Both the position numbers and the translations under genes were made by a program. The notes under the pieces were generated by a model that searched no databases, was not told the origin of the DNA, and saw only the letters and a program-made list of their open reading frames with translations. 64,000 bases of DNA. Source: Chloroflexota bacterium (GTDB taxonomy: Bacteria > Chloroflexota > Anaerolineae > Anaerolineales > Villigracilaceae). Position 1 is the first letter of the stretch. Every line of letters starts with the position of its first letter. The stretch spans positions 310,001 through 374,000 of the forward strand of contig JACRPQ010000004.1 in the NCBI GenBank assembly GCA_016223135.1, in the 5' to 3' direction. Below are positions 1 through 64,000 of the stretch, in pieces.

Positions 1-1
1 T

Positions 2-418
2 CGAAGCGGGAACGTCGTGGATACCGTCCGCTCCACCGAGCCGCTTACCGTCGAATGGGAATATCAACTCGACGCGCCCATCAGCGCCCTGCGCGTGGGC
101 ATCTATCTCAGCACCATGCGCGGCGAATACGTCTTCACCTCCTTCGACACCGACGACGCCAGACAATACGAACAGTTCGGCGCGCGCCAGGCTGGACGCT
201 ACCTCAGCCGCTGTGAAATCCCCGCCGACTTTTTCAACGAAGGACGTTACTCGCTCGGCGTGAATGCCAGTTCGTTCGGCGTGAAGCGTTACTTCATGGA
301 TGAAAACGCGCTTTCGTTCAACGTGGATATTTCCGGCGCGCCCGGCACACAATGGCCCGAGGTGCGGCAGGGTCCCATCCGCCCGCGCTTGAATTGGGAG
401 ATCGAAAAGATTGATTAG
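2..418 (+). CDS. Wzt-type polysaccharide ABC transporter ATPase, C-terminal domain (5' truncated)
   Basis: The frame is open from base 2 and runs to the stop at 416-418, so the gene starts upstream of the window. The visible part of about 138 residues resembles the Wzt C-terminal carbohydrate-binding beta-sandwich: a TVRSTEPLTVEWEY-like start, then GIYLSTMRGEYVF and an EGRYSLGVNAS strand. In the Wzt family this domain follows a nucleotide-binding domain and recognises the modified end of the glycan being exported. The polysaccharide genes that follow fit this. The ATPase part is not visible, so the call rests on domain resemblance and context. Confidence 0.7.
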   Translation, partial: RSGNVVDTVRSTEPLTVEWEYQLDAPISALRVGIYLSTMRGEYVFTSFDTDDARQYEQFGARQAGRYLSRCEIPADFFNEGRYSLGVNASSFGVKRYFMDENALSFNVDISGAPGTQWPEVRQGPIRPRLNWEIEKID

Positions 419-420
419 CC

Positions 421-540
421 CCGCTGGTTGAGTAGCCCGTAGGGCGTATCGAGACCAGCAATAACCAAAGCAACTCTTGTTTCAAAATTACTTTTGAAAA
501 CCTGTGGTCTCGATACGGGCTTTGCCCTACTCGACCACCG
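421..540. repeat. Palindromic REP-like pair (GGTCTCGATAC type)
   Basis: Two hairpin-forming units lie in opposite orientation. Left: GGTTGAGTAGCCCGTAGGGC followed by GTATCGAGACC. Right: GGTCTCGATACGGGCTTTGC followed by CCTACTCGACC. About 50 AT-richer bases separate them. Together they fill the gap between the Wzt end and the next gene. A related GGTCTCGATAC...GTACTCGACC motif occurs at 48542-48567. Confidence 0.8.
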
Positions 541-548
541 ATATAAAA

Positions 549-2150
549 ATGTTAACCAAAAACTCCCTCCGCAACTTTTTGGGCGACCTGCCCCTCGCCG
601 CCGAGTTGGATTACACCCTTCGGCAAAAAAATCGCGCCCGCAAGGATCACTACAACCTTGCGCGTCTGCAAAAGTCACTGCCTCATGCGGTCGCGCAGGC
701 AAAGCCGTTCATGGAGAACGCCAAGCCGGGCAAAAAGATTCTCTTCTTCGCCGCGCTTCATTACTGGATCGAACAAGCCGCGCACATCTCCCTCGTGCTT
801 GCGGGACTCGGTCACAAAGTGACGCTGTTGACTCTGCCCTATGCCGAATGGCATAAAGAGAAAGATAAACTGACTCAAAAACAGCGCATCCTGCACACGC
901 GGGACGCACTTAAGCCGCTTGCTCCTCATGTGACGCACGCCTCTCTTCTTGACCTTCAACCTGTCTCCGACTTACCCGCCTCTCTCCACGCCGACATCGC
1001 CGAGGTCTCCCTGTGGGACGTGCAATACACGCTCATGCGCGAAGAAGTGGACATGAACAACCCGGGCGACAAAGCCCTCTACGACCTGCGCCTCAAGCGC
1101 AACACCTTCGCCGCCCGCGCCGCCCTCCACTGGATGCGGCAAAACAAGCCCGATGTCGTCCTCATCCCCAACGGACTCATCCTCGAAATGGGCATCCTCT
1201 TCCGCGTGGCGCGTTACCTGAACATCCCCGCCGTGACCTTTGAGTTCAACGACCAGCGCGAGCAGATTTGGCTGGCGCAGAACACCTCCATCATGCAGCA
1301 GGACACAGACTACCTTGTTCAAGCGCGCTGCCACTTGCCGATGACCGATGAGATGTACCAGCGCCTCGCCGACCTGGAAAACGCCCGCCGCGGCGCGCGC
1401 GTGTGGGGCAAGTCGAAGCGGCTGTGGCAGTACGTCTCGGCGCAGGGGGCGGAGGCGACGAAACAGGCTTTGGGGTTGGATGACCGTCCCGTCGTCCTGC
1501 TTGCCGCGAATGTGTTGGGCGATAGCCTCACGCTGGGGCGTAACATCTTCGCCGCCTCCATGTCCGAATGGATCACAAAGACCGTCCAATACTTTGCAAA
1601 GCGAAACGATGTCCAGTTGGTCATCCGCGTGCATCCCGGCGAAAAACTCGTGCCGCAGGCAAAGTCCATGGGGACGGTGGTGCGCGAGGCGCTGCCCGAA
1701 ATGCCGAGTCACATTCGCGTCATCGGCGCGCTTGACCCTGTCAACACCTACGACCTGATCGAGATCGCGAATTTGGGCTTGGCATACACCACCACTGTCG
1801 GCGTCGAGACCGCCATGAACGGCATCCCTGTGATAGTGTGCGGCAAGACGCACTACCGCGGGCGCGGCTTCACCCTCGACCCGAACACGTGGGGGGAATA
1901 CTTCTCCATGCTTGAAAATGTGTTATCCAATTTGCCCGCTTCGCGCCTGACGGAGGAGCAAACCGCCCAAGCCTGGAATTACGCCTACCGCTTTTTCTTC
2001 GAGTATCCGCGTCCCTTCCCCTGGCGTCTGATGAACTTCTGGGATGATCTTGAAGTATGGTCCGTCGAGAAAGTGTTGAGCGCCGAAGGCATGAGTCAAT
2101 TTGGCGATACGCTCAATTTTTTAGTCGGTGAGCCGTTTACGTGGAAATAG
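549..2150 (+). CDS. Capsule polysaccharide biosynthesis-type glycosyltransferase
   Basis: A 533-residue protein of GT-B-like build, similar to the capsule polysaccharide synthesis (KpsS/LipB, PF05159-like) group. Visible landmarks in the second half are VIRVHPGEK, then a stretch ending TTTVGVETAMNGIPVIVCGK. This resembles the HPxE and (S)xxxEA(L/M)xGxPV motifs used by that family to hold the nucleotide-sugar donor. The first half carries the acceptor-side Rossmann fold (KPDVVLIPNGLILEMGI). ATG 549 is preferred because the upstream codons lie in the REP element. It is the first complete gene of the surface-glycan cluster. The exact sugar transferred cannot be read. Confidence 0.7.
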   Translation: MLTKNSLRNFLGDLPLAAELDYTLRQKNRARKDHYNLARLQKSLPHAVAQAKPFMENAKPGKKILFFAALHYWIEQAAHISLVLAGLGHKVTLLTLPYAEWHKEKDKLTQKQRILHTRDALKPLAPHVTHASLLDLQPVSDLPASLHADIAEVSLWDVQYTLMREEVDMNNPGDKALYDLRLKRNTFAARAALHWMRQNKPDVVLIPNGLILEMGILFRVARYLNIPAVTFEFNDQREQIWLAQNTSIMQQDTDYLVQARCHLPMTDEMYQRLADLENARRGARVWGKSKRLWQYVSAQGAEATKQALGLDDRPVVLLAANVLGDSLTLGRNIFAASMSEWITKTVQYFAKRNDVQLVIRVHPGEKLVPQAKSMGTVVREALPEMPSHIRVIGALDPVNTYDLIEIANLGLAYTTTVGVETAMNGIPVIVCGKTHYRGRGFTLDPNTWGEYFSMLENVLSNLPASRLTEEQTAQAWNYAYRFFFEYPRPFPWRLMNFWDDLEVWSVEKVLSAEGMSQFGDTLNFLVGEPFTWK

Positions 2151-2195
2151 CCCTCACCCCCATCCCCTCTCCCACAAAGAGAGGGGGGAGAAACA
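2151..2195. repeat. CCCTCTCCC palindromic repeat providing the SD of the next gene
   Basis: Contains CCCTCACCCCCATCCCCTCT followed by CCC-ACAAAGA-GAGGGGGGAG. The 3' arm ends 6 bases before the ATG at 2196 and is the only Shine-Dalgarno-like sequence there. The same family recurs at 44939-44965, 46171-46213 and 47349-47403. Confidence 0.8.
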
Positions 2196-3023
2196 ATGGC
2201 AGAAAACACCAAACAACAAGTGCGTGAATTTTATGACCAGATCGGCTGGTCGCAAGTCGGCGACGGGTTATATCAGAACGCCCGTTACGAAGACCTGCGT
2301 CCCGTTTCGCGCGAATACATCCACAAGTGTCACATGCGCGTCAAGCGGCACCTCGCCCCCAGCGGCGAGATTTTACTCGATGCGGGTTCGGGTCCTGTGC
2401 AGTGGCCCGAATATCTGACTTATTCCGAAGATTACAAATACCGCTTATGCGCCGACATCTCCATCACCGCCCTGAAGGAAGCCCGCGCCCGCCTCGGCGA
2501 AAAAGGACTGTTCGTTGTCGCCGATATTGCCAACCTGCCATTCAAGCCCAATGCCTTCGACGGTGTGGTATCCATGCACGCCATCCATCACCTGCCGCTG
2601 AGCGAACACAAGCGCGCCTACCTGGAATTGGTTCGCGTGTTGAAACCGGGCAAGAGCGGGGTGGTGGTCAACGGTTGGCATAATCCCCTGCTCATGCGGC
2701 TGGTGGAGCCGTTCATTGCTTTGGGACGCCTGCTTTCAGGTCGCTCCGCCAAAAAGAAGAAAAAGGATTGGTCTGCCGCTGAAGAACAGGCAGGCACGTT
2801 CGTTGAAAAGATGACGCCGCGCTGGCTGAAGGATGAATTGAATGGCGTCGTGAAAATCGAAATTTATCCGTGGCGCAGTTTGAGTCCGCGTTTCATGCGC
2901 TGGTTTGTGCGCCCGCGTTTGGGCGGCAAACTGTTTTTGCGTGTCATCTTCTGGCTCGAAGAAACCCTCCCGCGTTTTTTTGGTGAGAATGGGCAGTATC
3001 CCTTAATCGTGATAAAAAAGTAA
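2196..3023 (+). CDS. Class I SAM-dependent methyltransferase
   Basis: 275 residues. Motif I appears as ILLDAGSGPVQWPEY near residues 66-80, the acidic end of beta 2 as CADIS, and motif III/IV as VVADIANLPFKPNAFDGVVS followed by HAIHHL. These define a Methyltransf_11-type Rossmann fold. The C-terminal third (KKKKKDWSAAEE and a W/R-rich tail) is probably the acceptor-recognition part. Position within the glycan cluster suggests methylation of a sugar or a chain-terminating cap, which would suit a Wzt-dependent exporter, but the substrate is inferred. Confidence 0.8.
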   Translation: MAENTKQQVREFYDQIGWSQVGDGLYQNARYEDLRPVSREYIHKCHMRVKRHLAPSGEILLDAGSGPVQWPEYLTYSEDYKYRLCADISITALKEARARLGEKGLFVVADIANLPFKPNAFDGVVSMHAIHHLPLSEHKRAYLELVRVLKPGKSGVVVNGWHNPLLMRLVEPFIALGRLLSGRSAKKKKKDWSAAEEQAGTFVEKMTPRWLKDELNGVVKIEIYPWRSLSPRFMRWFVRPRLGGKLFLRVIFWLEETLPRFFGENGQYPLIVIKK

Positions 3024-3024
3024 G

Positions 3025-3825
3025 ATGTCCAAATTTGCCGACCGCAATTTTCTCAAAGCCGATCAATACAAAGACGCTTCCAACCTCGACGCGCGAGTGG
3101 AACTGCACAAACGCTTCAGCACGAACCCCTATGGCTGGCTGACGTGGGTCTTCGACCATCTCCTCGTCCTGCCTGCCGACGCAAAGATTTTGGAACTTGG
3201 CTGCGGTCCCGCCTATTTGTGGAAGGAAAACGCTGCGCGCATCCCCGCAGGCTGGAACATCACCCTCAGCGATCTTTCGCCGGGGATGCTCGATGCGGCA
3301 TGGCGAAACCTCGTCGTCACCGGGCGCAATTATCGGTTCAAGGAAATTGACGCGCAAGAGATCCCGTTCGAGGATGAAACCTTCGACGCGGTCATCGCCA
3401 ATCACATGCTGTATCACGTCCCCGACAGAGCAAAGGCAATTGCTGAGATCAAACGAGTCTTGAAAACAGGCGGTCGCTTCTTCGCAACGACGGTCGGCGC
3501 GAAGCACATGCAAGAGATGAATGCCTGGCTGGATGAGGCGGGCGGCGGTCATTATGTCAGCCAGGTGGTTCGCTCCTTCCTGCTCGAAAATGGCATGGAG
3601 CAGTTGAAGCCGTTCTTTTCCCAAGTGACCATGACGCGGTATGCAGACACGCTGCGCGTCACCGAAGTGGAGCCGTTGGTCGCCTATGTTCGTTCGGCGA
3701 TTGCGGTTTCCGATTTGCAAAAGGACCGGCTCGAAGCATTGAAACTGGAATGGCAAAACATGTTGAAGCAAAAAGGCGAAATTTTCATCTCGAAGGATTC
3801 TGGTTTGTTCGAGGCGATAAAGTAA
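3025..3825 (+). CDS. Class I SAM-dependent methyltransferase
   Basis: 266 residues, starting one base after the previous stop, so the two methyltransferase genes are almost certainly cotranscribed. Motif I is ILELGCGPAYLW, followed by LSDLSPGMLDAA, IDAQEIPFEDETFDAVIAN and an HMLYHVPD segment typical of Methyltransf_11/25 enzymes. The stop codon lies at the edge of the 89-bp tandem repeat that follows. The substrate is unknown; a role in modifying the cluster's glycan is inferred from context. Confidence 0.8.
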   Translation: MSKFADRNFLKADQYKDASNLDARVELHKRFSTNPYGWLTWVFDHLLVLPADAKILELGCGPAYLWKENAARIPAGWNITLSDLSPGMLDAAWRNLVVTGRNYRFKEIDAQEIPFEDETFDAVIANHMLYHVPDRAKAIAEIKRVLKTGGRFFATTVGAKHMQEMNAWLDEAGGGHYVSQVVRSFLLENGMEQLKPFFSQVTMTRYADTLRVTEVEPLVAYVRSAIAVSDLQKDRLEALKLEWQNMLKQKGEIFISKDSGLFEAIK

Positions 3826-4007
3826 TTAACTCATGTTGCGCGGTAGCGCGAGATTTACCTCGCGTTTTCAGGCGACATGACCCGCGCTACGAAGAAACTG
3901 CGTAGGGTGAGTAATTAACTCACCTTACGCGGTAGCGCGAGATTTATCTCGCGTTTTCAGGCGACATAACCCGCCCTACGAAGGAACTGCGTAAGGTGAG
4001 TAATTAA
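3821..4007. repeat. Two 89-bp tandem repeats
   Basis: AGTAATTAACTCA begins at 3821 and 3910, and AGTAATTAAGTCA at 3999, giving a period of 89 bases. Each unit carries a self-complementary core (GCGCGAGATTTACCTCGCG and its near-identical partner) and outer arms GTAGCGCG / CGCGCTAC. The copies differ at scattered positions. They lie between the methyltransferase and dehydratase genes. Confidence 0.9.
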
Positions 4008-4083
4008 GTCATTGCGAGCAGAGCGGCGACGAAGTAATCCTCTCGTACAGGAGATTGCTTTGGACTTTGTTCTCGCATGACAT
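4008..4083. repeat. GTCATTGCGAG-type palindromic element
   Basis: Starts GTCATTGCGAGCAGAG and ends GTTCTCGCATGACAT, so the ends are imperfect inverted repeats. The interior contains GCGACGAAGTAATCCTC and GAGATTGCTT. A second copy is at 50491-50623. The GAGGAG that serves as SD for the next gene follows immediately. Confidence 0.8.
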
Positions 4084-4094
4084 GAGGAGAATAT

Positions 4095-5105
4095 ATGAAC
4101 TGGAAAAACAAAGTCGTACTAATTACCGGCGGGACGGGGTCGTTCGGCAAGAAGTTTACGCAGACCCTGCTGGAGGAAAAACAGCCGAAGAAGATCATCA
4201 TCTTCAGCCGCGATGAGTTGAAGCAGCATGAAATGCGGCTTCAGGGATTCGATCACCCCTCCCTGCGCTATTTCATCGGCGACGTGCGCGACCGCGAGCG
4301 GCTGGTGCGCGCCATGCACGGTGTGGATATTGTCGTCCATGCGGCGGCGCTCAAACAGGTGCCTGCTTGTGAATATAACCCGATGGAAGCCATCAAGACC
4401 AACATCATCGGCACGGCAAACGTGCTGGAGGCGGCGCTGGATGCCGGCGTGAAGAAGGTCATGACCATCAGCACCGATAAAGCCGTGAGTCCCGCCAACC
4501 TCTACGGGGCAACCAAACTCGCAGCGGAGAAGTTGACCGTTCAAAGCAACGCCTACGCGGCGGGAACGGCAACCCGCTACTCATGCGTCCGATACGGGAA
4601 TGTGGTCGGCTCGCGCGGGTCGGTTGTGCCGTTGTTCCTCAAACAGCGTGCGAATGGCACCGTTACCATCACCGATGAGCGCATGACGCGCTTCTGGCTT
4701 TCGCTGGAACAGGGGGTGCGGTTCGTCATCGAGTGCATCGAGCAGATGGAAGGCGGCGAGGTGTTCGTGCCGAAGATTCCCAGCACCAGGGTCATTGATC
4801 TGGCGCGCGCCATCGTGCCGAATGCGAAAATCGAAATCATCGGCATCCGCCCCGGCGAGAAACTGCACGAAGACTTGATTTCGGAAGACGAAGCCCGTCA
4901 CACGGTGGAACTGGAACACATGTATGTCATCCAGCCTGCGGAGGCGTCGTGGTTCGGCTACTCGTGGAAGGACAAGGGCAAGCCGCTTCCCGAAGGTTTC
5001 ACCTACACCAGCGACAATAACACCGAATGGCTCGACATTGAAGGCATCAAGAAATTCGTGGCGCCGTTCGAGGAACTTTTCAAGCAAGGGAAGTTGGAAG
5101 GATAA
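4095..5105 (+). CDS. pseB: UDP-GlcNAc 4,6-dehydratase (PseB/FlaA1-like)
   Basis: 336 residues, an extended short-chain dehydrogenase. The NAD-binding motif TGGTGSFG is at residues 11-18, FSRDELKQHEM and GDVRDRERL follow, then AAALKQVPACEYNP, and the catalytic segment STDKA...NLYGATK. This combination is characteristic of the PseB/FlaA1/CapD inverting or retaining 4,6-dehydratases that open pseudaminic acid and related amino-sugar pathways. SD AGGAG lies 6 bases before the ATG. It is the likely first enzyme of the nonulosonate-like route in this cluster. A CapD-like role in capsule N-acetyl amino-sugar synthesis is the main alternative. Confidence 0.8.
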   Translation: MNWKNKVVLITGGTGSFGKKFTQTLLEEKQPKKIIIFSRDELKQHEMRLQGFDHPSLRYFIGDVRDRERLVRAMHGVDIVVHAAALKQVPACEYNPMEAIKTNIIGTANVLEAALDAGVKKVMTISTDKAVSPANLYGATKLAAEKLTVQSNAYAAGTATRYSCVRYGNVVGSRGSVVPLFLKQRANGTVTITDERMTRFWLSLEQGVRFVIECIEQMEGGEVFVPKIPSTRVIDLARAIVPNAKIEIIGIRPGEKLHEDLISEDEARHTVELEHMYVIQPAEASWFGYSWKDKGKPLPEGFTYTSDNNTEWLDIEGIKKFVAPFEELFKQGKLEG

Positions 5106-5188
5106 GTAAACAGGTACACAGGTACACAGGTATACAGGTGGTATACAGGTGATACGAAAACACGCGTCTACTTGTGTACTTGTTTATG
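5106..5188. repeat. GTACACAGGTA repeat array, copy A
   Basis: Tandem 10-11-base units (ACAGGTACACAGGTACACAG, then GTATACAGGTGGTATACAGG) followed by the complementary form CTACTTGTGTACTTGTTTA. It fills the whole gap before the next coding region. Related arrays are at 10808-10857, 43069-43147 and 48071-48189. Confidence 0.85.
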
Positions 5189-5198
5189 TATCTACCGC

Positions 5199-6125
5199 AT
5201 GAATATGGCACGCATACTCATCACTGGTGCAAGCGGTCTCCTCGGAATTAACCTTGCGCTCGAAGCGATGCGCGAGCATGAAGTCATTGGCATTGACCGG
5301 GGCAGGCTCAGGTCCGCTCCGTTTCGGGTGATGCAGGCTGATTTTTCGCAAGGCACCGAGACGGAATCCATTCTTGAGTCCGCGCGCCCCGACTGGCTGG
5401 TCAACTGCGCGGCGCTGGCAAACCTCGAGGAGTGCGAAAAACATCCCGAACAGGCAAAGCGGCTCAATACCGATTTGCCGGCAGAATTGGCAGCCGCTTG
5501 CGCGAAGCGAAATATCAAGTTCGTTCACCTTTCCACCGATGCGGTCTTCGATGGGACCAAGCAAGGCGCATACACCGAAGAGGACGAACCGAATCCACAA
5601 ATTGTATATTCGCAGACCAAACTGGATGGCGAACGGGCGGTTCAACAAGTCAATCCGCAAGCCATTATTGCGCGGGTCAATTTTTATGGCTGGTCGCTGA
5701 GCGGACAGCGCAGTCTGGGCGAGTTCTTCGTCAACAACCTGAGCGAGGGGAAGCGCGTCTATGGTTTTACCGATGTGGTGTTCTGCCCCATGTGGGTCAA
5801 TCACCTGGCGCAGACGCTGCTTGCCATGCTGGAAAAAGACTTGCATGGTTTGTATCATGTTGTGGGCGCACAGCCGATGAACAAATATCAGTTTGGGGTG
5901 GAGGTGGCGCGGAAGTTTGGGCTGAGAGAAAGCCTCATCGAGCCGCAGTCCGTCGAACGGTCCGGGCTGACCGCCAAACGTTCCCACAATTTATGGCTGT
6001 CCGTCCACAAATTGTCCACAGATTTGGGGCGTCCTCTCCCCGATTTCTCCACCGGCTTGGACGGTTTCTATACACAGTTCCAGCAGGGTTATCCACAGAA
6101 AATCAGGAGTTATCAACAGGCATGA
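5199..6125 (+). CDS. RmlD-like sugar-nucleotide reductase (SDR family)
   Basis: About 308 residues. RILITGASGLLG is the nucleotide-binding motif, STDAVFDG matches the RmlD STDYVFDG motif, and YSQTKLDGE carries the catalytic Tyr-x3-Lys. This places it with dTDP-4-dehydrorhamnose reductase-like enzymes that reduce the 4-keto product of a dehydratase. It directly follows the PseB-like gene, so reduction of that enzyme's keto product is plausible but inferred. Two in-frame ATGs (5199, 5205) are possible and neither has a clear SD, because the repeat array ends just upstream. Confidence 0.75.
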   Translation: MNMARILITGASGLLGINLALEAMREHEVIGIDRGRLRSAPFRVMQADFSQGTETESILESARPDWLVNCAALANLEECEKHPEQAKRLNTDLPAELAAACAKRNIKFVHLSTDAVFDGTKQGAYTEEDEPNPQIVYSQTKLDGERAVQQVNPQAIIARVNFYGWSLSGQRSLGEFFVNNLSEGKRVYGFTDVVFCPMWVNHLAQTLLAMLEKDLHGLYHVVGAQPMNKYQFGVEVARKFGLRESLIEPQSVERSGLTAKRSHNLWLSVHKLSTDLGRPLPDFSTGLDGFYTQFQQGYPQKIRSYQQA

Positions 6126-6472
6126 AAAAACTGCTCAAACTCGAAGAATTCTTTTTGTTCGGTCTCGCGCTTTTTCTTTTTTCAGGATTGGATTACGGAT
6201 GGGGCTGGTACGCGCTCCTGTTTTTTGCGCCTGACTTGAGCATGCTCGGCTATCTGGCAAATCCCCGCCTCGGCGCGTGGACCTATAACCTGATCCACCA
6301 CAAAGGGCTTTCGGTTGTGCTTTATGCCTTGGGCGCCCTGCTCTCCATCCCCTGGCTGATGTTCGCAGGGACGTTCCTCCTCGGTCACTCCAGCCTTGAC
6401 CGTGTCCTCGGCTATGGCTTGAAGCACGAAGACGCATTTCAGAACACGCATTTGGGGATGATTGAGGGATGA
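6122..6472 (+). CDS. DUF4260 small membrane protein
   Basis: 116 residues. ATG overlaps the preceding stop as ATGA, suggesting translational coupling. Three or four hydrophobic helices (FFLFGLALFLFSGL, ALLFFAPDLSMLGYL, LSVVLYALGALLSIPWLMFAG) and the conserved NLIHHK and GLKHEDAFQNTHLG segments match the DUF4260 family. Its function is unknown. A partial second copy of its 3' end lies at 6571-6642. Confidence 0.75.
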   Translation: MKKLLKLEEFFLFGLALFLFSGLDYGWGWYALLFFAPDLSMLGYLANPRLGAWTYNLIHHKGLSVVLYALGALLSIPWLMFAGTFLLGHSSLDRVLGYGLKHEDAFQNTHLGMIEG

Positions 6473-6570
6473 AATCCCGAAGGGATGGCAAGATTCTAGA
6501 TTTGTCGCCAACCCGTACCCAAATCCTGAAAGGATGGCATGATATGTGTGCAAAAGATGACACTCCTTCG
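6473..6570. repeat. ATCCCGAAGGGAT repeat insertion
   Basis: Short units GAAATCCCGAAGGGATGGCA, AAATCCTGAAAGGATGGCAT and ACTCCTTCGGAGT follow each other at irregular spacing. Each is a small palindrome. The block separates the intact end of the DUF4260 gene from its duplicated 3' remnant. Confidence 0.65.
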
Positions 6571-6642
6571 GAGTTATTCGGTTGCGACTTGAAGCACGAA
6601 GATGCCCTTCAGAATACGCATTTGGGCAGGATTAGGATCTAA
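6571..6642 (+). pseudogene. 3' remnant of a second DUF4260 gene
   Basis: Translates as LFGCDLKHEDALQNTHLGRI and then a stop. It aligns with the end of the intact DUF4260 protein (VLGYGLKHEDAFQNTHLGMI). No start or upstream domain remains. Either a tandem paralogue has been mostly deleted or overwritten by the repeat block, or the gene's end was duplicated during the insertion. Confidence 0.65.
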
Positions 6643-6672
6643 TAAGTATGGAACGGGAGAAGGAAAATCCCA

Positions 6673-7557
6673 ATGAATGCTAAAAAATTTTGGGTTTCAA
6701 TACTTGTTTTGTTTCTAATTGCTTGTAGCGATGAGGGTACACAATCTATCGTAGCGCCTACTGGTACATCAGAACTAACTGCTACTCAAACATTTACCTT
6801 GCCGACACAGACCTTGACAATAACTCCTACATTTACTCTTACACCTTTACCACCTTACCCAATAAAACAAGTCCTCTTCTTGTACAACTTTTATGGTTAT
6901 CACACACCTACTGATAGTTTCTATCAAGATTTTATTTCCACAAGTTCTATTGTTGTTTTATATACCGATGGGCAAATGATTATTCCAGGGAAACCATATT
7001 TGCAAAAAATGCTTTCTGCGGATGAAATAAATCAGTTTTTAATACAGTTGGAATCTTTGGGCTTTTTTTCAATTGAATCAAATCAACAACATGACCCAAC
7101 AGATAAGCTTTACGATTTTGGAGATCAATATGAAAGGGTGTTTGATGGACTCTGGTATTGTATTTCAGTAAATGGAAACAATTCCAGAAAACTTTGTGTT
7201 TATGAACCTTTCATGAGATTTCTCGTGCCAAAAATGAAAGCCCTATTGAAATTTTTAGATGAATATCAACCAGATGGAATGTCTCCGTATTATCCTGATC
7301 GAGTATTATTATGGGTACAAGCTGGCAGAAACCCATACGATAACAATTTGCCAAAAAATTCTATTCCGTGGACAGAACCATCATTGTCACTAGAAACAAA
7401 TAGTGAAAAAATACTCTATGCTGATGGCGAACTAGCAAAAGAGCTTTACAGTTGGTATGGGGATAAAGGTTATGTGTTTACTCAAGATGGAAAAGAATAT
7501 ACTGTATATATTGATGTTGTTTTACCGCATCAAGAGCTAACGAACAGATACCAATAG
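6673..7557 (+). CDS. Hypothetical lipoprotein, AT-rich
   Basis: 294 residues. A type II signal peptide is clear: positive N-region (NAKK), hydrophobic core and lipobox LIAC with Cys18. A Thr/Pro-rich linker (about residues 27-60) follows, then a mixed alpha/beta domain with no family I recognise. The gene is visibly AT-rich and uses AT-ending codons, unlike both neighbours, which suggests recent transfer. SD AGAAGGA lies upstream of the ATG. Nothing ties it functionally to the glycan genes around it. Confidence 0.7.
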   Translation: MNAKKFWVSILVLFLIACSDEGTQSIVAPTGTSELTATQTFTLPTQTLTITPTFTLTPLPPYPIKQVLFLYNFYGYHTPTDSFYQDFISTSSIVVLYTDGQMIIPGKPYLQKMLSADEINQFLIQLESLGFFSIESNQQHDPTDKLYDFGDQYERVFDGLWYCISVNGNNSRKLCVYEPFMRFLVPKMKALLKFLDEYQPDGMSPYYPDRVLLWVQAGRNPYDNNLPKNSIPWTEPSLSLETNSEKILYADGELAKELYSWYGDKGYVFTQDGKEYTVYIDVVLPHQELTNRYQ

Positions 7558-7565
7558 ATACAACT

Positions 7566-7685
7566 ATGCGTCTTGAACTCCTCAAATCCAAAACAGGGCG
7601 CATGCTTATCGATGAAAAGATGTGTCGCTTTTGCAGAGCACTCTTGAAGCGAAGCACAGAGAGCAAAGTGACTGTCACAGCCTAA
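7566..7685 (+). CDS. Possible 39-residue ORF of unknown function
   Basis: An open frame of 39 codons (starts MRLELLKSKTGRML, contains CRFC) fills the gap before the NeuB-like gene. It lacks a convincing SD and matches nothing I recognise. It may be the remnant of a gene broken when the AT-rich lipoprotein gene arrived. Listed so that the gap is accounted for. Confidence 0.25.
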   Translation: MRLELLKSKTGRMLIDEKMCRFCRALLKRSTESKVTVTA

Positions 7686-7702
7686 CAAACTCGGAGGACA
7701 AC

Positions 7703-8770
7703 ATGGAATTCAAAATTCAAGACCGCTGGATTGGACCGAACCACCCGACCTATTTCATCGCCGACATCGCGGCAAACCATGACGGCGACTTGAACCGTGC
7801 GAAACTGCTCATCCGCCTCGCCAAAGAAGCGGGAGCGGATGCGGCGAAGTTCCAGCACTTTCAGGCGCCCAAGATCGTTTCGGAATACGGCTTTACGCAC
7901 ATGAACTCCAAGGTCAGCCATCAGGCAAGTTGGAAGAAATCGGTGACGGAGGTATATGCGGCTGCCTCGCTTCCCCAGGATTGGACGCCCATCCTGAAAG
8001 AGGAATGCGACAAGGTCGGCATTCACTTTTTCACGTCGCCTTACGATTATGATTCCATCGAACACGTTGACCCGTATATTCCTGCCTTCAAGGTGGGTTC
8101 TGGCGAGATTGACTGGATCGAAACGCTCGAACACATGGCGTCCAAAGGGAAGCCGATGATTATCGCCAGCGGCGCGGCGGATATTGCCGATGTACAGCGC
8201 GCCGTCCATGCGATTCTCAAAATCAACAAACAGTTGTGCCTGATGCAGTGCAACACGAATTACACCGCCAGCCCTGAAAACTTCGACCACATCCACTTGA
8301 ACGTCTTGAAAACGTATGCGGTCATGTTCCCCGACGTGGTGCTGGGGCTTTCCGACCATACGCACGGCAACGCGACGGTTCTCGGCGCGGTGGCGCTGGG
8401 TGCGCGGATGATCGAACGTCACTTTACCGACAGCAACGACCGGGAGGGTCCCGACCACAAATTTGCGATGAACCCCGATGCCTGGGCGCACATGGTGGAG
8501 GAGACGCGTCAACTGGAACGGGCGCTGGGCTCCTCCGATAAATTCATCGCTGGCAACGAGCAGGAGACGAAGATCGTCCAGCGCCGCTGTCTGCGCGCCG
8601 CGCGCGACATCAAGGCGGGTGAGGTCTTCACGCGTGAGATGATTGATGTACTGCGTCCCGCCACGCCGGGGGCAATCAAGCCGCATGAAATCCAGAACGT
8701 GATCGGCACGCGGGCGCTGGTGGATATGCCGAAGGGCAAGGAACTGCGCTGGACAGACCTCGGCGCGTAA
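7703..8770 (+). CDS. N-acetylneuraminate/pseudaminate synthase family protein
   Basis: 355 residues. The NeuB TIM-barrel part (about 1-280) shows FIADIAANHDGD, AGADAAKFQ, FFTSPYDYDS, FKVGSGEI, GLSDHTHG and ERHFT. The C-terminal SAF/antifreeze-like domain (about 290-355) shows RRCLRAARDIKAGE and GTRALVDMPKGKEL. NeuB, LegI and PseI condense an acetamido sugar with phosphoenolpyruvate to make a nine-carbon sugar acid. The start at 7703 is set by GGAGG 6 bases upstream. Which nonulosonate it makes cannot be decided from sequence alone; the PseB-like gene favours a pseudaminate-like product. Confidence 0.85.
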   Translation: MEFKIQDRWIGPNHPTYFIADIAANHDGDLNRAKLLIRLAKEAGADAAKFQHFQAPKIVSEYGFTHMNSKVSHQASWKKSVTEVYAAASLPQDWTPILKEECDKVGIHFFTSPYDYDSIEHVDPYIPAFKVGSGEIDWIETLEHMASKGKPMIIASGAADIADVQRAVHAILKINKQLCLMQCNTNYTASPENFDHIHLNVLKTYAVMFPDVVLGLSDHTHGNATVLGAVALGARMIERHFTDSNDREGPDHKFAMNPDAWAHMVEETRQLERALGSSDKFIAGNEQETKIVQRRCLRAARDIKAGEVFTREMIDVLRPATPGAIKPHEIQNVIGTRALVDMPKGKELRWTDLGA

Positions 8771-8780
8771 ATATTTTTCA

Positions 8781-8852
8781 CCACGAAGTGTCGCAAAGGA
8801 TCACGAAGGATTCTTTGTTAAAACCTTTGTGTACCTTCGTGACCCTTTGTGG
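8781..8852. repeat. CCACAAAGGGTCACGAAGG-type palindromic repeat
   Basis: Left arm CCACGAAGTGTCGCAAAGGA plus TCACGAAGG; right arm CCTTCGTGACCCTTTGTGG. The element can form a long imperfect hairpin. A related copy lies at 17917-17982. It fills most of the gap between the NeuB-like and GT4 genes and ends 11 bases before the GT4 start. Confidence 0.8.
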
Positions 8853-8863
8853 TTAATTTTTTC

Positions 8864-10024
8864 ATGCGAATCCTCTATTTCTCTCGAAACTACACCCCTC
8901 ATGATTTTCGGTTCTTGAATTCATTGTCGAGGACCGAACACGAGGTCTTCTTTTTGCAGTTGGAGGCAAATCACCGCCAGACGGAAGACCGCCCCGTCCC
9001 TGAGAAGGTGCGGCAGATTTTGTGGGCAGGCGGCAAGAGAGAATTCCGCTGGCGCGACGTGCCGCGTCTGGTCTTGGACCTGCGGCGGGTCATTCGCGAA
9101 ATTCAGCCTGACCTCATCCACGCTGGACCGATTCAGAATTGCGCGTTCCTCGTCGCGTTGAGTGGATTTCGCCGCCTGCTGACAATGTCGTGGGGGTATG
9201 ACCTGGTGATGGATGCGGATAAAAGCGCATGGATGCGTTGGGTGACGCGTTACACACTGCGGCGCAGCGCGTTTTTCACTTGCGACGCCAACGTGACGCG
9301 CGAAAAGGCGATTGCACTGGGGATGAACCCTGAAAATACCGTTGTGTTTCCCTGGGGAGTTGATTTGGCATACTTTCGACCGAAGAAAGTGGAAAGCGCA
9401 GCCCTGAGGCTCTCGAAGGGAGGAAAGACGGCAGGCAAAAATCGAAAATCGCAAATCGAAAATCGCAAATCTTTTACACTCTTCTGCAGCCGCACATGGG
9501 AGCCGATTTACGGCGTGGATGTGCTGGCAAAAGCGTTTGTCAAAGTGGCGAGCGTGAACCCCGATGTAAATTTGATTTTGCTGGGGGGCGGTTCGCAGGG
9601 CGGGCATATCCGCCAGATACTGATGAACGGCGGGGTGATGGAGCGAGTCCATTTTGGCGGGCAGGTGAGTCAGAGCGATTTGCCGCGCTGGTATCATATG
9701 GCAGACCTTTACATCTCGCCTTCGCATGTGGACGGTACCTCCGTCACACTGCTGGAGGCGTTGGCAAGCGGGCTTCCATGTTTGGTTTCGGATATTCCCG
9801 GCAACAGGGAATGGATCGAGGAGGGGGTCAACGGCTGGCTCTTTCCCGATGGGGACGCCGACGCGCTGGCGGAAAAGATTCTCGCGGTCATCGCTCAACG
9901 GGAGAAACTGCCCGAGGTCGGCGCAGCAGCCCGCAGGTCCGCGGAGAGGCGCGCCGATTGGCAGAAAAATTTCGGTCATTTGCTCGCCGCCTACGAGCAG
10001 ATCATCAAACGCAGAAGGAGGTAG
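8864..10024 (+). CDS. GT4 family glycosyltransferase with repeat-derived linker
   Basis: 386 residues, GT-B fold. The N-terminal acceptor domain starts MRILYFSRNYTPHDF. The C-terminal donor domain carries LLGGGSQ, VHFGGQVSQ, and the GT4 signature SHVDGTSVTLLEALASGLPC followed by VSDIPGNREWI. Between the domains, around residues 178-205, is a low-complexity stretch (SAALRLSKGGKTAGKNRKSQ and on) encoded by inserted repeats. The reading frame survives, so the protein may still be functional. ATG 8864 is preferred over the GTG at 8849. It probably adds a sugar to the cluster's glycan. Confidence 0.8.
   Translation: MRILYFSRNYTPHDFRFLNSLSRTEHEVFFLQLEANHRQTEDRPVPEKVRQILWAGGKREFRWRDVPRLVLDLRRVIREIQPDLIHAGPIQNCAFLVALSGFRRLLTMSWGYDLVMDADKSAWMRWVTRYTLRRSAFFTCDANVTREKAIALGMNPENTVVFPWGVDLAYFRPKKVESAALRLSKGGKTAGKNRKSQIENRKSFTLFCSRTWEPIYGVDVLAKAFVKVASVNPDVNLILLGGGSQGGHIRQILMNGGVMERVHFGGQVSQSDLPRWYHMADLYISPSHVDGTSVTLLEALASGLPCLVSDIPGNREWIEEGVNGWLFPDGDADALAEKILAVIAQREKLPEVGAAARRSAERRADWQKNFGHLLAAYEQIIKRRRR
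9397..9473. repeat. In-frame repeat insertion within the GT4 gene
   Basis: CCTGAGGCTCTCGAAGGG is followed by AAAATCGAAAATCGCAAATC repeated in tandem. The bases are multiples of three overall and keep the frame. The segment falls in the linker between the two Rossmann domains. Confidence 0.7.
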
Positions 10025-10026
10025 TT

Positions 10027-10788
10027 ATGCTTACTTACGACGATTTACTGACAGGCTTTCGTCGGACCGGCGTAAAAGCCGGTGACACCATCATGGTTCA
10101 CACGTCCTACAAATCGCTGGGCGGCGTGGAGGGCGGCGCAGATACCGTCATTGACGTGATGCGCGAACTGGTGGGACCGCGCGGTACGGTGCTGTTCCCC
10201 GCCTTCAATTTTCAATCGTGGACGGAGACGCACTACTTTGACGTTTTGGAGACGCCCTCCAAGATGGGCGTCATCACCGAACTCGCCCGCCTCAGACCCG
10301 ACGCCAAGCGGACACCACATCCCATTTATTCCTTCTCGGTTTGGGGCGCGCGCGCCGACGAATTTGCCGCGGCTGACGATGTGGAAGCCTACGGACCGAA
10401 CTCAGCCTTTGCCTTGTTCCACAAAATCAACGGGACGATCATCAGCATTGGTCTGGACTTCAACAGCACGTTTTCCATGCACCATTACATCGAGTACAAC
10501 GTTGGCTGCGACTATCGCCGCGTGAAGGAGTTTTCGGGCATCTACGTCGGCTATGACCGCGTGCCGCGCATTAAGATGTATTCGATGTTTGTGCGCAAGG
10601 ACGAGCGAATCAAGACGTACATCGTGCCTGGGATGAACGAATTGCTGGCGGCGGGCGTCATCAAGGAAATTCAGGTCGGCGCGGCGAAAGTCCATTTCGC
10701 AACGGCGAACGATTTCTTCGATAATATGTCGGTCATTGTGCGCGAGCATCCCGAAAAACTGCATTACATCGAAGAACCGAAGTATTGA
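10027..10788 (+). CDS. AAC(3)-family N-acetyltransferase
   Basis: 253 residues. The AAC(3) landmarks HTSYKSLGGVEGGADTVIDV, LVGPRGTVLFPAFN and HHYIE are present. The family transfers acetyl from acetyl-CoA to an amino group; besides aminoglycoside resistance enzymes it includes many members encoded in surface-glycan loci. Starting two bases after the GT4 stop, with an SD inside that gene's end, it is cotranscribed. Acetylation of an amino-sugar intermediate of the nonulosonate pathway is a better guess than antibiotic resistance, but remains inference. Confidence 0.75.
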   Translation: MLTYDDLLTGFRRTGVKAGDTIMVHTSYKSLGGVEGGADTVIDVMRELVGPRGTVLFPAFNFQSWTETHYFDVLETPSKMGVITELARLRPDAKRTPHPIYSFSVWGARADEFAAADDVEAYGPNSAFALFHKINGTIISIGLDFNSTFSMHHYIEYNVGCDYRRVKEFSGIYVGYDRVPRIKMYSMFVRKDERIKTYIVPGMNELLAAGVIKEIQVGAAKVHFATANDFFDNMSVIVREHPEKLHYIEEPKY

Positions 10789-10807
10789 GGCGAGTGGAAA
10801 GCAGGCG

Positions 10808-10857
10808 GGTACACAGGTATACCTGTATACCTGTGTACCTGTGTACTTGTGTACCTC
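10808..10857. repeat. GTACACAGGTA repeat array, copy B
   Basis: GGTACACAGGTATACCTGTA then TACCTGTGTACCTGTGTACT and TGTGTACCTC. The first third is complementary to the rest, so it can form a hairpin. It lies between the AAC(3) and DUF4910 genes. Confidence 0.85.
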
Positions 10858-10915
10858 TATACTGGCATGCCTATCACGATGAACCTGCCCAACGAATTTC
10901 CCGGTTGAGTTCCCC

Positions 10916-12241
10916 ATGAAACCCTACTCTTCCCTCAAATCCATCCTCGCGGAATTCTTTCCCCTGCATCGCACGCTCGCTTCGGATGAGCATGATAAAA
11001 CGTTGGAAATTATCGGTTCGTACATGCCCGATTCATCCAACTACACCATCGAGACCTACGCGCCGCTGACCCCCGTCTGGACGTGGCAAGTGCCTGAGCG
11101 CTACGTCGTTCACGAGGCGTATTTGGAGACCGAAGACGGCGAACGCATCGTGGACTTCAAGGACAACCCGCTCCACATCGTCTCGTATTCCCTGCCCGTG
11201 GACAAGACGCTCACCTTCGAGGAACTCCAGCCGCACCTGTATTTCAACGAGAAGCGTCCGCACGCCGTGCCGTGGATTTTCAAATACTACGAACGCAATT
11301 GGGGCTTCTGCCTGCCGAAGAATACCTTCGACAAACTCCCGCGAGACAAGAAATACCGCGCGGTCATCAAATCCGAATTTATCACCGACCCGAAGCAAGG
11401 CTTCAAAGTCGCCACGGCAGTGATCCACCCCCAAGGCGGACCCAACCCCGAAGCGGGCGAGTTCCTCGTGCAGGCGCATACCTGTCACCCCATGCAGGCA
11501 AACGACGACGGCGCGGGCGTGGTCAGCGCCATTGAGTTAGCGCGGCGGCTGGCGGAGAATCCTCTTCCCGCTGGCTCGATGAGCGTCCGCTTCTGGTTTG
11601 GACCCGAAACCATCGGCACAATCGCCTGGCTCGCGCACAATGAGCATCTTATTCCGAATCTGCGCGGCGGCATCTTCATGGAGATGACGGGCAACAAGAA
11701 TAAAATTGCCTGGCATCACACCCGCCAGCATAACCACCTCCTTGACCGAATTACCGATTACCAATTACGCAACATCGAACATGACGAACGTGACTTTGCC
11801 GCCGCCCCCGCCAACGATGAACGCGTCATCAACGGACCCGGCGTCAACGTGCCGTGCATCTCGCTCAACCGCTTCCCCTACGACGAGTATCACACCACCG
11901 ACGACAACCTCGACATCATTCACGAAGACATGCTCCTCAACGCGGCGGAGATTGCCGAGCAAATCATCCGCATCTACGCCAGCAACTATATTCCGAAGCG
12001 CACGTTCCGTGGTCCCGTTTTCCTCAGCGGTCATGGTCTCTGGGTGGATTGGCGCGAAAACTGGGCGCTCAACCGCGCCATCGAAAAAATCATGATGCGC
12101 TTCGAGGGTCAGCACACGGTCTTCGACATTGCCGAGCAAGTCGGTCTCGATTATTGGACGGTGCGCGAGTATGTCGAAAAATTTAGAGCAAAAGGATTCG
12201 TCATCCCGCTTCCCGTCCCCTCGGAGGCGCAGACTTCGTAA
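10916..12241 (+). CDS. DUF4910 aminopeptidase-like (M28-fold) hydrolase with C-terminal winged helix
   Basis: 441 residues. Candidate zinc ligands of the M28-type fold are visible: QAHTCHPMQANDDGAG (His and Asp), FWFGPETIG (Glu) and YHTTDDN (His). The last 70 residues (FDIAEQVGLDYWTVREYVEK) look like a winged helix. Proteins of the DUF4910/DUF2172 group often sit in polysaccharide and nonulosonate loci, where a deacylase or amidohydrolase role on sugar intermediates has been suggested. Context here is the same. The bases at 11746-11775 resemble the AATTACC repeat family, possibly an old in-frame insertion. Confidence 0.7.
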   Translation: MKPYSSLKSILAEFFPLHRTLASDEHDKTLEIIGSYMPDSSNYTIETYAPLTPVWTWQVPERYVVHEAYLETEDGERIVDFKDNPLHIVSYSLPVDKTLTFEELQPHLYFNEKRPHAVPWIFKYYERNWGFCLPKNTFDKLPRDKKYRAVIKSEFITDPKQGFKVATAVIHPQGGPNPEAGEFLVQAHTCHPMQANDDGAGVVSAIELARRLAENPLPAGSMSVRFWFGPETIGTIAWLAHNEHLIPNLRGGIFMEMTGNKNKIAWHHTRQHNHLLDRITDYQLRNIEHDERDFAAAPANDERVINGPGVNVPCISLNRFPYDEYHTTDDNLDIIHEDMLLNAAEIAEQIIRIYASNYIPKRTFRGPVFLSGHGLWVDWRENWALNRAIEKIMMRFEGQHTVFDIAEQVGLDYWTVREYVEKFRAKGFVIPLPVPSEAQTS

Positions 12242-12271
12242 GCCGAAACTAATTTTGACTTGCAGCCAATT

Positions 12272-13093
12272 ATGAAACCAAACGTTATCGCCATCATTCA
12301 GGGACGTATGTCCTCCTCGCGCCTGCCTGGCAAAATCCTCGCCGACATTGCCGGGCAGCCCATGTTGCAGCGCGTCTTCATTCGGACCTCGCGGGCTGCT
12401 TCTGTTTCCCAAACCATCTTCGCCACCACCACCGATCCCTCCGACGACCCCGTCGCTGAATACTGCGACTTCAGCGGCATCCCCTTCACGCGCGGCAGCC
12501 TCTACGATGTGCTGGATCGTTACTATCAAACCGCAAAGCAGGCAAAGGCGGAGGTGGTTGTCAGGATTACCGCCGACTGCCCGGTGATTGATCCTGAATT
12601 GATTGATGACGTGGTCAATGTGGTAATCAATGCTCAGCCATCAGTGGATTTTGCCGCGAATCGCCTCCCGCCTCCATGGAAAAGAACCTATCCAATTGGT
12701 TTGGATACAGAAGTTTGCACCTTTGCCGCATTGGAACGTGCCTGGCGGGAGGCAAAAGAACCTCATCACCGCGAACATGTGATGCCCTACTTCTATGAAG
12801 GTGTGGAACTGACAACCGTCAACCGCCAACTCCAAACTGGCACGTCCCCCCGCGGATTCAACATTGCCCTCCTCCATCACACCACCGACTTCGGCGATTA
12901 CCGCTGGACGGTGGATACGCCTGAAGATTTGGAATTCATGCGGCAGGTATATAGTCACTTTGATGGACGAGATGACTTCACTTGGCGGGAAGTTCTCGAA
13001 TTGGTTCACGATAATCCTGAGTTGATGAAAATCAACGCAGGCGTTCCACACAAAACCCTTACCGATGTTGACAAAAGAGCAAAAGGCAACTGA
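12272..13093 (+). CDS. SpsF/NeuA-like cytidylyltransferase
   Basis: 273 residues. The nucleotide-binding start IIQGRMSSSRLPGK and the VVRITADCPVIDPELIDDVV segment match the CTP_transf_3 family (NeuA, KdsB, PseF, SpsF). These enzymes activate acidic sugars such as nonulosonates as CMP-sugars. With the NeuB-like synthase nearby, CMP activation of the cluster's product is the natural assignment. ATG 12272 is used instead of the TTG at 12260; neither has a strong SD. The following repeat starts soon after the stop. Confidence 0.75.
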   Translation: MKPNVIAIIQGRMSSSRLPGKILADIAGQPMLQRVFIRTSRAASVSQTIFATTTDPSDDPVAEYCDFSGIPFTRGSLYDVLDRYYQTAKQAKAEVVVRITADCPVIDPELIDDVVNVVINAQPSVDFAANRLPPPWKRTYPIGLDTEVCTFAALERAWREAKEPHHREHVMPYFYEGVELTTVNRQLQTGTSPRGFNIALLHHTTDFGDYRWTVDTPEDLEFMRQVYSHFDGRDDFTWREVLELVHDNPELMKINAGVPHKTLTDVDKRAKGN

Positions 13094-13118
13094 CCACTTC
13101 CCACTGGCTACCGCCTCC

Positions 13119-13172
13119 TGATTACCGATTACTGATGACTGATGACTGATAACTGATAACTGAACACTGATG
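13119..13172. repeat. ACTGATNACTG tandem repeat; contains the next gene's start codon
   Basis: GATTACCGATTACTGATGAC, TGATGACTGATAACTGATAA, CTGAACACTGATGAC. The unit is about 7-8 bases. The ATG at 13170-13172 is the last unit's ATG. Related arrays are at 28891-28932, 36189-36229 and 48444-48479. Confidence 0.8.
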
Positions 13173-14081
13173 ACTTTACTCACTCTCTTCTCCGCCCCCA
13201 AACCCTTCAGCGACCCTCACGTCGCGTTGATTCAACGCAATGCAATTCGTTCATGGACTCTGCTTCCTGAGGCAGAAGTCCTTTTGCTTGGCGAAGAGAC
13301 AGGGCTTGCCGAAGCCGCGAAAGAACTTGGCGTAAGACACATCCCCCACGTGGCACGCAGTGCAAACGGCACGCCGCTCATCTCCTCCATGTTTCAACTT
13401 GCGCGTGAGAACTCGAACAGTCCGCTCCTCTGCATCATCAATGCAGACATCATCCTCATGTCCGATTTCGTCGAAGCGGCGCAGCGAGTTATGAGTTTGA
13501 AGGATCAATTTGTCATGGTGAGCCAGCGCTGGGACTATGACCTTGCGTCGCCGCTCGATTTTGCCGAAGGGTGGGAGTCGAGGCTGAGAGAAGACGTCAG
13601 GAAACAGAACCAGCTTCACCGTCCGGCAGGAAGCGACTTTTTCCTCTTTCCACTTGCCGCTTTTCAAGAAGTCCCCAACTTTGCCATTGGTCGCGCCGGC
13701 TGGGATAACTGGATGATTTACAAAGCCCGCAGGGAAGGCTGGGCGGTCATTGACTGTACGCCGTCCGTGATGATTGTCCATCAGAATCACGATTACTCCC
13801 ACTTGCCCGGCGGCAAACCGCACTACGACCACCCCGAAACAAACGAAAACATCCGCCTCGCGGGCGGACAGGCAAACATCCGCTACACAATTTTGGATGC
13901 CACACATCAGTTGTTGAATGGTACACTTGCCCGACCTAAACTGACATCTGCCCGCCTCCTTCGCAAACTGGAACTGTGCCTGCGCACCCTCTTCTTTTTT
14001 CTCCCCGAACCCTTGCTCGAAAGCATTGCGCGACCTCAACGCTGGAAGAAGAGAATTCGACGGCTGTTCAAGCAGCGTTGA
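13170..14081 (+). CDS. GT-A type glycosyltransferase-like protein
   Basis: 303 residues. TLFSAPKPF at the start, CIINADIILMSDF (an NAD/DxD-like metal-binding site) near residue 90, then HRPAGSDFFLFP, GRAGWDNWMIYKARREGW and VIDCTPSVMIVHQNHDYSH. These features suit a GT-A nucleotide-sugar transferase. No clear SD is present and the start codon is part of the repeat, so expression may depend on readthrough from upstream. It is the last gene of the surface-glycan run. Confidence 0.6.
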   Translation: MTLLTLFSAPKPFSDPHVALIQRNAIRSWTLLPEAEVLLLGEETGLAEAAKELGVRHIPHVARSANGTPLISSMFQLARENSNSPLLCIINADIILMSDFVEAAQRVMSLKDQFVMVSQRWDYDLASPLDFAEGWESRLREDVRKQNQLHRPAGSDFFLFPLAAFQEVPNFAIGRAGWDNWMIYKARREGWAVIDCTPSVMIVHQNHDYSHLPGGKPHYDHPETNENIRLAGGQANIRYTILDATHQLLNGTLARPKLTSARLLRKLELCLRTLFFFLPEPLLESIARPQRWKKRIRRLFKQR

Positions 14082-14135
14082 TGTCAATTGCTGCTCCAAA
14101 ATCGGATTATCCAAGATAGACCCCTCAGACCTTTT

Positions 14136-14209
14136 GTTACGCGGAACGTCCCGAAGGTTCCTTGAGTTTGGACTTGATTTTGACCAAAACCTTCGGGACG
14201 ATGCGTAAC
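14136..14209. repeat. Inverted repeat between the glycan cluster and the sigma factor gene
   Basis: Left arm GTTACGCGGAACGTCCCGAA plus GGTTC; right arm AACCTTCGGGACGATGCGTA plus AC. It could form a long stem and may act as a transcriptional boundary, but there is no T-run as in a classical terminator. Confidence 0.7.
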
Positions 14210-14245
14210 ATCAAATTTGTAACTTTTCCTCATGGATTGCATCTA

Positions 14246-14851
14246 ATGAACAGACAACCCTCGAACGAGATTTCGCTGGAAGCGATCATCGCCGGCGACC
14301 GAGCCGAGTTCGCCCGCCTTGTGGATGAATATTCCAGCCCCATCTACCGTCTTGGTTTGCGCATGTTGGGCAATCCGCAGGATGCGGAAGATGTCCTGCA
14401 AAACACCTTCCTCAATGCCCTCACCCATATCCAAAACTTTGAGGGACGTTCCAGCCTGGCAACCTGGCTTTACCGCATCGCCGCCAACGAAGCGCTGATG
14501 CTGCTCCGCAAAAAGAAGCCGGAAGTGAACATCGAAGAGATGGAGGGCGAAGAGGATGCCGAAGATTTGCATCCCGCCCGATTCGTAGATTGGAGCGCAC
14601 TGCCGGAGGACGAGTTACTTTCAGACGAAGGAAAAAAGGCGCTCGATGATGCCATCCAGCAATTGCCCGAATCCCTCCGCCTTGTTTTTCTCTTGCGCGA
14701 TGTCGAAGGGCTGTCCATCAAAGAAACCGCCGAAGCCCTCAACCTGACGGAAACCAACGTCAAGACCCGCCTGCTGCGCGCCCGCCTGGCGCTGCGCGAA
14801 CAGCTCTCTGCTTATTACAGCGAACGCCTGCCTGCGAGGAGTGAGAAATGA
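14246..14851 (+). CDS. RNA polymerase ECF sigma factor
   Basis: 201 residues. Region 2 (EYSSPIYRLGLRMLGNPQDA followed by EDVLQNTFL) and region 4 (LPESLRLVFLLRDVEGLSIK followed by ETAEALNLTETNVKTRLLRA) are typical of ECF/sigma-70 family factors. The acidic linker EEMEGEEDAED separates them. The next gene overlaps it by ATGA and encodes a zinc anti-sigma factor, the usual arrangement for a stress-responsive pair. ATG 14246 follows from the conserved domain; the start lacks an obvious SD. Confidence 0.9.
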   Translation: MNRQPSNEISLEAIIAGDRAEFARLVDEYSSPIYRLGLRMLGNPQDAEDVLQNTFLNALTHIQNFEGRSSLATWLYRIAANEALMLLRKKKPEVNIEEMEGEEDAEDLHPARFVDWSALPEDELLSDEGKKALDDAIQQLPESLRLVFLLRDVEGLSIKETAEALNLTETNVKTRLLRARLALREQLSAYYSERLPARSEK

Positions 14852-15114
14852 CCGAACACACCCATACCACATGTGAAGAATTGCTGGATTCGCTCTCGGC
14901 ATACATTGACGGCGCCCTCGCTCCCGAACTTTGCCGGGAGCTCGAAAAACATCTTGCGGAATGCAATAACTGCCGCGTTGTTTTGAACACCACCAAGCGG
15001 ACGATTGACCTTGTGCAGACTCCCCTCGAAAAGCCCGATCTACCCGAAGACGTGCGCGAACGTCTCTTCAAGCGCCTCAACCTGGACGATTACCTGACCC
15101 GCAAATCCAAATAG
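14848..15114 (+). CDS. Zinc-binding (zf-HC2) anti-sigma factor
   Basis: 88 residues. The HLAECNNCR motif gives the His-x3-Cys-x2-Cys zinc site of the ZAS family, with the preceding LDSLSAYIDGALAPELC helix. There is no membrane segment, so it is probably cytoplasmic and may respond to redox or metal state as ZAS proteins do. ATGA overlap with the sigma factor implies translational coupling and a fixed ratio. Its partner is the ECF factor immediately upstream. Confidence 0.85.
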   Translation: MTEHTHTTCEELLDSLSAYIDGALAPELCRELEKHLAECNNCRVVLNTTKRTIDLVQTPLEKPDLPEDVRERLFKRLNLDDYLTRKSK

Positions 15115-15157
15115 TTTGCCGCTCCCCACATTTTCACACAAGGATACCATTGCAGTC

Positions 15158-15562
15158 ATGGCAGCCAAAACCGTACACCTTCACTGGAACCCCGACAGTC
15201 AATTCATCCTCAGCGACAGCGACAATTATCAGATTGTCATGAAAAAGCCCAAGGGCGTCAGCGCTTCGGAGCTGCTCCCCATGTCGTTGATTGGCTGCTC
15301 CTCCCACGACGTGGTGGAAATTCTGCGAAAGCAGCGGCTCGACCTGCGCTCTCTGCAAGTGACCGCCGAAAGCGTGCAAGATAACGACCCGCCCTGGCGC
15401 TTTCGCAAAATCCACATTCACTATCGCGCCGTTGGCAAAGGCATTGACGTGGAAAAACTCGCCAAAGCCATTCAACTCAGCGAAGAAAAATATTGCTCGG
15501 TCTATGCCACGTTGAAAGACGCCGTCGAGATCACGCACGATTACGAAGTGGTGGAGGAATAA
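15158..15562 (+). CDS. OsmC family peroxiredoxin-like protein
   Basis: 134 residues. Two conserved Cys motifs of OsmC/Ohr-like thiol peroxidases are present: LIGCSSHDVVEIL and SEEKYCSVYATL. The family reduces organic hydroperoxides, often with lipoyl or other thiol partners; the short YhfA-like subgroup is less well defined. ATG 15158 has AAGGA upstream. A location directly after the zinc anti-sigma pair suggests a target of the same oxidative-stress regulon, which is inference. Confidence 0.8.
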   Translation: MAAKTVHLHWNPDSQFILSDSDNYQIVMKKPKGVSASELLPMSLIGCSSHDVVEILRKQRLDLRSLQVTAESVQDNDPPWRFRKIHIHYRAVGKGIDVEKLAKAIQLSEEKYCSVYATLKDAVEITHDYEVVEE

Positions 15563-15590
15563 TTTTTGTAGTTCCTCGTCACGCCTCTAA

Positions 15591-15878
15591 TTAACCTCCG
15601 CTTGGCAGCCGGCGGGACTTGAAATCCTGTTCGATTCGCTCCTGCAAGAACATTTTGATCAGAGATTGGTATGGCATATCGCGCTCGTTTGCCAATTGGC
15701 GAATGGCATCCAACAGCGATTCGGGCAGGCGCAGTGAGATTGCCTTGGTGGAAGGTTTTAAGTTAGGGAACAGTACACGCTCGGCGCTCTTCCAATCCAG
15801 GTATTCCGATGAATCGTTTTCGCTCCAAAACTCCCGTTCATCGTCTTCATTTTTGAATTTAGGAATTGGCTTGCTCAT
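15591..15878 (-). CDS. brnA: BrnA-like antitoxin (CopG/ribbon-helix-helix)
   Basis: 95 residues. The centre (STKAISLRLPESLLDAIRQL followed by ANERDMPYQSLIKMFL) is a ribbon-helix-helix DNA-binding unit typical of CopG-like antitoxins. It overlaps the upstream toxin gene by 20 bases, the usual brnT-brnA order. The antitoxin is expected to bind BrnT and repress the shared promoter at about 16163-16192. Confidence 0.8.
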   Translation of the reverse strand: MSKPIPKFKNEDDEREFWSENDSSEYLDWKSAERVLFPNLKPSTKAISLRLPESLLDAIRQLANERDMPYQSLIKMFLQERIEQDFKSRRLPSGG

Positions 15879-16158
15879 AGATTTTGCGCTCCTTCTTGCT
15901 CATGTCGCGGGCAGAGATTACGCGGATTTTATCTTTACGGACGGTAAATGCAATAAATAAGCGTCTGCCAGCAATGGTATGACCGAGTGCATAATATCGC
16001 GGTTCATCCTGAGAGTGGGCATCATCGGGCTGGAGCAGGAGGGGCAGGTTGAAGAATACTTCTTCGCATTCGCTTGCCAATACCTCGTGCTTTTCCCAGT
16101 TCTTGTTTCTATTGTTTTCGTCCCAATCAAAGCCAGTGAGCTGACTCAGATCAATCAT
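15859..16158 (-). CDS. brnT: BrnT-like toxin (DUF497 RNase)
   Basis: 99 residues. FDWDENNRNKNWEKH near the N-terminus and RYYALGHTIAGRRLFIAFTV followed by RISARDMSKKERKIYE-like residues match the BrnT/DUF497 RelE-fold ribonucleases. The conserved lysine, arginine and tyrosine set used by BrnT is visible. It is the first gene of a two-gene toxin-antitoxin operon beside the HerA-NurA operon; whether it is part of a defence region or just a passenger is not clear. Confidence 0.85.
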   Translation of the reverse strand: MIDLSQLTGFDWDENNRNKNWEKHEVLASECEEVFFNLPLLLQPDDAHSQDEPRYYALGHTIAGRRLFIAFTVRKDKIRVISARDMSKKERKIYEQANS

Positions 16159-16162
16159 GTGT

Positions 16163-16192
16163 GTATATTATCATAGTATACAACGGGACGTC
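16163..16192 (-). promoter_or_regulatory. Predicted brnTA promoter with operator-like palindrome
   Basis: On the minus strand TTGACG is followed after 16-18 bases by GATAAT/TAATAT just before the toxin ATG. The palindrome GTATA-CTATGATAA-TATAC covers the -10 region, a plausible site for autoregulation by BrnA. Position is by eye. Confidence 0.55.
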
Positions 16193-16196
16193 AAAC

Positions 16197-17900
16197 CTAA
16201 AACCCCAACTCCTTCAAATTTTGTTCCCTGCTCCGTTTTGCCTTCTCTCCCAACAGCTCCTTCCAAAACTTTTCGTCATACCGCCTCGACCGCACCGGCA
16301 GCGGCATGGGGACTCCCCAGCCCAGCAGCAGCACCTCCTCCTTCGGCTGGAGCCGCGCCAACATGCCGCGCAGCGCCTCCCGTCCCGCCAGACCCGAAAG
16401 CACGGCGTGGATGTCGTCCTCGTCGCCCAGCCAGCCGGAGATGCGCGTCCCCAACTGCGACATGACCTCGTCATAGATTTGCGAGGGGCGCTGGTCCACA
16501 ATCAATAGCGTGACGTAATACTTGCGCAGTTCGCGTGCGATGGTTGCAAAGGTTGTTTGCGCCGCCATCTCGCGGTTGAGCAGTTTGTGCGCCTCCTCCA
16601 CCACAATCACCAGCGGGCGCGGCTCCTCCTTGCCGTGCGTTCTAAACGCATTGGTTTTATGCTCCCATGCGTTACGAATTTTGCGCGTCAACAAATTCGA
16701 CACAAGCAAATAGTCCAAATCGGTTTCATGTTCCCCGAACGACAGAATCACATGCTGTCCGTTTTCCAGCGATTGAATAATCTCCTTCACGCTGTCCGCG
16801 GCGGGCTTCTCGACAATGTACGGCTTGTTGAATAATCGCCGCAATTTATCGTGCAGCGCTTCGGCAGCCATCACATTCACGCCGTTCGCGTTCGCCCATG
16901 CCGCCACACTCTCAGGATGCGGCACGCGCTTCACCTTGCCTCTCTCATCCTCAACTTCGATTTCCTCGCGGTTCATTGCCTTGAAACGCGCAAACCAATC
17001 CTCCCGAAACGACGTGTACAACGCGTTCAAGACGGTGGGCGCCGTCTCGCGTAAATTCAGTTCGCGCGTGAGCGTTTCGATATCGCTTGTGGAAATGTCT
17101 CCTGTGGAGATTTCCAGATTAAAGTCCGGGACCTGCCCCCGAATCGTTGACCCTGCTCCCAAGCCGACGATTCGCACCTTCGACTTGAACATGGTCTTCA
17201 ATCCCGTCACGGGCTTTTTCGTGTCTGACGCCACATCGTCAAAGCCATACTCGTTGTGCATATCCAGCACCAACACCGAGGCTTTGTTGTAATGCATCAG
17301 CCCCGCCAGCACCAGCCGCGTGAGAAACGACTTGCCCGTGCCGGTTGCCCCGAACACCCCCGCCGACCGCTGTACAAACTTTTCCAAGTCAATGCACACG
17401 GGATGATTTTGCTCGCGCGTGTACCCGATGACAAAGTTGCCCTTCTCGCCCGGGTTGCCAAAAATCTCCGCAATGTCGCCTTCATTGGCGAGAAATACCT
17501 GAGCGTGATGCGGCGGCACGTTCTTGACCGGCAAGATGCGCGGCTCATCCTTCAACCCCGCATCGATCTTACCGCGCCACTCTTTGTAGGCGGGCGTCCC
17601 CAACTCTGGTCCCACCTCCAGCATCAAATTCGGCAGCACTTCGAGGTTGGCATAGAGCGTCTGCCCCTGCAGCGCCTTGGAGATGTGTGTGGGGAAGCGG
17701 CCCTCCATCTGTTCATCTGCAAAGCGCGGGTCTGTGGCGCCGAGTTGAATATCGGTGACGATGCCATAATAATTCCACTCGCCGCTTTGAATGACCACGA
17801 ACGCCCCCTCCTGAATCTCCTGTGGGGAAACCGTGAGCCTGACGCGGAAGTTTTCCTTCAACCCGCCGCCGACTAAATATCCAATTTTTGTTCTATCCAT
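16197..17900 (-). CDS. herA: HerA-like DNA translocase/helicase ATPase
   Basis: 567 residues. An N-terminal HAS-barrel region (about 1-150) precedes Walker A GATGTGKS (184-191), the LVLDMHNEYG segment, and Walker B VIVVEEAHKL (431-440). LLIVDQRPSQI and GTRISG follow, as in HerA/FtsK-like ring ATPases. HerA hexamers pump DNA and work with the NurA nuclease in end resection; bacterial HerA-nuclease pairs can also act against phages. The start is the ATG at 17900. A NurA gene is three genes upstream on the same strand, so this is a HerA-NurA module. Confidence 0.85.
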   Translation of the reverse strand: MDRTKIGYLVGGGLKENFRVRLTVSPQEIQEGAFVVIQSGEWNYYGIVTDIQLGATDPRFADEQMEGRFPTHISKALQGQTLYANLEVLPNLMLEVGPELGTPAYKEWRGKIDAGLKDEPRILPVKNVPPHHAQVFLANEGDIAEIFGNPGEKGNFVIGYTREQNHPVCIDLEKFVQRSAGVFGATGTGKSFLTRLVLAGLMHYNKASVLVLDMHNEYGFDDVASDTKKPVTGLKTMFKSKVRIVGLGAGSTIRGQVPDFNLEISTGDISTSDIETLTRELNLRETAPTVLNALYTSFREDWFARFKAMNREEIEVEDERGKVKRVPHPESVAAWANANGVNVMAAEALHDKLRRLFNKPYIVEKPAADSVKEIIQSLENGQHVILSFGEHETDLDYLLVSNLLTRKIRNAWEHKTNAFRTHGKEEPRPLVIVVEEAHKLLNREMAAQTTFATIARELRKYYVTLLIVDQRPSQIYDEVMSQLGTRISGWLGDEDDIHAVLSGLAGREALRGMLARLQPKEEVLLLGWGVPMPLPVRSRRYDEKFWKELLGEKAKRSREQNLKELGF

Positions 17901-17916
17901 GATTACCTCTTTTCGA

Positions 17917-17982
17917 CCACAAAGGGTCACTAAGGTTTTAAATCCTTGTTTTTCCTTCGTGCCCCTTTGTGACCCTTAGTGG
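17917..17982. repeat. CCACAAAGGGTCACTAAGG-type palindromic repeat
   Basis: Left arm CCACAAAGGGTCACTAAGG; right arm CCTTCGTGCCCCTTTGTGAC plus CCTTAGTGG. It separates the HAS-barrel gene from herA inside the operon and is related to the element at 8781-8852. Confidence 0.8.
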
Positions 17983-17991
17983 TAGAAAACT

Positions 17992-18588
17992 TTACACACT
18001 CACATCGCTCAACGCGCCCAGCACGGACATTAGAGTCGGATAATCGTCACGCAGCAGCATAATCACTTCATGCGTCGCTGCCTCTTTCCACTTGTTGCTT
18101 TCCGCTCCCCTCGCGCTGCTTGCCTGCAGCAAATGCGCTGCAATGACTTCGCCAATCGGCACATCCTTTGAATTCACGATATGCCTCAAATAGCCCAAGC
18201 GTTCGGTAAAACGCGCCGTGTCTTTCTCGTCGCACAGATAGATCACATCCAAACTCAACGGCGGACGCGGCGGCAGCAAATGGAAAATCCTGCCGTTCTG
18301 CTCATACCCCACCGCCAGCACCGACATTTCCACCGGCACGATGCGGTTGACGCGGTTGTCGTTCATCACCGCCTGGCTGACGTTCTCCGCCGTGACGAGC
18401 TGCCGCACCAGCCCGTCGTCGTCAATGTGGATGTCGTGGATGATGCCGAAGATTTGGTAGCCGCCCCCCAGCGGCGCGCGCACCAGCGCCCCGAAAGAGG
18501 GGGCGTCCAACTGGTTTACGCGGCAGCCGGCGACAAAACCTGTCGTCGCTGCGCGCAGGAGTCGTCCGATTTCGATTTGGTTAGTCAT
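17992..18588 (-). CDS. HAS-barrel-like protein of the HerA-NurA operon
   Basis: 198 residues. The first 90 residues (IGRLLRAATTGFVAGCRVNQ and FGALVRAPLGGGYQIFGIIH) resemble the HAS barrel found at the N-terminus of HerA and F1 ATPases; the rest is helical (EVIAAHLLQAS). It has no P-loop. Its ATG overlaps the stop of the upstream membrane-protein gene as ATGA, with GGAG upstream, which settles the start at 18588. A stand-alone HAS barrel next to HerA suggests an adaptor or assembly factor for the translocase. That role is inferred. Confidence 0.6.
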   Translation of the reverse strand: MTNQIEIGRLLRAATTGFVAGCRVNQLDAPSFGALVRAPLGGGYQIFGIIHDIHIDDDGLVRQLVTAENVSQAVMNDNRVNRIVPVEMSVLAVGYEQNGRIFHLLPPRPPLSLDVIYLCDEKDTARFTERLGYLRHIVNSKDVPIGEVIAAHLLQASSARGAESNKWKEAATHEVIMLLRDDYPTLMSVLGALSDVSV

Positions 18589-19310
18589 TGTTTTCTCCAT
18601 CGTGTGATAAGCCAGTCAATTCCATAAATGATACCCACAAGAGGTATGGAGAAGATAGTAGATGAGAGGATCATGAATAATATTCCACCTGTCCAGCCAA
18701 TAAAATTGTTTCTGGCAAATTCGGCAAGTATGACAGGATGATTCTCTGTTGGCAATGCCGAGTCAATAATCAATGATTTTGAAGGAACGATTAAAGTTGC
18801 TTGGGTTGCTTGACCCTCATTTGATTGTGTATCGGTATTTGCATTTGAGGTGATCAAGATAAAAGTTGTTTTGCCGCGCCACGTCTCTACGTAGACATCC
18901 TTCTCTTTAAACAAATTGCCATTCAGAATATTAACATCTGACTTTGAAGGAATATAAATGTTTTCGATGTCAAAACTGACAAGGTCAGAAGGCACGTTGG
19001 GCAAGACAACAATGATTTCTTCATCCGAATTCTCAATCAACATTTTGAATACATACTTTTCAAAAGAGCCGCTTTCTAATGGAACTCCTTTTGGTCCATA
19101 ATTTGTAAACGACACTTTGCTCGATCCGTAATCTATTATTTCAGCTTCAACAATGTTGCGACAATCAAAGGAAGACGGACATAATCGCTTGTTGTAATCT
19201 GCAAGTGCACTCTCTGCATTTTTCATTCGGAGATAAAGAAATAAAATAAATACAGCATAAACCAATATCCCAAGAAGCAGACCTTCGCCTACTATTTTCT
19301 TCTTAGACAT
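18585..19310 (-). CDS. Two-helix membrane protein of unknown function in the HerA-NurA operon
   Basis: 241 residues. A transmembrane helix near residues 9-27 (LLLGILVYAVFILFLYL), a predicted extracytoplasmic beta-rich domain (about 28-200) and a second helix near 206-232 (GILFMILSSTIFSIPLVGII). No family recognised. The gene is visibly AT-rich compared with its neighbours. It overlaps nurA by 8 bases and the HAS-barrel gene by 4, so it is translated as part of the operon. A membrane component in a NurA-HerA operon is unexpected. Confidence 0.6.
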   Translation of the reverse strand: MSKKKIVGEGLLLGILVYAVFILFLYLRMKNAESALADYNKRLCPSSFDCRNIVEAEIIDYGSSKVSFTNYGPKGVPLESGSFEKYVFKMLIENSDEEIIVVLPNVPSDLVSFDIENIYIPSKSDVNILNGNLFKEKDVYVETWRGKTTFILITSNANTDTQSNEGQATQATLIVPSKSLIIDSALPTENHPVILAEFARNNFIGWTGGILFMILSSTIFSIPLVGIIYGIDWLITRWRKQ

Positions 19311-20490
19311 ACTTATTTCTCCCGCCTAAATCCTTTGCGGACTGTTTGTACGAACCGTCATCCACATCTTCCTTGTGTTTGCGGAGTTCCATCGTCAGCA
19401 ACTGTTCAATCTGCTGTTTCTCTTCGTTCTTGACCACTGCCGTCTCATGCGCGCGATGGAGCAAATACGGATACGGTCGGCTCCCCATCATCCTGCATTG
19501 CTCGACCAGAACCGCGTGGAGCAAATCCAGTTTCTCTTTGTCGTCTGCCACCCACTTGGGGACCTCAACGCGCACGGGCCACGGATGCCCCGGCGTGCCG
19601 ACGTTCAGGTAGAAGAAGTGCAGAGATAAAACCCCCGTGTAGCGCTTTTCTGAACTGGATTGTATTCTGAACACTGCCGAACGATGACCGGGCGGCAGCA
19701 GCGGTTTTTCTCGCGCGCCATACAGCCAGCGGTCGCTCACCCCGCGCAGGGGATGGAACTCGCGCAGATGTTGTATTTGTTCGCTGTCTGCCATGGCGAT
19801 TTCGAGCAGGCGCACCACCAGGTCGGCGGAGGGCTTGTCCACGTAGCCGGCGGTGACAACGCCGCGCGATTGCAGGCGGGAGAGCACGCCTTTGTATTTT
19901 TCAATGAAGTCTTCATAGGCGCTGGCGTCTTCGCCTTTGGCGCTCCATAACTCGATGGGACCATCGGTGAAGGTGACCACCGCCCCTTCTATACCTTTTG
20001 ATAATTCGTCCAGTTTTTGGCGCTCGGCGAGGTCGCGCCGCAGGGCAACCATGCCTTCAGACATGGGGATGCCGTTGGGGAGCAGGTCATCGCCGTAGAG
20101 CAGGACGCTTTCGGTCTCGGTCAGCGGCGCTGCGCTGGAATTTGCCTGCATGACGATTGCGCCAACGTTGACCAGCCCGAACTGCACCGCGGCGTGACGG
20201 TCTGGGTTGATTTGGGAACCGTCGGCGGCGATGAGGGTTGGGGAAACAGAAACAGGCTGAACGTCGAAGGAAGAGGCGAGCGCTTCCTCGAGGGGATAGG
20301 CGCAGCGCAGGTTGGGATCCGCCTCTTTGGCTGAATCCACTTTGGAGCGCAGGTAGTCCAGTTGGGTGTTGAAGGAGGCGAGCGCTTCCCGCGCTTGCGC
20401 CTGCGCTTCTTCCTTTCTCTTTCGCCTTTCCTGTGCGCCTGCGCCAATGGCGCGAATTTGGGAGTGGATTTCCTGATAGTTGATGGGCAT
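19303..20490 (-). CDS. nurA: NurA domain nuclease
   Basis: 395 residues. NurA landmarks: IAADGSQI (Asp90), TFTDGPIELW (Asp176, Glu180), and a C-terminal RPYPYLLHRAHETAVV containing the conserved His. A helical N-terminus (about 1-60) precedes the RNase H-like core. In archaea NurA forms a dimer docked on the HerA hexamer and degrades DNA 5'-3'. Here it is the first gene of the operon leading to HerA. Whether it serves repair or phage defence is not visible from sequence. Confidence 0.8.
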   Translation of the reverse strand: MPINYQEIHSQIRAIGAGAQERRKRKEEAQAQAREALASFNTQLDYLRSKVDSAKEADPNLRCAYPLEEALASSFDVQPVSVSPTLIAADGSQINPDRHAAVQFGLVNVGAIVMQANSSAAPLTETESVLLYGDDLLPNGIPMSEGMVALRRDLAERQKLDELSKGIEGAVVTFTDGPIELWSAKGEDASAYEDFIEKYKGVLSRLQSRGVVTAGYVDKPSADLVVRLLEIAMADSEQIQHLREFHPLRGVSDRWLYGAREKPLLPPGHRSAVFRIQSSSEKRYTGVLSLHFFYLNVGTPGHPWPVRVEVPKWVADDKEKLDLLHAVLVEQCRMMGSRPYPYLLHRAHETAVVKNEEKQQIEQLLTMELRKHKEDVDDGSYKQSAKDLGGRNKYV

Positions 20491-20611
20491 GGCATCCCCT
20501 TTGGGGATAGAACAAATGTGTCAGGATTGTACCAAAAATTGGGGAAAATGCAGGAACTTTCCATGCCTGCCATCGTCTTACCTGCGTAAAATCATCAACA
20601 AGGAGTTGACC

Positions 20612-21340
20612 ATGAAAACCAAGTTTTATCTCGTTGCTGTTGTTGCCCTGCTTGCGCTGGTCGTCAGCGCTTGTGGGACGACTGCTGTCAGCCAGGCGTC
20701 ACAGCCGCCGCTGCGCACCATCAGCGTTTCGGGCGCAGGGACCGCCTATCTTGTGCCGGATATTGCCTACATTTACGTGGGCGTGCACACGGAGAACCCT
20801 TCCGCTTCGGAGGCGGTGAATCAGAACAATGCCCAAACCCAGAAGATGATCGAGGCGCTGCGCAATTTTGGGATTGATGCCAAGGATATTCGCACGACGA
20901 ATTTCAGCATCTATCCCTTCGACAAGTATGACCCGGCTACGGGCGCCTCGACCGGCGAAAAGTATTACGCGGTGGATAACACCGTCTATGTGACGGTGCG
21001 CGAGCTGGATAAACTCGGCGAATTGCTCGATACCGTCATTGCGGCGGGCGCCAACACCGTCAACAGCGTGCAGTTCGATGTGGCGAACAAGGACGAGGCG
21101 CTCAAGCAAGCCCGCGCCGATGCCGTGAAGGACGCTGAAGTTAAAGCGCGCGAACTGGCGGACGCTGCAGGCGTTGCCATTGGCGAAGTTCAAAACATCA
21201 GTTTCCAGGACAGCGTGTATTACCCCATGATGGACGGCAGGGGCGGTGGTGGGGCGGCTTCGGAAGCGGCGGCTGTGCCGATCCAGCCTGGGCAGTTGAC
21301 CTTTACCGTGACCGTCAATGTGACCTACGAAATCAAGTAA
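20612..21340 (+). CDS. SIMPL (DUF541) domain lipoprotein
   Basis: 242 residues. A lipoprotein signal ends at lipobox VVSAC (Cys21). The SIMPL domain follows: ISVSGAGTAYLVPDIAYIYV, a central TQKMIEALRNFGIDAKDIRT region, and RADAVKDAEVKARELADAAG. The family (YggE/BP26) forms oligomeric rings in the envelope, with proposed stress or channel-like roles. GGAG 6 bases upstream fixes the start at 20612. It is divergent from nurA, with about 120 bases between them as a shared promoter region. A terminator follows. Confidence 0.85.
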   Translation: MKTKFYLVAVVALLALVVSACGTTAVSQASQPPLRTISVSGAGTAYLVPDIAYIYVGVHTENPSASEAVNQNNAQTQKMIEALRNFGIDAKDIRTTNFSIYPFDKYDPATGASTGEKYYAVDNTVYVTVRELDKLGELLDTVIAAGANTVNSVQFDVANKDEALKQARADAVKDAEVKARELADAAGVAIGEVQNISFQDSVYYPMMDGRGGGGAASEAAAVPIQPGQLTFTVTVNVTYEIK

Positions 21341-21367
21341 CCCGCCGCCCGCATCGTTCTTGACCTC

Positions 21368-21400
21368 GAGCCTGTCTCTGCAAAAGAGGCAGGCTCTTTG
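21368..21400 (+). terminator. Rho-independent terminator after the SIMPL gene
   Basis: GAGCCTG...CAGGCTC stem with an internal TCTCT...AGAGG extension, then TTTGCTTTG. It lies 27 bases after the stop. Confidence 0.75.
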
Positions 21401-21410
21401 CTTTGGGCAC

Positions 21411-21481
21411 CCCCTCCCCATCCCTCCCCAAATTCTTTGGCATTTGGGGAGGGTGTCACGGAGTGACGGGTGGGGCGGGGG
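21411..21481. repeat. CTCCCCAAAT palindromic repeat
   Basis: CCCCTCCCCATCCCTCCCCA then AATTCTTTGGCATTTGGGGA and GGG...GGGTGGGGCGGGGGT. Related to the element at 35999-36070 and to the CCCTCTCCC family. Confidence 0.75.
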
Positions 21482-21537
21482 TACGGTTATAATCCCACAA
21501 AAATTCTCAGTGCTCTGTGGCTAAAAAGGAGTCGTTC

Positions 21538-22422
21538 ATGCTCAAAGTCGGATACATCGGTCTTGGGTTGATGGGCAAATCCATCGCCCGCAACATCCTC
21601 AAAGCGGGATTCCCCCTCGTCGTTCACAACCGTTCGCGCGCCGCCGTGGACGAACTCGTGGCGGAAGGCGTATCCGCCGCATTTTCTCCTCGTGAAGTTG
21701 CCGCACAAGTGGACGTGGTCTTCACCAATCTGCCCGATTCCCCCGATGTGGAGCAGGTGGTTTTGGGTGAGAACGGGATTATCGAAGGCGCGCACGAGGG
21801 ATTGATTTACGTGGACAATTCCACCATCAAGCCTGCCGTTGCCCGCCGCATTGCGGAAAAACTTGCGGCAAAAGGCGTGCTTGCCCTCGATGCGCCGGTC
21901 TCCGGCGGAGACATTGGCGCGAGGGACGGCACGCTCACCATCATGGTCGGCGGCGAGGCGTCTGCGCTGGAGAAGGTCATGCCGGTCTTCAAAGCGATGG
22001 GGAAGACGGTGACGCATGTCGGCGGGGCGGGCGCCGGTCAGGTGGCGAAAGCCGCCAACCAAATCATGGTCGCGGCGCAGATGGTGGCGATGGGCGAACT
22101 GCTGGTCTTTGCGAAGAAAGCCGGCGTGGACCCGCGCAAGGTGGTGGACGCCATCAAAGGCGGCGCGGCGCAATGCTGGACGCTGGATGTCAAGCCGCCG
22201 CGTCTGTTTGCCGGCAACCGCCAGCCCGGCTTCAAGGCGCACATGCAGCTCAAGGACTTGAAAATCATCCTTGAAACCGCAAAGGAATACGACATTCCCG
22301 TTTCCGGCACGGAGGCAAACGCCAGCCTCTTCCAGCAAATGATTGACCTCGGCATGGGCGAATTGGATAACTCTGCCGTCGTGGGAGTAATCGAAAAACT
22401 GGCGGGCGTCGAAATCGTTTGA
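21538..22422 (+). CDS. NAD(P)-dependent 3-hydroxyisobutyrate / tartronate-semialdehyde reductase-family dehydrogenase
   Basis: 294 residues. The dinucleotide motif GYIGLGLMG opens the protein; FTNLPDSPDV, DAPVSGGDIGARDGTLTIMV and the catalytic Lys in GQVAKAANQI follow, all diagnostic of the beta-hydroxyacid dehydrogenase family (MmsB/GarR/GlxR). SD GGAG sits 7 bases before ATG 21538, preferred over GTG 21517. The true substrate cannot be read from the motifs. It stands alone between a repeat and the YitT gene. Confidence 0.85.
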   Translation: MLKVGYIGLGLMGKSIARNILKAGFPLVVHNRSRAAVDELVAEGVSAAFSPREVAAQVDVVFTNLPDSPDVEQVVLGENGIIEGAHEGLIYVDNSTIKPAVARRIAEKLAAKGVLALDAPVSGGDIGARDGTLTIMVGGEASALEKVMPVFKAMGKTVTHVGGAGAGQVAKAANQIMVAAQMVAMGELLVFAKKAGVDPRKVVDAIKGGAAQCWTLDVKPPRLFAGNRQPGFKAHMQLKDLKIILETAKEYDIPVSGTEANASLFQQMIDLGMGELDNSAVVGVIEKLAGVEIV

Positions 22423-22471
22423 ACCTTCCCGCTCTCCAATTTCCAACCGTCAACCTGCCGACTCAAAAAAC

Positions 22472-23368
22472 ATGAACGCTCTCAAATCTTCCCTGCCCAC
22501 CGTCCGCGATTATGTCCTCATCGTGGCTGCCGCCATTCTGCAAGCGCTCTCCCTGCGCTTGTTTTTCGTCCCGGCGAATCTGGCTTCGGGCGGGGTGAGC
22601 GGCATCGCACAATTGATCAATCACTTCACCGGCTGGCCCATCGGCGTGATGATCTTGATTGGCAACATTCCGCTGTTCCTGCTCGGCTGGCGCTTCCTCG
22701 GGGGAAGCCGCTTTGCGATGCGCACCGCAGCCGCCATCGTTGCCTACTCCCTCGCCACCGACCTGCTCCTCAAAACCCCGCTCTTTGCGCCGGGCGGCGC
22801 AGGCTCTGCACTCATCCACGACCTGCAGGGCGATATTTTCCTCAACTCCCTTTATGGCGCCATCCTCAGCGGGGTGGGATATGGGCTGGTCTATCGGGCG
22901 CGCGGCTCCAGCGGCGGCTCCGACATCCTTGCCCGCATCCTCAATCATTGGCGCGGCATTCCTATGACGCAGAGTTATCTGATGGTAGATACGGCGGTCA
23001 TCCTCAGCGCGGGGTTTGTCTTTGGCTGGAAGGAGGCGCTCTACGCCATGATTGCCCTCTACGTGAGCGGCTTGGTCGCCGAGACCACCCTCGAGGGCGG
23101 CGGCACCGTCCGCACGGCGATGATTGTCACGAACAAGCCCAAGGAAGTGGCGCAGCGCATTTTGGATGACCTCCTGCGTGGGGTGACTGTTCTCGAAGGC
23201 ACGGGCGCGTATACCGGCATTGAACGTCCCGTCCTGTATGTGGTCATTACGCGTTCCGAAGTGGTCACGTTGAAAGCCATCGTCCACGAGGTGGACCCGC
23301 GCGCCTTTATGGTCATCGGCTACGCTCACGAAGCGCTGGGCGAGGGGTTTCGCCCCCTCAAAACCTAA
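22472..23368 (+). CDS. YitT family membrane protein (DUF161/DUF2179)
   Basis: 298 residues. Five to six hydrophobic helices in the first 210 residues (YVLIVAAAILQALSLRLFF, LASGGVSGIAQLINH, MILIGNIPLFLLGWRF) carry the YitT signature; the C-terminal cytoplasmic DUF2179 domain (AMIVTNKPKEVAQRILDDLL and GYAHEALGEGF) follows. Function of the family is unknown; transport is assumed. Its stop overlaps the stop region of the convergent histidine kinase gene by 4 bases. Confidence 0.85.
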   Translation: MNALKSSLPTVRDYVLIVAAAILQALSLRLFFVPANLASGGVSGIAQLINHFTGWPIGVMILIGNIPLFLLGWRFLGGSRFAMRTAAAIVAYSLATDLLLKTPLFAPGGAGSALIHDLQGDIFLNSLYGAILSGVGYGLVYRARGSSGGSDILARILNHWRGIPMTQSYLMVDTAVILSAGFVFGWKEALYAMIALYVSGLVAETTLEGGGTVRTAMIVTNKPKEVAQRILDDLLRGVTVLEGTGAYTGIERPVLYVVITRSEVVTLKAIVHEVDPRAFMVIGYAHEALGEGFRPLKT

Positions 23369-24579
23369 ATGGTTGGAAGTGTAAAGTAAAACGTGCTCCC
23401 CTGTCCTTCCACGCTTTCCGCCCAAATTTTCCCCTTGTGCGCCTCGACAATATGTTTGGCAATGGATAACCCCAGCCCCGTGCCGCTGCCGCTTCTGGAT
23501 TTTTCGACTCGATAGAAGCGTTCAAAGATGCGCGGAACGTCGTCCGCGGGGATGCCGATGCCGGTGTCCCGCACTGCGCATCGGACCTCGCCCGGACCTG
23601 CTTCAGCGCCCAAAACCACCTCTCCCCCCGGCTTGGTGTACTTGACCGCATTATGGATGAGATTGACCAGCACCTGTTCCAATCGTTGTGCATCCACCAT
23701 CACGCGGGGAAGGTCTTTCGCGCATTCCACGCGCAAGGTCAGACCGGCGCGCTCGGCTTGGAGTTTCATCCGCTTGCAGGCGGAGGTTAACAGGTCGAAG
23801 GGGGAAACAGGCTGAAGGTCCAGCGAGAGGCGCCCGGATTCGATGCGCGAAAGTTCGAGCAGTTCGGACACCATCTGCGAGAGGGCATCCACCTCGATTT
23901 GGATCTGGTCAATGAAGCGGCGCGCGGCGGGCGGGTCGTCCAGTGCGCCGTCTTGCAGGGTTTCGGTCAGGGCTTTGAGGGAGGCGAGCGGCGTGCGGAG
24001 TTCGTGAGAGAGGTTGCTGATGAAGTCGCGGCGCACGGTCTCGAGGCGGCGGATGCGGGTGAGGTCCTGGGCGAGGAGCAAACTGCCGCTGGAATGCTGG
24101 TCAGGCACGACGACGAGCTGCAGGTATTGATGGCGGGTTGGCACTTCGACGGTCTCGCTCTGCATCTGGCGGGTGTGCTGACAGCGCCGCCAAGCCTCGA
24201 CAAGTTGATGATGACGGATGACTTCGGTGACGCTTCGATTGACGAGCTGGGACGTTTGAAAGAGGCGGCCCGCGGCGGGGTTGGCAAATTGGATGATGCC
24301 CTGCGCGTCGGCGATGAGCACGCCGTCGGTCATTTGTTCGAGGACGGCAGCGAGACGGGCGCGCTCGGAGTCTAATGTCGAAAGTCTAAAGTCATAGGTC
24401 GCCATAAGAGAGGCGATGACGCTGGCGAGGGTTTCGAGTTCCTGGGTGTCGGTATCGAAGCGCTGCTGACGAAGCCTTGCGGCGAGATCATTCACTTCGC
24501 GACGCAGTTTGTAATAGCGCCAGGCGAACCACGCGGCGATGGCTAGAAAAATGACTGCAAGAATAAAGGTGGAATCCAT
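23365..24579 (-). CDS. PhoR-like sensor histidine kinase
   Basis: 404 residues. One N-terminal membrane helix ([18 protein letters not shown]), a PAS domain (about 75-170: [20 protein letters not shown]), the H-box [16 protein letters not shown] with the phosphorylated His, and a HATPase with [36 protein letters not shown] and [16 protein letters not shown]. The adjacent upstream gene is its PhoB-like regulator. Residues about 62-70 (YDFRLST) between the helix and PAS look like translation of an inserted AGTCTAA repeat. No phosphate genes are nearby to support a PhoR role. Confidence 0.9.
24370..24396. repeat. AGTCTAA-type repeat fragment inside the histidine kinase gene
   Basis: AGTCTAATGTCGAAAGTCTA plus AAGTCATAGG-like bases lie in frame between the kinase membrane helix and PAS domain. 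They resemble the AGTCTAATAGTCT array at 48260-48370. Confidence 0.45.
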
Positions 24580-24582
24580 TCC

Positions 24583-24622
24583 TGGTAATTCGTAATTGGT
24601 AATTACCAGTTACCAATTACCC
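24583..24622. repeat. GGTAATTACC palindrome
   Basis: TGGTAATTCGTAATTGGTAA followed by TTACCAGTTACCAATTACC, a near-perfect inverted repeat filling the 45-base gap between the response regulator and kinase genes. It could form a hairpin that lowers kinase expression relative to the regulator. Confidence 0.85.
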
Positions 24623-24624
24623 TT

Positions 24625-25335
24625 TCATCCCTCGAACCGATACCCCCCGCCTCTTACTGTGATAATGCGCTTGGGGCGACTTGCATCCTCTTCAATCTTT
24701 TGCCTAAGCCAGCGGACATGCACGTCCACAGTGCGGCTGTCGCCGATGAAGTCCCAGCCCCACACGCGTTCGAGGATGAATTCGCGCGAGAGCATCTGTC
24801 CTTTGTGGCGGGCGAAGAATTCGAGCAGGTCGTATTCCTTCGGTTTGAGCGGAATGGGCTTGTCGTTCAGCGTCACTTCACGGCGGGTGAGGTTGATGGT
24901 GAGGTTGTCAAAGGTCAGTTTTTCCTGTTTAACCTGTGCGACGCCGGACTTTGCCATTTCCTCTTGAATGAGGCGTGTGCGGCGTAACTGCGCTTTGACG
25001 CGCGCCATCAGTTCGCGCATGGAGAAGGGCTTGGTCAGGTAGTCGTCTGCTCCCACTTCGAGACCCACCACGCGGTCTATTTCGTCGTCGCGGGCGGTGA
25101 GCATGAGGATGGGCGTGGTCATTTCCTTGCGCAGGATGCGCGCCACCTCGAAGCCGTCCAGTTCGGGGAGCATGAGGTCGAGGATGATGAGGTCGGGCTT
25201 GAGTGTACGCGCCGAGGCGAGCGCGCTGCGCCCATCGCCCACTGCTTCAACGGCGAAGCCGTCTTTCTTGAGGTTGTAGGCGAGGGTATCCCTGAGCGCG
25301 GGTTCATCTTCGACGATGAGGATGGTTTCAGGCAT
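24625..25335 (-). CDS. OmpR/PhoB-family response regulator
   Basis: 236 residues. Receiver domain with acidic pair at Glu9/Asp10, phosphoacceptor Asp53 in LIILDLMLP, Thr80 and Lys102 in YLTKPFS. The C-terminal winged helix ([20 protein letters not shown] to [15 protein letters not shown] and VRGGGYRFE) is the trans_reg_C DNA-binding domain. It is transcribed first, followed by its kinase. About 130 bases separate it from the divergent cyclase gene. Confidence 0.95.
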
Positions 25336-25468
25336 GGTTGTTAACGAACTATACCATAAGACATTTTTCGCTTGGGGTTAAGGTCTTGTTAATGAGAGAC
25401 ACAAAACGGTAATGATGTTTTCATGCTTCTGCCTGTAAAATTGGAGGCAGATTGGGCATCTATTGGGT

Positions 25469-27268
25469 ATGACTCAAGAATTCCGTTTTTCCTGGCAATG
25501 GGACCTGCAGTCTCCTCCCGAGGCAATCTGGCTGCTTGCCTCGGATACGAACCGCTTCAACCGCGACACCGGTCAACCCGAAGTGGAGATGCTTCGCAAT
25601 GTCAAAGGCGTGAAGCAGATGCGGATGAAACTTCCCATCGTGAGGGTGGAATGGGAGGAGGAGCCGTTCGAGTGGACGTATCCGTATTCATTTGGCGTGG
25701 TGCGTCATTACCGCAGGGGTCCTTTGGAGGAAATGCGGGTGCGCGTTACCCTCGACCCGCTCAAGAACGGCGGGACGCGGCTCACCTATCAGACGATCAT
25801 CCTTGCCAATGGCTTGTTTGCGCCATTGGTGATTCCGTTGGCGATTGGGGGCGTTGCCAGAAGCCGCTTTGAAAGAGCCTTTCGTTTGTATGACCGCATT
25901 GCGTCCGAACGCGGCGGCGTGACCGAGATTGGTCATCGGCGTGGACTCAGCCCGGGCGGGCGCACCCGCTTCAGGTCCCAGAGCGAGGCGTTGATTCGTC
26001 AGGGCGTTGACGCTTCCCTGCTGGCGCGTCTCGAAGAATTTTTGGAGCGCGCCGACGATTTGTCCCTTCAGCGCATCCGCCCGTATGCTTTGGCAGACCG
26101 CTGGGGGGTAAGCCGCCGCGCCGTGCTGGAAATGTTCTTGCGCGCCACGCGGGCGGGCGTTTTCGACATGTCCTGGGATTTGCTTTGCCCCTCCTGCCGC
26201 GGGCTTACCGAAGGTCACAGCCATCTGGCGGAGGTGCGCGGCGTGTCGCATTGCAACACCTGTCAGATTGATTTCACCGCAAACTTCGATCACAACATCG
26301 AGGTGGTCTTCACGCCAAACGCCTCCGTGAGGGCGGTGAAAACCGATGCGGTGTTTTGTGTGGGCAGTCCGCAGTTGCAGCCGCACGTGGTGATGACGCA
26401 GGTGATTTCGGCGTTGAAGTCGCTGCCTGTGCCGCTGCGCCTCGAGGCGGGACGTTACACCCTGCGCGCCTCGCACGCGCCGGGCTCCAAAGCGTTATAT
26501 GCGGATGAAAGCGGACGCGCCAGCGCCGACCTGCGTGTGACTCAATACGGCTGGACTCTTGGGGAGGAACACGTCTCGCTTCTGCCGACCCTCAACCTGG
26601 TCAATGCAACCGAAACGGATCAAACCTTTACGCTGGAACGCACCGCCTGGAGCGACCAGGCTTCGACGGCGGCGGACGTGACCGCCTTGCAGGTTTTCCG
26701 CGATTTGTTTGCCTCGGAGGTGATTCGCCCTGGCGAGGAAATTTCCGTCGGTTCTGTCACGTTGTTGTTTACAGACCTGCGCGACTCGACGCGCATGTAT
26801 CGCGCCATTGGCGACGCCTCCGCCTTTGGGCGCGTGCGCGAGCATTTTGAGGTGTTGGAGAAATACGTGGCGGAGGAAGGCGGCGCGGTAGTCAAGACGA
26901 TGGGCGATGCGGTCATGGCGGCGTTTCGTCATCCCGCCGGCGCGTTGAAGGCGGTTTGGAAGGCGCAAGCCGAAATTGCCGGGCGCGGCGAGCCGCTGTT
27001 GTGGCTGAAAGCCGGCTTGCACAAGGGTCCCTGCATTGTCGTCAATTTGAACGACCGTCTGGATTACTTCGGTTCGGCGGTGAACATCGCGGCGCGTTTA
27101 CCGGGCTTTTCCAAAGGCGGGGAATTGATTTTTTCTGAAGAGTTTTATAACGATCCGGAGGTCTTGAGTTATATTGCGCAGAACATCCCGCCCAGCGCGT
27201 TGACCCAATTTACAGATAGGTTGAAAGGATTCGATGAGCCGTTTGTGCTGTGGAGGCTCAAGGTTTGA
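25469..27268 (+). CDS. SRPBCC-DUF5939-class III nucleotidyl cyclase fusion
   Basis: 599 residues. N-terminal SRPBCC/START-like domain (about 1-150), a middle DUF5939-like domain with a zinc ribbon (LLCPSCRG ... HCNTCQIDF) and a C-terminal class III cyclase domain (about 425-599). In the cyclase, metal Asp residues are in LLFTDLRDST and KTMGDAVMA, the adenine-specifying Lys precedes TMGD, and the transition-state Asn/Arg pair is in VNIAARL, so an active adenylate cyclase is predicted. The SRPBCC pocket suggests control by a hydrophobic ligand. There is no membrane segment. The start lacks a good SD. Confidence 0.85.
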   Translation: MTQEFRFSWQWDLQSPPEAIWLLASDTNRFNRDTGQPEVEMLRNVKGVKQMRMKLPIVRVEWEEEPFEWTYPYSFGVVRHYRRGPLEEMRVRVTLDPLKNGGTRLTYQTIILANGLFAPLVIPLAIGGVARSRFERAFRLYDRIASERGGVTEIGHRRGLSPGGRTRFRSQSEALIRQGVDASLLARLEEFLERADDLSLQRIRPYALADRWGVSRRAVLEMFLRATRAGVFDMSWDLLCPSCRGLTEGHSHLAEVRGVSHCNTCQIDFTANFDHNIEVVFTPNASVRAVKTDAVFCVGSPQLQPHVVMTQVISALKSLPVPLRLEAGRYTLRASHAPGSKALYADESGRASADLRVTQYGWTLGEEHVSLLPTLNLVNATETDQTFTLERTAWSDQASTAADVTALQVFRDLFASEVIRPGEEISVGSVTLLFTDLRDSTRMYRAIGDASAFGRVREHFEVLEKYVAEEGGAVVKTMGDAVMAAFRHPAGALKAVWKAQAEIAGRGEPLLWLKAGLHKGPCIVVNLNDRLDYFGSAVNIAARLPGFSKGGELIFSEEFYNDPEVLSYIAQNIPPSALTQFTDRLKGFDEPFVLWRLKV

Positions 27269-27402
27269 ACATTTGACCTGCTGCGTAGGTCGTGACGTTA
27301 GAGTAAGAGACCCTAACTCGGACGAGCCGAAACCAAAAAGGCTTGAACTACTGAGATACGGAGACATAGAGAAAAAACCTAGCCATCCGACACTTTTGTT
27401 TT

Positions 27403-27620
27403 GGGACGCAGAGGAACGCTGATTTACGCTGATTTAAGTTGTTTTTTCTGCGTTTATCTGCGTTTTTCAGCGTCCCATTTGAAACTGTCAGGTCGCTAGA
27501 GAAAAACTCTCTACCGTACATTTCTCTCGTGAAAAACCCTAAAGGTCTTTTTGGAAATTCTCAAATTCACGAAGGGAAAGCAGACCTTTAGGGTTTCTGT
27601 ACGGTAAAGAAGAGAAAAAC
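27403..27620. repeat. Composite palindromic repeat region between convergent genes
   Basis: Two nested inverted repeats. The first, 27403-27476, starts GGGACGCAGAGGAACGCTGA and ends CGTTTTTCAGCGTCCC. The second, 27501-27620, has arms CTCTACCGTACA / CTGTACGGTAAAGAAGAG around an inner pair ACCCTAAAGGTCT / AGACCTTTAGGGTTT. The inner core ACCCTAAAGGT is shared with 53113-53207. No gene is seen anywhere in 27269-27674; the flanks hold short related fragments (GGAGACATAGAGAAAAAACC, CTCCGTGACTCTGCGG). Confidence 0.8.
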
Positions 27621-27674
27621 AAAAAAGCTCCGTGACTCTGCGGTGAGTTTTTGCAGTGGACTCACCTGTAGGTC

Positions 27675-28877
27675 TCAACGTTTTTGAATTTGCAGGGTTT
27701 CGTTGGAATTGAAAGGGGAACGGAGCGGGGACGAATCCAGCGCCATCACTTTGCTGTTTGCGAAAAAGCCGAAGTCGAAACTGGTTTCATCGCCCGCTTT
27801 CTTGCCGGGCACCGGCATCAGGCGCGCGGTGAGGGGTTTGTCGAGGCGCAATGCCAGCGCAGATATATCGAGCAGCAGCGGCACAAGTTGTTCAACGGTG
27901 ATGTCTCCCGGCAGGGGGACGGTATCCAGTCCCGTCCCGCATACAGCCGAGTAGAGCAGCGCGTCTTTGATGGTGAGCGTCCCTTCGGCGGCGCGTTTTG
28001 CAAGGACCGAGTCCTCGAGGATGGGCTGCATGAATCCGCTGAAGCCGGTGCGGCGAAATTTTGCGCGGTCAACCGCCTCGGTCAGGAGGGCGGCGGCGGC
28101 GAGGGAGCCGTGCAGTCCGATTTTGAGAACGCCCATTTTTTCCACCGCGTTTCCCAGTGAGTGGGCGTCGTCGGGAAAGGGAGCGAGGGAAAAGTCAATG
28201 CCGTAGAACTTGATGCGCAGCGATTGGGCAATGTCCGTCAGTTTGTTTCCGTGCTTCTCAATTTCAGTAGTCAGAGCGTTCCTGCCCTCTTCGATGGTCT
28301 TCGCGTTCTCGAAAGCGCTTACCGCCAGGTCCGCCGATTCGACGGCGATGGCAAAGGCGGGCTTGTCCTTGTCGTGATAGGCGGCGGGGAAGAACGGCGC
28401 GCCTGCAGGGACGTTTGCCAGCGCGGCAAACTGCAGGTTGGCGAAGCCGTTCGGTTCGAGCGGCGCACACTTCACAATCACCTCAGCGCAGGCGCGGATG
28501 GCGGCGAGATGGAGCCCGCGCGTTTTCTCTGCCATAATCCCGCCAAAGAAAGCCTCCTTCGAGACGAAAATCGCATCAGGCAGGACCTCATAACTGCGCG
28601 GCATTTCCGGCAGGGCGGGTCCAAGCGAGAAGTAAGCGATGCCCAGCGATTGGACGAGGTCTGCCATTTGACGGGTGAGGGCGGGCAGTTTTTCGATGTG
28701 TTCTTCGCCGAGCAAGCGGGGAAAGGGGATGGTTGCCAGGCGGACAGTTTGCACTTCATATCCTGCTGCCTCATACGCAGACTTTGCCTCGGCGAGGAAC
28801 TTGCCTGCCTTGCGTAGAACGTTTTCCTCAACGGGGTATTTGGGATTGCAAAAGTAAGTGATGGAACGGATTTTCAT
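27675..28877 (-). CDS. DUF711 family protein
   Basis: 400 residues. Begins MKIRSITYFCNPKYP and contains the family's conserved FYGIDFSLAPFPDD and YSAVCGTGLDTVPLPGDI segments. DUF711 (UPF0210) proteins are widespread in anaerobes and archaea, related in fold to glycyl-radical-like PFL barrels, with no settled function. This one is slightly short, and its last 20 residues (DSSPLRSPFNSNETLQIQKR) look divergent. It stands alone on the minus strand, downstream of the rRNA methyltransferase and separated from it by a repeat. Confidence 0.85.
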   Translation of the reverse strand: MKIRSITYFCNPKYPVEENVLRKAGKFLAEAKSAYEAAGYEVQTVRLATIPFPRLLGEEHIEKLPALTRQMADLVQSLGIAYFSLGPALPEMPRSYEVLPDAIFVSKEAFFGGIMAEKTRGLHLAAIRACAEVIVKCAPLEPNGFANLQFAALANVPAGAPFFPAAYHDKDKPAFAIAVESADLAVSAFENAKTIEEGRNALTTEIEKHGNKLTDIAQSLRIKFYGIDFSLAPFPDDAHSLGNAVEKMGVLKIGLHGSLAAAALLTEAVDRAKFRRTGFSGFMQPILEDSVLAKRAAEGTLTIKDALLYSAVCGTGLDTVPLPGDITVEQLVPLLLDISALALRLDKPLTARLMPVPGKKAGDETSFDFGFFANSKVMALDSSPLRSPFNSNETLQIQKR

Positions 28878-28890
28878 GCTTGTCGCTGCC

Positions 28891-28932
28891 TACTGCTCAC
28901 TGCTCACTGCTCACTGATCACTGATTACTGGT
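28891..28932. repeat. ACTGATNACTG-type repeat containing a stop codon
   Basis: TACTGCTCACTGCTCACTGC then TCACTGATCACTGATTACTG. The last codons and stop of the methyltransferase gene (minus strand, TSNQ-stop) are encoded by this array, so it has replaced the original gene end. Confidence 0.8.
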
Positions 28933-29697
28933 TCTCTGCCTCACCACTTCAAACATCAACACTGAGCCTGCCACGCCGGCATTGAGCGATTCAACCCCTC
29001 CCGTCATGGGAATGGAAATTTTCCCGTGAGCCAATCTCTGCGCCTCCTTGCTGGCGCCTTCCGCCTCGCCGCCGATGACCAAGGCAAGCGGCTTGCGCAG
29101 GTCGGTTTCCCAGCAGGATACGCCGTTCATATCCGCAACATACAATTGCAGATTTGCCGATGTGACAATGCGCTCGATTTGCTCCCATTCCATTTCATGA
29201 ATTGGCAGCCGAAACTGGGCGCCCATGCCTGCCCGCAGAACTTTCGGCGCAAAGGCGTCGGTCGTTTCGGGAGGCAGGAAGACAGCCTGCACGCCGGTCG
29301 CGGCGGCGGAACGGAGTAACGTGCCGAGGTTGCCGGGGTCGCGGATGCGGTCGGGAATGAGGATGAAATCGGGGTAATTGGCAATCGGTAGTTGGGTGAA
29401 TTCGAGGACGGCGAGAATGCCCTGCGGGGTCTCCGTTTCGCTGATGGATTTCATCAGGCTGGTGGGAATCTCATCCACTTCCACGCCCAGCAACTTGAGA
29501 CTTTCAACCTGCGATTTGCCCCTTTCGCTCAACGTCTCGTCATACAGAACGAATCGCAATTTCCAATGACTGTTTATCGCTTCTTCCACCAGCCGCACGC
29601 CTTCCACCACAAAGGCGTTTGCCTCGCGGCGCTCTTTGGCGCGTCCCATCAATGCGCGGACAAGTTTGAGCTTGGGGTTTTGGGAAGAAGTAATCAT
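28918..29697 (-). CDS. SpoU/TrmH family RNA 2'-O-methyltransferase
   Basis: 259 residues. Starts ITSSQNPKLKLVRALMGRAK, the substrate-binding domain of this subgroup. The SPOUT catalytic domain has IPDRIRDPGNLGTLLRSAAA (motif 1), LALVIGGEAEGAS (motif 2) and ISIPMTGGVESLNAGVAGSV (motif 3 with knot residues). Likely targets are rRNA or tRNA ribose. Two oddities: TQLPIANYPD (about 101-110) looks like a translated AATTACC-type repeat, and the C-terminal TSNQ and stop lie in another repeat. It starts in an ATGA overlap with the macro-domain gene. Confidence 0.85.
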   Translation of the reverse strand: MITSSQNPKLKLVRALMGRAKERREANAFVVEGVRLVEEAINSHWKLRFVLYDETLSERGKSQVESLKLLGVEVDEIPTSLMKSISETETPQGILAVLEFTQLPIANYPDFILIPDRIRDPGNLGTLLRSAAATGVQAVFLPPETTDAFAPKVLRAGMGAQFRLPIHEMEWEQIERIVTSANLQLYVADMNGVSCWETDLRKPLALVIGGEAEGASKEAQRLAHGKISIPMTGGVESLNAGVAGSVLMFEVVRQRTSNQ

Positions 29698-30263
29698 GGT
29701 GTGTCTGTCTGGCTGGCTTGAACCGCCCTGAGGAAGACATCGGCTGTTTCCCGGTCGAACAATACCAATCTGACGGTTTTCAAAGCGGAGGGATTGCCCT
29801 CGAAATACGTTTCGATGGCGGCAAGGATGACCCTGGCTGCCCGCTCTTTGGGGAAGCCGAAGATGCCTGTCGAAATGGCGGGCAGGGCAATGGAAGTGCA
29901 GTGGAGTTCATCGGCGACGCGCAGAGAGCCGCTGACCGCTTCGGCTAACTTCCTGTCCTCGTCGCCATCGCCCCAAACCGGACCTACAGCGTGGATCACA
30001 TATTTCGCAGGCAGGCGCCCGCCCGAGGTCCACGCGGGATGCGAGTGGGGGACAGGTCCATGCTCTCGAATCCAGGCATCCGATTCTTTCTGAATCGTCG
30101 CTCCGCCCTTTTCGGAAATTGCCCAAGCGACGCCGCCTCCGTGCTGGAGGTATTGATTTGCGGCGTTGACAATCGCATCCACCCGTTCGGCGGTAATATC
30201 GCCGCGAACAATCTGGACGATTTGCCCCGACTGTAAAACGCGTTCCACCAAAACGGTATTCAT
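29694..30263 (-). CDS. Macro domain protein (ADP-ribose deacetylase type)
   Basis: 189 residues, a single macro domain. IVRGDITAERVDAIVNAANQ, the GGGVAWAI glycine loop, KYVIHAVGPVWGDG and ALPAISTGIFGFPKERAA match the MacroD/Af1521 ADP-ribose-binding pocket. Such proteins hydrolyse ADP-ribose esters on proteins or O-acetyl-ADP-ribose. It overlaps the RNA methyltransferase gene by 4 bases and is cotranscribed with it, which hints at an RNA or tRNA repair link, but this is only context. Confidence 0.9.
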   Translation of the reverse strand: MNTVLVERVLQSGQIVQIVRGDITAERVDAIVNAANQYLQHGGGVAWAISEKGGATIQKESDAWIREHGPVPHSHPAWTSGGRLPAKYVIHAVGPVWGDGDEDRKLAEAVSGSLRVADELHCTSIALPAISTGIFGFPKERAARVILAAIETYFEGNPSALKTVRLVLFDRETADVFLRAVQASQTDTP

Positions 30264-30283
30264 GACGCAATTCTACAACAAAA

Positions 30284-30312
30284 CATCCGGCGGGAGTGCC
30301 TCTCGCCGGATG
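30284..30312. terminator. Bidirectional terminator after rplT
   Basis: CATCCGGCG-GGAGTGCCTCT-CGCCGGATG. On the minus strand it is followed by TTTTGTTGT, so it ends the infC-rpmI-rplT transcript. On the plus strand it is followed by TTCGCTTTTTT. Confidence 0.85.
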
Positions 30313-30342
30313 TTCGCTTTTTTCGTGTTTACTTTTATTTGC

Positions 30343-30684
30343 TTATTTGGCTTTCGCCACCACTGCGGCAAATGCCTGCGGGTCGCGCACTGCCATATCG
30401 GCAAGCATCTTGCGGTTGAGAGCGATGTTTGCCTTCTTGAGCGCCGCCACCAGACGGCTATAGGTGGTGCCGTTCAGGCGCGCCGCAGCGTTGATGCGTG
30501 CGATCCACAACTTGCGCAGATCGCGCTTGCGCACGCGGCGGTCGCGGGTGGCATACCACAGGCTTTTGAGCATTGCCTCGTTGGCGCGCTTGAACAGGCG
30601 GTTCTTTGCGCCGCGCTGTCCTTTGGTGATCTTCAAGACTTTCTTGTGACGTCGGTGACCCTGAGGTCCGCCTTTTACACGCAT
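30343..30684 (-). CDS. rplT: 50S ribosomal protein L20
   Basis: 113 residues, the standard length. Begins [20 protein letters not shown] and contains [20 protein letters not shown] and RMLAD-like C-terminal residues of L20. It is the last gene of the infC-rpmI-rplT operon. SD GGAGG upstream. L20 binds 23S rRNA early in assembly and in many bacteria represses its own operon through the leader; no such site was identified here. Confidence 0.97.
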
Positions 30685-30800
30685 TTCGTTTTACCTCCTG
30701 CAAACTCGCGGGCGTCGGCGGCGTTTCAGCGCCGTCAGTTGCGTACACCCGAAAGCCGCAACTAAAAAATTGAATACGATGATGGGCGAAGAACTTCGCC

Positions 30801-31031
30801 TTATTTTTCCATGTTGGGCGCCAGGCGCTTGATGCGCTTGATAATCTTGCGCCCCTGCACTTCGAGCATTTCCGGCAGCAGCGCTTTGGTGCGCTTGGAA
30901 GTGTTGCGGCGCAGATGGCTCTTGCCGCCTTTGGTGCGCACAACCTTGCCGGAACCCGTCAGGCGAAACCGCTTGGACGTTGCCTTGTGGGTCTTCAATT
31001 TGATTTTGCCAGATTTGGCTTTCCGAGGCAT
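30801..31031 (-). CDS. rpmI: 50S ribosomal protein L35
   Basis: 76 residues. Starts MPRKAKSGKIKLKTHKATSK and has the conserved KRFRLTGSGKV and HLRRNTSKRTKALL. Slightly longer at the C-terminus than typical 65-residue L35. Middle gene of the translation operon. Confidence 0.97.
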   Translation of the reverse strand: MPRKAKSGKIKLKTHKATSKRFRLTGSGKVVRTKGGKSHLRRNTSKRTKALLPEMLEVQGRKIIKRIKRLAPNMEK

Positions 31032-31115
31032 TGAACTTGCTCCTTTCAGACAAGATAAACCGCGGGGCGAACTTTGCTCCCGCGGATTTGGACATCTTTG
31101 GGACTTTCTTCAGGA

Positions 31116-31709
31116 TCAGGCTTCCGCTTCGCTTTGAATTTCAGCGCCTGCTTTCTCCGCCGGAACCTGTCCTGTTTTCTCTTTCTTTTTGCCTGCCCCT
31201 TTGAGGGGCGCCAGCACCACCAGCATGGTCCTGCCCTCCATTTGGGGAGGCTGTTCCACCGTGCTGACATCCGAAAGCGCTTCGGCAATTTCTTTCAAGT
31301 CTTCGAGTGCAATTTCCGGATAATCCATCTCGCGTCCGCGAAATTTGATGGTCACGCGGACTTTGTTGCCTTGCAGCAGCCAGCGGCGGGCGTCGTCCAC
31401 CTTGAAGCCGCGGTGCGCCTCGTTGGTCTTCGGGCGCAGGCGGATTTCCTTGACCTCAATCTTGGTCTGTGCCTTGCGCGCCTCACGTTCCTTTTTGGCG
31501 CGCTCGAAAATAAACTTGCCGTAATCCACCACACGGCAAACCGGCGGATTGGCAGTGGGCGAAACCTCCACCAAATCCATCCCTGCCTCGCGGGCAATTT
31601 GTAACGCCTGCTTGATGGGAACGACGCCAATGTTGCTGCCATCCGCCCCAATCAAACGGACTTCCGAAACCCGGATGCCCTCATTGACTCGAAATTCTGA
31701 AGCGCTGAT
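31116..31709 (-). CDS. infC: Translation initiation factor IF-3 with apparent AUC start codon
   Basis: 197 residues if started at the ATC at 31709-31707. The frame reads ISASEFRVNEGIRVSEVRLI before GADGSNIGV, so the conserved IF-3 N-terminus RVNEGIR requires a start upstream of the TTG at 31655. Between an in-frame TGA and RVNEGIR there is no ATG, GTG or TTG. The ATC has AGGAG 6 bases upstream. E. coli infC uses AUU in the same position and IF-3 represses its own synthesis by rejecting such codons; the same control is inferred here. The C-terminal IF-3 domain ends in a Lys/Glu-rich tail. Confidence 0.9.
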   Translation of the reverse strand: MSASEFRVNEGIRVSEVRLIGADGSNIGVVPIKQALQIAREAGMDLVEVSPTANPPVCRVVDYGKFIFERAKKEREARKAQTKIEVKEIRLRPKTNEAHRGFKVDDARRWLLQGNKVRVTIKFRGREMDYPEIALEDLKEIAEALSDVSTVEQPPQMEGRTMLVVLAPLKGAGKKKEKTGQVPAEKAGAEIQSEAEA

Positions 31710-31875
31710 ACGACTCTCCTTTTTTCAAAACAGTTGACCAGCACTCGGCTGGTTTTTGGCGGGCTGATGATACCATGAAGGCGCGGGAATCGTCAACGGA
31801 AATTTGATCTATGCGATAGAAGCGCCTTAACCAGAAGTGAAGCCGACCTTGTCGGCTAGTCCACGTAGTATCAGG

Positions 31876-31902
31876 CTTCGGAAGTCGGCGAGACTTCCGA
31901 AG
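31876..31902. repeat. ACTTCGGAAGTC palindrome
   Basis: CTTCGGAAGTC-GGCGA-GACTTCCGAAG, in the 250-base gap between infC and the sigma factor gene. Same core as the element at 40061-40097. A smaller stem, GCCGACCTTGTCGGC, lies just upstream. Confidence 0.8.
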
Positions 31903-31961
31903 TTTTTGTTTCCCACCCAACCTTTCGAGCCGGAAATGGATATATAGGGTATAAGGACAAC

Positions 31962-32516
31962 GTGGACGAACGACAAGCCATTCAACGCCTCAAAAACGGT
32001 GACATCAGCGGGTTGGAATTTCTGGTTGTCCGCTATCAGGTGAAAGCGGTGCGCACTGCCTGGCTGATCACACGCGACCTCGGGCTGGCTGAGGATGTGG
32101 TGCAGGATTGTTTCATCCATGCCTTTCGCGCCGTGCGCGGCTTTGACGAGACGCGCCCTTTCGAGCCGTGGTTCATGCGCAGCGTGGTCAATGCTTCGGT
32201 GAAGATGATGCAGAGGTCGGCGAAGCAGGTGGAGGTCGAGGATGAAGCGGATGAAGTCATCTTGGCGGAATTGGCAAGGAGGGTGGAGTCGGTTGAGGCG
32301 CAGATGGAGTCCATTGAAGTCCAAAACCAAATCTGGGATGCGCTATGGAGGTTGTCGCCACGACAAAGAGCGGTCGTTGTCCAAAAATATTTTTTAGAGA
32401 TGAGTGAGAAGGAAATGGCGGAGGAGTCGGGCGCGGCGGTCGGTACGATCAAGTGGCTGTTGAACGCGGCGCGGGAACGCTTGCGGCGTCTGCTTGCGGA
32501 AAGGAGCGAAGGATGA
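31962..32516 (+). CDS. RNA polymerase ECF sigma factor
   Basis: 184 residues with a GTG start; AAGGA lies 5 bases upstream. Region 2: GLEFLVVRYQVKAVRTAWLI and GLAEDVVQDCFIHAFRAVRG. Region 4: LSPRQRAVVVQKYFLEMSEK followed by EMAEESGAAVGTIKWLLNAA. A sigma-70 family ECF factor distinct from the one at 14.2 kb. The next gene overlaps it by ATGA and encodes a membrane protein that is probably its anti-sigma regulator. Confidence 0.9.
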   Translation: MDERQAIQRLKNGDISGLEFLVVRYQVKAVRTAWLITRDLGLAEDVVQDCFIHAFRAVRGFDETRPFEPWFMRSVVNASVKMMQRSAKQVEVEDEADEVILAELARRVESVEAQMESIEVQNQIWDALWRLSPRQRAVVVQKYFLEMSEKEMAEESGAAVGTIKWLLNAARERLRRLLAERSEG

Positions 32517-33946
32517 ACGAGAAACGCATGAAAGACGCGCTGGAAGCCATCGCCCGCCGCGGCGTGCCTGAGGATGTGAATTTGATGCCCAACATTGCGG
32601 CTGGACTTGAAAGGAGAACGCTTATGACAACCCTGCGCACAAGACCTGTGTTGATGCTTGTGTTGGTTCTTCTGACTCTCGCGCTGTTGAGCGGCGCAGC
32701 CTATGCCATCGGGCGGATGAGTGGTTATATCCCCGGTATCGGCATGGTGGATCAAAGCGTGCAATTGCGCGTTTTGGCTGAACCGGTAACGGTCACGCGC
32801 GAGGGGATTACATTGACCGTAGAACAGGCGGTGCTTAGCGCGGACAAAACGGTGTTGATCTATAAAGTGGAGGGGATTCCGGTGGATGCGTATGCAAGCG
32901 AAGGCGAGGGGGAGGGAGGCGAGCCGAATTCCGTCTCGGTCTCCTCGAGTACTGTTATCCAGGAAGGGACGCCGGATGTCGAATATTCGAGCAGCGTCTC
33001 AACGCAATGCGTTGCCGATGAACACCTGATTCTGCCTGATGGCTCAATTGTTCGTGTGAGTGGCGGTGGAATGTATGGCTGGCTTACCGGATTCGAAAGC
33101 CACTACGAATATGATCCTATTCCGTCAGAAGTGAATCAAGCCGTTTTTGTCGTCGCGTGTATTGACGGCACGACACCGGGCAAATTGCCTGAGAACTGGG
33201 AAATCCCTCTGCGCTTTGTACCTGCCCCGCCGGATATGACCATCTTCCCCGTCATTGAGGCGACCACAACCGGCGAATCGCAAAGCGCGCTGACCATCGA
33301 GAAGGTCATCGAAACCAATGACGGCTATATCCTGATGGGAAAATTTCGTTTGATTGGGTATCCGTCGAACGTGGATCCGAATGATGTTCAGACCAATTGG
33401 GTAAAGATCACTGATGGAGAAGGGAGGATTGTTGACGTCCTCCCGTTCACGGAGGGTGTGCAATCCGGAATCAAGACGCCGGGCGAGTTTACATGGGCGT
33501 ATGAGATTAAGGGAAAACAGCATACATGGCCCCTGACCATTACGATGGATGCTGTGTATGTAAATCTTCTAGACACTACAGCAGAGTTTGAGTTTGATGC
33601 GGGGAACAATCCTCAAGTGGGTCAAACCTGGACGCTCGATCCAAATGTGGAAATTGCCGGATATGAAATTCGGGAGGTTTCCATCAAGCGAACTGGCAGG
33701 GGGTACGAATTTCAATTCAAGGTTGATCCCAATATTTTGCTGTTCATGCCGGAGATCAAGGGATTTCCGTCCAGCAGCGGGACCGGCGGGAATGATGGGT
33801 TTGGGGCGGGCAGGATATATTATCAACTCGAATATAGGAATCCGCCTTCGGGTAAATTGACGGTCAGACTCAGTGATGTGTCAGTGGTGATTTACGGTCC
33901 CTGGGAAATACAATGGAGTCCCGAGGACACGCCTCTCAAGCCGTGA
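32513..33946 (+). CDS. Membrane-anchored putative anti-sigma factor / DUF4179-like protein
   Basis: 477 residues. A cytoplasmic N-terminus of about 45 residues (MNEKRMKDALEAIARRGVPE) could hold the sigma-binding part; a transmembrane helix follows (VLMLVLVLLTLALLSGAAYA), then a large extracytoplasmic beta-rich domain beginning after IGRMSGYIPGIGMVDQSV, as in DUF4179 anti-sigma-like proteins of Firmicutes and Chloroflexi. ATGA overlap with the sigma gene. No zinc motif is present. The regulatory role is inferred from gene order and topology. Confidence 0.7.
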   Translation: MNEKRMKDALEAIARRGVPEDVNLMPNIAAGLERRTLMTTLRTRPVLMLVLVLLTLALLSGAAYAIGRMSGYIPGIGMVDQSVQLRVLAEPVTVTREGITLTVEQAVLSADKTVLIYKVEGIPVDAYASEGEGEGGEPNSVSVSSSTVIQEGTPDVEYSSSVSTQCVADEHLILPDGSIVRVSGGGMYGWLTGFESHYEYDPIPSEVNQAVFVVACIDGTTPGKLPENWEIPLRFVPAPPDMTIFPVIEATTTGESQSALTIEKVIETNDGYILMGKFRLIGYPSNVDPNDVQTNWVKITDGEGRIVDVLPFTEGVQSGIKTPGEFTWAYEIKGKQHTWPLTITMDAVYVNLLDTTAEFEFDAGNNPQVGQTWTLDPNVEIAGYEIREVSIKRTGRGYEFQFKVDPNILLFMPEIKGFPSSSGTGGNDGFGAGRIYYQLEYRNPPSGKLTVRLSDVSVVIYGPWEIQWSPEDTPLKP

Positions 33947-34104
33947 AAGGGTTGCCCGGTAAAAAAGCGCTATTTGACCGGCGTTTGCCATTCGTCATAT
34001 TGATCAACCTGCACAACGTCCAGAAACGAGAAAAGGAAATCCTTGATTGCTTGAAAGAAACAAACCGTTTGTTATCTGAAGTTGTAAACGACAAAAAGTC
34101 GTGA
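33943..34104 (+). CDS. Small coupled ORF, possible coiled-coil protein
   Basis: 53 residues from a GTG that overlaps the preceding stop as GTGA. Basic N-terminus (KGLPGKKALFDRR), then a likely amphipathic helix (NVQKREKEILDCLKETNRLL). No family recognised. The overlap and the terminator just after it suggest a genuine third gene of the sigma operon, but it could be chance. Confidence 0.4.
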   Translation: MKGLPGKKALFDRRLPFVILINLHNVQKREKEILDCLKETNRLLSEVVNDKKS

Positions 34105-34110
34105 AGTAAA

Positions 34111-34142
34111 ACAGGCGGAGAGCCTTCCAGCCCTCCGCCTGT
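34111..34142. terminator. Bidirectional terminator between the sigma operon and thrS
   Basis: ACAGGCGGAG-AGCCTTCCAGCC-CTCCGCCTGT. On the minus strand it is followed by TTTTACTT, a good end for thrS; on the plus strand by TCTCTACTCTCT. Confidence 0.8.
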
Positions 34143-34170
34143 TCTCTACTCTCTGCTCTCTGCTTTTTCC

Positions 34171-35982
34171 CTACAACTCCTTCGCCCGCCTCGCAATCTT
34201 ATCCTTTGCCCGCGCCACAAACTCCGCCAGCGGAATGTTATTCTGCTGACTGCCGTCGCGCACGCGCAGCGAGATTTGCCCCGCTTCCATCTCGTTTTTG
34301 CCGACCACGATCATGTAGGGCACTTTCATCATCTGCGCGTCGCGGATTTTGGCGTTCATGCGCTGGGATGAGAGGTCCGCGCTGGCGCGGATGCCTTGCT
34401 CGCGCAGCTGCTTTGCGATGTTTTCGGCGTACTCGTTCTGCCCGTCTGTGATGGGGATGACGCGCACCTGTTCCGGCGAGAGCCAGACCGGGAACGCGCC
34501 CGCATAATGCTCGATCAGAAAGCCGATCATACGTTCATGCGTGGAGAGCGGCGCGCGGTGGATGCACAGCGGCACCTCCTCCTGTCCATCCTTGTTGATG
34601 TACTTCAGGTCGAAACGGGCTGGGACGGCAAAGTCCACCTGATTCGTCGCCAGCGAGAACTCGCGTCCGATGGCGGACCAGATTTGCACGTCAATTTTGG
34701 GACCGTAGAAAGCGGCTTCGTCCTCCGCTTCCACAAACGGGACGCCGCCGTTCGTCATGGCGCGGCGCACCATCTCTTCCGTCTTCAGCCACAGACGTTC
34801 ATTGTCCACATACTTCTTGCCCAGTCCCGCCTTCGAATGCAGCGACAGGCGCATGACGAACTTCTCGATTCCGAACAGGTCAAAGTATTTGCGATACAAA
34901 TCCACCACGCCCAGGAACTCCTGCTCGAACAACTCCTCCGAGACGTAGATGTGCGAGTCGTTCATCTGCATCGAGCGCACGCGCATCAAGCCGAAGAGTT
35001 CGCCCGACTTCTCGTAGCGGTAGCACGTCCCGTATTCGGCGAGGCGCAGGGGCAGGTCGCGGTAGGAGCGCTGCTTCGAGCCGAAAATCTTGTGGTGGAA
35101 CGGACAGTTCATCGGCTTGACGTAATACTTCACGCCCTCCAGTTCCATCGGCGGATACATGCTCTCGGCATAGTAGGGGAGATGTCCCGAACGCAGGAAG
35201 AGGTCCTCCTTCGTCAGATGCGGCGTGCGGACGCGCACATAGCCCGCCTTTTCTTCCATCTCTTTGGCAAGCTTTTCCAACTCTTCGATCATCACGCCGC
35301 CGTTGGGCAGCCAGAGCGGCAGCCCAGGACCGACCTCCTCATCGAAGATGAAGATTTCCAGTTCCCTGCCCAGTTTGCGGTGATCGCGCTTCTTCGCTTC
35401 CTCCAACTGGTGGAGATACTCCTCCAGTTGTTTTTTGTTCTCCCATGCCGTGCCGTAGATGCGCTGCAACTGCTTGTTGTTCTCGTCGCCGCGCCAGTAC
35501 GCGCCCGCAACGGACATCAATTTGAACGCATCGGGCTTGATCTCGCGCGTATTCTCCACATGCGGACCGCGGCACAGGTCAATGAACGTGTCGTGCTGGT
35601 AGATGGAGATTTCCGGCTTTTCCTTGAGCGGGTTGCCATACTCATCGAACCCGCCCTGTTCGAGACCGTCAATCAATTCCAACTTATAGGGCTGGTCTTT
35701 GAAAATCTGACGCGCCTCATCCGCCGACACAACCTTCTTTATGAAGTCGTGTTTGCCTTGCACAATCTGACGCATCCGCTTTTCGATGGCTTCCAAGTCT
35801 TCGGGAGTCAGGTTGCGCGGCAGGTCGAAGTCGTAGTAGAAGCCGTTTTCCACCGGCGGACCGATGGTGTACTTCGCCTCGGGGAACATTTCCAACACCG
35901 CCTGCGCCATGACGTGCGCCGCCGAGTGACGGATTCGATAAAGATGAGACTCTTCGTATTTTTCCTGAACTTGTTGTGCCAT
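34171..35982 (-). CDS. thrS: Threonyl-tRNA synthetase lacking the N-terminal TGS domain
   Basis: 603 residues. The protein begins almost directly with the editing domain: HSAAHVMAQAV (HxxxH) and LCRGPHV (Cys-x3-His) are its catalytic four. The class II core has KPMNCPFHH (zinc Cys), RYEKSGELFGLMRVRSMQMN (motif 2), NDSHIYV (zinc His) and CIHRAPLSTHERMIG (motif 3 and zinc His). The C-terminal anticodon-binding domain ends the protein. Most ThrRS carry about 60 extra TGS residues first. ATG 35982 has AAGGA upstream; further upstream codons translate a repeat and the T-box terminator. Expression is controlled by the T-box leader. Confidence 0.95.
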   Translation of the reverse strand: MAQQVQEKYEESHLYRIRHSAAHVMAQAVLEMFPEAKYTIGPPVENGFYYDFDLPRNLTPEDLEAIEKRMRQIVQGKHDFIKKVVSADEARQIFKDQPYKLELIDGLEQGGFDEYGNPLKEKPEISIYQHDTFIDLCRGPHVENTREIKPDAFKLMSVAGAYWRGDENNKQLQRIYGTAWENKKQLEEYLHQLEEAKKRDHRKLGRELEIFIFDEEVGPGLPLWLPNGGVMIEELEKLAKEMEEKAGYVRVRTPHLTKEDLFLRSGHLPYYAESMYPPMELEGVKYYVKPMNCPFHHKIFGSKQRSYRDLPLRLAEYGTCYRYEKSGELFGLMRVRSMQMNDSHIYVSEELFEQEFLGVVDLYRKYFDLFGIEKFVMRLSLHSKAGLGKKYVDNERLWLKTEEMVRRAMTNGGVPFVEAEDEAAFYGPKIDVQIWSAIGREFSLATNQVDFAVPARFDLKYINKDGQEEVPLCIHRAPLSTHERMIGFLIEHYAGAFPVWLSPEQVRVIPITDGQNEYAENIAKQLREQGIRASADLSSQRMNAKIRDAQMMKVPYMIVVGKNEMEAGQISLRVRDGSQQNNIPLAEFVARAKDKIARRAKEL

Positions 35983-35998
35983 TCTCGTTTCCTTTCGA

Positions 35999-36070
35999 CC
36001 CCCACCCTGCCTCCCCCAAATCTGAGGGATTTGGGGGAGGTGTCCTGCTTTGGCAGGACGGAGGGGGGGT
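35999..36070. repeat. CTCCCCCAAAT palindromic repeat in the thrS 5' UTR
   Basis: GCCTCCCCCAAATCTGAGGG then ATTTGGGGGAGGTGTCCTGC and TTTGGCAGGACGGAGGGGG. It lies between the T-box terminator and the SD of thrS. Related to 21411-21481. Confidence 0.8.
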
Positions 36071-36076
36071 AATAAA

Positions 36077-36357
36077 AATTCTCGCCCACACACGGGGCGA
36101 GAATTCAATTCACGCGGTTCCACCCGATTTGTGGGGCAGGATGAATCCCGCCGCACATCTCTTCAGCCTCTAACGGAGCCACCCGTTTCACTTACTGACT
36201 GACCACTGTTCACCGAACATTGATCACTCTTCTGCTCAACGCTCGCGGGTGGTTTTCAGTGACTGTATCTGCAAGAGGCTCTCAATCTGCGGCTTCTTGT
36301 CCCTGTCAGACCGTCGTCACCTACTCGTCCCGGTCATTGCGTTTTGGATTTTCGATT
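36077..36357 (-). promoter_or_regulatory. T-box leader of thrS
   Basis: The T-box sequence GGGTGGAACCGCG (minus strand, 36125-36113) pairs in the antiterminator. It is followed by a terminator hairpin at 36105-36077 (AATTCTCGCCC / GGGCGAGAATT then TTTTATT). Upstream, GACGAGTAGGTGAC and GTCACTGAAAACC frame a specifier loop with a Thr ACC codon at 36253-36251. Uncharged tRNA-Thr is expected to stabilise the antiterminator and let thrS be made. An ACTGAT-type repeat (36189-36229) is inserted between stem I and the antiterminator. Confidence 0.85.
36189..36229. repeat. ACTGAT-type repeat inside the thrS T-box leader
   Basis: CACTTACTGACTGACCACTG then TTCACCGAACATTGATCACT. A weaker relative of the arrays at 13119, 28891 and 48444, placed in the linker of the leader RNA where length changes are tolerated. 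Confidence 0.55.
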
Positions 36358-36363
36358 GGCGGC

Positions 36364-36392
36364 ATTATACCCACATCCCCTCAAAAACACAA
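36364..36392 (-). promoter_or_regulatory. thrS promoter
   Basis: Minus strand -35 TTGTGT (36392-36387), 17-base spacer, -10 TATAAT (36369-36364). Transcription would start near 36357 and cover the T-box. Confidence 0.75.
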
Positions 36393-36411
36393 CCTTCACC
36401 TTTTCGTTTTC

Positions 36412-36990
36412 CTATTCCGGCTCTCCAAACACAATCTTATCGCCTTCCATCGAAGTGATACATGCCAGCGCATGGATCGGCACCCCCAGCGGCTTGAGCG
36501 CCTCGCGCCCGCCCTCGAACACCTTCTCGATCAACGCCCCGATGCCGACAATTTTCGACCCTGAAGCCTCCGCCAGGCGCGCCAGTCCAAGAATCGTCTG
36601 ACCGCTGGCGAGGAAGTCGTCAATAATCAACACCTTCTCGCCGTTTGCTAAATACTCCGGTGAGACGATCAACTCCACCATGCGTCCCTTCGTGTGCGAG
36701 GGGGCAAGGGTCAGATACACTTGATCGGGCATCGTAATTGGCTTGTGCTTGCGGGCATACACCACCGGCAGACCGAGATGAATCGCCGTTGTCAGCGCAG
36801 GGGCAATGCCGGAGATTTCAGCAGTCAGCACCTTCGTCGCGCCGACCGAAGCGAACAGACGCGCAAACTCGCGCCCGCAGGCATCCATCAACAGCGGATC
36901 CACCTGATGATTGACGAAACTATCCACCTTCAAAATCCCCCCGCCCAGCGACTTCCCTTCACGCAGAATCCGTTCCTCCAACTCTTTCAT
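36412..36990 (-). CDS. xpt: Xanthine phosphoribosyltransferase
   Basis: 192 residues. Family features: ILKVDSFVNHQVDPLLM near the N-terminus, GIAPALTTAI, PVVYARKHKP and the PRPP-binding loop VLIIDDFLASGQT. Xpt converts xanthine and PRPP to XMP in purine salvage. GGAGG 5 bases upstream fixes the start at 36990 rather than the ATG at 37002. Upstream of thrS on the same strand; the thrS promoter overlaps the intergenic space after its stop. Confidence 0.9.
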   Translation of the reverse strand: MKELEERILREGKSLGGGILKVDSFVNHQVDPLLMDACGREFARLFASVGATKVLTAEISGIAPALTTAIHLGLPVVYARKHKPITMPDQVYLTLAPSHTKGRMVELIVSPEYLANGEKVLIIDDFLASGQTILGLARLAEASGSKIVGIGALIEKVFEGGREALKPLGVPIHALACITSMEGDKIVFGEPE

Positions 36991-37093
36991 AGCCGCCTCC
37001 ATGACCAGACAATTTTATTGACATTTTACAACGCGCGCCGCTGGATTGCAAACTCACATTTGCCTTATCTTCCCTGTGTTAGAATCTTCTCCT

Positions 37094-37738
37094 GTGACTC
37101 TCATTCTCGCCTCCAACTCGCCGCGCCGGCGTCAACTGCTCTCCCTTGCCGGCTGGGAGTTCACTGTTTCCATTGCCGATGTGGACGAGACACCCCTCGA
37201 GAACGAAACGCCCGCCGATTACGTTTTAAGGCTGGCAGAGACCAAAGCGCGCGTCATCGCCGAACGTACCGAAGGCGAACATCTCATCCTCGCGGCAGAT
37301 ACCACCGTCGTGGACGGACTCGACATCCTCGGTAAACCCGCCGATGAAGCCGAAGCCGTCGCCATGCTCACGCGTCTGCGCGGACGCACCCATCAAGTTT
37401 TCACTGCCATTGCTCTGCTTCGAAAGAGCGACAGCCGCCTCCTCACCGACCTCTGTATCACCGACGTGCCCATGCGCGATTACACCGACGAAGAAATCCG
37501 CGCTTACGCCGCCAGCGGCGACCCGCTCGATAAAGCCGGCGCCTACGCCATCCAGCACGCCGGCTTTCGCCCCGTCGCCCGCATGGACGGCTGTTATGCC
37601 GGCGTCATGGGATTGCCCCTTTGCCACGTCGTCCGGCTGATGCGCCGCATGAACATCCCCCCTGCAGCGGATGTTCCATCGAACTGTCAGAAATTCCTGG
37701 AGTACACCTGCCCAGTATTCAAGTCCATCCTTTCATAA
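37094..37738 (+). CDS. maf: Maf family nucleoside triphosphate pyrophosphatase
   Basis: 214 residues from GTG 37094. LILASNSPRRRQLLSLAG is the Maf signature, followed by ADVDETP, LAADTTVV and KAGAYAIQ. Maf proteins hydrolyse dTTP/UTP or modified nucleotides and can influence septation. The start is an upstream-most GTG in the conserved domain; a TTG at 37046 would add 16 residues without support. The C-terminal 20 residues (NCQKFLEYTCPVFKSILS) extend beyond the usual end. Confidence 0.9.
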   Translation: MTLILASNSPRRRQLLSLAGWEFTVSIADVDETPLENETPADYVLRLAETKARVIAERTEGEHLILAADTTVVDGLDILGKPADEAEAVAMLTRLRGRTHQVFTAIALLRKSDSRLLTDLCITDVPMRDYTDEEIRAYAASGDPLDKAGAYAIQHAGFRPVARMDGCYAGVMGLPLCHVVRLMRRMNIPPAADVPSNCQKFLEYTCPVFKSILS

Positions 37739-37796
37739 ACATGTTTGGCGTTCTCTTACGCCGCAATGATAGAACCGAACAACCGAAAGGCAAAAA

Positions 37797-40046
37797 ATGA
37801 AGTTTTTCCGCTGGATACACCTTATCGTCATCATGACCTTCCTGAGCGCATGCGGCTCAGGCGGAAGCGGATTGATTCCTGTCGGCGCCACCGATACCCC
37901 TCTCCCGCCTCCTGCCGTGACCATCGCCTCTGCCCCCGACCCCAGCCTGACCCTCACCGCTTACCTTGACGCCTACAAAGCGGACGACTACAACACCATG
38001 TACTCGCTCGTCAGCAAGGTGACACAGGATACCCTCCCGCTCGAAGAATTTGCCAAACGCAACCGCGATGCGCTCAACGAAATGAGCGCCACCTCCTTCG
38101 ACTACGAAGTGCTTTCCTCACTGGTGAACCCGTACTCCGCAGAAGTCGCCTACAAAGTGACCTACCACACTGCCCTGGTCGGTGAGATTCAGCGTGACAT
38201 CGTCGCGCGGCTCACGCTCGAAAACGGCGCATGGAAACTGCAATGGGACGACTCGCTCATCCTGCCCGAACTGGCGGGCGGCAACGTCCTGCGCATGGAC
38301 TACAGCGTCCCCTCGCGCGGCAACATCTACGACCGCGACGGCGATGTCATCGTTGCCCAAAGCGACGCCTACGCCTTCAGCATCGTTCCCGGCAACGTCA
38401 CCGACGAAAGCCTCCCCACCCTGCTCGCTGAAGTCTGGCGGTTGTGCGGCAACAGCATGGAAGCGCTGGCGCAGCAGATTGCCAACACCCCCGCTTTCTT
38501 CGCCATCCCCTTGTGCGAAGCCTCGGCGCAGGAATCTGAACGCATCCGCAGCATTGCTCCGGCTGGCTTGCAGTGGGTGCAGTACAACGCGCGCTTCTAC
38601 TTCGACCAGGGAGCCAGTTCGAACATCGTCGGATATACCCAATTTATTTCTCCCGACGAACTGGAAAAATATCGCCGCCTTGGCTACCGCGGCGACGAGC
38701 GCGTGGGTGCAGCCGGCATCGAGCAATGGGCGGAAGATTACCTCGCCGGTCAGCATGGCGGCACGTTATATATCGTGAACCCCTCCACAGGTCAGATTGT
38801 GACGCGGGTGGGCGAGAGCGCCCCCAAACCGGCCGACTCGGTTTATCTCACCATTGACGACAACCTCCAGTATTACGCCCAGCAAGCCATCAAAGGCTTT
38901 ACCGGCGCCGCTGTGGTGATGGAAGTCAAAACCGGGCGTATTTTGGCGATGGCGTCTTCGCCCGGCTTCGATTCAAACGTTTTTGAACCGAACAACCCCA
39001 ACAGTCAGGCGCAAATTGCCGAATTGTTCCAGCGCCTCGACCGTCCGCTCCTCAACCGCGCCGCCCAAGGACAGTACCCGCTCGGCTCGGTGTTCAAAAT
39101 CATTACCATGGCGGCAGGCATGGAAAGCGGACTCTTCATTCCCGAAAGCACCTACGATTGCCAATACACTTGGACGCGCCTGCCCGACCAGATTCGCTAC
39201 GACTGGACCTACCAGCACTGCCAGGACCGCCTCGCTGCCGGGCAGGAATGTAATACCAGCGACAGCATGCCGTCCGGTCAACTCACCCTCGCTGAAGGGT
39301 TGATGCGCTCCTGCAACCCGTTCTTCTGGGAAATCGGTTATACCCTCTACCAAAACAACCGCCCCAACGACATCGCCAACATGGCGCGCGCCTTCGGTCT
39401 CGGTCAGCCGACCGGCATCCAGCAAATCCCCGAAGCGGCTGGGCAGATCAATGACCCGCCCACCGCCATTGACGTGGTCAACCAAGCGATTGGGCAGGGC
39501 GACGTGCTGGTCACGCCGCTGCAGGTGGTGGACTTCATCGCCGCCATCGCCAACGGCGGCACGCTCTACCGTCCGCAATTGGTGGAGCGCATCGAGCCGG
39601 TGGACAGCAGCGCCGCCGTGCAGGTCTTCAAGCCGGAAGCGCGCGGCACACTGCCGCTCCAGCCCTTCCGTTTGGAGTTCATCAAGAACGCCATGATCGA
39701 AGTGGTCAAAAATCCGCACGGCACGGCAAACTTCCGCTTGCGAGGGTTGTCGATTCCAGTGGCGGGCAAAACCGGCACCGCCGAATCGGGAAGCGGCGAC
39801 CCCCATGCCTGGTTTGCCGGCTTCACCATGGCGGAAGAAAACACCGGCTTGCCCGATATCGCCATCGTCGTCATCCTCGAAAACGCCGGCGAAGGTTCCG
39901 ACTATGCCGCGCCGGTCTTCAAGCGCATTGTCGAGACCTACTATTATGGCACGCCGCGCACCTTCTATTGGTTCGAGTCCAACTTTGGCGTAACCAAAAC
40001 TCCCACGCCCTTGGGCGGCATCCCCACCGAAACACCAAAACCGTAA
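37797..40046 (+). CDS. Class B penicillin-binding protein, lipoprotein with MecA_N-like domain
   Basis: 749 residues. Lipobox LSAC with Cys19 replaces the usual single membrane helix. An NTF2-like MecA_N domain (about 50-150: LTAYLDAYKADDYNTMYSLV) precedes the PBP dimerisation domain (PSRGNIYDRDG). The transpeptidase has Ser431 in PLGSVFKI (SxxK), Ser505 in RSCNPF (SxN) and Lys658 in GKTGTAES (KTG). It cross-links peptidoglycan outside the membrane. The MecA_N plus class B layout resembles PBP2a/PBP3-type enzymes with low beta-lactam affinity, but resistance cannot be inferred. A Thr/Pro tail ends the protein. Confidence 0.9.
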   Translation: MKFFRWIHLIVIMTFLSACGSGGSGLIPVGATDTPLPPPAVTIASAPDPSLTLTAYLDAYKADDYNTMYSLVSKVTQDTLPLEEFAKRNRDALNEMSATSFDYEVLSSLVNPYSAEVAYKVTYHTALVGEIQRDIVARLTLENGAWKLQWDDSLILPELAGGNVLRMDYSVPSRGNIYDRDGDVIVAQSDAYAFSIVPGNVTDESLPTLLAEVWRLCGNSMEALAQQIANTPAFFAIPLCEASAQESERIRSIAPAGLQWVQYNARFYFDQGASSNIVGYTQFISPDELEKYRRLGYRGDERVGAAGIEQWAEDYLAGQHGGTLYIVNPSTGQIVTRVGESAPKPADSVYLTIDDNLQYYAQQAIKGFTGAAVVMEVKTGRILAMASSPGFDSNVFEPNNPNSQAQIAELFQRLDRPLLNRAAQGQYPLGSVFKIITMAAGMESGLFIPESTYDCQYTWTRLPDQIRYDWTYQHCQDRLAAGQECNTSDSMPSGQLTLAEGLMRSCNPFFWEIGYTLYQNNRPNDIANMARAFGLGQPTGIQQIPEAAGQINDPPTAIDVVNQAIGQGDVLVTPLQVVDFIAAIANGGTLYRPQLVERIEPVDSSAAVQVFKPEARGTLPLQPFRLEFIKNAMIEVVKNPHGTANFRLRGLSIPVAGKTGTAESGSGDPHAWFAGFTMAEENTGLPDIAIVVILENAGEGSDYAAPVFKRIVETYYYGTPRTFYWFESNFGVTKTPTPLGGIPTETPKP

Positions 40047-40060
40047 AACCAGCGGACTTC

Positions 40061-40097
40061 GCAGACTTCGGAAGTCTCAAAGATTTCCGAAGTCTGC
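40061..40097. repeat. GACTTCGGAAGTC palindrome just before rsgA
   Basis: GCAGACTTCGGAAGTC-TCAAA-GATTTCCGAAGTCTGC. The hairpin ends 9 bases before the rsgA ATG. Same core as 31876-31902. Confidence 0.85.
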
Positions 40098-40106
40098 AGT
40101 CTGTGA

Positions 40107-41030
40107 ATGGAGAGTGATTTGCCGAACGCATCCACACTGCACGGTCTTATCCTCAAAGCCCAGTCCGGTTTCTTTACTGTGGAAACCGGGCAGGGCTTAT
40201 TTGTCTGCCGTCTGCGCGGCAAACTCAAACAGGGACGCCCCACCGGCGACATCGCCGCCGTCGGCGACCGCGTGCAAATCACCGTCCTGCCTGATGGCAG
40301 CGGCGTGATCGAAAAGGTCGAGGAGCGGCAGCGGGCAATCGTCCGGCTCGACCCGCGCCCGCAGGGCGAATATCAGCAGGTGTTGCTTGCCAACCCCGAT
40401 CAGGCGGTCTTCGTCTTTGCGTGCGCACATCCCGCCCCGCGCCTGCGCATGCTCGACCGCTTCCTCGTCATCGCAGAAAAGCAGCGCGTGCCGGCGCTCA
40501 TCGTCGCCAACAAAACCGACCTGGTCAAAGACCCGCAGGAAATTTTTGGCTTGTATGAAGCCATCGGCTACCGCGTCCTCTACACCTCCACCCAAACCGG
40601 CAGCGGAATCGACGAACTGCACGAAGCGCTGAAAGGCAAAATCTCCGCTCTTGCCGGACCCAGCGGCGCGGGCAAATCCTCTCTGCTCAACGCCATTCAA
40701 CCGGGGCTGGGGCTGGCGGTCAGGGAAATCAGCGCGGCGATGGACAAGGGCAAACACACCACCGTTGCGCGCCAACTGTTCCCGCTCGAAGGCGGCGGCT
40801 ACGTCGCCGATACGCCCGGCTGGAAATCGCTGGCGTTGTGGGATACCCAGCCCGAAGAACTGGACGCCTATTTCCCCGAACTTCGTCATCTGGTGGCGCA
40901 CTGTCAATTCAGCGACTGCACCCACATCCACGAGCCGGGTTGCGCCGTGCGCCGTGCGCTTGAAGAAGGTACAATTCACCCTCAGCGATACGATTCCTAC
41001 TTGCGATTGCGCGCAGGCGAAGAAGAATGA
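40107..41030 (+). CDS. rsgA: Ribosome small subunit-dependent GTPase A
   Basis: 307 residues. OB-fold N-terminus, circularly permuted GTPase motifs in the order NKTDL, TSTQTG, GPSGAGKSSLLNAI (P-loop) and DTPGWKSL, and a C-terminal zinc knuckle (HCQFSDCTHIHEPGC). RsgA acts in late 30S maturation. The ATG at 40107 abuts the repeat and has no clear SD; a TTG at 40119 has GGAG 6 bases upstream and could be the true start. It overlaps holB by ATGA. Confidence 0.95.
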   Translation: MESDLPNASTLHGLILKAQSGFFTVETGQGLFVCRLRGKLKQGRPTGDIAAVGDRVQITVLPDGSGVIEKVEERQRAIVRLDPRPQGEYQQVLLANPDQAVFVFACAHPAPRLRMLDRFLVIAEKQRVPALIVANKTDLVKDPQEIFGLYEAIGYRVLYTSTQTGSGIDELHEALKGKISALAGPSGAGKSSLLNAIQPGLGLAVREISAAMDKGKHTTVARQLFPLEGGGYVADTPGWKSLALWDTQPEELDAYFPELRHLVAHCQFSDCTHIHEPGCAVRRALEEGTIHPQRYDSYLRLRAGEEE

Positions 41031-42016
41031 ACACCAACTGGAATTTGACCGGTCACACCTGGGCAGTGGACATGCTCAAAAAGCACGTCATCCACGGGAC
41101 GACGCGCCATGCGTATCTTTTCTCTGGACCTCCGGGACTGGGACGCCGCACACTGGCTTTGCGCTTCGCCCAAGCCTTGAACTGCCCGACCCCATCCGCC
41201 CCCGGCATTCCCTGCGGCTCCTGCCGCGAGTGCCGTCAAATCGAAGCCATGCAGCACGCCGACCTGACGGTCGTCCAGGCGGATGCGGAGGGCGGTATTC
41301 TCAAGGTGGATCAAATCCGCGAATCGCGCAAATTGCTCTCCCTCAAGCCGTATCAATCGAAATACCGCATTGCGTTGTTCCTGCGCTTTCACGAAGCGAA
41401 CGACAACGCCGCCAACGCCCTGCTGAAAACGCTCGAAGAAGCCCCCTCCTACGCCGTCCTCATCATCACCGCCGACACCCCGGAGCAGCTCCTGCCGACC
41501 ATTGTCTCACGCTGCGAAATCCTGCGGCTGAGACCGCTGGCTGTGGAAGAAGTGCAAAGAGACTTGGAAAGCAGGGGCGTGGAAAGCGGGCGCGCAAAAT
41601 TGATTGCCCACATCTCCGGCGGGCGTCCCGGCTACGCTCGCCGGCTGGCGCAGGAGGACGCCCTGCTCGGTCAACGCGAAGAACGGCTGAACGATTTGCT
41701 TTCCCTGCTCCCCGCCTCGCGCGTGGAAAAATTCAAGTATGCCGAACAATTGGCGAAAGACAAAGACGCCATGCGTCAGACGATTTTATTCTGGCTCTCC
41801 TACTGGCGCGATGTGATGTTGAGAACTGCAAAAGCCGAAACTCCGCTCGTCAACGTGGACCGCAACCTGGAAATCGAAGGTCTTGCTGAACAATTCGATT
41901 TGCCCACAGCGCGCAGTACGGTTGTGAATCTCGAAACCGCGCTCGAACGGCTGGAGAAGAACGTCAACCCGCGCCTGCTGGCAGAAGTGTTGCTGCTGGA
42001 TCTGCCGAAAGTGTAG
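41027..42016 (+). CDS. holB: DNA polymerase III subunit delta'
   Basis: 329 residues. AAA+ clamp-loader fold: GHTWAVDMLKKHV, a degenerate P-loop GPPGLGRRTLA, a four-Cys zinc module (CPTPSAPGIPCGSCREC), NALLKTLEEAPS, and the SRC motif in TIVSRCEIL. Loss of the GK(S/T) is normal for delta', which does not bind ATP productively but carries the arginine finger. The N-terminus overlaps rsgA by ATGA. Confidence 0.9.
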   Translation: MNTNWNLTGHTWAVDMLKKHVIHGTTRHAYLFSGPPGLGRRTLALRFAQALNCPTPSAPGIPCGSCRECRQIEAMQHADLTVVQADAEGGILKVDQIRESRKLLSLKPYQSKYRIALFLRFHEANDNAANALLKTLEEAPSYAVLIITADTPEQLLPTIVSRCEILRLRPLAVEEVQRDLESRGVESGRAKLIAHISGGRPGYARRLAQEDALLGQREERLNDLLSLLPASRVEKFKYAEQLAKDKDAMRQTILFWLSYWRDVMLRTAKAETPLVNVDRNLEIEGLAEQFDLPTARSTVVNLETALERLEKNVNPRLLAEVLLLDLPKV

Positions 42017-42062
42017 TGGAAAGTGTAGTAACGACTTCAGTCGTTACGATGAGGACAACAAC

Positions 42063-42266
42063 ATGTGCCGAAGCATCAAAACCTTACGCAATACTGAAAT
42101 CCCCGCCACGGATGAGGAAATCCGCGCCGCGGCGCTGCAATACGTTCGAAAAGTGAGCGGCTACCGCAAGCCTTCGAAGGTCAATGCGGAGGCGTTCGAG
42201 AGGGCGGTGGAGGAAGTGACAGAAGCGACGAGGAGAATGCTCGGCGGGTTAAAGCCGGCAAAATAA
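42063..42266 (+). CDS. DUF2277 family protein
   Basis: 67 residues. Begins MCRSIKTLRNTEIPATDEEI and continues AALQYVRKVSGYRKPS, the DUF2277 signature (MCRNIKxL). Function unknown; the conserved Cys at position 2 is notable. A strong terminator follows immediately. Confidence 0.85.
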   Translation: MCRSIKTLRNTEIPATDEEIRAAALQYVRKVSGYRKPSKVNAEAFERAVEEVTEATRRMLGGLKPAK

Positions 42267-42268
42267 AA

Positions 42269-42300
42269 AGCGGACGGGTTGCGCCGTCCGCTTTTTTTTT
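42269..42300. terminator. Bidirectional terminator between DUF2277 and the riboflavin transporter ATPase
   Basis: AGCGGACGG-GTTGCG-CCGTCCGCT followed by a run of T on the plus strand and preceded by AAAA, giving a T-run on the minus strand too. It serves both convergent transcripts. Confidence 0.9.
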
Positions 42301-43043
42301 CACTCTATCGCCTCCTTCAACTTTCGCGCTAGTTTCCCGAAATGGGCGGTGTAACGCATCTCATCCCTGCGCGGACGAGGCAGGTCCACGTTCAGGTCCA
42401 TCTTGATTGTGCCGGGGCGTTGGGTCAACACAAGCACGCGGTCTGCCAGGAACAATGACTCACTAATCGAATGCGTCACCATGAGAACGGTCTTTTGGCG
42501 CGCCTGCCAGATGCGCGAGAGTTCCGTCCACATGCGTTCGCGGGTGAGCGCATCCAGCGAGCCGAAAGGCTCATCGAGCAGGAGCAGGTCGGGGTCATGG
42601 ATGAGGGCGCGGGCGATTGCCACGCGCTGCGCCATCCCGCCGGAGAGGTCGCGCGGAAGCGAGTTCTCGAATCCCTGCAATCCCACCAATTCAATCATCT
42701 CGCGCGCCTTTTTGTGCGCGTCATGATCGCCGTCGCCGCGAATTTCCAGCGGCAGCATGATGTTTTGGAGCACGGTGCGCCAGGGCATCAGGTTTGCTTG
42801 TTGAAAGACCATGCCGATGCGCGGCTGCTGTTTGCGCGCAAACGTGACTTGCCCGCTGGTAGGCTGTAACAAACCTGCCACAATCCGCAGCAAGGTCGTC
42901 TTCCCCGAACCTGAAGGACCCAGCACACAAATAAACTCGCGCGGATGCACATCGAACGAGACATCCCGCAGCGCGCGCAAGCCGCCGTTCTCGTCAGGGA
43001 AGACGGTGGTCAGATTACGGATGGTGAGGATGGGGGGGGGCAT
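42300..43043 (-). CDS. ABC transporter ATP-binding protein of the predicted riboflavin importer
   Basis: 247 residues. Walker A GPSGSGKTT, signature LSGGMAQRVAIARAL, Walker B LLLLDEPFGSLD, switch His in VMVTHSISE. It belongs to the TauB/SsuB/ThiZ-like group that works with NMT1/THI5-type binding proteins. Third gene of the operon under the FMN riboswitch; separated from ribY by a GTACACAGGTA array. It should energise import of riboflavin by the RibX permease. Confidence 0.9.
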   Translation of the reverse strand: MPPPILTIRNLTTVFPDENGGLRALRDVSFDVHPREFICVLGPSGSGKTTLLRIVAGLLQPTSGQVTFARKQQPRIGMVFQQANLMPWRTVLQNIMLPLEIRGDGDHDAHKKAREMIELVGLQGFENSLPRDLSGGMAQRVAIARALIHDPDLLLLDEPFGSLDALTRERMWTELSRIWQARQKTVLMVTHSISESLFLADRVLVLTQRPGTIKMDLNVDLPRPRRDEMRYTAHFGKLARKLKEAIE

Positions 43044-43068
43044 TTAATCTTCGATTTTTGAGGGGAAA

Positions 43069-43147
43069 GTATACAGGTACACAAGTATACAGGTACACAA
43101 GTACACAGACAAACATGATACCTGTCTACCTGTGTACCTGTCTACCT
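43069..43147. repeat. GTACACAGGTA repeat array, copy C
   Basis: AGTATACAGGTACACAAGTA then TACAGGTACACAAGTACACA and the complementary CTGTCTACCTGTGTACCTGT. It lies within the transporter operon between ribY and the ATPase gene and abuts the ribY stop. Confidence 0.85.
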
Positions 43148-44127
43148 CACGGTATAAACTCATTCGTAAACGCCTTGCTCAAATCGAGCGGTTGGGTGAG
43201 CAAGCCCATATCGAGCAAAACGTTTTGCATGTTCTCCCAGGCTTGCGGGTCGGAATAGCCAAGCCGCTCTGTCTTCCACTGCTCGATGGACGTGGCAAGC
43301 ACCTGCTTTTGAACTTCGGCATCGAGGTCGGCAAAGTTGGGAATGTACGCCGCGCTCAAGGTGAACGCTTCATCGGGATGGTCGAGCGTGTATTGCAGTC
43401 CCTTCAGGAACGCGCCGACGAACGCCCGCACCATTTCGGGATTTTCCGCAATCATCTTTTCGCTGGTGAGCAGACCGTTCGAGGCAAGTTGAGCGTAATC
43501 CGCTACGCGGATTTCGGTCACGGCGATGCCGCGCGCGCGCAGTTGAATCGGCTCATTGGCGGAATACCCGACGATGATGTCCTGCTGTCCGGCGGCGATT
43601 GCTTCCACCTGGTTGAAACCGATGGCGTCCAGCGTCACGTCTGCTTCGGTCAGTTTGCCGGCGTTCAACAGCGCCCGCAAGCCGATGTAGTTCGCGCCGA
43701 ACAAGCCCGGCAGACCAATCTTCTTACCCTTCAAATCCTGCGGCACAAGCACGTTCGCTTCGCTCTTCGCCACCACCGAGACGGGATACTGCTGATACCA
43801 CGCTGTCACATACGTCACGGGCAGTCCCTGCGCGCGCGCCAGCAAAACCTGCTCGCCTGAGACCACTGCAAACGGCAGTTCACCCGCCGCTACCAATTCC
43901 ACGCCTTTGGTTTCAAAGGAATAATCGAACTCGATTTCGAACCCCGCCTCTTTGAAATAGCCTTTTTCGATGGCGGCATAAAAAGGGGCATATTGGATGT
44001 TGGGGATATACCCCATCGGCAGGCGGATCTTCGTCAACGCGCCCGCTTCATTCTGGACCTCGGACCTGCCACAGCCCGACAAAACGATTGCCAGCCCGAG
44101 CATGAGTAAAACAATTTTGCGATACAT
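43147..44127 (-). CDS. ribY: Riboflavin ABC transporter substrate-binding lipoprotein (NMT1/THI5-like)
   Basis: 326 residues. Lipobox VLSGC with Cys19. The body matches the NMT1/THI5 periplasmic-binding family: IRLPMGYIPNIQYAPFYAAI, EIEFDYSFETKGVELVAAGE, VTAWYQQYPVSVVAKSE and GYSANEPIQLRARGIAV. Close relatives include ThiY and the Chloroflexus RibY. The FMN riboswitch on the operon leader favours riboflavin over a thiamine precursor. Second gene of the operon. The name follows from regulation and family, not from a binding test. Confidence 0.75.
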   Translation of the reverse strand: MYRKIVLLMLGLAIVLSGCGRSEVQNEAGALTKIRLPMGYIPNIQYAPFYAAIEKGYFKEAGFEIEFDYSFETKGVELVAAGELPFAVVSGEQVLLARAQGLPVTYVTAWYQQYPVSVVAKSEANVLVPQDLKGKKIGLPGLFGANYIGLRALLNAGKLTEADVTLDAIGFNQVEAIAAGQQDIIVGYSANEPIQLRARGIAVTEIRVADYAQLASNGLLTSEKMIAENPEMVRAFVGAFLKGLQYTLDHPDEAFTLSAAYIPNFADLDAEVQKQVLATSIEQWKTERLGYSDPQAWENMQNVLLDMGLLTQPLDLSKAFTNEFIP

Positions 44128-44172
44128 GGATACTCCTTTAGATTAGATTTTCGTCATTGCTTCGCAATCACG

Positions 44173-44925
44173 TTATGTTTTGTCTTGCCACTTCAAAAGT
44201 CTGACCTCCAGCGCTCTGACAAACCCATAGAGCGCCAACGCCAGCGCAATCAGCGTGAAGACCGCCACGAAGACCATCGGCGTGTCGTACTGAAAGTCAC
44301 CCACTTGCAGCAAAAAGCCGAGCCCCTCCTCTGCATCCACCAATTCGCCGACGATGGCGCCGATGACCGAGAGCGTCGCGCCGATGCGCAAGCCGCCGAG
44401 GAACACGGGCAGGGAGGCTGGCACCTCCACCTTCCAAAGGATTTGCGCCCGGCTGGCGTGGAGCGAGCGCATCAGGTCGTAGAGCGCCGCCGGCACCGCC
44501 CTCACCCCTACGACGGTATTTACCAGAACGGGGAAGAACACAATCAGCGCGCAGATGACCACCTTCGACAGGATGCCGTCTCCCAGCCAGATGACCAGCA
44601 GCGGCGCAATGGCGATGACGGGAATCGCCTGGCTTGCCACCAAATACGGCGACAAGACCTTCTCCAGCGCACGCGACTTGGCGAGAAGGTAACCAAGCAC
44701 AGTGGCAAACGTCACGCCTGCCAGCAGCCCGAGCAGAATTTCAGTCAGCGTGATCCAGGTGTGGTATTGCAGGCTGCCGTCGCTTATGGCTTTGAGGAAA
44801 CGCGCCCACACGCTGAGCGGCGAGGGCAGGATGAAATTGGGAATGCCGCTGTAACGCGTGAACACATGCCAGCCGAAGAGAAAGGCGAGCGTGGAGAGAA
44901 AGACGGGTAAGAAGCGTTTGGTCAT
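44173..44925 (-). CDS. ribX: Riboflavin ABC transporter permease
   Basis: 250 residues with six or so hydrophobic helices and the binding-protein-dependent permease EAA-like loop (ALYDLMRSLHASRAQILWKV followed by EVPASLPVFLGGLRIGATLS). It belongs to the SsuC/TauC/ThiX-type permeases. First gene after the FMN riboswitch. The ATG at 44925 is preferred: the frame upstream to 44973 only translates a CCCTCTCCC repeat. The SD (AAGGAT) is unusually close to the ATG. Confidence 0.8.
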   Translation of the reverse strand: MTKRFLPVFLSTLAFLFGWHVFTRYSGIPNFILPSPLSVWARFLKAISDGSLQYHTWITLTEILLGLLAGVTFATVLGYLLAKSRALEKVLSPYLVASQAIPVIAIAPLLVIWLGDGILSKVVICALIVFFPVLVNTVVGVRAVPAALYDLMRSLHASRAQILWKVEVPASLPVFLGGLRIGATLSVIGAIVGELVDAEEGLGFLLQVGDFQYDTPMVFVAVFTLIALALALYGFVRALEVRLLKWQDKT

Positions 44926-44938
44926 ATCCTTTTGGTTT

Positions 44939-44965
44939 CCTCTCCCAAAGGGAGAGGGGGGGAGG
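44939..44965. repeat. CCCTCTCCC palindrome between the riboswitch terminator and ribX
   Basis: CCTCTCCC-AAA-GGGAGAGG followed by GGGGAGG. Belongs to the family at 2151-2195, 46171-46213 and 47349-47403. Confidence 0.8.
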
Positions 44966-44971
44966 CAAAAC

Positions 44972-44998
44972 AAAAAGCGCCTCGAAGGTTCGGGGCGC
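44972..44998 (-). terminator. Terminator of the FMN riboswitch expression platform
   Basis: On the minus strand GCGCC-CCGAACCTTCGA-GGCGC is followed by TTTTTGTTTT. A second hairpin lies upstream at 45063-45035 (GTCCCGAAAAC-GCGCCAT-GTTTTCGGGAC); its loop GCGCC is complementary to the GGCGC arm, so it could be part of the switching structure. Confidence 0.7.
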
Positions 44999-45090
44999 AG
45001 AATCAGGACTCAGCGAGATCTGAAGCGAATGAAAGTCCCGAAAACATGGCGCGTTTTCGGGACAGTCAAATCAGACTCGTATAGAGCGTA

Positions 45091-45226
45091 CCTGACCTTC
45101 TTCTATCCAGACTGTTACTGTCGGCTCCGGAGTTCCACCGGATCATGCTTCGTAGTAACGATTTAGTCATTCCTACGTTGCTCGTGGGCTGTACCACCGA
45201 TCGGGAATTGCACCCTGCCCCGAAGG
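45091..45226 (-). promoter_or_regulatory. FMN riboswitch (RFN element)
   Basis: The minus strand carries the conserved RFN blocks in order: CTTCGGGGCAGGGTGCAATT, CCCGATCGGTGG, ACAGCCCACGAGC, then GATCCGGTGGAACTCCGGAG, CCGACAGTAACAGTCTGGAT and AGAAGAAGGTC. These form the six-way junction that binds FMN. It lies upstream of the ribX-ribY-ATPase operon and is followed by a terminator, so FMN should switch the operon off. Confidence 0.95.
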
Positions 45227-45302
45227 TTTGTATTCAGTTGTGACGCAGACGCTGACGCAGAACGTCAACGGCGCGGTGATGCGATTATAACGCAAGAATC
45301 CT

Positions 45303-48053
45303 TCATTGCAACTGCGCCTTGATTTTTTCCGCCGTCGCTTTGTAGGCGGCGAGTTTATCGCGCTCCTTTTGGACGACGGGGGCGGGCGCCTTGTTGGCAA
45401 AGTCGCTGGCGAGGAGTTTTTCAAGGCGGGCAATGTGCGCTTCGGTCTCCTGGAGTTCCTTTTCCAGCCGCGCTCTTTCTTCCGCCAGATCCACCATGCC
45501 TGCCAAGGGGAGGTAAATTTCCACCGTGCCGACAACGAGAATGGCGGAATCGGCGGGCTTTTCCTGGAGCGATTGGTAAATGGTCGTTTGTGATGGGTCG
45601 AGTCCGGCAAGCGCGGCGATGACGGCTTTCTGGCTTTCAAGCAAATCGAGTTGATTGCCTGCTGTAATAACGGCGGCAATCTTCTTGGCGGGCGTCACGT
45701 TCTTTTCTGCGCGCAGGTTGCGGATGGAGCGCACGATCTCCTGAATCAATTCGAAGTCGGCGCTCTTCGCTTCCTCCCAGCCTTCCGGCGGACGCGGCTG
45801 GGGCCATTTTGCTGTGATTAAGGCGGTGGGCCAATCGGAGGCAAGAGAGGAGATCGGAGATGCGAGGATGGATTGGCGGAGGTGTCCCCAAATCTCTTCG
45901 GTCACGAAGGGAGTGAAGGGATGAAGCAGGCGCAGACAAATATCCAGCACGCGCGCCAGCGTTTCCACGGTCTGGGCTTTGGTCGCTTCGTTCTTCAACT
46001 GTTCTTTCGCAATTTCCACGTACCAATCGGCAAAGTCGGACCAGAGGAAATCGTAAATTTGCTGCCCTGCCTGCCCGTATTGGAAGTTCTGGAACTGCCG
46101 CTCCACATCGCGGATAAGCTGCTGCAGTTTTGCCCAGATCCACGAGTCGGCGAGGGTGTAATCAGCCATCGCCCCTTGCCCCTCTCCCTCAGGGAAAGGG
46201 GTTGGGATGAGGGAATTGATGGCGTTGATTACAAACCTGCCCGCGTTCCACAACTTGTTGGCAAAGTTGCGGTTGGCTTCCACCTTTTTCACCGAGAGGT
46301 TCATGTCGTTGCCGGGCGTGGAGCCAACCAACAGCGTGAAGCGCAGCGCATCCGTGCCGAATTCGTCCATCACGGTGAGCGGGTCAATCACGTTGCCTTT
46401 GGTCTTCGACATTTTCTGCCCGTGTTCGTCGCGCACCAGTCCGTGCAGATACACGGTGTGGAAGGGAATTTGACCGGTGAATTCCAGCCCGCTCATGATC
46501 ATGCGCGCCACCCAGAAAAACAGAATATCGTAGCCCGTCTCCATGTAGGAGGTGGGATAGAAGTATTTGTAATCGGGCGTCTCTTCGGGCCAGCCCAGCG
46601 TGGAGAAGGGCCACAAACCGGAAGAGAACCAGGTATCCAGCACGTCCTCATCCTGATGGATGTCCTTCGAGCCGCAGGCGGCGCATTGGGTTGGGTCTTC
46701 GCGCGCCACGGTCATGTGACCTTCGGGGCAGTACCACACGGGAATGCGGTGTCCCCACCACAACTGACGGCTGATGCACCAATCCTTGATGTTTTCCATC
46801 CAGTTGAAATAGACCTTCTCGAAGCGCTCCGGCACGATGCGGATGCGCCCGTCCTTCACGGCTTCGATGGCGGCTTTGGCAAGCGGCTCGATTTTGACGA
46901 ACCACTGCGTGGAAATCATCGGCTCGACGATTTCGCCGCCGCGCTGGGAACGCGGGATGGTGGTACGGTATGGTTCCTCTTTGATGACGAGACCGGCGGC
47001 TTTCATATCTGCCCACAGATTCTTCCGCGCCTCGAAGCGGTCCTGACCTTGATACTTGCCCCCGTTTTCGTTGACCTTTGCCTCCGCATCCAGCACGGAG
47101 ATGACGGGCAGGTTGTGACGCTGGGCGATGGCGTAGTCGTTCGGGTCGTGACCGGGGGTGATTTTGAGCGCGCCAGTGCCGAACTCCATGCTGACGTATT
47201 CATCTGCAATGACCGGTATCTCGCGTCCGAGAATTGGCACAATGGCGGTGCGCCCGATGTATTTTTTGTAACGCTCGTCTTGCGGGTGGACTGCCACCGC
47301 CGTATCGCCGAGGATGGTCTCCGGGCGGATGGTGGCGACGGGGATGAACTCCCCCTCACCCCCCTCCCCTCTCCCACTGGGAGAGGGGTGCAGGGGTGAG
47401 GGCTTAATCATGTATTTGAAATAATACAGCGTCGCTTCCTCCTCTTCGTACTCCACCTCGAGGTCGGAAACGGCGGTCTTGAGCCCCGGCGACCAGTTGA
47501 TGAGGCGCGGACCGCGGTAGATCAAGCCCTTTTCGTACAGGCGGACGAAAGCCTCCCGCACAGCGCGGCTCAGTCCCTCGTCGAGGGTGAAGCGTTCGCG
47601 CGTCCAGTCGCAGGAGGCGCCCAGCCGGCGGATTTGGTTTGTGATGATGCCGCCGTACTTGTGCTTCCATTCCCAGGTGCGTTTGAGAAATTCCTCGCGG
47701 CCCAGTTCTTCGCGCGTCACCTCTTCGTTTTTGAGCAGGTCGCGTTCCACCATCAGTTGTGTGGCGATGCCGGCGTGATCGGTGCCGGGCACCCATAGCG
47801 TGGGGATGCCCTTCATGCGGTGATAGCGGATCATCAGGTCTTCAACGCTGACGAACATGGCATGACCGAGATGCAGTTCACCGGTCACGTTGGGCGGCGG
47901 GATGGTGATGACAAACGGCTTGACGGACGGGTCGAAGCCCGGCTTGTTGGGGTCGTTCCACGGCTGAAAGTAGCCGCCCGCCTCCCACATCGCGTAGATA
48001 CGCGCCTCGGTGGATTTGAAGTCGTAGGCTTTAGGAAGTTCGTGTTTGGTCAT
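45303..48053 (-). CDS. valS: Valyl-tRNA synthetase with two repeat-derived insertions
   Basis: 916 residues. Class I motifs: PPPNVTGELHLGHAM (HIGH, near residue 55) and KMSKTKGNVIDP (KMSKS, near 545). The editing CP1 domain, anticodon-binding domain and C-terminal coiled coil (MVDLAEERARLEKELQETEA) are complete. Two segments are foreign to the family: PSPLHPSPSGRGEGGEG (about 217-235, just before the VATIRPETILGDTAVAV editing motif) and SLIPTPFPEGEGQGAM (about 615-632). Both are translations of the CCCTCTCCC repeat. Start 48053 has AAGGAG 6 bases upstream; codons further up translate a repeat and the T-box terminator. Confidence 0.95.
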   Translation of the reverse strand: MTKHELPKAYDFKSTEARIYAMWEAGGYFQPWNDPNKPGFDPSVKPFVITIPPPNVTGELHLGHAMFVSVEDLMIRYHRMKGIPTLWVPGTDHAGIATQLMVERDLLKNEEVTREELGREEFLKRTWEWKHKYGGIITNQIRRLGASCDWTRERFTLDEGLSRAVREAFVRLYEKGLIYRGPRLINWSPGLKTAVSDLEVEYEEEEATLYYFKYMIKPSPLHPSPSGRGEGGEGEFIPVATIRPETILGDTAVAVHPQDERYKKYIGRTAIVPILGREIPVIADEYVSMEFGTGALKITPGHDPNDYAIAQRHNLPVISVLDAEAKVNENGGKYQGQDRFEARKNLWADMKAAGLVIKEEPYRTTIPRSQRGGEIVEPMISTQWFVKIEPLAKAAIEAVKDGRIRIVPERFEKVYFNWMENIKDWCISRQLWWGHRIPVWYCPEGHMTVAREDPTQCAACGSKDIHQDEDVLDTWFSSGLWPFSTLGWPEETPDYKYFYPTSYMETGYDILFFWVARMIMSGLEFTGQIPFHTVYLHGLVRDEHGQKMSKTKGNVIDPLTVMDEFGTDALRFTLLVGSTPGNDMNLSVKKVEANRNFANKLWNAGRFVINAINSLIPTPFPEGEGQGAMADYTLADSWIWAKLQQLIRDVERQFQNFQYGQAGQQIYDFLWSDFADWYVEIAKEQLKNEATKAQTVETLARVLDICLRLLHPFTPFVTEEIWGHLRQSILASPISSLASDWPTALITAKWPQPRPPEGWEEAKSADFELIQEIVRSIRNLRAEKNVTPAKKIAAVITAGNQLDLLESQKAVIAALAGLDPSQTTIYQSLQEKPADSAILVVGTVEIYLPLAGMVDLAEERARLEKELQETEAHIARLEKLLASDFANKAPAPVVQKERDKLAAYKATAEKIKAQLQ
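46171..46213. repeat. CCCTCTCCC repeat inserted in frame in valS (second)
   Basis: GCCCCTTGCCCCTCTCCCTC then AGGGAAAGGGGTTGGGATGA. In-frame inside valS and encoding PTPFPEGEGQGAMA. It falls between the catalytic core and the anticodon-binding domain. Confidence 0.85.
47349..47403. repeat. CCCTCTCCC repeat inserted in frame in valS (first)
   Basis: CTCCCCCTCACCCCCCTCCC then CTCTCCCACTGGGAGAGGGG and TGCAGGGGTGAGGG. A near-perfect palindrome in the editing domain of valS; the frame is preserved and no stop is introduced. Confidence 0.9.
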
Positions 48054-48070
48054 TCTTGCTCCTTGGAGAA

Positions 48071-48189
48071 GGTAATAGGTACACAGGTACGCACGTAAAC
48101 AGGTACACACGTACACAGGTACACACGTAAACAAGTACACAGTTTGGGGCATGTCATGTTGACGTGTGTACGTGTCTACCTGTGTACTT
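48071..48189. repeat. GTACACAGGTA repeat array, copy D (valS 5' UTR)
   Basis: GGTAATAGGTACACAGGTAC, GCACGTAAACAGGTACACAC, GTACACAGGTACACACGTAA then the complementary GTGTGTACGTGTCTACCTGT. It lies between the T-box terminator and the SD of valS, so it is part of every full-length valS message. Confidence 0.85.
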
Positions 48190-48259
48190 AAACAAAACAC
48201 GCCTCGTCCAACATGAGGACGACAGGCGTGCCGCGGTACCACCTCAATTCGTTGGGGTT

Positions 48260-48370
48260 AGTCTTGGAGTCTATAGTCTTATAGTCTCATAGTCGCCAGT
48301 CTCATAGTCTCAACCATCAGATTCTCAGACTATTAGACTATTAGACTCTCAGACTCTCAGACTATTGACT
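48260..48370. repeat. AGTCTAATAGTCT array inside the valS T-box leader
   Basis: AGTCTTGGAGTCTATAGTCT, TATAGTCTCATAGTC, and the inverted CAGACTATTAGACTATTAGA plus CTCTCAGACTCTCAGACTAT. It is a large imperfect palindrome sitting between the stem III region and the antiterminator core. Confidence 0.85.
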
Positions 48371-48443
48371 CGTGCCTACCCAACGCACTCTGTGGCTGAC
48401 GTGTTCATCAGCCCATGCTGTAACGGGCAACCCCGTGCCGTTC

Positions 48444-48479
48444 TACTGATCACTGATCCCTGATTACTGGATCACTGAC
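48444..48479. repeat. ACTGATNACTG repeat inside the valS T-box leader
   Basis: TACTGATCACTGATCCCTGA then TTACTGGATCACTGACG. Located between the stem I and stem II/III regions of the leader. Confidence 0.75.
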
Positions 48480-48621
48480 GTTCTTCGGCAGTTTCACTCA
48501 GACGACTTCGGCGCTGTTTTCCTGCGGAGACTTCCACCGTTTGGTCTCGATACCTTTGTACTCGACCAGCGTCTCCTTCTCTATCAGGTAACCACGCGCG
48601 TACTCCTTCTGAATGGTGCAG

Positions 48622-48651
48622 ATTATACAATACTGCCCATCTGGTACGCAA
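48622..48651 (-). promoter_or_regulatory. valS promoter
   Basis: Minus strand -35 TTGCGT (48651-48646), 18-base spacer, -10 TATAAT (48627-48622). Confidence 0.75.
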
Positions 48652-48678
48652 GGGGGATGCGGCGATAAAGCGGTCTGA

Positions 48679-48707
48679 TTGCCTTTTAGCTTGATTGGTT
48701 GTACAAT
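48679..48707 (+). promoter_or_regulatory. Promoter of the DUF4870 gene
   Basis: -35 TTGCCT (48679-48684), 17-base spacer, -10 TACAAT (48702-48707). Divergent from the valS promoter. Confidence 0.65.
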
Positions 48708-48746
48708 ACACCCGACCCTAAACCAACTCATTCGGAGGAATAAGCC

Positions 48747-49064
48747 ATGGAAACTACCAGCGACGACAAACTTTGGGCGGCGTTGAGTTACGTCTTTGCC
48801 CCGCTCATCGGTATCATTGTTTTGCTCATGGAGGAGAAAAAAGCCCGGCCGTTCATCAAGTTTCATGCGGTGCAGTCCATTGCGGCAAGCGTTGTCTTTT
48901 GGATCATTGCCACCGTTTGGACCACAGTGACTATCGGCTTTGGCGGCTTGTGCGTGCCGCTGTTGTGGCTGGTTTTCCTCTATTGGGCATACAAGGCGTA
49001 TCAGGGAGAGATGGTCGAAATTCCCATGTTAACCAATTTCATCAAAGGTCAGGGCTGGGCATAG
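48747..49064 (+). CDS. DUF4870 membrane protein (Tic20-like)
   Basis: 105 residues. DDKLWAALSYVFAPLIGIIV, FIKFHAVQSIAASVVFWIIA and LLWLVFLYWAYKAYQGEMVE match the DUF4870 family of three-to-four-helix membrane proteins, with the conserved FHAxQS motif. GGAGGAATA upstream sets the start. Function unknown. A strong terminator follows and a clear promoter precedes, so it is a single-gene unit. Confidence 0.85.
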   Translation: METTSDDKLWAALSYVFAPLIGIIVLLMEEKKARPFIKFHAVQSIAASVVFWIIATVWTTVTIGFGGLCVPLLWLVFLYWAYKAYQGEMVEIPMLTNFIKGQGWA

Positions 49065-49084
49065 GTAAACCCTGAAACGATGAA

Positions 49085-49112
49085 GGCTCACGCAAGCCGT
49101 GAGCCTTTTTTG
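49085..49112 (+). terminator. Rho-independent terminator after the DUF4870 gene
   Basis: GGCTCACG-CAAGC-CGTGAGCC followed by TTTTTTG. Confidence 0.9.
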
Positions 49113-49130
49113 TTTTCGGTTGAACACAGG

Positions 49131-50396
49131 TTATTCTATAAACGGTGCAGGGCTTTTGGGAGGCTGTTTCACGCCATCCACCGGCAATAAGAAGGTGAAG
49201 GTACTGCCTTTGCCCTCCTCGCTTTCCGCCCAGATGCGCCCGCCATGCAGTTCAATCATGGATTTGGCGACGGCGAGACCCAACCCCATGCCGCCATGTT
49301 TGCGCGTCAGGTGAGATTCCACCTGGAAGAAGCGGTCGAAGATTTTCGGCAAATCCCGCGCCGGGATGCCGATGCCGTTATCGCTGACAGTAACCTTCAC
49401 ATAGCCGCTGTCTTCTTCGATATTGAGCCGCACTGTGCCGCCCTCCTCGGTAAACTGGAGCGCGTTCTTTACCAGATTGCTAAGGGCAATGTTGATTTTG
49501 GTCTGGTCTGCCTCAATGAAATACGGCGCATTATTCCACTCGCGCAGCAGAGTAATATTCTTTGATTTCGCCTCGTCCTGAAACGTCAGGATGACATCCT
49601 CCGCAATCCTCGTCACGGATACTTTGTTGCTTCGCACGCGCGCAGTGCCAATCTGCACGTTTTCCATATCCGAGATGTTTTCGATGATTTCCTTCAGCCG
49701 TGTAGCGTTGCGGATGATGGTCCCCAGTTGCGCCTCGTATTCCTTGCCGGCAATTTCTTTGAGGAAGGTGGCGTGACCGAGAATCAAGCCCAGGGGAGTC
49801 CGCAGTTCGTGCGAGGTAATGGCGATAAAGTCCGATTTGAGGCGTTCGAGTTCCGCCAGTTGAATGCGCACGGCTTTGACTTTCCGCTCCAGATGCGCGT
49901 TGCGCATCGCCTGTCCGGCAATCGCCGCCAGGGTCGCCAGGATGGCGGCATCCTCTTCGGTATAATGAGCGTTGTCCCGTTTGTTGAGCGCTTCGAGGAC
50001 ACCGATGGTTTCCCCTTGCACAATGATGGGAACCGCCGCCAGCGAGTGCGTTTCGTGCTTGGTGATACGGTCAATCACTTTGAAATGACGCTGGTCTGCC
50101 TTCGTATCTTGAATGATGAGCGGATGCCCTCTGCGGAAGACTTCGCCCGCCACGCTTCCCTCCAGCGGCACCCCCATCGGACGCAAAATGTCGCGGTCGA
50201 ACCAGACCGTGGAGAGAAAGCGCAGTTCCTTTGCCTCGGCGTCATACTCGAGGATGGAGGCAAGTTCGCTGTCTGTCATTTCGCTGGCTTCGGTGATGAT
50301 GGTCTGCAAAAACGATTCGATGTCGGGAGTGGTTGTCAATCCCCGCACCACCTCAAGCAGGCGTTCCAAATTTTCGATGCGTTCGTTGGCTGGCAT
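49131..50396 (-). CDS. GAF-domain sensor histidine kinase
   Basis: 421 residues, soluble. A GAF domain (about 1-175) with TPDIESFLQTIITEASEMTD and PIIVQGETIGVLEALNKRDN, a coiled linker, the H-box [17 protein letters not shown], and a HATPase with NLVKNALQFTEEGGTVRLNI, DNGIGIPARDLPKIFDRFFQ and GMGLGLAVAKSMIELHGG. No response regulator is adjacent, so its partner is elsewhere. A -10-like TATAAT (50409-50404, minus) ends 7 bases before the ATG at 50396, which would give a leaderless transcript. Confidence 0.9.
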   Translation of the reverse strand: MPANERIENLERLLEVVRGLTTTPDIESFLQTIITEASEMTDSELASILEYDAEAKELRFLSTVWFDRDILRPMGVPLEGSVAGEVFRRGHPLIIQDTKADQRHFKVIDRITKHETHSLAAVPIIVQGETIGVLEALNKRDNAHYTEEDAAILATLAAIAGQAMRNAHLERKVKAVRIQLAELERLKSDFIAITSHELRTPLGLILGHATFLKEIAGKEYEAQLGTIIRNATRLKEIIENISDMENVQIGTARVRSNKVSVTRIAEDVILTFQDEAKSKNITLLREWNNAPYFIEADQTKINIALSNLVKNALQFTEEGGTVRLNIEEDSGYVKVTVSDNGIGIPARDLPKIFDRFFQVESHLTRKHGGMGLGLAVAKSMIELHGGRIWAESEEGKGSTFTFLLPVDGVKQPPKSPAPFIE

Positions 50397-50403
50397 GGCT
50401 TGA

Positions 50404-50409
50404 ATTATA
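50404..50409 (-). promoter_or_regulatory. -10 element immediately before the GAF kinase start
   Basis: TATAAT on the minus strand, 7 bases from the ATG. No clear -35. There is no SD between it and the start codon. Confidence 0.5.
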
Positions 50410-50490
50410 CAACACCCGCGCGCCGGCAGCCTGCCGGCGGCAACCATGTTCATCGCCCAAGGCAGTTACAATTCTGATAACTGTTCAGGT

Positions 50491-50623
50491 ATGTCATTGC
50501 GAGGAGCGTTCTATGCGAGGAAGCCCTGGCTTGACGTCAAGGACAGGCAATCTCCCCACTGCCAGATTTTTGTGGAAGAAACGAGATTGCTTCGTGACGC
50601 CTTGACGCCGCCCGCAGTGACAT
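50491..50623. repeat. GTCATTGCGAG-type palindromic element, second copy
   Basis: Starts ATGTCATTGCGAGGAGCG and ends CCCGCAGTGACAT. The interior holds GGCAATCTCCCCACTGCCAG and GAGATTGCTTCGTGACGCC. Same family as 4008-4083. It fills most of the gap between the divergent GAF kinase and ino1 genes; no gene is seen in that gap. Confidence 0.85.
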
Positions 50624-50697
50624 TTGCAATCGTTTTTTGCCATCGCTGAAAAGTTATCGCTTCGGATAAAAACCACACAAAAGGAGTATCAAAACAT

Positions 50698-51783
50698 ATG
50701 CCACACAAAAAAGTACGCGTCGCCATCATCGGCGTGGGAAACTGCGCTTCCTCCCTCGTGCAGGGAGTGCAATTCTACAAGAACGCCAAAAAGGACGATG
50801 TCATTCCCGGCATCATGCACGCCCAACTGGCGGATTATCACATCCGCGACATCGAATTTACCCTCGGCATTGACGTGAACGTCACCAAAGTCGGCAAGGA
50901 CCTCTCCGAAGCCATCTTCGCCGAACCCAACAACACCTATAAATTCGCCGAAGTCCCGCATCTCAACGCGCCGGTCGTGCGCGGCATGACCCACGACGGA
51001 CTCGGCAAATACCTGAGCGGCATCATCCAAAAAGCGCCCGGTCCCACCGCCGACATCGTCCGCCTGCTGCGCGAAACCAAAACCGACGTGGTCGTCAACT
51101 TCCTGCCCGTCGGCTCCGAAATGGCGACCAAATGGTACGTGGAACAGGCTATCGAAGCCGGCTGTGCCTTCGTCAACGGCATTCCCGTCTTCATCGCCTC
51201 CTCCGAATACTGGGGCAAGCGCTTCGCGGATGCGGGCTTGCCCATCCTCGGCGACGACATCAAAAGCCAGTTGGGCGCCACCATCCTGCACCGCCAACTC
51301 GCCACCCTCTTCATTGACCGCGGCATCAAAATCGAACGCACCTACCAGCTCAACTTTGGCGGCAACACCGACTTCCTCAACATGCTCGAACGCGAACGCC
51401 TCGAAAGCAAAAAAATCTCCAAGACCAACGCCGTCACCAGCATGATCCCCTATAAACTCGACCCCGATAACGTGCATGTCGGTCCCTCCGACCATGTGCC
51501 GTGGCTGACCGATCGCAAGTGGGCGTACATCCGCATGGAAGGCACCACCTTCGGCAACGTGCCGCTCAACGTCGAAGTCAAACTCGAAGTGTGGGACAGC
51601 CCCAACTCGGCCGGCGTCATGATAGACGCCATCCGCTGCGCCAAACTCGCCCTCGACCGTGAACTCGCCGGTCCCATTGTTGGACCATCCTCCTACTTCT
51701 TCAAAACTCCTCCTGTCCAATTCCGCGATGAAATCGCCAAGCAAAAAGTGGAAGACTTCATCTCCGGCAAAAGCGATGAATAA
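50698..51783 (+). CDS. ino1: Inositol-3-phosphate synthase
   Basis: 361 residues, the short bacterial/archaeal type. NAD-binding [20 protein letters not shown] at the start, [54 protein letters not shown] and [18 protein letters not shown] match actinobacterial and chloroflexal Ino1. The enzyme converts glucose-6-phosphate to inositol-3-phosphate, the entry to inositol lipids or compatible solutes. SD AAAGGAG upstream. Confidence 0.95.
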
Positions 51784-52984
51784 TCCACTGCCCACTGCCC
51801 CCCATCCCATGCCCCTCCTCCGCCGCCTCCCTCCTTTGACCGCGCTCTGGACAAGCCTCAGCCTGCTTGCCATCCTATTGACCGCCTGCACGCCTCAAAC
51901 CTCCGCCCCCACCCTCGACGTGGGCGTCCTCTCCACCCAGGCATACCAGACCGCTCTCGCCGCTCTCCAGCCCACCGCCACCCCCGTCCCTACTGATACC
52001 CCCATCCCCTCGCCGACTGCCGTCCGCACACCGCCCGCCCTGCCCGCTCCCTTCACTACCGCCCGCATCAACCCCCTTGACGTCCCTCACGCCTACGAAG
52101 CCGACACCTGCCGTTACCTCTACAACAAATGGAAATCGGACAACGCCGCCCCGGGCACCATCGTCATGGTCGTCATGCTTCACGGCATCAAAAAGGACGC
52201 GGTGGACGTCACCGCCAACGACATCACCGTCGAAGACTTTCACAAGATGATGAACGACCTGCACGAGCAGGGCTTTCAAGCTATCAACGCCGCACAGATG
52301 GCGGACTTCCTCGACTATAACGCCTACATTCCTCCGCGCTCCGTCCTGCTCATCCAGGATGACCGCCGCACCGGCGAAAACTTCAACACACACTTCCGTC
52401 CCTATTACAAACAATGGGGTTGGACTGTCGTCAACTCCTGGATCAGTCTCGAGGACGGACCCCGCGCCATCGCCCTGCAAGACAACATCGCCCTCGAAGC
52501 CGAAGGCTGGGTGGATCACCAATCGCACGGCTACATCCACAACATCAACATGACCGACGCCTCCACCGACGAATTTATCCGCACTGAATTCGAAAAATCC
52601 ATCGCCGATCTCCAGCAAAACTTCCACAAGACTCCCGTCGCCATCATCTGGCCCGGCGGCGGTTTTGGCATCCGCCCGGTGCAAATTGCCCGCGAATACG
52701 GCTACCGCCTCGGCTTCACCATCAACCCGCGCGGACCCGTCATGTACAACTGGATTCCCCTCGCCGACCAGGCTGACCCCGCCCGCCCCTCCTACATCCC
52801 CGAAGGCTACGTGAACGACCCGCGCATGGTCATCCCCCGCTACTGGCCCTACCAAGTGCGCGCCGAACTCGACAACGTCCGCAATCTCGGCAAAGAAGCC
52901 GCCGCCTACGCCGAACAAAACAAAGCCGTCGAACTCGAATACTACGACATCGTCTGCGCCCCCCTGCTGGGCGCCATTCCGTAG
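51776..52984 (+). CDS. Polysaccharide deacetylase-like lipoprotein
   Basis: 402 residues if started at the ATG overlapping the ino1 stop by 8 bases; an ATG at 51809 is also possible. A lipoprotein signal ends LLTAC (Cys38). A Thr/Pro linker ([14 protein letters not shown]) leads to a NodB-like domain: [11 protein letters not shown] (metal Asp), [12 protein letters not shown] (HxxH) and IIWPGGGFG. This set matches carbohydrate esterase 4 enzymes, though the first motif is atypical (QDD, not TFDD). It probably deacetylates a wall or surface glycan outside the membrane. Confidence 0.75.
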
Positions 52985-53112
52985 TTTCAGCCGTCGGTGT
53001 GAAAGAACGTGTTTTCCCAATTTTTGCAATAGAGCAGCAGCAGAGCAGATGGTAAAATAAAAAAGAGTTCTCTGTGTGTAATGTGTTGCCATACACCTAG
53101 CCTTGAATGCCA

Positions 53113-53207
53113 GACCCTAAAGGTTTTTCCGAACGATTTAAGTACGAAATTTGCAAGCACGTTCCGTCCCGAATGCCTATTCATTCACCACGAAAACCTT
53201 TAGGGTC
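53113..53207. repeat. GACCCTAAAGGTTTT inverted repeat before the restriction gene
   Basis: Left arm GACCCTAAAGGTTTT (53113-53127), right arm AAAACCTTTAGGGTC (53193-53207), a perfect 15-base inverted repeat around about 65 unrelated bases. The core ACCCTAAAGGT is shared with the element at 27501-27620. No gene is seen in 52985-53257. Confidence 0.9.
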
Positions 53208-53257
53208 CCAAAATCTTCACCACAGCGCAAAAAGAAAATCATACAGGAGTGTCTCAA

Positions 53258-53647
53258 ATGCCAGGAAAAGGAACTGCACCGAAGAGCGGCGATTTGCTAA
53301 AGCGACGTGTGGTTGCTTTGGCTGAAAGTTTGGGCTTGCGGGCAGATACAGAAGTAAAAGCGGCGAGAAGACTGTGGGGACAAAAGCGCTTTATTGACGT
53401 AATTGTTACTGACGACAAAAGCGGCAAACGCTTGGGCATTGAGTGTAAATATCAATCCAGCGGCGGTACAGCAGAAGAAAAAATCCCCGCCACAATTCAA
53501 GATATTGCTTATTGGCCCATCCCAGGAATTGTGGTTATTGATGGGGAAGGATTCTCGTCAAATATGCAAGGGTATTTAATGTCTACCGGTAAAGTCGTAT
53601 GGTTTGACGAACTGGAAGACTGGCTGCGATTGTATTTTGGACTATAA
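53258..53647 (+). CDS. Small PD-(D/E)XK nuclease, probable restriction endonuclease
   Basis: 129 residues. [20 protein letters not shown] gives the catalytic Asp and Glu-x-Lys of the PD-(D/E)XK fold, preceded by an N-terminal helix with conserved basic residues ([20 protein letters not shown]). The following gene is a Dam-type methylase starting one base after this stop, so a type II restriction-modification pair is likely. AT-rich compared with its surroundings. SD AGGAG upstream. Nuclease activity and site specificity are inferred. Confidence 0.7.
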
Positions 53648-53648
53648 A

Positions 53649-54548
53649 ATGAATGATTTACCTGTTCCACGACCGTTTTTGAAATGGGCGGGAGGGAAAA
53701 CTCAATTGGCAGATGCGCTTTTAGAGCGTATGCCAATGTCATTTCATGATTATCATGAGCCATTTGTTGGAAGTGGGGCGATTTTCTTTCGCTTATATCG
53801 CGAGCAAAAGATTCGGCGTGCTGTTCTGTCCGACTTGAACGCGGAATTGATAGATACTTATTTGGCTGTTCGCGATTGTGTTTCAGAAGTTGTCAAAATT
53901 CTTTCTGACTTCCCCCATGAAGAACAATTTTATTATGATATTCGCACAAAAAATCCATGGAAATTAAGCCTGCCCGAACGCGCTGCGCGCATGATTTATT
54001 TGAATAAGACAGGATATAACGGTTTGTATCGAGTCAATCGGCAGGGAATGTTCAATGTTCCGTTTGGACGATATAAATCGCCAAACTACCTCGATAAAAA
54101 AAATTTACTGGCGGTTTCCCAGGCGTTACAGAATGTTGAGATTCTCTGTGTGCCATTTGAAACAGTTTTAGAACGAGCCAATCCGGGCGATTGGGTGTAT
54201 TTTGATCCTCCTTATGTGCCGCTGTCGCAAACGGCAAACTTTACTTCTTATCATGCCAACGGATTTGGATTGAAAGATCAGGAACGTTTACGCGATGTTT
54301 GTATTGAATTAAGTAGAAACAACGTGTATATCACGCTCTCCAACTCTGATACTGAAATTATCCGTTCGCTTTACGGATCAGCATATTTCGCAATTGATGA
54401 AGTATTAGCCAACCGCGCCATTAATTGCAACGGCGCGAAGCGCGGAAAAATTACAGAACTTGTGATCACAAACTATCCTGTTGAACAGACCCTTCAACTG
54501 CGATTACTTGAGCGGCATGCTCCATACTTTGTGTTAAACGCTCGTTGA
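53649..54548 (+). CDS. Dam family DNA adenine-N6 methyltransferase
   Basis: 299 residues. FLKWAGGK near the N-terminus is the SAM-binding FxGxK-like motif of Dam/DpnM enzymes, [12 protein letters not shown] is motif I, and [10 protein letters not shown] contains the catalytic DPPY. The target-recognition part lies between ([20 protein letters not shown]). As in Dam homologues, GATC is a reasonable first guess for the site but is not shown. One base separates it from the nuclease gene. AT-rich; likely acquired with its partner. Confidence 0.9.
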
Positions 54549-54605
54549 ACCGCTTTACTGTTGCAGCGGATACATTCGCTGCGTTGCTGCCGCTAAAACC
54601 TGCCG

Positions 54606-56822
54606 ATGCAGCCTCAACCTTACCTCCCCGGAACGAAGCCGGCGGATCCCGGTCCGCTTTCCCGCTTCATGCCTCCGCTGGAAGAGGGGGTAATCGCGCG
54701 CTGGCTCCCGCTTCATGCCGCGCCCGGCGCCTGGCTGCTCGACCCATTCGGATTCTCCCCCCGCCTCACCCTCGAAGCCGCCCGCGCCGGTTACCGCGTC
54801 CTCGTCACCGTCAACAACCCCATCACCCGCTTCCTGCTGGAGACCTCCGCCCAGCCGCCCCCCGAAGCGGATTTCAAAGCCGCCCTCTCCGAACTGGAAA
54901 CCGCCAAAAAAGGCGACGAACGTCTTGGCGCGCATCTCCAATCCCTCTACCTCACCCCCTGCCAAAAGTGCGAACGTGAAATTCAAGCGGAAGCCTTCCT
55001 CTGGCGCAAAGGCGAAGACGCTCCCTACGCGCGCATTTACACCTGTCCGCATTGCGGCGATGCAGGGGAACGCCTCGCCACCCAACAGGATATTGACCGC
55101 GCAAAGAAGATTGCCGCCACCGACAGTCTGCATCGCTCGCGCGCTTTCGAGCGGGTGGCTGCGCTCGACGACGAAGACCGCATCTACGCCGAAGAAGCGA
55201 TTTCACATTACCTCCCGCGTCCTCTCTATTTCCTGACCACCGTCATCAACCGCCTCGACTCATTGCGGTTATCACCGGAACGCAGACGCGCCTTGAGCGC
55301 CCTGCTGCTGGTCGCCTGCGACGCCGGCAACACCTTGTGGGGGCATCCCTCCGAACGACCGCGACCCAAGCAGCTCAACATTCCTGCCCAGTTCCGCGAA
55401 CATAATCTGTGGATGATGCTCGAGCGTGGACAAAGCCTGTGGGCAGAGACAGGTTCCGGCGTCCCGCTTGAAGCGTGGCCCCGTAAACTTCCAGAGAGCG
55501 GGGGGATTTGTCTCTATGAGGGGCGTCTCAAAGAGTTGGCGCGTGAAGTCAAAAAGGAGATTCCGATTGCGGCGGTCATTGGGGCGGTGCCGCGTCCGAA
55601 TCAAGCGTTTTGGACGCTCTCGGCGCTGTGGGCGGGGTGGCTGTGGGGGCGCGAGGCGGTGGAACCGTTCAAGGTGGCGCTGCGCCGCCGCCGCTATGAC
55701 TGGGCGTGGAATGCCACCGCGCTGTATGCGGCGTTTTCGCATCTCTTCGAACTGCTTCCGCTGGGGACGCCGTTTTTGGGTCTCCTGCCCGAACCTGAGC
55801 CGGCGTTCCTCACTTCGGCTCTCACCGCCGCGAGCGCCGCCGGCTTCGACCTGATCTCGCTTGCCCTGCGCACGGAACACGACGCCGTGCAGGCGGTCTG
55901 GCGGCGCGGCGAGGCTTTGAAGCGTGAGGCGAATGCAGCGGATGTGTCCCTTGTGCGCGAAGCGATTGTCTCGCATTTGAAGGAACGCGGCGAGCCGGCT
56001 CGTTATCTGCATCTGCATACAGCGGGTTTGATTGCGCTGGCTGAAGCGCATGCCCTGAAGGAAAAAGAGCGCGAGTTCGATGAAACCCTGCGCCTGACAC
56101 ACTCGCTGATTCAAAAGGCGCTGTTGGAGGATGAACGCTTCGTGCATTATTCGAGCGGGGAGGGCATCGAGACGGGACTGTGGGGGCTGATGGATGCTTC
56201 GTTTGATTCGCTCACCGATCGGGTGGAGGTTGCCGTTGTCACCTTTTTGCAAAAGAACCCCAACAGCATTTACCTGGAAATCGAAGACAATGTGTATCCC
56301 CAGTTTCCCGGCTTGCTGACGCCCTCGAAAGGGATGATCTATGCCGTGCTGGACTCGTATGCGCTGCGGCAGGGGGCGGCGTTCGTTTTGCGCCCGGAGG
56401 ATGTCGCCGCCGTGCGGCGCAGGGAATTGAACACGGTCATTGCCCTGCTCGAGGCAATTGGCAAGCGGCTGAATTACACCACGCGCCAGGCTGGGAGAAA
56501 TTATCTCTGGGAGGATGAAAACAGCCGTGTGGCGCGTGTGTTCTATGTTCTCGCTTCCGCTTTGATTGGGCGGGCAATGGAGGAAACACCTTATCCGCCG
56601 GCGCACACCATCATCGTCATCCCCGGCGGACGGGCAGGGCTGATCGAATATAAAGCCGAACGCGATCCGTCGCTGGCGGCGCGCCTGAAGCAGTATCGCC
56701 TGGTGAAATATCGCTTGCTGCGCAGCCTGATCGAATTGCCCGTGCTGACGCGTGAGACCTTCGAGGAGCAAATTGCCAGCGACCCGCTGGAAAAATACGG
56801 CTCGCAGCGAATGATGTTTTGA
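54606..56822 (+). CDS. Large methylase-like protein with zinc ribbon, catalytic motif not recognisable
   Basis: 738 residues. The N-terminus resembles DUF1156/adenine-specific methylases: LLDPFGFSPR at 44-53 in the place of DPFxGxG, and VNNP near 69-72 in the place of DLNP. A CxxC...CxxC zinc ribbon follows (Cys119, 122, 147, 150). I see no NPPY/DPPY catalytic motif. The central part is aromatic-rich and helical (FWTLSALWAGWLWGREAVEP) and the C-terminus has winged-helix-like segments (VEVAVVTFLQKNPNSIYLEI). It may be a catalytically degenerate methylase adapted to DNA binding. It follows the restriction-modification pair. Confidence 0.55.
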   Translation: MQPQPYLPGTKPADPGPLSRFMPPLEEGVIARWLPLHAAPGAWLLDPFGFSPRLTLEAARAGYRVLVTVNNPITRFLLETSAQPPPEADFKAALSELETAKKGDERLGAHLQSLYLTPCQKCEREIQAEAFLWRKGEDAPYARIYTCPHCGDAGERLATQQDIDRAKKIAATDSLHRSRAFERVAALDDEDRIYAEEAISHYLPRPLYFLTTVINRLDSLRLSPERRRALSALLLVACDAGNTLWGHPSERPRPKQLNIPAQFREHNLWMMLERGQSLWAETGSGVPLEAWPRKLPESGGICLYEGRLKELAREVKKEIPIAAVIGAVPRPNQAFWTLSALWAGWLWGREAVEPFKVALRRRRYDWAWNATALYAAFSHLFELLPLGTPFLGLLPEPEPAFLTSALTAASAAGFDLISLALRTEHDAVQAVWRRGEALKREANAADVSLVREAIVSHLKERGEPARYLHLHTAGLIALAEAHALKEKEREFDETLRLTHSLIQKALLEDERFVHYSSGEGIETGLWGLMDASFDSLTDRVEVAVVTFLQKNPNSIYLEIEDNVYPQFPGLLTPSKGMIYAVLDSYALRQGAAFVLRPEDVAAVRRRELNTVIALLEAIGKRLNYTTRQAGRNYLWEDENSRVARVFYVLASALIGRAMEETPYPPAHTIIVIPGGRAGLIEYKAERDPSLAARLKQYRLVKYRLLRSLIELPVLTRETFEEQIASDPLEKYGSQRMMF

Positions 56823-56918
56823 AAGTTCTTCACCATTAAGCCGGTGCAAAACCCAACCTTTTTTGATTTGTGACTTTTGTCCATTCTCAATCGTTCCAGT
56901 GGGATGTATCATCACTGC

Positions 56919-57854
56919 ATGGCAAACAAAGGAGACAAAAACAACCCCATGCATGACCGCGCCTCGCTGACCCAATTTGCCTGGCTTTCAGTGGGGGCGG
57001 CGCTGGCGACCATCGTGCTCAAAACCGCCGCCTACCTCGTGACCGGTTCAGTGGGCTTGCTTTCCGACGCCATCGAGTCGCTGGTCAACCTGGCGGGCGC
57101 CCTCATGGCGTTGACCATGCTGACCATTGCGGCGCGTCCCGCCGACCATGACCACGTGTACGGACACAGCAAGGCGGAATATTTCTCCAGCGTCACCGAA
57201 GGGGCGCTCATCTTCGGCGCAGCGCTGGCGATTATCGCTGCGGCGGTTCAAAAGTTGTTTCAGCCGCGTCCGCTGGAACAATTGGGCGTTGGTTTGGCAA
57301 TCTCTGTTACGGCTGCCAGTCTCAATTTCCTTGTGGCGCGCATTTTGCTGAACGCCGGCCGCCAGCGGCATTCCATCACCCTCGAAGCCGATGCGCATCA
57401 CCTGATGACCGATGTGTGGACTTCCATCGGCGTGCTTGTCGGCGTGGCGCTGGCAGGCATTACGGGCTGGGCGCTGCTCGACCCCATCGTTGCCATTCTG
57501 GTGGCGCTCAATATTCTGTGGACGGGCTTTCAACTCATCCGCCGCTCGGTGATGGGTCTCATGGATGCGGCGCTGCCTGAGAGCGAGCAAAAACTCATTC
57601 AGGAAGTCATGGCAAAATATCAGGAAAGAGGCGTGGACTTCCACGCCCTGCGCACGCGGCAGGCGGCGGCGCGCCGCTTCATTTCCGTGCATGTACTCGT
57701 GCCCGGCGACACCACCGTCCACGATGCCCATCACATCGTGGAAGACTTTGAGGACGACATTCGTTCATCGTTGGGCGGCGCGGTCACCGTCTTCACGCAT
57801 CTCGAACCCGCCGAAGACGAACTCTCGATGGCGGATATACACTTGGACAGATAG
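56919..57854 (+). CDS. Cation diffusion facilitator (CDF) metal transporter
   Basis: 311 residues, six helices. FAWLSVGAALATIVLKTAAY, LLSDAIESLVNLAGA (metal Asp in helix 2), DHDHVYGHSKAEYFSSV, and EADAHHLMTDVWTSIGVLVG (His/Asp pair in helix 5) define the CDF site. The C-terminal cytoplasmic domain (MDAALPESEQKLIQEVMAKY to DAHHIVEDFEDDI) is the regulatory metal-binding part. Exports Zn, Fe or similar divalent ions. ATG 56919 is chosen among several in-frame ATGs. Confidence 0.85.
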   Translation: MANKGDKNNPMHDRASLTQFAWLSVGAALATIVLKTAAYLVTGSVGLLSDAIESLVNLAGALMALTMLTIAARPADHDHVYGHSKAEYFSSVTEGALIFGAALAIIAAAVQKLFQPRPLEQLGVGLAISVTAASLNFLVARILLNAGRQRHSITLEADAHHLMTDVWTSIGVLVGVALAGITGWALLDPIVAILVALNILWTGFQLIRRSVMGLMDAALPESEQKLIQEVMAKYQERGVDFHALRTRQAAARRFISVHVLVPGDTTVHDAHHIVEDFEDDIRSSLGGAVTVFTHLEPAEDELSMADIHLDR

Positions 57855-57872
57855 CAGTTAAAGAGAAGAACC

Positions 57873-58619
57873 ATGTCGAACGCAGAACCCGGACACGGAA
57901 AAATCATCCAACAGGTGCGCTGGCACGACCATCACGACCCGCATCACGGCGAGTTTCGCCTTTCCGATGTCATCCTCGGCGGGCAGGATGGGCTGGTCAA
58001 CGTGCTGGGCGTCATCCTCGGCGTCGCCGCCGCCACAGCCGATGTCCGCATCGTCATTGCGGCGGGACTGGCGGCGACCTTTGCCGAATCCATCTCGATG
58101 GGCGCGGTCGCCTACACTTCCACATTGGCGGAAAACGACCTCTATCACAGCGAACGCGAGCGCGAATACCGCCACATTCATCTCGCCCCCGACGTGGAAG
58201 TCGAAGAAATCCGCGACATCTACCGCAAAAAGGGCTTCGACGGCGAGACGCTCGACAAGATTGTGGAGGTCATCACCTCCAACCCGGACGTGTGGGTCAA
58301 CGTAATGATGTCGGAAGAATTTCAGTTGACGCCGCCGGAAAAGTCGCGGGCGCTCAACTCCGCCCTGCTGGTGGGATTCTCCGCCCTGCTCGGCTCGTTC
58401 ATCCCGCTCTTCCCGTTCTTCTTCTGGACCGTGAAACTGAGCATCGTTTTCTCGATCCTCATCGCCGCCCTGACCTTGTTCCTCGTCGGCTTCTACAAAG
58501 CCCGCGTAACGGTCGGCAAACCCTTCCGCAGCGGGCTGGAGATGGCAATCATCGGCACGGTCAGCGCGCTGGCAGGCTATGTGGTGGGGTTGATCTTCAG
58601 AGTACCGACGGTGCCGTAA
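57873..58619 (+). CDS. VIT1/CCC1 family iron/manganese transporter
   Basis: 248 residues. A His-rich N-terminus (WHDHHDPHHGEF), then DVILGGQDGLVNVLGVILGV and FAESISMGAVAYTSTLAEND, the VIT1 core, a cytoplasmic metal-binding helical bundle (EREREYRHIHLAPDVEVEEI to MMSEEFQL) and three more helices. The family moves Fe2+ or Mn2+ out of the cytoplasm. Just 18 bases after the CDF gene, so the two form a metal-homeostasis unit. Confidence 0.9.
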   Translation: MSNAEPGHGKIIQQVRWHDHHDPHHGEFRLSDVILGGQDGLVNVLGVILGVAAATADVRIVIAAGLAATFAESISMGAVAYTSTLAENDLYHSEREREYRHIHLAPDVEVEEIRDIYRKKGFDGETLDKIVEVITSNPDVWVNVMMSEEFQLTPPEKSRALNSALLVGFSALLGSFIPLFPFFFWTVKLSIVFSILIAALTLFLVGFYKARVTVGKPFRSGLEMAIIGTVSALAGYVVGLIFRVPTVP

Positions 58620-58620
58620 T

Positions 58621-60321
58621 TCACTTATCCTTCCACACCGTAAAATCCTTCAAAATCGAACCGCCCAGAAATTCGCGCAGCAGTGAGTTATCCGGCACGA
58701 GGTTCACATCCAGCGGCAGGAACCATTCGAGGAACGCCAGCAGGCGTTTTGCCTCGATGTATTCCGGCGTGCCGAACGGCACCTGCCGCAGAAGCGGTTC
58801 CGCCAACGGTTTCAACGCCGCCATTTCATACGCCAGCGCCGAGTTGAACATCACGTCCGCGTTCTCCTGAAACGGGAAGATGTGCCGCTTTTCGCCGCGC
58901 CGCACCGCCTCCCAGTTGGCGATGGTCTGCGCCGCGTTGTAACCGCGTTCGCGCGCGTCGCGCACGATGCGGCGGATGAGGCGCGTGTCGGTGGTGGAGA
59001 CACGGTTGTGGCGGTCCAGGTTCAACTGAGTCAGAGCCGAGACGTAAATCCGAAACGCCTCGCCGCGCAGGCTGTCGGGAATGAGGCGCGGGTCCATGCC
59101 GTGAATCCCCTCCAGAATGATGGGCTGTCCGCGCTTCAACTGGATGACCTTGCCCGGCTCGCTCCTTCCCTCCTTGAAATTGTAGCGCGGCAATTGAACC
59201 TCTTCTCCCCGAATCAGGCGCGGCAGTTGGTCCCAGAGCAGGGGCAGGTCAAGGGCGTCAATCGATTCGAAATCGGGTTTGCCGTCTGCGCCGAGGGGAG
59301 TTTTGTCGCGGTCGAGGAAATAATTATCGAGTTCGAGAGGAAACGGCGAAATGCCCAGCGCCAGCAGTTGAATGGTGAGGCGTTTCGAGGTGGTGGTCTT
59401 GCCTGACGAAGACGGACCCGCGATGAGAATCAGATGACTCTTGTCGAGATGATTTGCCACCGTGCGGGCAATGTCTGCCAGGTTTTGTTCGTGGAACGCC
59501 TCCGAAACCAACACGATTTCATCGGCGCGTCCCTGCTCGATGGCTTCGTTCAGCGAGCCGACGTTTTCGATGCCGAGGCGCGTCAGCCAGCCGCCGTATT
59601 GACGGAACGCCGCCAGCAGTTTGGGATACTCCGGCATGGGCTGAAGTTCGTTGGGTTTGTGCCGGCGCGGGTAGCCGAGGGTAAAGCCGCCGTCGGTTGC
59701 CTTGAGGTCGAAGATGCGCAAATATCCTGTGGACGGCACCATGTAGCCGTGGTGGTAATCCAAGTGATCTTCGAGACGGTAGAGGGTGAGGTAATTCTTT
59801 TTGCGATACTTCAAGAGCGAAACTTTGTCTTCATATCCCTTTGAACGGAAATGTTCGATGGCTTCCTGCAAAGGGACTTCCATCCGCTCGAAGGGCAAAT
59901 CTGCCTCGACCAGTTTTTGCATGTGCGCTTTCAACGTCTCGATTTCTTCGTCCGAGAGCGGGGCGCGTCCCGTCACCTGACAGAAATATCCACCCGAGGC
60001 GACAGAGTGATCCACGTACAGCGTCCCTTCGGGGAAGAGGTCGGCAAAGGCTTTTTCGAGCAGGAAGGTCAGCGAGCGGCGGTAGATACGCGCGCCGTCG
60101 GCGGAGTCCATCAGCACAGGTTCGACCTTCGCCTCCATGCGGATGGGGTAGGTTAGTTCGCGCAACTCACCGTTGACGATTGCTCCCACCAAAAGCGAGC
60201 GATGCTCGACCGCCGAGAGAAATTCCCCCACGCTTGCCCCGCGCGGACCTTCGAGCGTCTGTCCGTTGGGCAGGTGGATTTGAACGGTATCGCTGGGTTG
60301 TGAAATCTGAATGTTTTTCAT
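58621..60321 (-). CDS. Nucleoside kinase with TGS and ThrRS second-additional-domain fusion
   Basis: 566 residues. N-terminal TGS domain (VQIHLPNGQTLEGPRGASVG), an alanyl/threonyl-tRNA-synthetase SAD-like domain (GTLYVDHSVASGGYFCQVTG with residual motifs), and a C-terminal uridine-kinase-like P-loop domain with ILIAGPSSSGKTTTSKRLTI, LDNYFLDRDKTPLG, GQPIILEGIHGMDPRLI and RLIRRIVRDARERGYNAAQT. This architecture is known from bacteria of several phyla. It converges with the VIT1 gene one base away and overlaps the GT-C gene by ATGA. Confidence 0.85.
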   Translation of the reverse strand: MKNIQISQPSDTVQIHLPNGQTLEGPRGASVGEFLSAVEHRSLLVGAIVNGELRELTYPIRMEAKVEPVLMDSADGARIYRRSLTFLLEKAFADLFPEGTLYVDHSVASGGYFCQVTGRAPLSDEEIETLKAHMQKLVEADLPFERMEVPLQEAIEHFRSKGYEDKVSLLKYRKKNYLTLYRLEDHLDYHHGYMVPSTGYLRIFDLKATDGGFTLGYPRRHKPNELQPMPEYPKLLAAFRQYGGWLTRLGIENVGSLNEAIEQGRADEIVLVSEAFHEQNLADIARTVANHLDKSHLILIAGPSSSGKTTTSKRLTIQLLALGISPFPLELDNYFLDRDKTPLGADGKPDFESIDALDLPLLWDQLPRLIRGEEVQLPRYNFKEGRSEPGKVIQLKRGQPIILEGIHGMDPRLIPDSLRGEAFRIYVSALTQLNLDRHNRVSTTDTRLIRRIVRDARERGYNAAQTIANWEAVRRGEKRHIFPFQENADVMFNSALAYEMAALKPLAEPLLRQVPFGTPEYIEAKRLLAFLEWFLPLDVNLVPDNSLLREFLGGSILKDFTVWKDK

Positions 60322-61781
60322 TGACTATCCTTTCGCACGTACACTGGACCGATTCCTTCCCATTCGGTCAGCACATATTCGTTCTGAAACTGTTCCGAAG
60401 CCCAAATCTCGCGGTCGCTGATGAATTCGCCGGGCTGGGCGTTCAGTCCGCGCCCGCCAAAGATGATGATGTCGGGCTTGCGTGACAAAACGTAATCGCC
60501 ATCGCCGGCTTGATGCGCATACCACAGGCGGTAATCCCGTTTGCCGTGATGGGCAATATACACATCGTTCAGCCCCAGCATGTCAATGGTGGGCAGTTGG
60601 GAATAGTAGGGGATAATTCCCGCCTGGTTCAACGCCACCAGCGTATCCGGCGGATAGTGTTCACGCAAATACAATCCCGCTTTTTTGCGGGTCTCGAACA
60701 CCTCGCGCCACGAGTTGGCTTGCGCTTTGATACCCGGGCTGGTCACATAAGCAAGGAACAGGAGGATTCCCAGCGCAAACGAGGTGACAAGCATGGCAGT
60801 TTGTCCCAGCCGGGCTTCCTGAATCATCTTTATCAACATGCCGTACATCATGGGCAGGATGGGCAGGAAAAACCTGCCGCCGACCATGTTGTCTCCGCCC
60901 TGGATGGTGATGTAAGTCAGCCAAACGGTCACAATCAAAGCGGCAGGCGCGATCTGCTGAACGGGGAGCGGTTGTCGGCGATATTTCATGAGGACAACCA
61001 GCGCCGCCAATACCACCAGCACACTGACATACCTGCCCCCATTGAAAAGCACATAGACCAATCCCTGCCCGGCGTTTGCCAGCCCGGTGCCTCCCTTGAC
61101 GTACCATGTGTTGGGAAGCCAATAACCGTAATATGCCCATTTGGCAACAATGACCGGCAGCAGAAAGAGCGAGAGTTTGACGCCGCATTGTAAGATCAGT
61201 GGAAGGGTTTCCCTTTTCAACACCATCAGGAAGAACAGGGCGCAGATCAACGCGCCTTCCGGGCGGGTAAGCACCATCACCGCCAGAAGCGCCGGGTAGT
61301 AGTTGGTTCGGAACAACGACTTGACGGGTTTCGAGAGAAGCAACGACAGGTTGAACGCCGCCAGGGCGGTGAATAACACTTCTTCCAATCCGACGACCGA
61401 GTAGAAGGCAAAGTCGCCGGTCAGGGCAAGCAGGAAAGGAGGCATCAACGCCGCCCAGCCGGGCTGTATCCCCATGCTTACGGCGAGGCGATAGGTTGCC
61501 AGCAGAGCAAGCAGAGCGGAGACCATGCTTAATCCAGCCGCCAGTTCGGGCAGGGGAATGCCCAGCGCGCCAAACAAGGTGAGCAGAAAGACCCAAAAGA
61601 CGCTGGTAAATCCCTCCACCACTGTGCCGTTGTAGGTCAAACCGTTGCCGGCGAGGAAGTTCCTCACATAGACGAGAAAAATATACGTGTCATCCGAAGG
61701 GGCGTGAACGCGCCAGCCGTAGAGCAGAGTGATGGGAAAAAGCAGAAAAACAATGACCAGTAACGGCGTATTCTTTTTCAT
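60318..61781 (-). CDS. GT-C family polytopic glycosyltransferase
   Basis: 487 residues, about 11 hydrophobic helices. The first extracytoplasmic loop has SDDTYIFLVYVRNFLAGNGL and NGTVVEGFTSVF, the acidic pair and the LTYN/VEGFTS landmarks of bacterial GT-C enzymes that use polyprenyl-phosphate sugars. The C-terminal 110 residues form an extracytoplasmic domain (GIIPYYSQLPTIDMLGLNDV). Probably adds a sugar to an exported lipid or glycan. It overlaps the kinase gene by ATGA. Confidence 0.7.
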   Translation of the reverse strand: MKKNTPLLVIVFLLFPITLLYGWRVHAPSDDTYIFLVYVRNFLAGNGLTYNGTVVEGFTSVFWVFLLTLFGALGIPLPELAAGLSMVSALLALLATYRLAVSMGIQPGWAALMPPFLLALTGDFAFYSVVGLEEVLFTALAAFNLSLLLSKPVKSLFRTNYYPALLAVMVLTRPEGALICALFFLMVLKRETLPLILQCGVKLSLFLLPVIVAKWAYYGYWLPNTWYVKGGTGLANAGQGLVYVLFNGGRYVSVLVVLAALVVLMKYRRQPLPVQQIAPAALIVTVWLTYITIQGGDNMVGGRFFLPILPMMYGMLIKMIQEARLGQTAMLVTSFALGILLFLAYVTSPGIKAQANSWREVFETRKKAGLYLREHYPPDTLVALNQAGIIPYYSQLPTIDMLGLNDVYIAHHGKRDYRLWYAHQAGDGDYVLSRKPDIIIFGGRGLNAQPGEFISDREIWASEQFQNEYVLTEWEGIGPVYVRKDSQ

Positions 61782-61799
61782 GCTTACGCCTGGGCTGCT

Positions 61800-62888
61800 T
61801 TAAGCGGTCAACTTTTGGAGCAATCGTTCCGGCTTGCGCGCAAACTCTTCGAGCGGAATTTCCCCCCGCGTCAGCGCCAGCAGGGTTTCGGTCAACACTT
61901 TGTTGACCGGCGTCGGCACGTTGTATTTTTCGCCGGCGCGCACCACTTCGCCGTGCAGATAGTCCACTTCGCTTTTGCCGCGGCCGGAGTGCAGGTCAAT
62001 GTGAAACGAGGGCATCTTTGCGCCGCGCCCGGCGCCGGCGGCTTTGCTGAGGAAGGGTTTCGATAGCCACAACGGTAATTTCGTTGCGAATGCCAGCGCG
62101 CGCACCGGCGTGCCGGGCAGGTCCACCACTTTCAAGCCCTGCGCTTCCATCACCGCCAGGCATTCTTTCAGCATGGCGATTTCGATGCGGTACAGGTCTT
62201 TGTTTGCAAAGATTTCGGCGGCGGTCATATCAAGGATGGCGGAGGTGGGATTGGCGATGAGATTGGTCAGCATCTTCGACCATTTCATCGAAGCGGCGTC
62301 GTCATACAAGCGCGAGTTGAGATATGCCCGGTTGAAGGCGTCGTTCAGTTTTTCGGAGAGCGGATGTCCTTTGGCAATGCCGACGCCGCGCAGTTTTTCG
62401 AGGACGATGTCGCCCGCGCCGCGCCGCCCGATGGCGGAGGTCACCGTGCCATAGATGACCTTGTCTGCGCCGAGCGCCTGTGCGATGGCTGGCTCGTTTG
62501 CCACGCCGTTTGAAAGGCACAGGATGGGCGGCATTTTATCGGCGAAGGGCTTGATGCCTTCCAAAGCGGCTGGGGTGTCGAACGATTTCAGGGCAAACAG
62601 AGCCACGTCGAAGGGTCCGTAGCGAAGCGCTTCCTCCAGCGATCCCACAATGACGAAGGAGGACGGCTCCAACAGGCTTGCCTCGTTGGTCTTTCTTCTT
62701 TTGTCGAGGGTCAAGTCGAGCCGCATGCCGCGCCGCCGCAGCTCTTCCACCACTTTGGGCTGTTCCACAAAAACGAGCGGATGCCCAGCCAGCGCCAGGC
62801 TCCCGCCAATGTAGGTGCCGATGGCGCCTGCGCCAAAAGTGAGGACTTTGAGTTTTGCATTGAGGGGGGATGAGGATGAAAGCGCCAT
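61800..62888 (-). CDS. Ketopantoate reductase family protein
   Basis: 362 residues. VLTFGAGAIGTYIGGSLALA binds NADPH, CLSNGVANEPAIAQALGADK and AASMKWSKMLTNLIANPTSA include the catalytic Lys and Asn of the ApbA/PanE C-terminal domain, and GKSEVDYLHGEVVRAGEKYN the end motif. PanE makes pantoate for coenzyme A. It is longer than typical PanE, with an insert near 265-300 (FATKLPLWLSKPFLSKAAGA), so a related 2-ketoacid reductase is possible. Two bases after the phosphatase stop. Confidence 0.8.
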   Translation of the reverse strand: MALSSSSPLNAKLKVLTFGAGAIGTYIGGSLALAGHPLVFVEQPKVVEELRRRGMRLDLTLDKRRKTNEASLLEPSSFVIVGSLEEALRYGPFDVALFALKSFDTPAALEGIKPFADKMPPILCLSNGVANEPAIAQALGADKVIYGTVTSAIGRRGAGDIVLEKLRGVGIAKGHPLSEKLNDAFNRAYLNSRLYDDAASMKWSKMLTNLIANPTSAILDMTAAEIFANKDLYRIEIAMLKECLAVMEAQGLKVVDLPGTPVRALAFATKLPLWLSKPFLSKAAGAGRGAKMPSFHIDLHSGRGKSEVDYLHGEVVRAGEKYNVPTPVNKVLTETLLALTRGEIPLEEFARKPERLLQKLTA

Positions 62889-62890
62889 GT

Positions 62891-63526
62891 TTATCCGTTG
62901 AAGTTCCAGTGCGCGTGGTCGTTGACGGCGTCTATGACCCAGCGGTGTTGAGGGGGGTGGTAGAACACCCGCGCGAAGGCGGTGTTTTCAAAGCGGAAGC
63001 GCACGCCGGAAGGGTCCACGTGTGGAGCGATGCCGATGACGGCGTGCATGAGTTGATTGAGCAGCCCGCCATGCGAGACGATGAGGTAACTGCCGGGCGG
63101 TCTGCGCAGCAGATTGTGCAGCGCCTGCCCGGCGCGCAGGAACAGCGCCCAATCGCCTTCGCCATCGCCGCCGACGGGGTCGTAGGGTGTGACGTAGGGC
63201 GGGCGCGGTTTCTGGCGCACTTCCTCGGCGGTGAGCCCTTCCATCTCGCCGATGGCGCGTTCCAGCCAGATCGGGTCGAACTCGAGCGGCGCTTGCAGCG
63301 CCTCGGCGATGATTTCCGCCGTCTCTTTGGCGCGCCCCAGTGGGCTGGAGATGATGAGGTCGAACTTCGCCTGTTCCGCTTTCCAGCGTTCCGCCAGCGC
63401 GCGCACTTGGGCGCGTCCCTTGTCGGTGAGGGGGTAATCGGACTGTCCCTGCCAGCGCGACTGCGCGTTGCCCAGCGACTCGCCATGACGCAGAAATACG
63501 AATTGATACACAGGCGTATCGTTCAT
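62891..63526 (-). CDS. Histidine phosphatase family protein
   Basis: 211 residues. FLRHGESLGNAQSRWQGQSD is the RHG catalytic start, SSPLGRAKETAEIIAEAL carries the second Arg, ERAIGEMEGLT the acid, and VSHGGLLNQLMHAVIG the second His. Substrates of this phosphoglycerate-mutase-like family vary too widely to name. It overlaps the upstream glycosyltransferase gene as ATGA, with GAGGG upstream. Confidence 0.9.
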   Translation of the reverse strand: MNDTPVYQFVFLRHGESLGNAQSRWQGQSDYPLTDKGRAQVRALAERWKAEQAKFDLIISSPLGRAKETAEIIAEALQAPLEFDPIWLERAIGEMEGLTAEEVRQKPRPPYVTPYDPVGGDGEGDWALFLRAGQALHNLLRRPPGSYLIVSHGGLLNQLMHAVIGIAPHVDPSGVRFRFENTAFARVFYHPPQHRWVIDAVNDHAHWNFNG

Positions 63527-64000
63527 TCCGCCCTCTTTTTGAGATGATAGACCGGTCTTTGCTTGACCTGCTGAAAAATGTAACCGATGTACACGCCGAT
63601 AAATCCCAGCACAATCAGGATGACGCCGCTGGCAATCAGAATGACGAACATGAGCGAACTCCAGCCCGGCGCCAGCGAGACTGTGTCGCCTTTGAGCCAG
63701 AACGAATATACATACACCATTTCGAGCGCGGCGAGACACAGAAAAATCACCCCGGCGCTCATGCCGATATACAACGGCACCAGCGAGAAGGAGAAGATGG
63801 CGTCCATAGCCAGACGCACCATCTTGCCCAGCGAATATTTGGAGCGTCCGCCGACGCGTCCCGTTTCATGATAGGGCAGGATGACGCTTTTGTATCCCAT
63901 CGCCGAGACCATGCCGCGCAAAAAGCGGTGATACTCCGGCATGGACTTCAGCGCATCCACCGCCTGACGGCTCAACCCGCGAAAATCCGCCGCGCCGGGC
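63523..64000 (-). CDS. GT2 family polyprenyl-phosphate glycosyltransferase, C-terminal part (truncated by window end)
   Basis: The frame runs off the window end; about 158 residues are visible. GAADFRGLSRQAVDALKSMP, an RG-containing segment (HRFLRGMVSAMGY), ETGRVGGRSKYSLGKMVRLA and two C-terminal helices (VPLYIGMSAGVIFLCLAALE, FVILIASGVILIVLGFIGVY) are those of DPM1/GtrB-like enzymes that load sugars on polyprenyl phosphate. It would supply donors to GT-C enzymes such as the one at 60.3-61.8 kb. Confidence 0.9.
   Translation of the reverse strand, partial: PGAADFRGLSRQAVDALKSMPEYHRFLRGMVSAMGYKSVILPYHETGRVGGRSKYSLGKMVRLAMDAIFSFSLVPLYIGMSAGVIFLCLAALEMVYVYSFWLKGDTVSLAPGWSSLMFVILIASGVILIVLGFIGVYIGYIFQQVKQRPVYHLKKRAE

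Follow-up and report, generated by a model that had tools for sequence, protein, structure and literature searches.

Complexes of the NurA nuclease and the HerA DNA translocase carry out DNA-end resection in archaea and in Deinococcus radiodurans, and the D. radiodurans study, in the section drawn on here, describes contacts between the HAS barrel domains of HerA and NurA (PMC9960219). Other HerA-family ATPases belong to the HerA-SIR2 and HerA-DUF4297 anti-phage complexes. Separately, how chromosomal toxin-antitoxin (TA) modules spread with no evident mobile element has long been an open question. In polymorphic toxin loci such as CDI and Rhs, recombination in a conserved gene leaves displaced old 3′ ends downstream. 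TA cassettes are carried in integron cassette arrays (PMC2654758, in the portion used here), and insertion with long, variable target duplication is known for restriction-modification systems (Nobusato et al., 2000; Furuta et al., 2010; both cited via PMC3874152 and PMC3031569). A search of the open-licence literature found no paper on this type of nurA-herA operon with a stand-alone HAS gene or on TA modules with long target duplication, which is not proof of absence.

The locus described here lies in a stretch of 64,000 nucleotides from a Chloroflexota bacterium (contig JACRPQ010000004.1), referred to as the window. As in the described end-resection systems, a NurA-domain protein (PF09376) and a HerA-domain protein (PF01935) are encoded in one operon; relative to those systems, as far as the cited section presents them, the window has an extra stand-alone HAS-barrel gene between the two and passenger genes in the gaps (Table 1). 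The original prediction had read nurA, a membrane-protein gene, the HAS gene and herA in a row, and all four are indeed there on the minus strand, with overlaps of 8 bp between nurA and the membrane gene and 16 bp between the membrane gene and HAS; the genes of the trio share one strand, with short gaps or overlaps. The pair downstream had been called BrnTA, of which the BrnT toxin stands (PF04365), whereas BrnA does not (E 0.1), the antitoxin being CopG-type instead (PF12441). On inspection, the true start of herA is likely the ATG at 17900. A consensus scan of positions 15400-20800 found 13 promoter-like sites where 4.0 were expected. Upstream, the usual neighbour of nurA is a member of the SIMPL-domain cluster, present no more than 3 kb away in 64 of 79 loci.

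Table 1. Features of the nurA-herA region, in window coordinates.
Feature	Position	Strand	Remarks
CopG-type antitoxin gene, partner of brnT	15591-15878	-	PF12441, E 1.2e-34
brnT toxin gene behind herA (slot 3)	15859-16158	-	PF04365, E 1.1e-25
Promoter-like site in the 38-base herA/brnT gap	16167-16194	-	10/12 consensus matches; consensus match only
herA, HerA-family DNA translocase, 577 aa as listed	16197-17930	-	PF01935, E 1.6e-28
Stand-alone HAS-barrel protein, 202 aa, C-terminal helical part	17992-18600	-	Predicted model, pLDDT 83.1
Membrane protein, 241 aa; slot 1, between nurA and HAS	18585-19310	-	No Pfam or PADLOC match
nurA, NurA-family nuclease, 395 aa	19303-20490	-	First gene of the trio; PF09376, E 1e-18
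Divergent SIMPL-domain gene upstream of nurA	20612-21340	+	PF04402, E 3.6e-56 for ORF 20480-21340; start at likely ATG, own reading

The working unit of the operon is a trio of the NurA nuclease, the HerA DNA translocase and the stand-alone HAS-barrel protein. Relatives were compared at 102 loci, left after 18 of 40 region loci identical to contig-set loci were dropped; some are second contigs of one genome. From the contig set, the best 80 of 309 loci were taken, which tilts the sample towards close relatives, and the loci are related, so that locus counts are not independent. In all 94 loci that hold both nurA and HAS, their order and strand are identical, an arrangement that is therefore beyond chance. 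HAS and HerA share a locus and strand in 80 cases, and in 24 of these the gap does not exceed 250 bp. Among 41 genomes of the order, NurA is present in 37, HAS in 36 and HerA in 38 (the HerA match in G027 being weak), and three genomes (G028, G034 and G038) lack every member of the trio. The original prediction of a conserved set with a genuine stand-alone HAS barrel is thus upheld.

By sequence, the HAS protein matches PF09378 weakly (E 0.035, below the Pfam cut-off), and its predicted fold is clear. The model aligns with the N-terminal regions of the best HerA chains with VIA-align Z scores of 9.7-11.0 over 100-129 residues, and with ATP synthase subunits at Z 7.6-9.1; many of the top-scoring structures are HerA chains from the HerA-SIR2 and HerA-DUF4297 anti-phage complexes. 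On the strength of this model, the protein is predicted to adopt the HerA/ATP-synthase barrel fold. Because it is inherited together with NurA and HerA, it may be the third subunit of an end-resection machine in bacteria, and its function is most likely that of an adaptor between NurA and HerA in DNA-end processing. An origin by recent duplication of the 5′ end of herA was considered; the sequence comparison behind it, a profile comparison of HAS with the HerA N-terminus, is weak, with a probability of 9.9 and an E-value of 0.003.

The membrane protein, conversely, is a passenger. The original prediction had made it a working part of a membrane-anchored four-part machine, a main reading that is rejected here because the membrane gene is rare and replaceable. 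The four-gene order does recur elsewhere, with homologues in the nurA/HAS gap in 5 of 94 loci (the window, L128 with a broken frame, L152, L154 and L175), diverged to 16-32% identity where present. Searches that could miss homologues of 16-32% identity did not find the gene in 40 of 41 genomes, nearly all of which have the trio, or in 300 of 301 genomes of the order, where the sole match is the window's own. Elsewhere the gap is filled by glyoxalase, SH3, DUF3592 or DUF6199 genes. The predicted structure, a low-confidence model built from four sequences (pLDDT 58.7), has a long helix at each end with beta strands between, and the protein is without a Pfam or PADLOC match.

Passengers occupy three positions, namely the nurA/HAS gap (slot 1), the HAS/herA gap (slot 2) and the region behind herA (slot 3). 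ORFs were called with an in-house codon-usage script rather than a standard gene finder, which missed some passengers, including most of the window's membrane gene. Gaps above 250 bp occur in 18 of 94 loci for slot 1 and in 56 of 80 for slot 2, and the passenger ORFs are co-directional with the operon in 18/18 and 64/68 cases, respectively. Pfam tallies covered 81 of 86 ORFs from slots 1 and 2, 147 of 151 from slot 3 and 124 of 145 control ORFs, the remainder being shorter than 50 aa or cut by or touching the locus end. In slots 1 and 2 the tally gave PDDEXK_3 (22), 23S_rRNA_IVP (6), GT87 (5), metallophosphoesterase (4) and glyoxalase (4). GxxExxY (PDDEXK_3) genes have flanking repeats in 14 of 23 slot-2 copies vs. 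0 of 10 copies outside the operon, for which reason they were rejected as cassettes of the same kind as the TA modules; the slot-2 repeats may be a dispersed intergenic repeat. None of six slot-2 four-helix genes has a flanking repeat. An automatic search found herA 5′-end remnants in slot 2 in 3 of 78 cases, compared with 3 of 740 for other genes; those in L156 and L162 are clear and that in G023 is weak. No nurA 3′ remnant was found in 86 cases, and slot-1 passengers, including the membrane protein, are therefore without this signature.

TA genes are concentrated behind herA, where 46 of 151 ORFs starting within 1.5 kb are of TA type, in comparison with 5 of 147 at 4-7 kb downstream (a control stretch of 3 kb against 1.5 kb; the 46 belong to ten sequence clusters whose names rest on Pfam matches or on reading). 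Many of these genes are bracketed by the herA end and a second copy of it that is decaying, and are sometimes stacked. A fragment of the gene's own 3′ end is repeated within 4 kb for 10 of 66 herA genes vs. 3 of 681 for genes other than herA, where 12 near-full paralogues were discounted; three of the ten herA matches (G023, G029 and L159) span only 25-40 bp. A more sensitive search gave herA remnants in 18 of 72 loci, several again of only 25-40 bp. When eleven TA clusters were used, 15 of 24 slot-3 TA loci had a flanking repeat and 9 had none. At the window's own BrnT/CopG pair, comparison of the herA end with the sequence beyond the antitoxin gene gave no significant repeat; any remnant there may have decayed. 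L140 was considered as a case of a foreign herA (68%) with a resident remnant and was rejected, its remnant being 98.5% identical to its own herA over 66 bp.

The same signature is found at other genes. Of 51 BrnT modules outside the operon (L211, a duplicate of L205, was omitted), 22 are flanked by direct repeats of 21-196 bp, some of which are rpoD or ffh ends, and 29 are not; among small control ORFs the proportion is 14 of 209, a contrast flattered because some controls were taken from less closely related genomes, in which the signature is less common. Nine of these 14 controls have TA-type Pfam matches, while no TA family was among the 25 families listed for the 140 of 195 repeat-free controls scanned, small families not being listed. 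Flanking direct repeats of variable length, as expected of target duplication, are thus present, and not all are clearly gene ends: 12 of the 22 were tied by script to a nearby gene 3′ end, about 8 of them convincingly, and others (e.g., L200, L214 and L220) look like dispersed intergenic repeats. Among 25 genomes, remnants occur behind rpoD in 2 and behind ffh in 6. For herA, rpoD and ffh alike, some relatives are free of remnants, with no strain-level pair among them. Beyond the window's family, a repeat flanks 3 of 21 BrnT loci, one resembling a tRNA 3′ end; this wider scan lost one locus to its short length and used loci without reorienting them to the BrnT strand, and 4 of 8 same-family loci (L299, L301, L304 and L310) repeat places of the 51-module set. 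Since the signature marks many BrnT modules at other genes, it probably reflects TA entry into these chromosomes and not HerA function.

The locus is probably best explained as a conserved trio with a passenger membrane protein and a passenger TA pair, in which TA modules are gained by insertion with long, variable target duplication. The operon gaps and the herA 3′ flank have acquired genes that vary between lineages, mostly in the operon direction. The second, decaying herA end behind the TA cargo would then represent the long, variable duplication, and successive insertions would yield stacked modules. The duplications may arise at insertion, either through break repair or through one-sided homologous recombination with an illegitimate join on the opposite side, and the window's TA pair would have arrived in the same way. 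Counting against this explanation are the lack of a herA remnant at the window's own pair, the BrnT modules and slot-3 TA loci that have no repeat, the absence of nurA 3′ remnants, the PDDEXK_3 copies outside the operon that have no repeats, and the scarcity of the signature beyond the window's family. The signature resembles that of restriction-modification systems as presented in the cited passages; relative to these, the cargo here consists of type II TA modules of several families, often placed at the 3′ end of conserved protein genes (herA, rpoD and ffh), and several can stack behind one gene. Stacking in one direction is shared with integron TA cassette arrays, from which, on the cited portion, the modules described here differ in that their repeats are local copies of host gene ends, differing from site to site. 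Old 3′ ends left downstream after recombination in a conserved gene recall CDI and Rhs loci, although the modules here are not C-terminal tips of a conserved protein. A toxin gene beside a repair operon thus need not belong to the operon, and TA pairs between two gene-end copies offer a testable trace of TA spread between chromosomes.

A broader reading is possible and is offered tentatively, namely that TA modules in this bacterial family are mobile units of a kind undescribed for TA, which would insert at the 3′ ends of conserved genes that are probably essential. Each insertion would duplicate 20-200 bp of the gene end, leaving the gene whole, and the modules would accumulate there into putatively integrase-free cassette arrays, one hotspot being the herA 3′ end. 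Such a duplicated end would make module loss by recombination precise, and the pile-up would record successive gains and losses. If TA modules do enter by long target duplication at core-gene ends, each remnant gives the date and orientation of an insertion, and sister strains offer a way to study how this happens.

Two readings would give the neighbours of the trio a function. The passengers could be exchangeable effectors, TA modules included, working with NurA-HAS-HerA as the constant core of a modular defence system; they are mostly co-directional, several come from families linked to conflict systems (DarT in L111; PIN, nucleotidyltransferase and others), and in defence complexes already described HerA has effector partners (fold matches 8wld, 8ziq and 8xav). 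This is nevertheless unlikely, as the trio is near-universal in the order sample and not patchy, BrnT modules with the same signature lie behind rpoD, ffh and other unrelated genes, and the window's brnT has its own promoter-like site. The locus shares a HerA-family ATPase with the HerA-SIR2 and HerA-DUF4297 complexes, but PADLOC named no partner protein, SIR2 and DUF4297 effectors included, among the eight window proteins scanned. As to the phage-defence link of the original prediction, nothing was found that ties the set to defence, with PADLOC matches on HerA only (HerA-type ATPase models, mad8 and two weak models) and none for NurA, HAS or the membrane protein. The membrane-anchored NurA-HerA machine of four genes, degrading phage DNA at its entry, is more doubtful still and very improbable: overlapping reading frames suggest translational coupling and the order recurs, but the membrane gene is mostly missing, divergent and replaced by unrelated genes, and no evidence for such an anti-phage system was found.

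Homology-facilitated illegitimate recombination, in which a donor gene end with its TA neighbour recombines within the gene and joins illegitimately on the opposite side, leaving the resident end as a remnant, is a serious possibility that falls short of probable. It is a mechanism compatible with insertion by long target duplication, in which the intact gene end would be the newcomer. The remnants in L164 and L153, and less clearly in L142 and L159, are closer to the herA ends of other genomes than to their own, that of L164 being 86% identical to L156 over 236 bp and 71% to its own over 63 bp. Frequent allele exchange would also produce the pattern in which operon genes track each other (Spearman 0.61-0.65) more closely than they track three upstream neighbours (0.28-0.57), which agree among themselves at 0.70-0.81, all from pairs that are not independent. 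Against it, 7 of 17 herA remnants are clearly closest to their own end, as are 5 of 6 rpoD or ffh remnants, compared at plus-strand-stored loci (G004, G007, G012 and G013 not included; L272, a repeat of L251, and L294, two pieces of one gene, dropped), and the remnant of G007 in the rpoD/ffh search matches at 99% over 67 bp. Such closeness fits duplication of the resident end or a same-species donor. An artefact of assembly is highly improbable: most named loci are titled as metagenome-assembled genomes and some contigs end inside the region, but most remnants differ from the intact end (71-98.5% identity), they recur across many separate assemblies, and one lies behind rpoD in a one-contig genome (G012).

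The four genes of the original prediction are present as described, in the same order on the minus strand and with a brnT pair after herA (see table). Across 41 genomes of the window's order, NurA was detected in 37, the HAS-barrel protein in 36 and HerA in 38. All three are absent from G028, G034 and G038, contig ends coincide with the absent members in G009 and G014, and G027 has its HAS gene near a contig end and a weak HerA match (E 6e-4). In G021, G030 and G037, nurA and the HAS gene lie together and herA is on a separate contig. Among the loci compared, which lean to close relatives, the order and strand of nurA and the HAS gene are kept in 94/94 that have both, and a SIMPL-domain cluster member lies ≤3 kb upstream of nurA in 64/79. 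The trio is of a known kind (NurA-HerA), here as a further member with a stand-alone HAS gene. Between the window and three loci of its genus (L113, L141, L112), NurA shares ~50% identity and HerA 91%, as if two nurA alleles were circulating.

Gene layout of the operon and its flanks in the window
Gene	Position	Strand
SIMPL-domain gene	upstream of nurA	divergent
nurA	19303-20490	-
membrane protein gene (241 aa)	18585-19310	-
HAS-like protein gene (202 aa)	17992-18600	-
herA	16197-17930	-
brnT toxin gene	15859-16158	-
CopG-type antitoxin gene	15591-15878	-

The HAS protein has a Pfam match below cut-off and a weak profile match to the HerA N-terminus. A model built with 32 sequences (pLDDT 83.1) nevertheless indicates a genuine barrel, because by fold it resembles the N-terminal region of numerous HerA chains (lowest Foldseek E 7e-6; Z 11.0 for 9c1m, 9.9 for Deinococcus 7wrx and 9.7 for Sulfolobus 4d2i), with ATP synthase subunits ranking after them. 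In the Deinococcus complex, NurA is contacted by the HAS domains of HerA (PMC9960219). The stand-alone protein probably serves as an adaptor.

The membrane gene is one among several passengers. It was found in 1/41 and 1/301 genomes, each time the window's own, and the four-gene order recurs elsewhere through homologues of 16-32% identity in the same nurA/HAS gap of L152, L154 and L175; in L128 the homologue is frame-broken. This gap exceeds 250 bp in 18/94 loci, and all 18 ORFs called in it are co-directional with the operon; other occupants are glyoxalase, SH3, DUF6199 and DUF3592 genes and, read from sequence by eye, acetyltransferase-like and AbrB-type genes. The proposal of a membrane-anchored machine against phage DNA is thus unsupported, the membrane gene being rare and its place taken by other genes elsewhere.

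The HAS/herA gap exceeds 250 bp in 56/80 loci, and 64/68 of its ORFs follow the operon's direction. Pfam families among 81 ORFs of the two gaps include PDDEXK_3 (22), 23S_rRNA_IVP (6), GT87 (5) and metallophosphoesterase (4); PDDEXK_3 genes are also scattered outside the operon, with at least one in 37/41 genomes. Short herA 5'-end copies occur within the HAS/herA gap of L156 and L162. A metallophosphoesterase gene sits there in four genomes (L119, L127, L133, L171), and L156 (10573-13667) carries a tandem pair of similar multi-helix membrane proteins, one in a cluster that we labelled DUF6056-like, with a herA 5'-end copy (codons 13-39) between them.

Behind herA, toxin-antitoxin (TA)-type clusters account for 46/151 ORFs starting within 1.5 kb, versus 5/147 at 4-7 kb; the 46 come from 24 loci, and 44 run in the operon's direction. 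Pfam tallies agree: 147 ORFs behind herA include CopG_antitoxin (9), PIN_3 (7), BrnT (6), MazE-type (6), PIN (5), nucleotidyltransferase (4) and PhdYeFM (3), and PIN (3) is the sole TA-type family among the 25 shown for 124 control ORFs. L111 has a DarT gene in this position. A fragment of the gene's own 3' end lies ≤4 kb downstream of herA in 10/66 cases, of the HAS gene in 1/83, of nurA in 0/86 and of other genes in 3/681, after 12 near-full paralogues among the latter were set aside. A more sensitive search with all herA ends as queries found remnants in 18/72 loci, several just 25-40 bp long. Such remnants divide stacked modules: herA, BrnT-CopG, tail, AbrB-PIN, tail in L113; herA, BrnTA, tail, AbrB-PIN, tail in G022; and herA, AbrB-PIN, tail, CopG, tail on a second contig of G013 that begins inside herA. 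Direct repeats flank 15 of the 24 loci with TA-type genes behind herA; none was found flanking the window's own BrnT/CopG pair. A short CCCGC...GCGGG-type palindrome lies in or beside the herA-tail remnants of L074 (the G013 contig), L166 and L113, in frame in two.

Away from this operon, direct repeats (searched in the 600 bp before and the 900 bp after each) flank 22/51 BrnT modules versus 14/209 small control ORFs, and 9 of those 14 controls have TA-type Pfam matches themselves (HicB, RHH, PIN twice, nucleotidyltransferase, HEPN, Phd, ParE and a helix-turn-helix gene beside ParE). A script tied 12 of the 22 repeats to a nearby gene 3' end, ~8 of them judged convincing; some others resemble dispersed repeats. 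With gene names assigned by reading protein sequences, examples of such repeats match the ends of rpoD (G012; 68 bp, 91%), ffh (G007; 67 bp, 99%), an aminotransferase gene (G015; 49 bp) and an R3H/ATPase-like gene (G008; 29 bp). Remnants of ffh occur in 6/25 and of rpoD in 2/25 genomes searched, and in two ffh cases the copies are separated only by a ~100 bp palindromic-looking repeat.

The TA-module pattern is consistent with insertion with long variable target duplication, a process reported for restriction-modification systems (PMC3874152, PMC3031569), and the TA scars would be a variant of this already known process. The second copy may arise by repair of a staggered break or by one-sided homologous recombination. 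In 5/6 cases examined (plus-strand loci), the best match of an rpoD or ffh remnant is the intact end in its own genome; for herA this clearly applies to 7/17 remnants, with L164 and L153 clearly opposite. Operon genes show poor congruence with three upstream neighbours (Spearman 0.28-0.57), which among themselves reach 0.70-0.81, values for which no significance is claimed as the pairs are non-independent. The open-licence literature searched yielded no paper on a trio operon with stand-alone HAS gene or on long target duplication by TA modules, which leaves their absence unproven.

The repeat signature is rare in other families of the phylum (3/21 BrnT loci; the window's family has 5/8, a set in which four loci duplicate places of the 51-module sample). 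The ~100-bp repeats that separate an intact ffh end from the remnant copy are at L277:1991-2095 and L278:1991-2091; no TA gene accompanies them. L298, L300 and L205, from three genomes and two genera, each have a BrnT module where the same R3H/ATPase-like gene apparently ends; their repeats measure 111, 113 and 29 bp. The BrnT locus L324 has a 25-bp perfect flanking repeat that resembles the 3' end of a tRNA, as with integrase elements.
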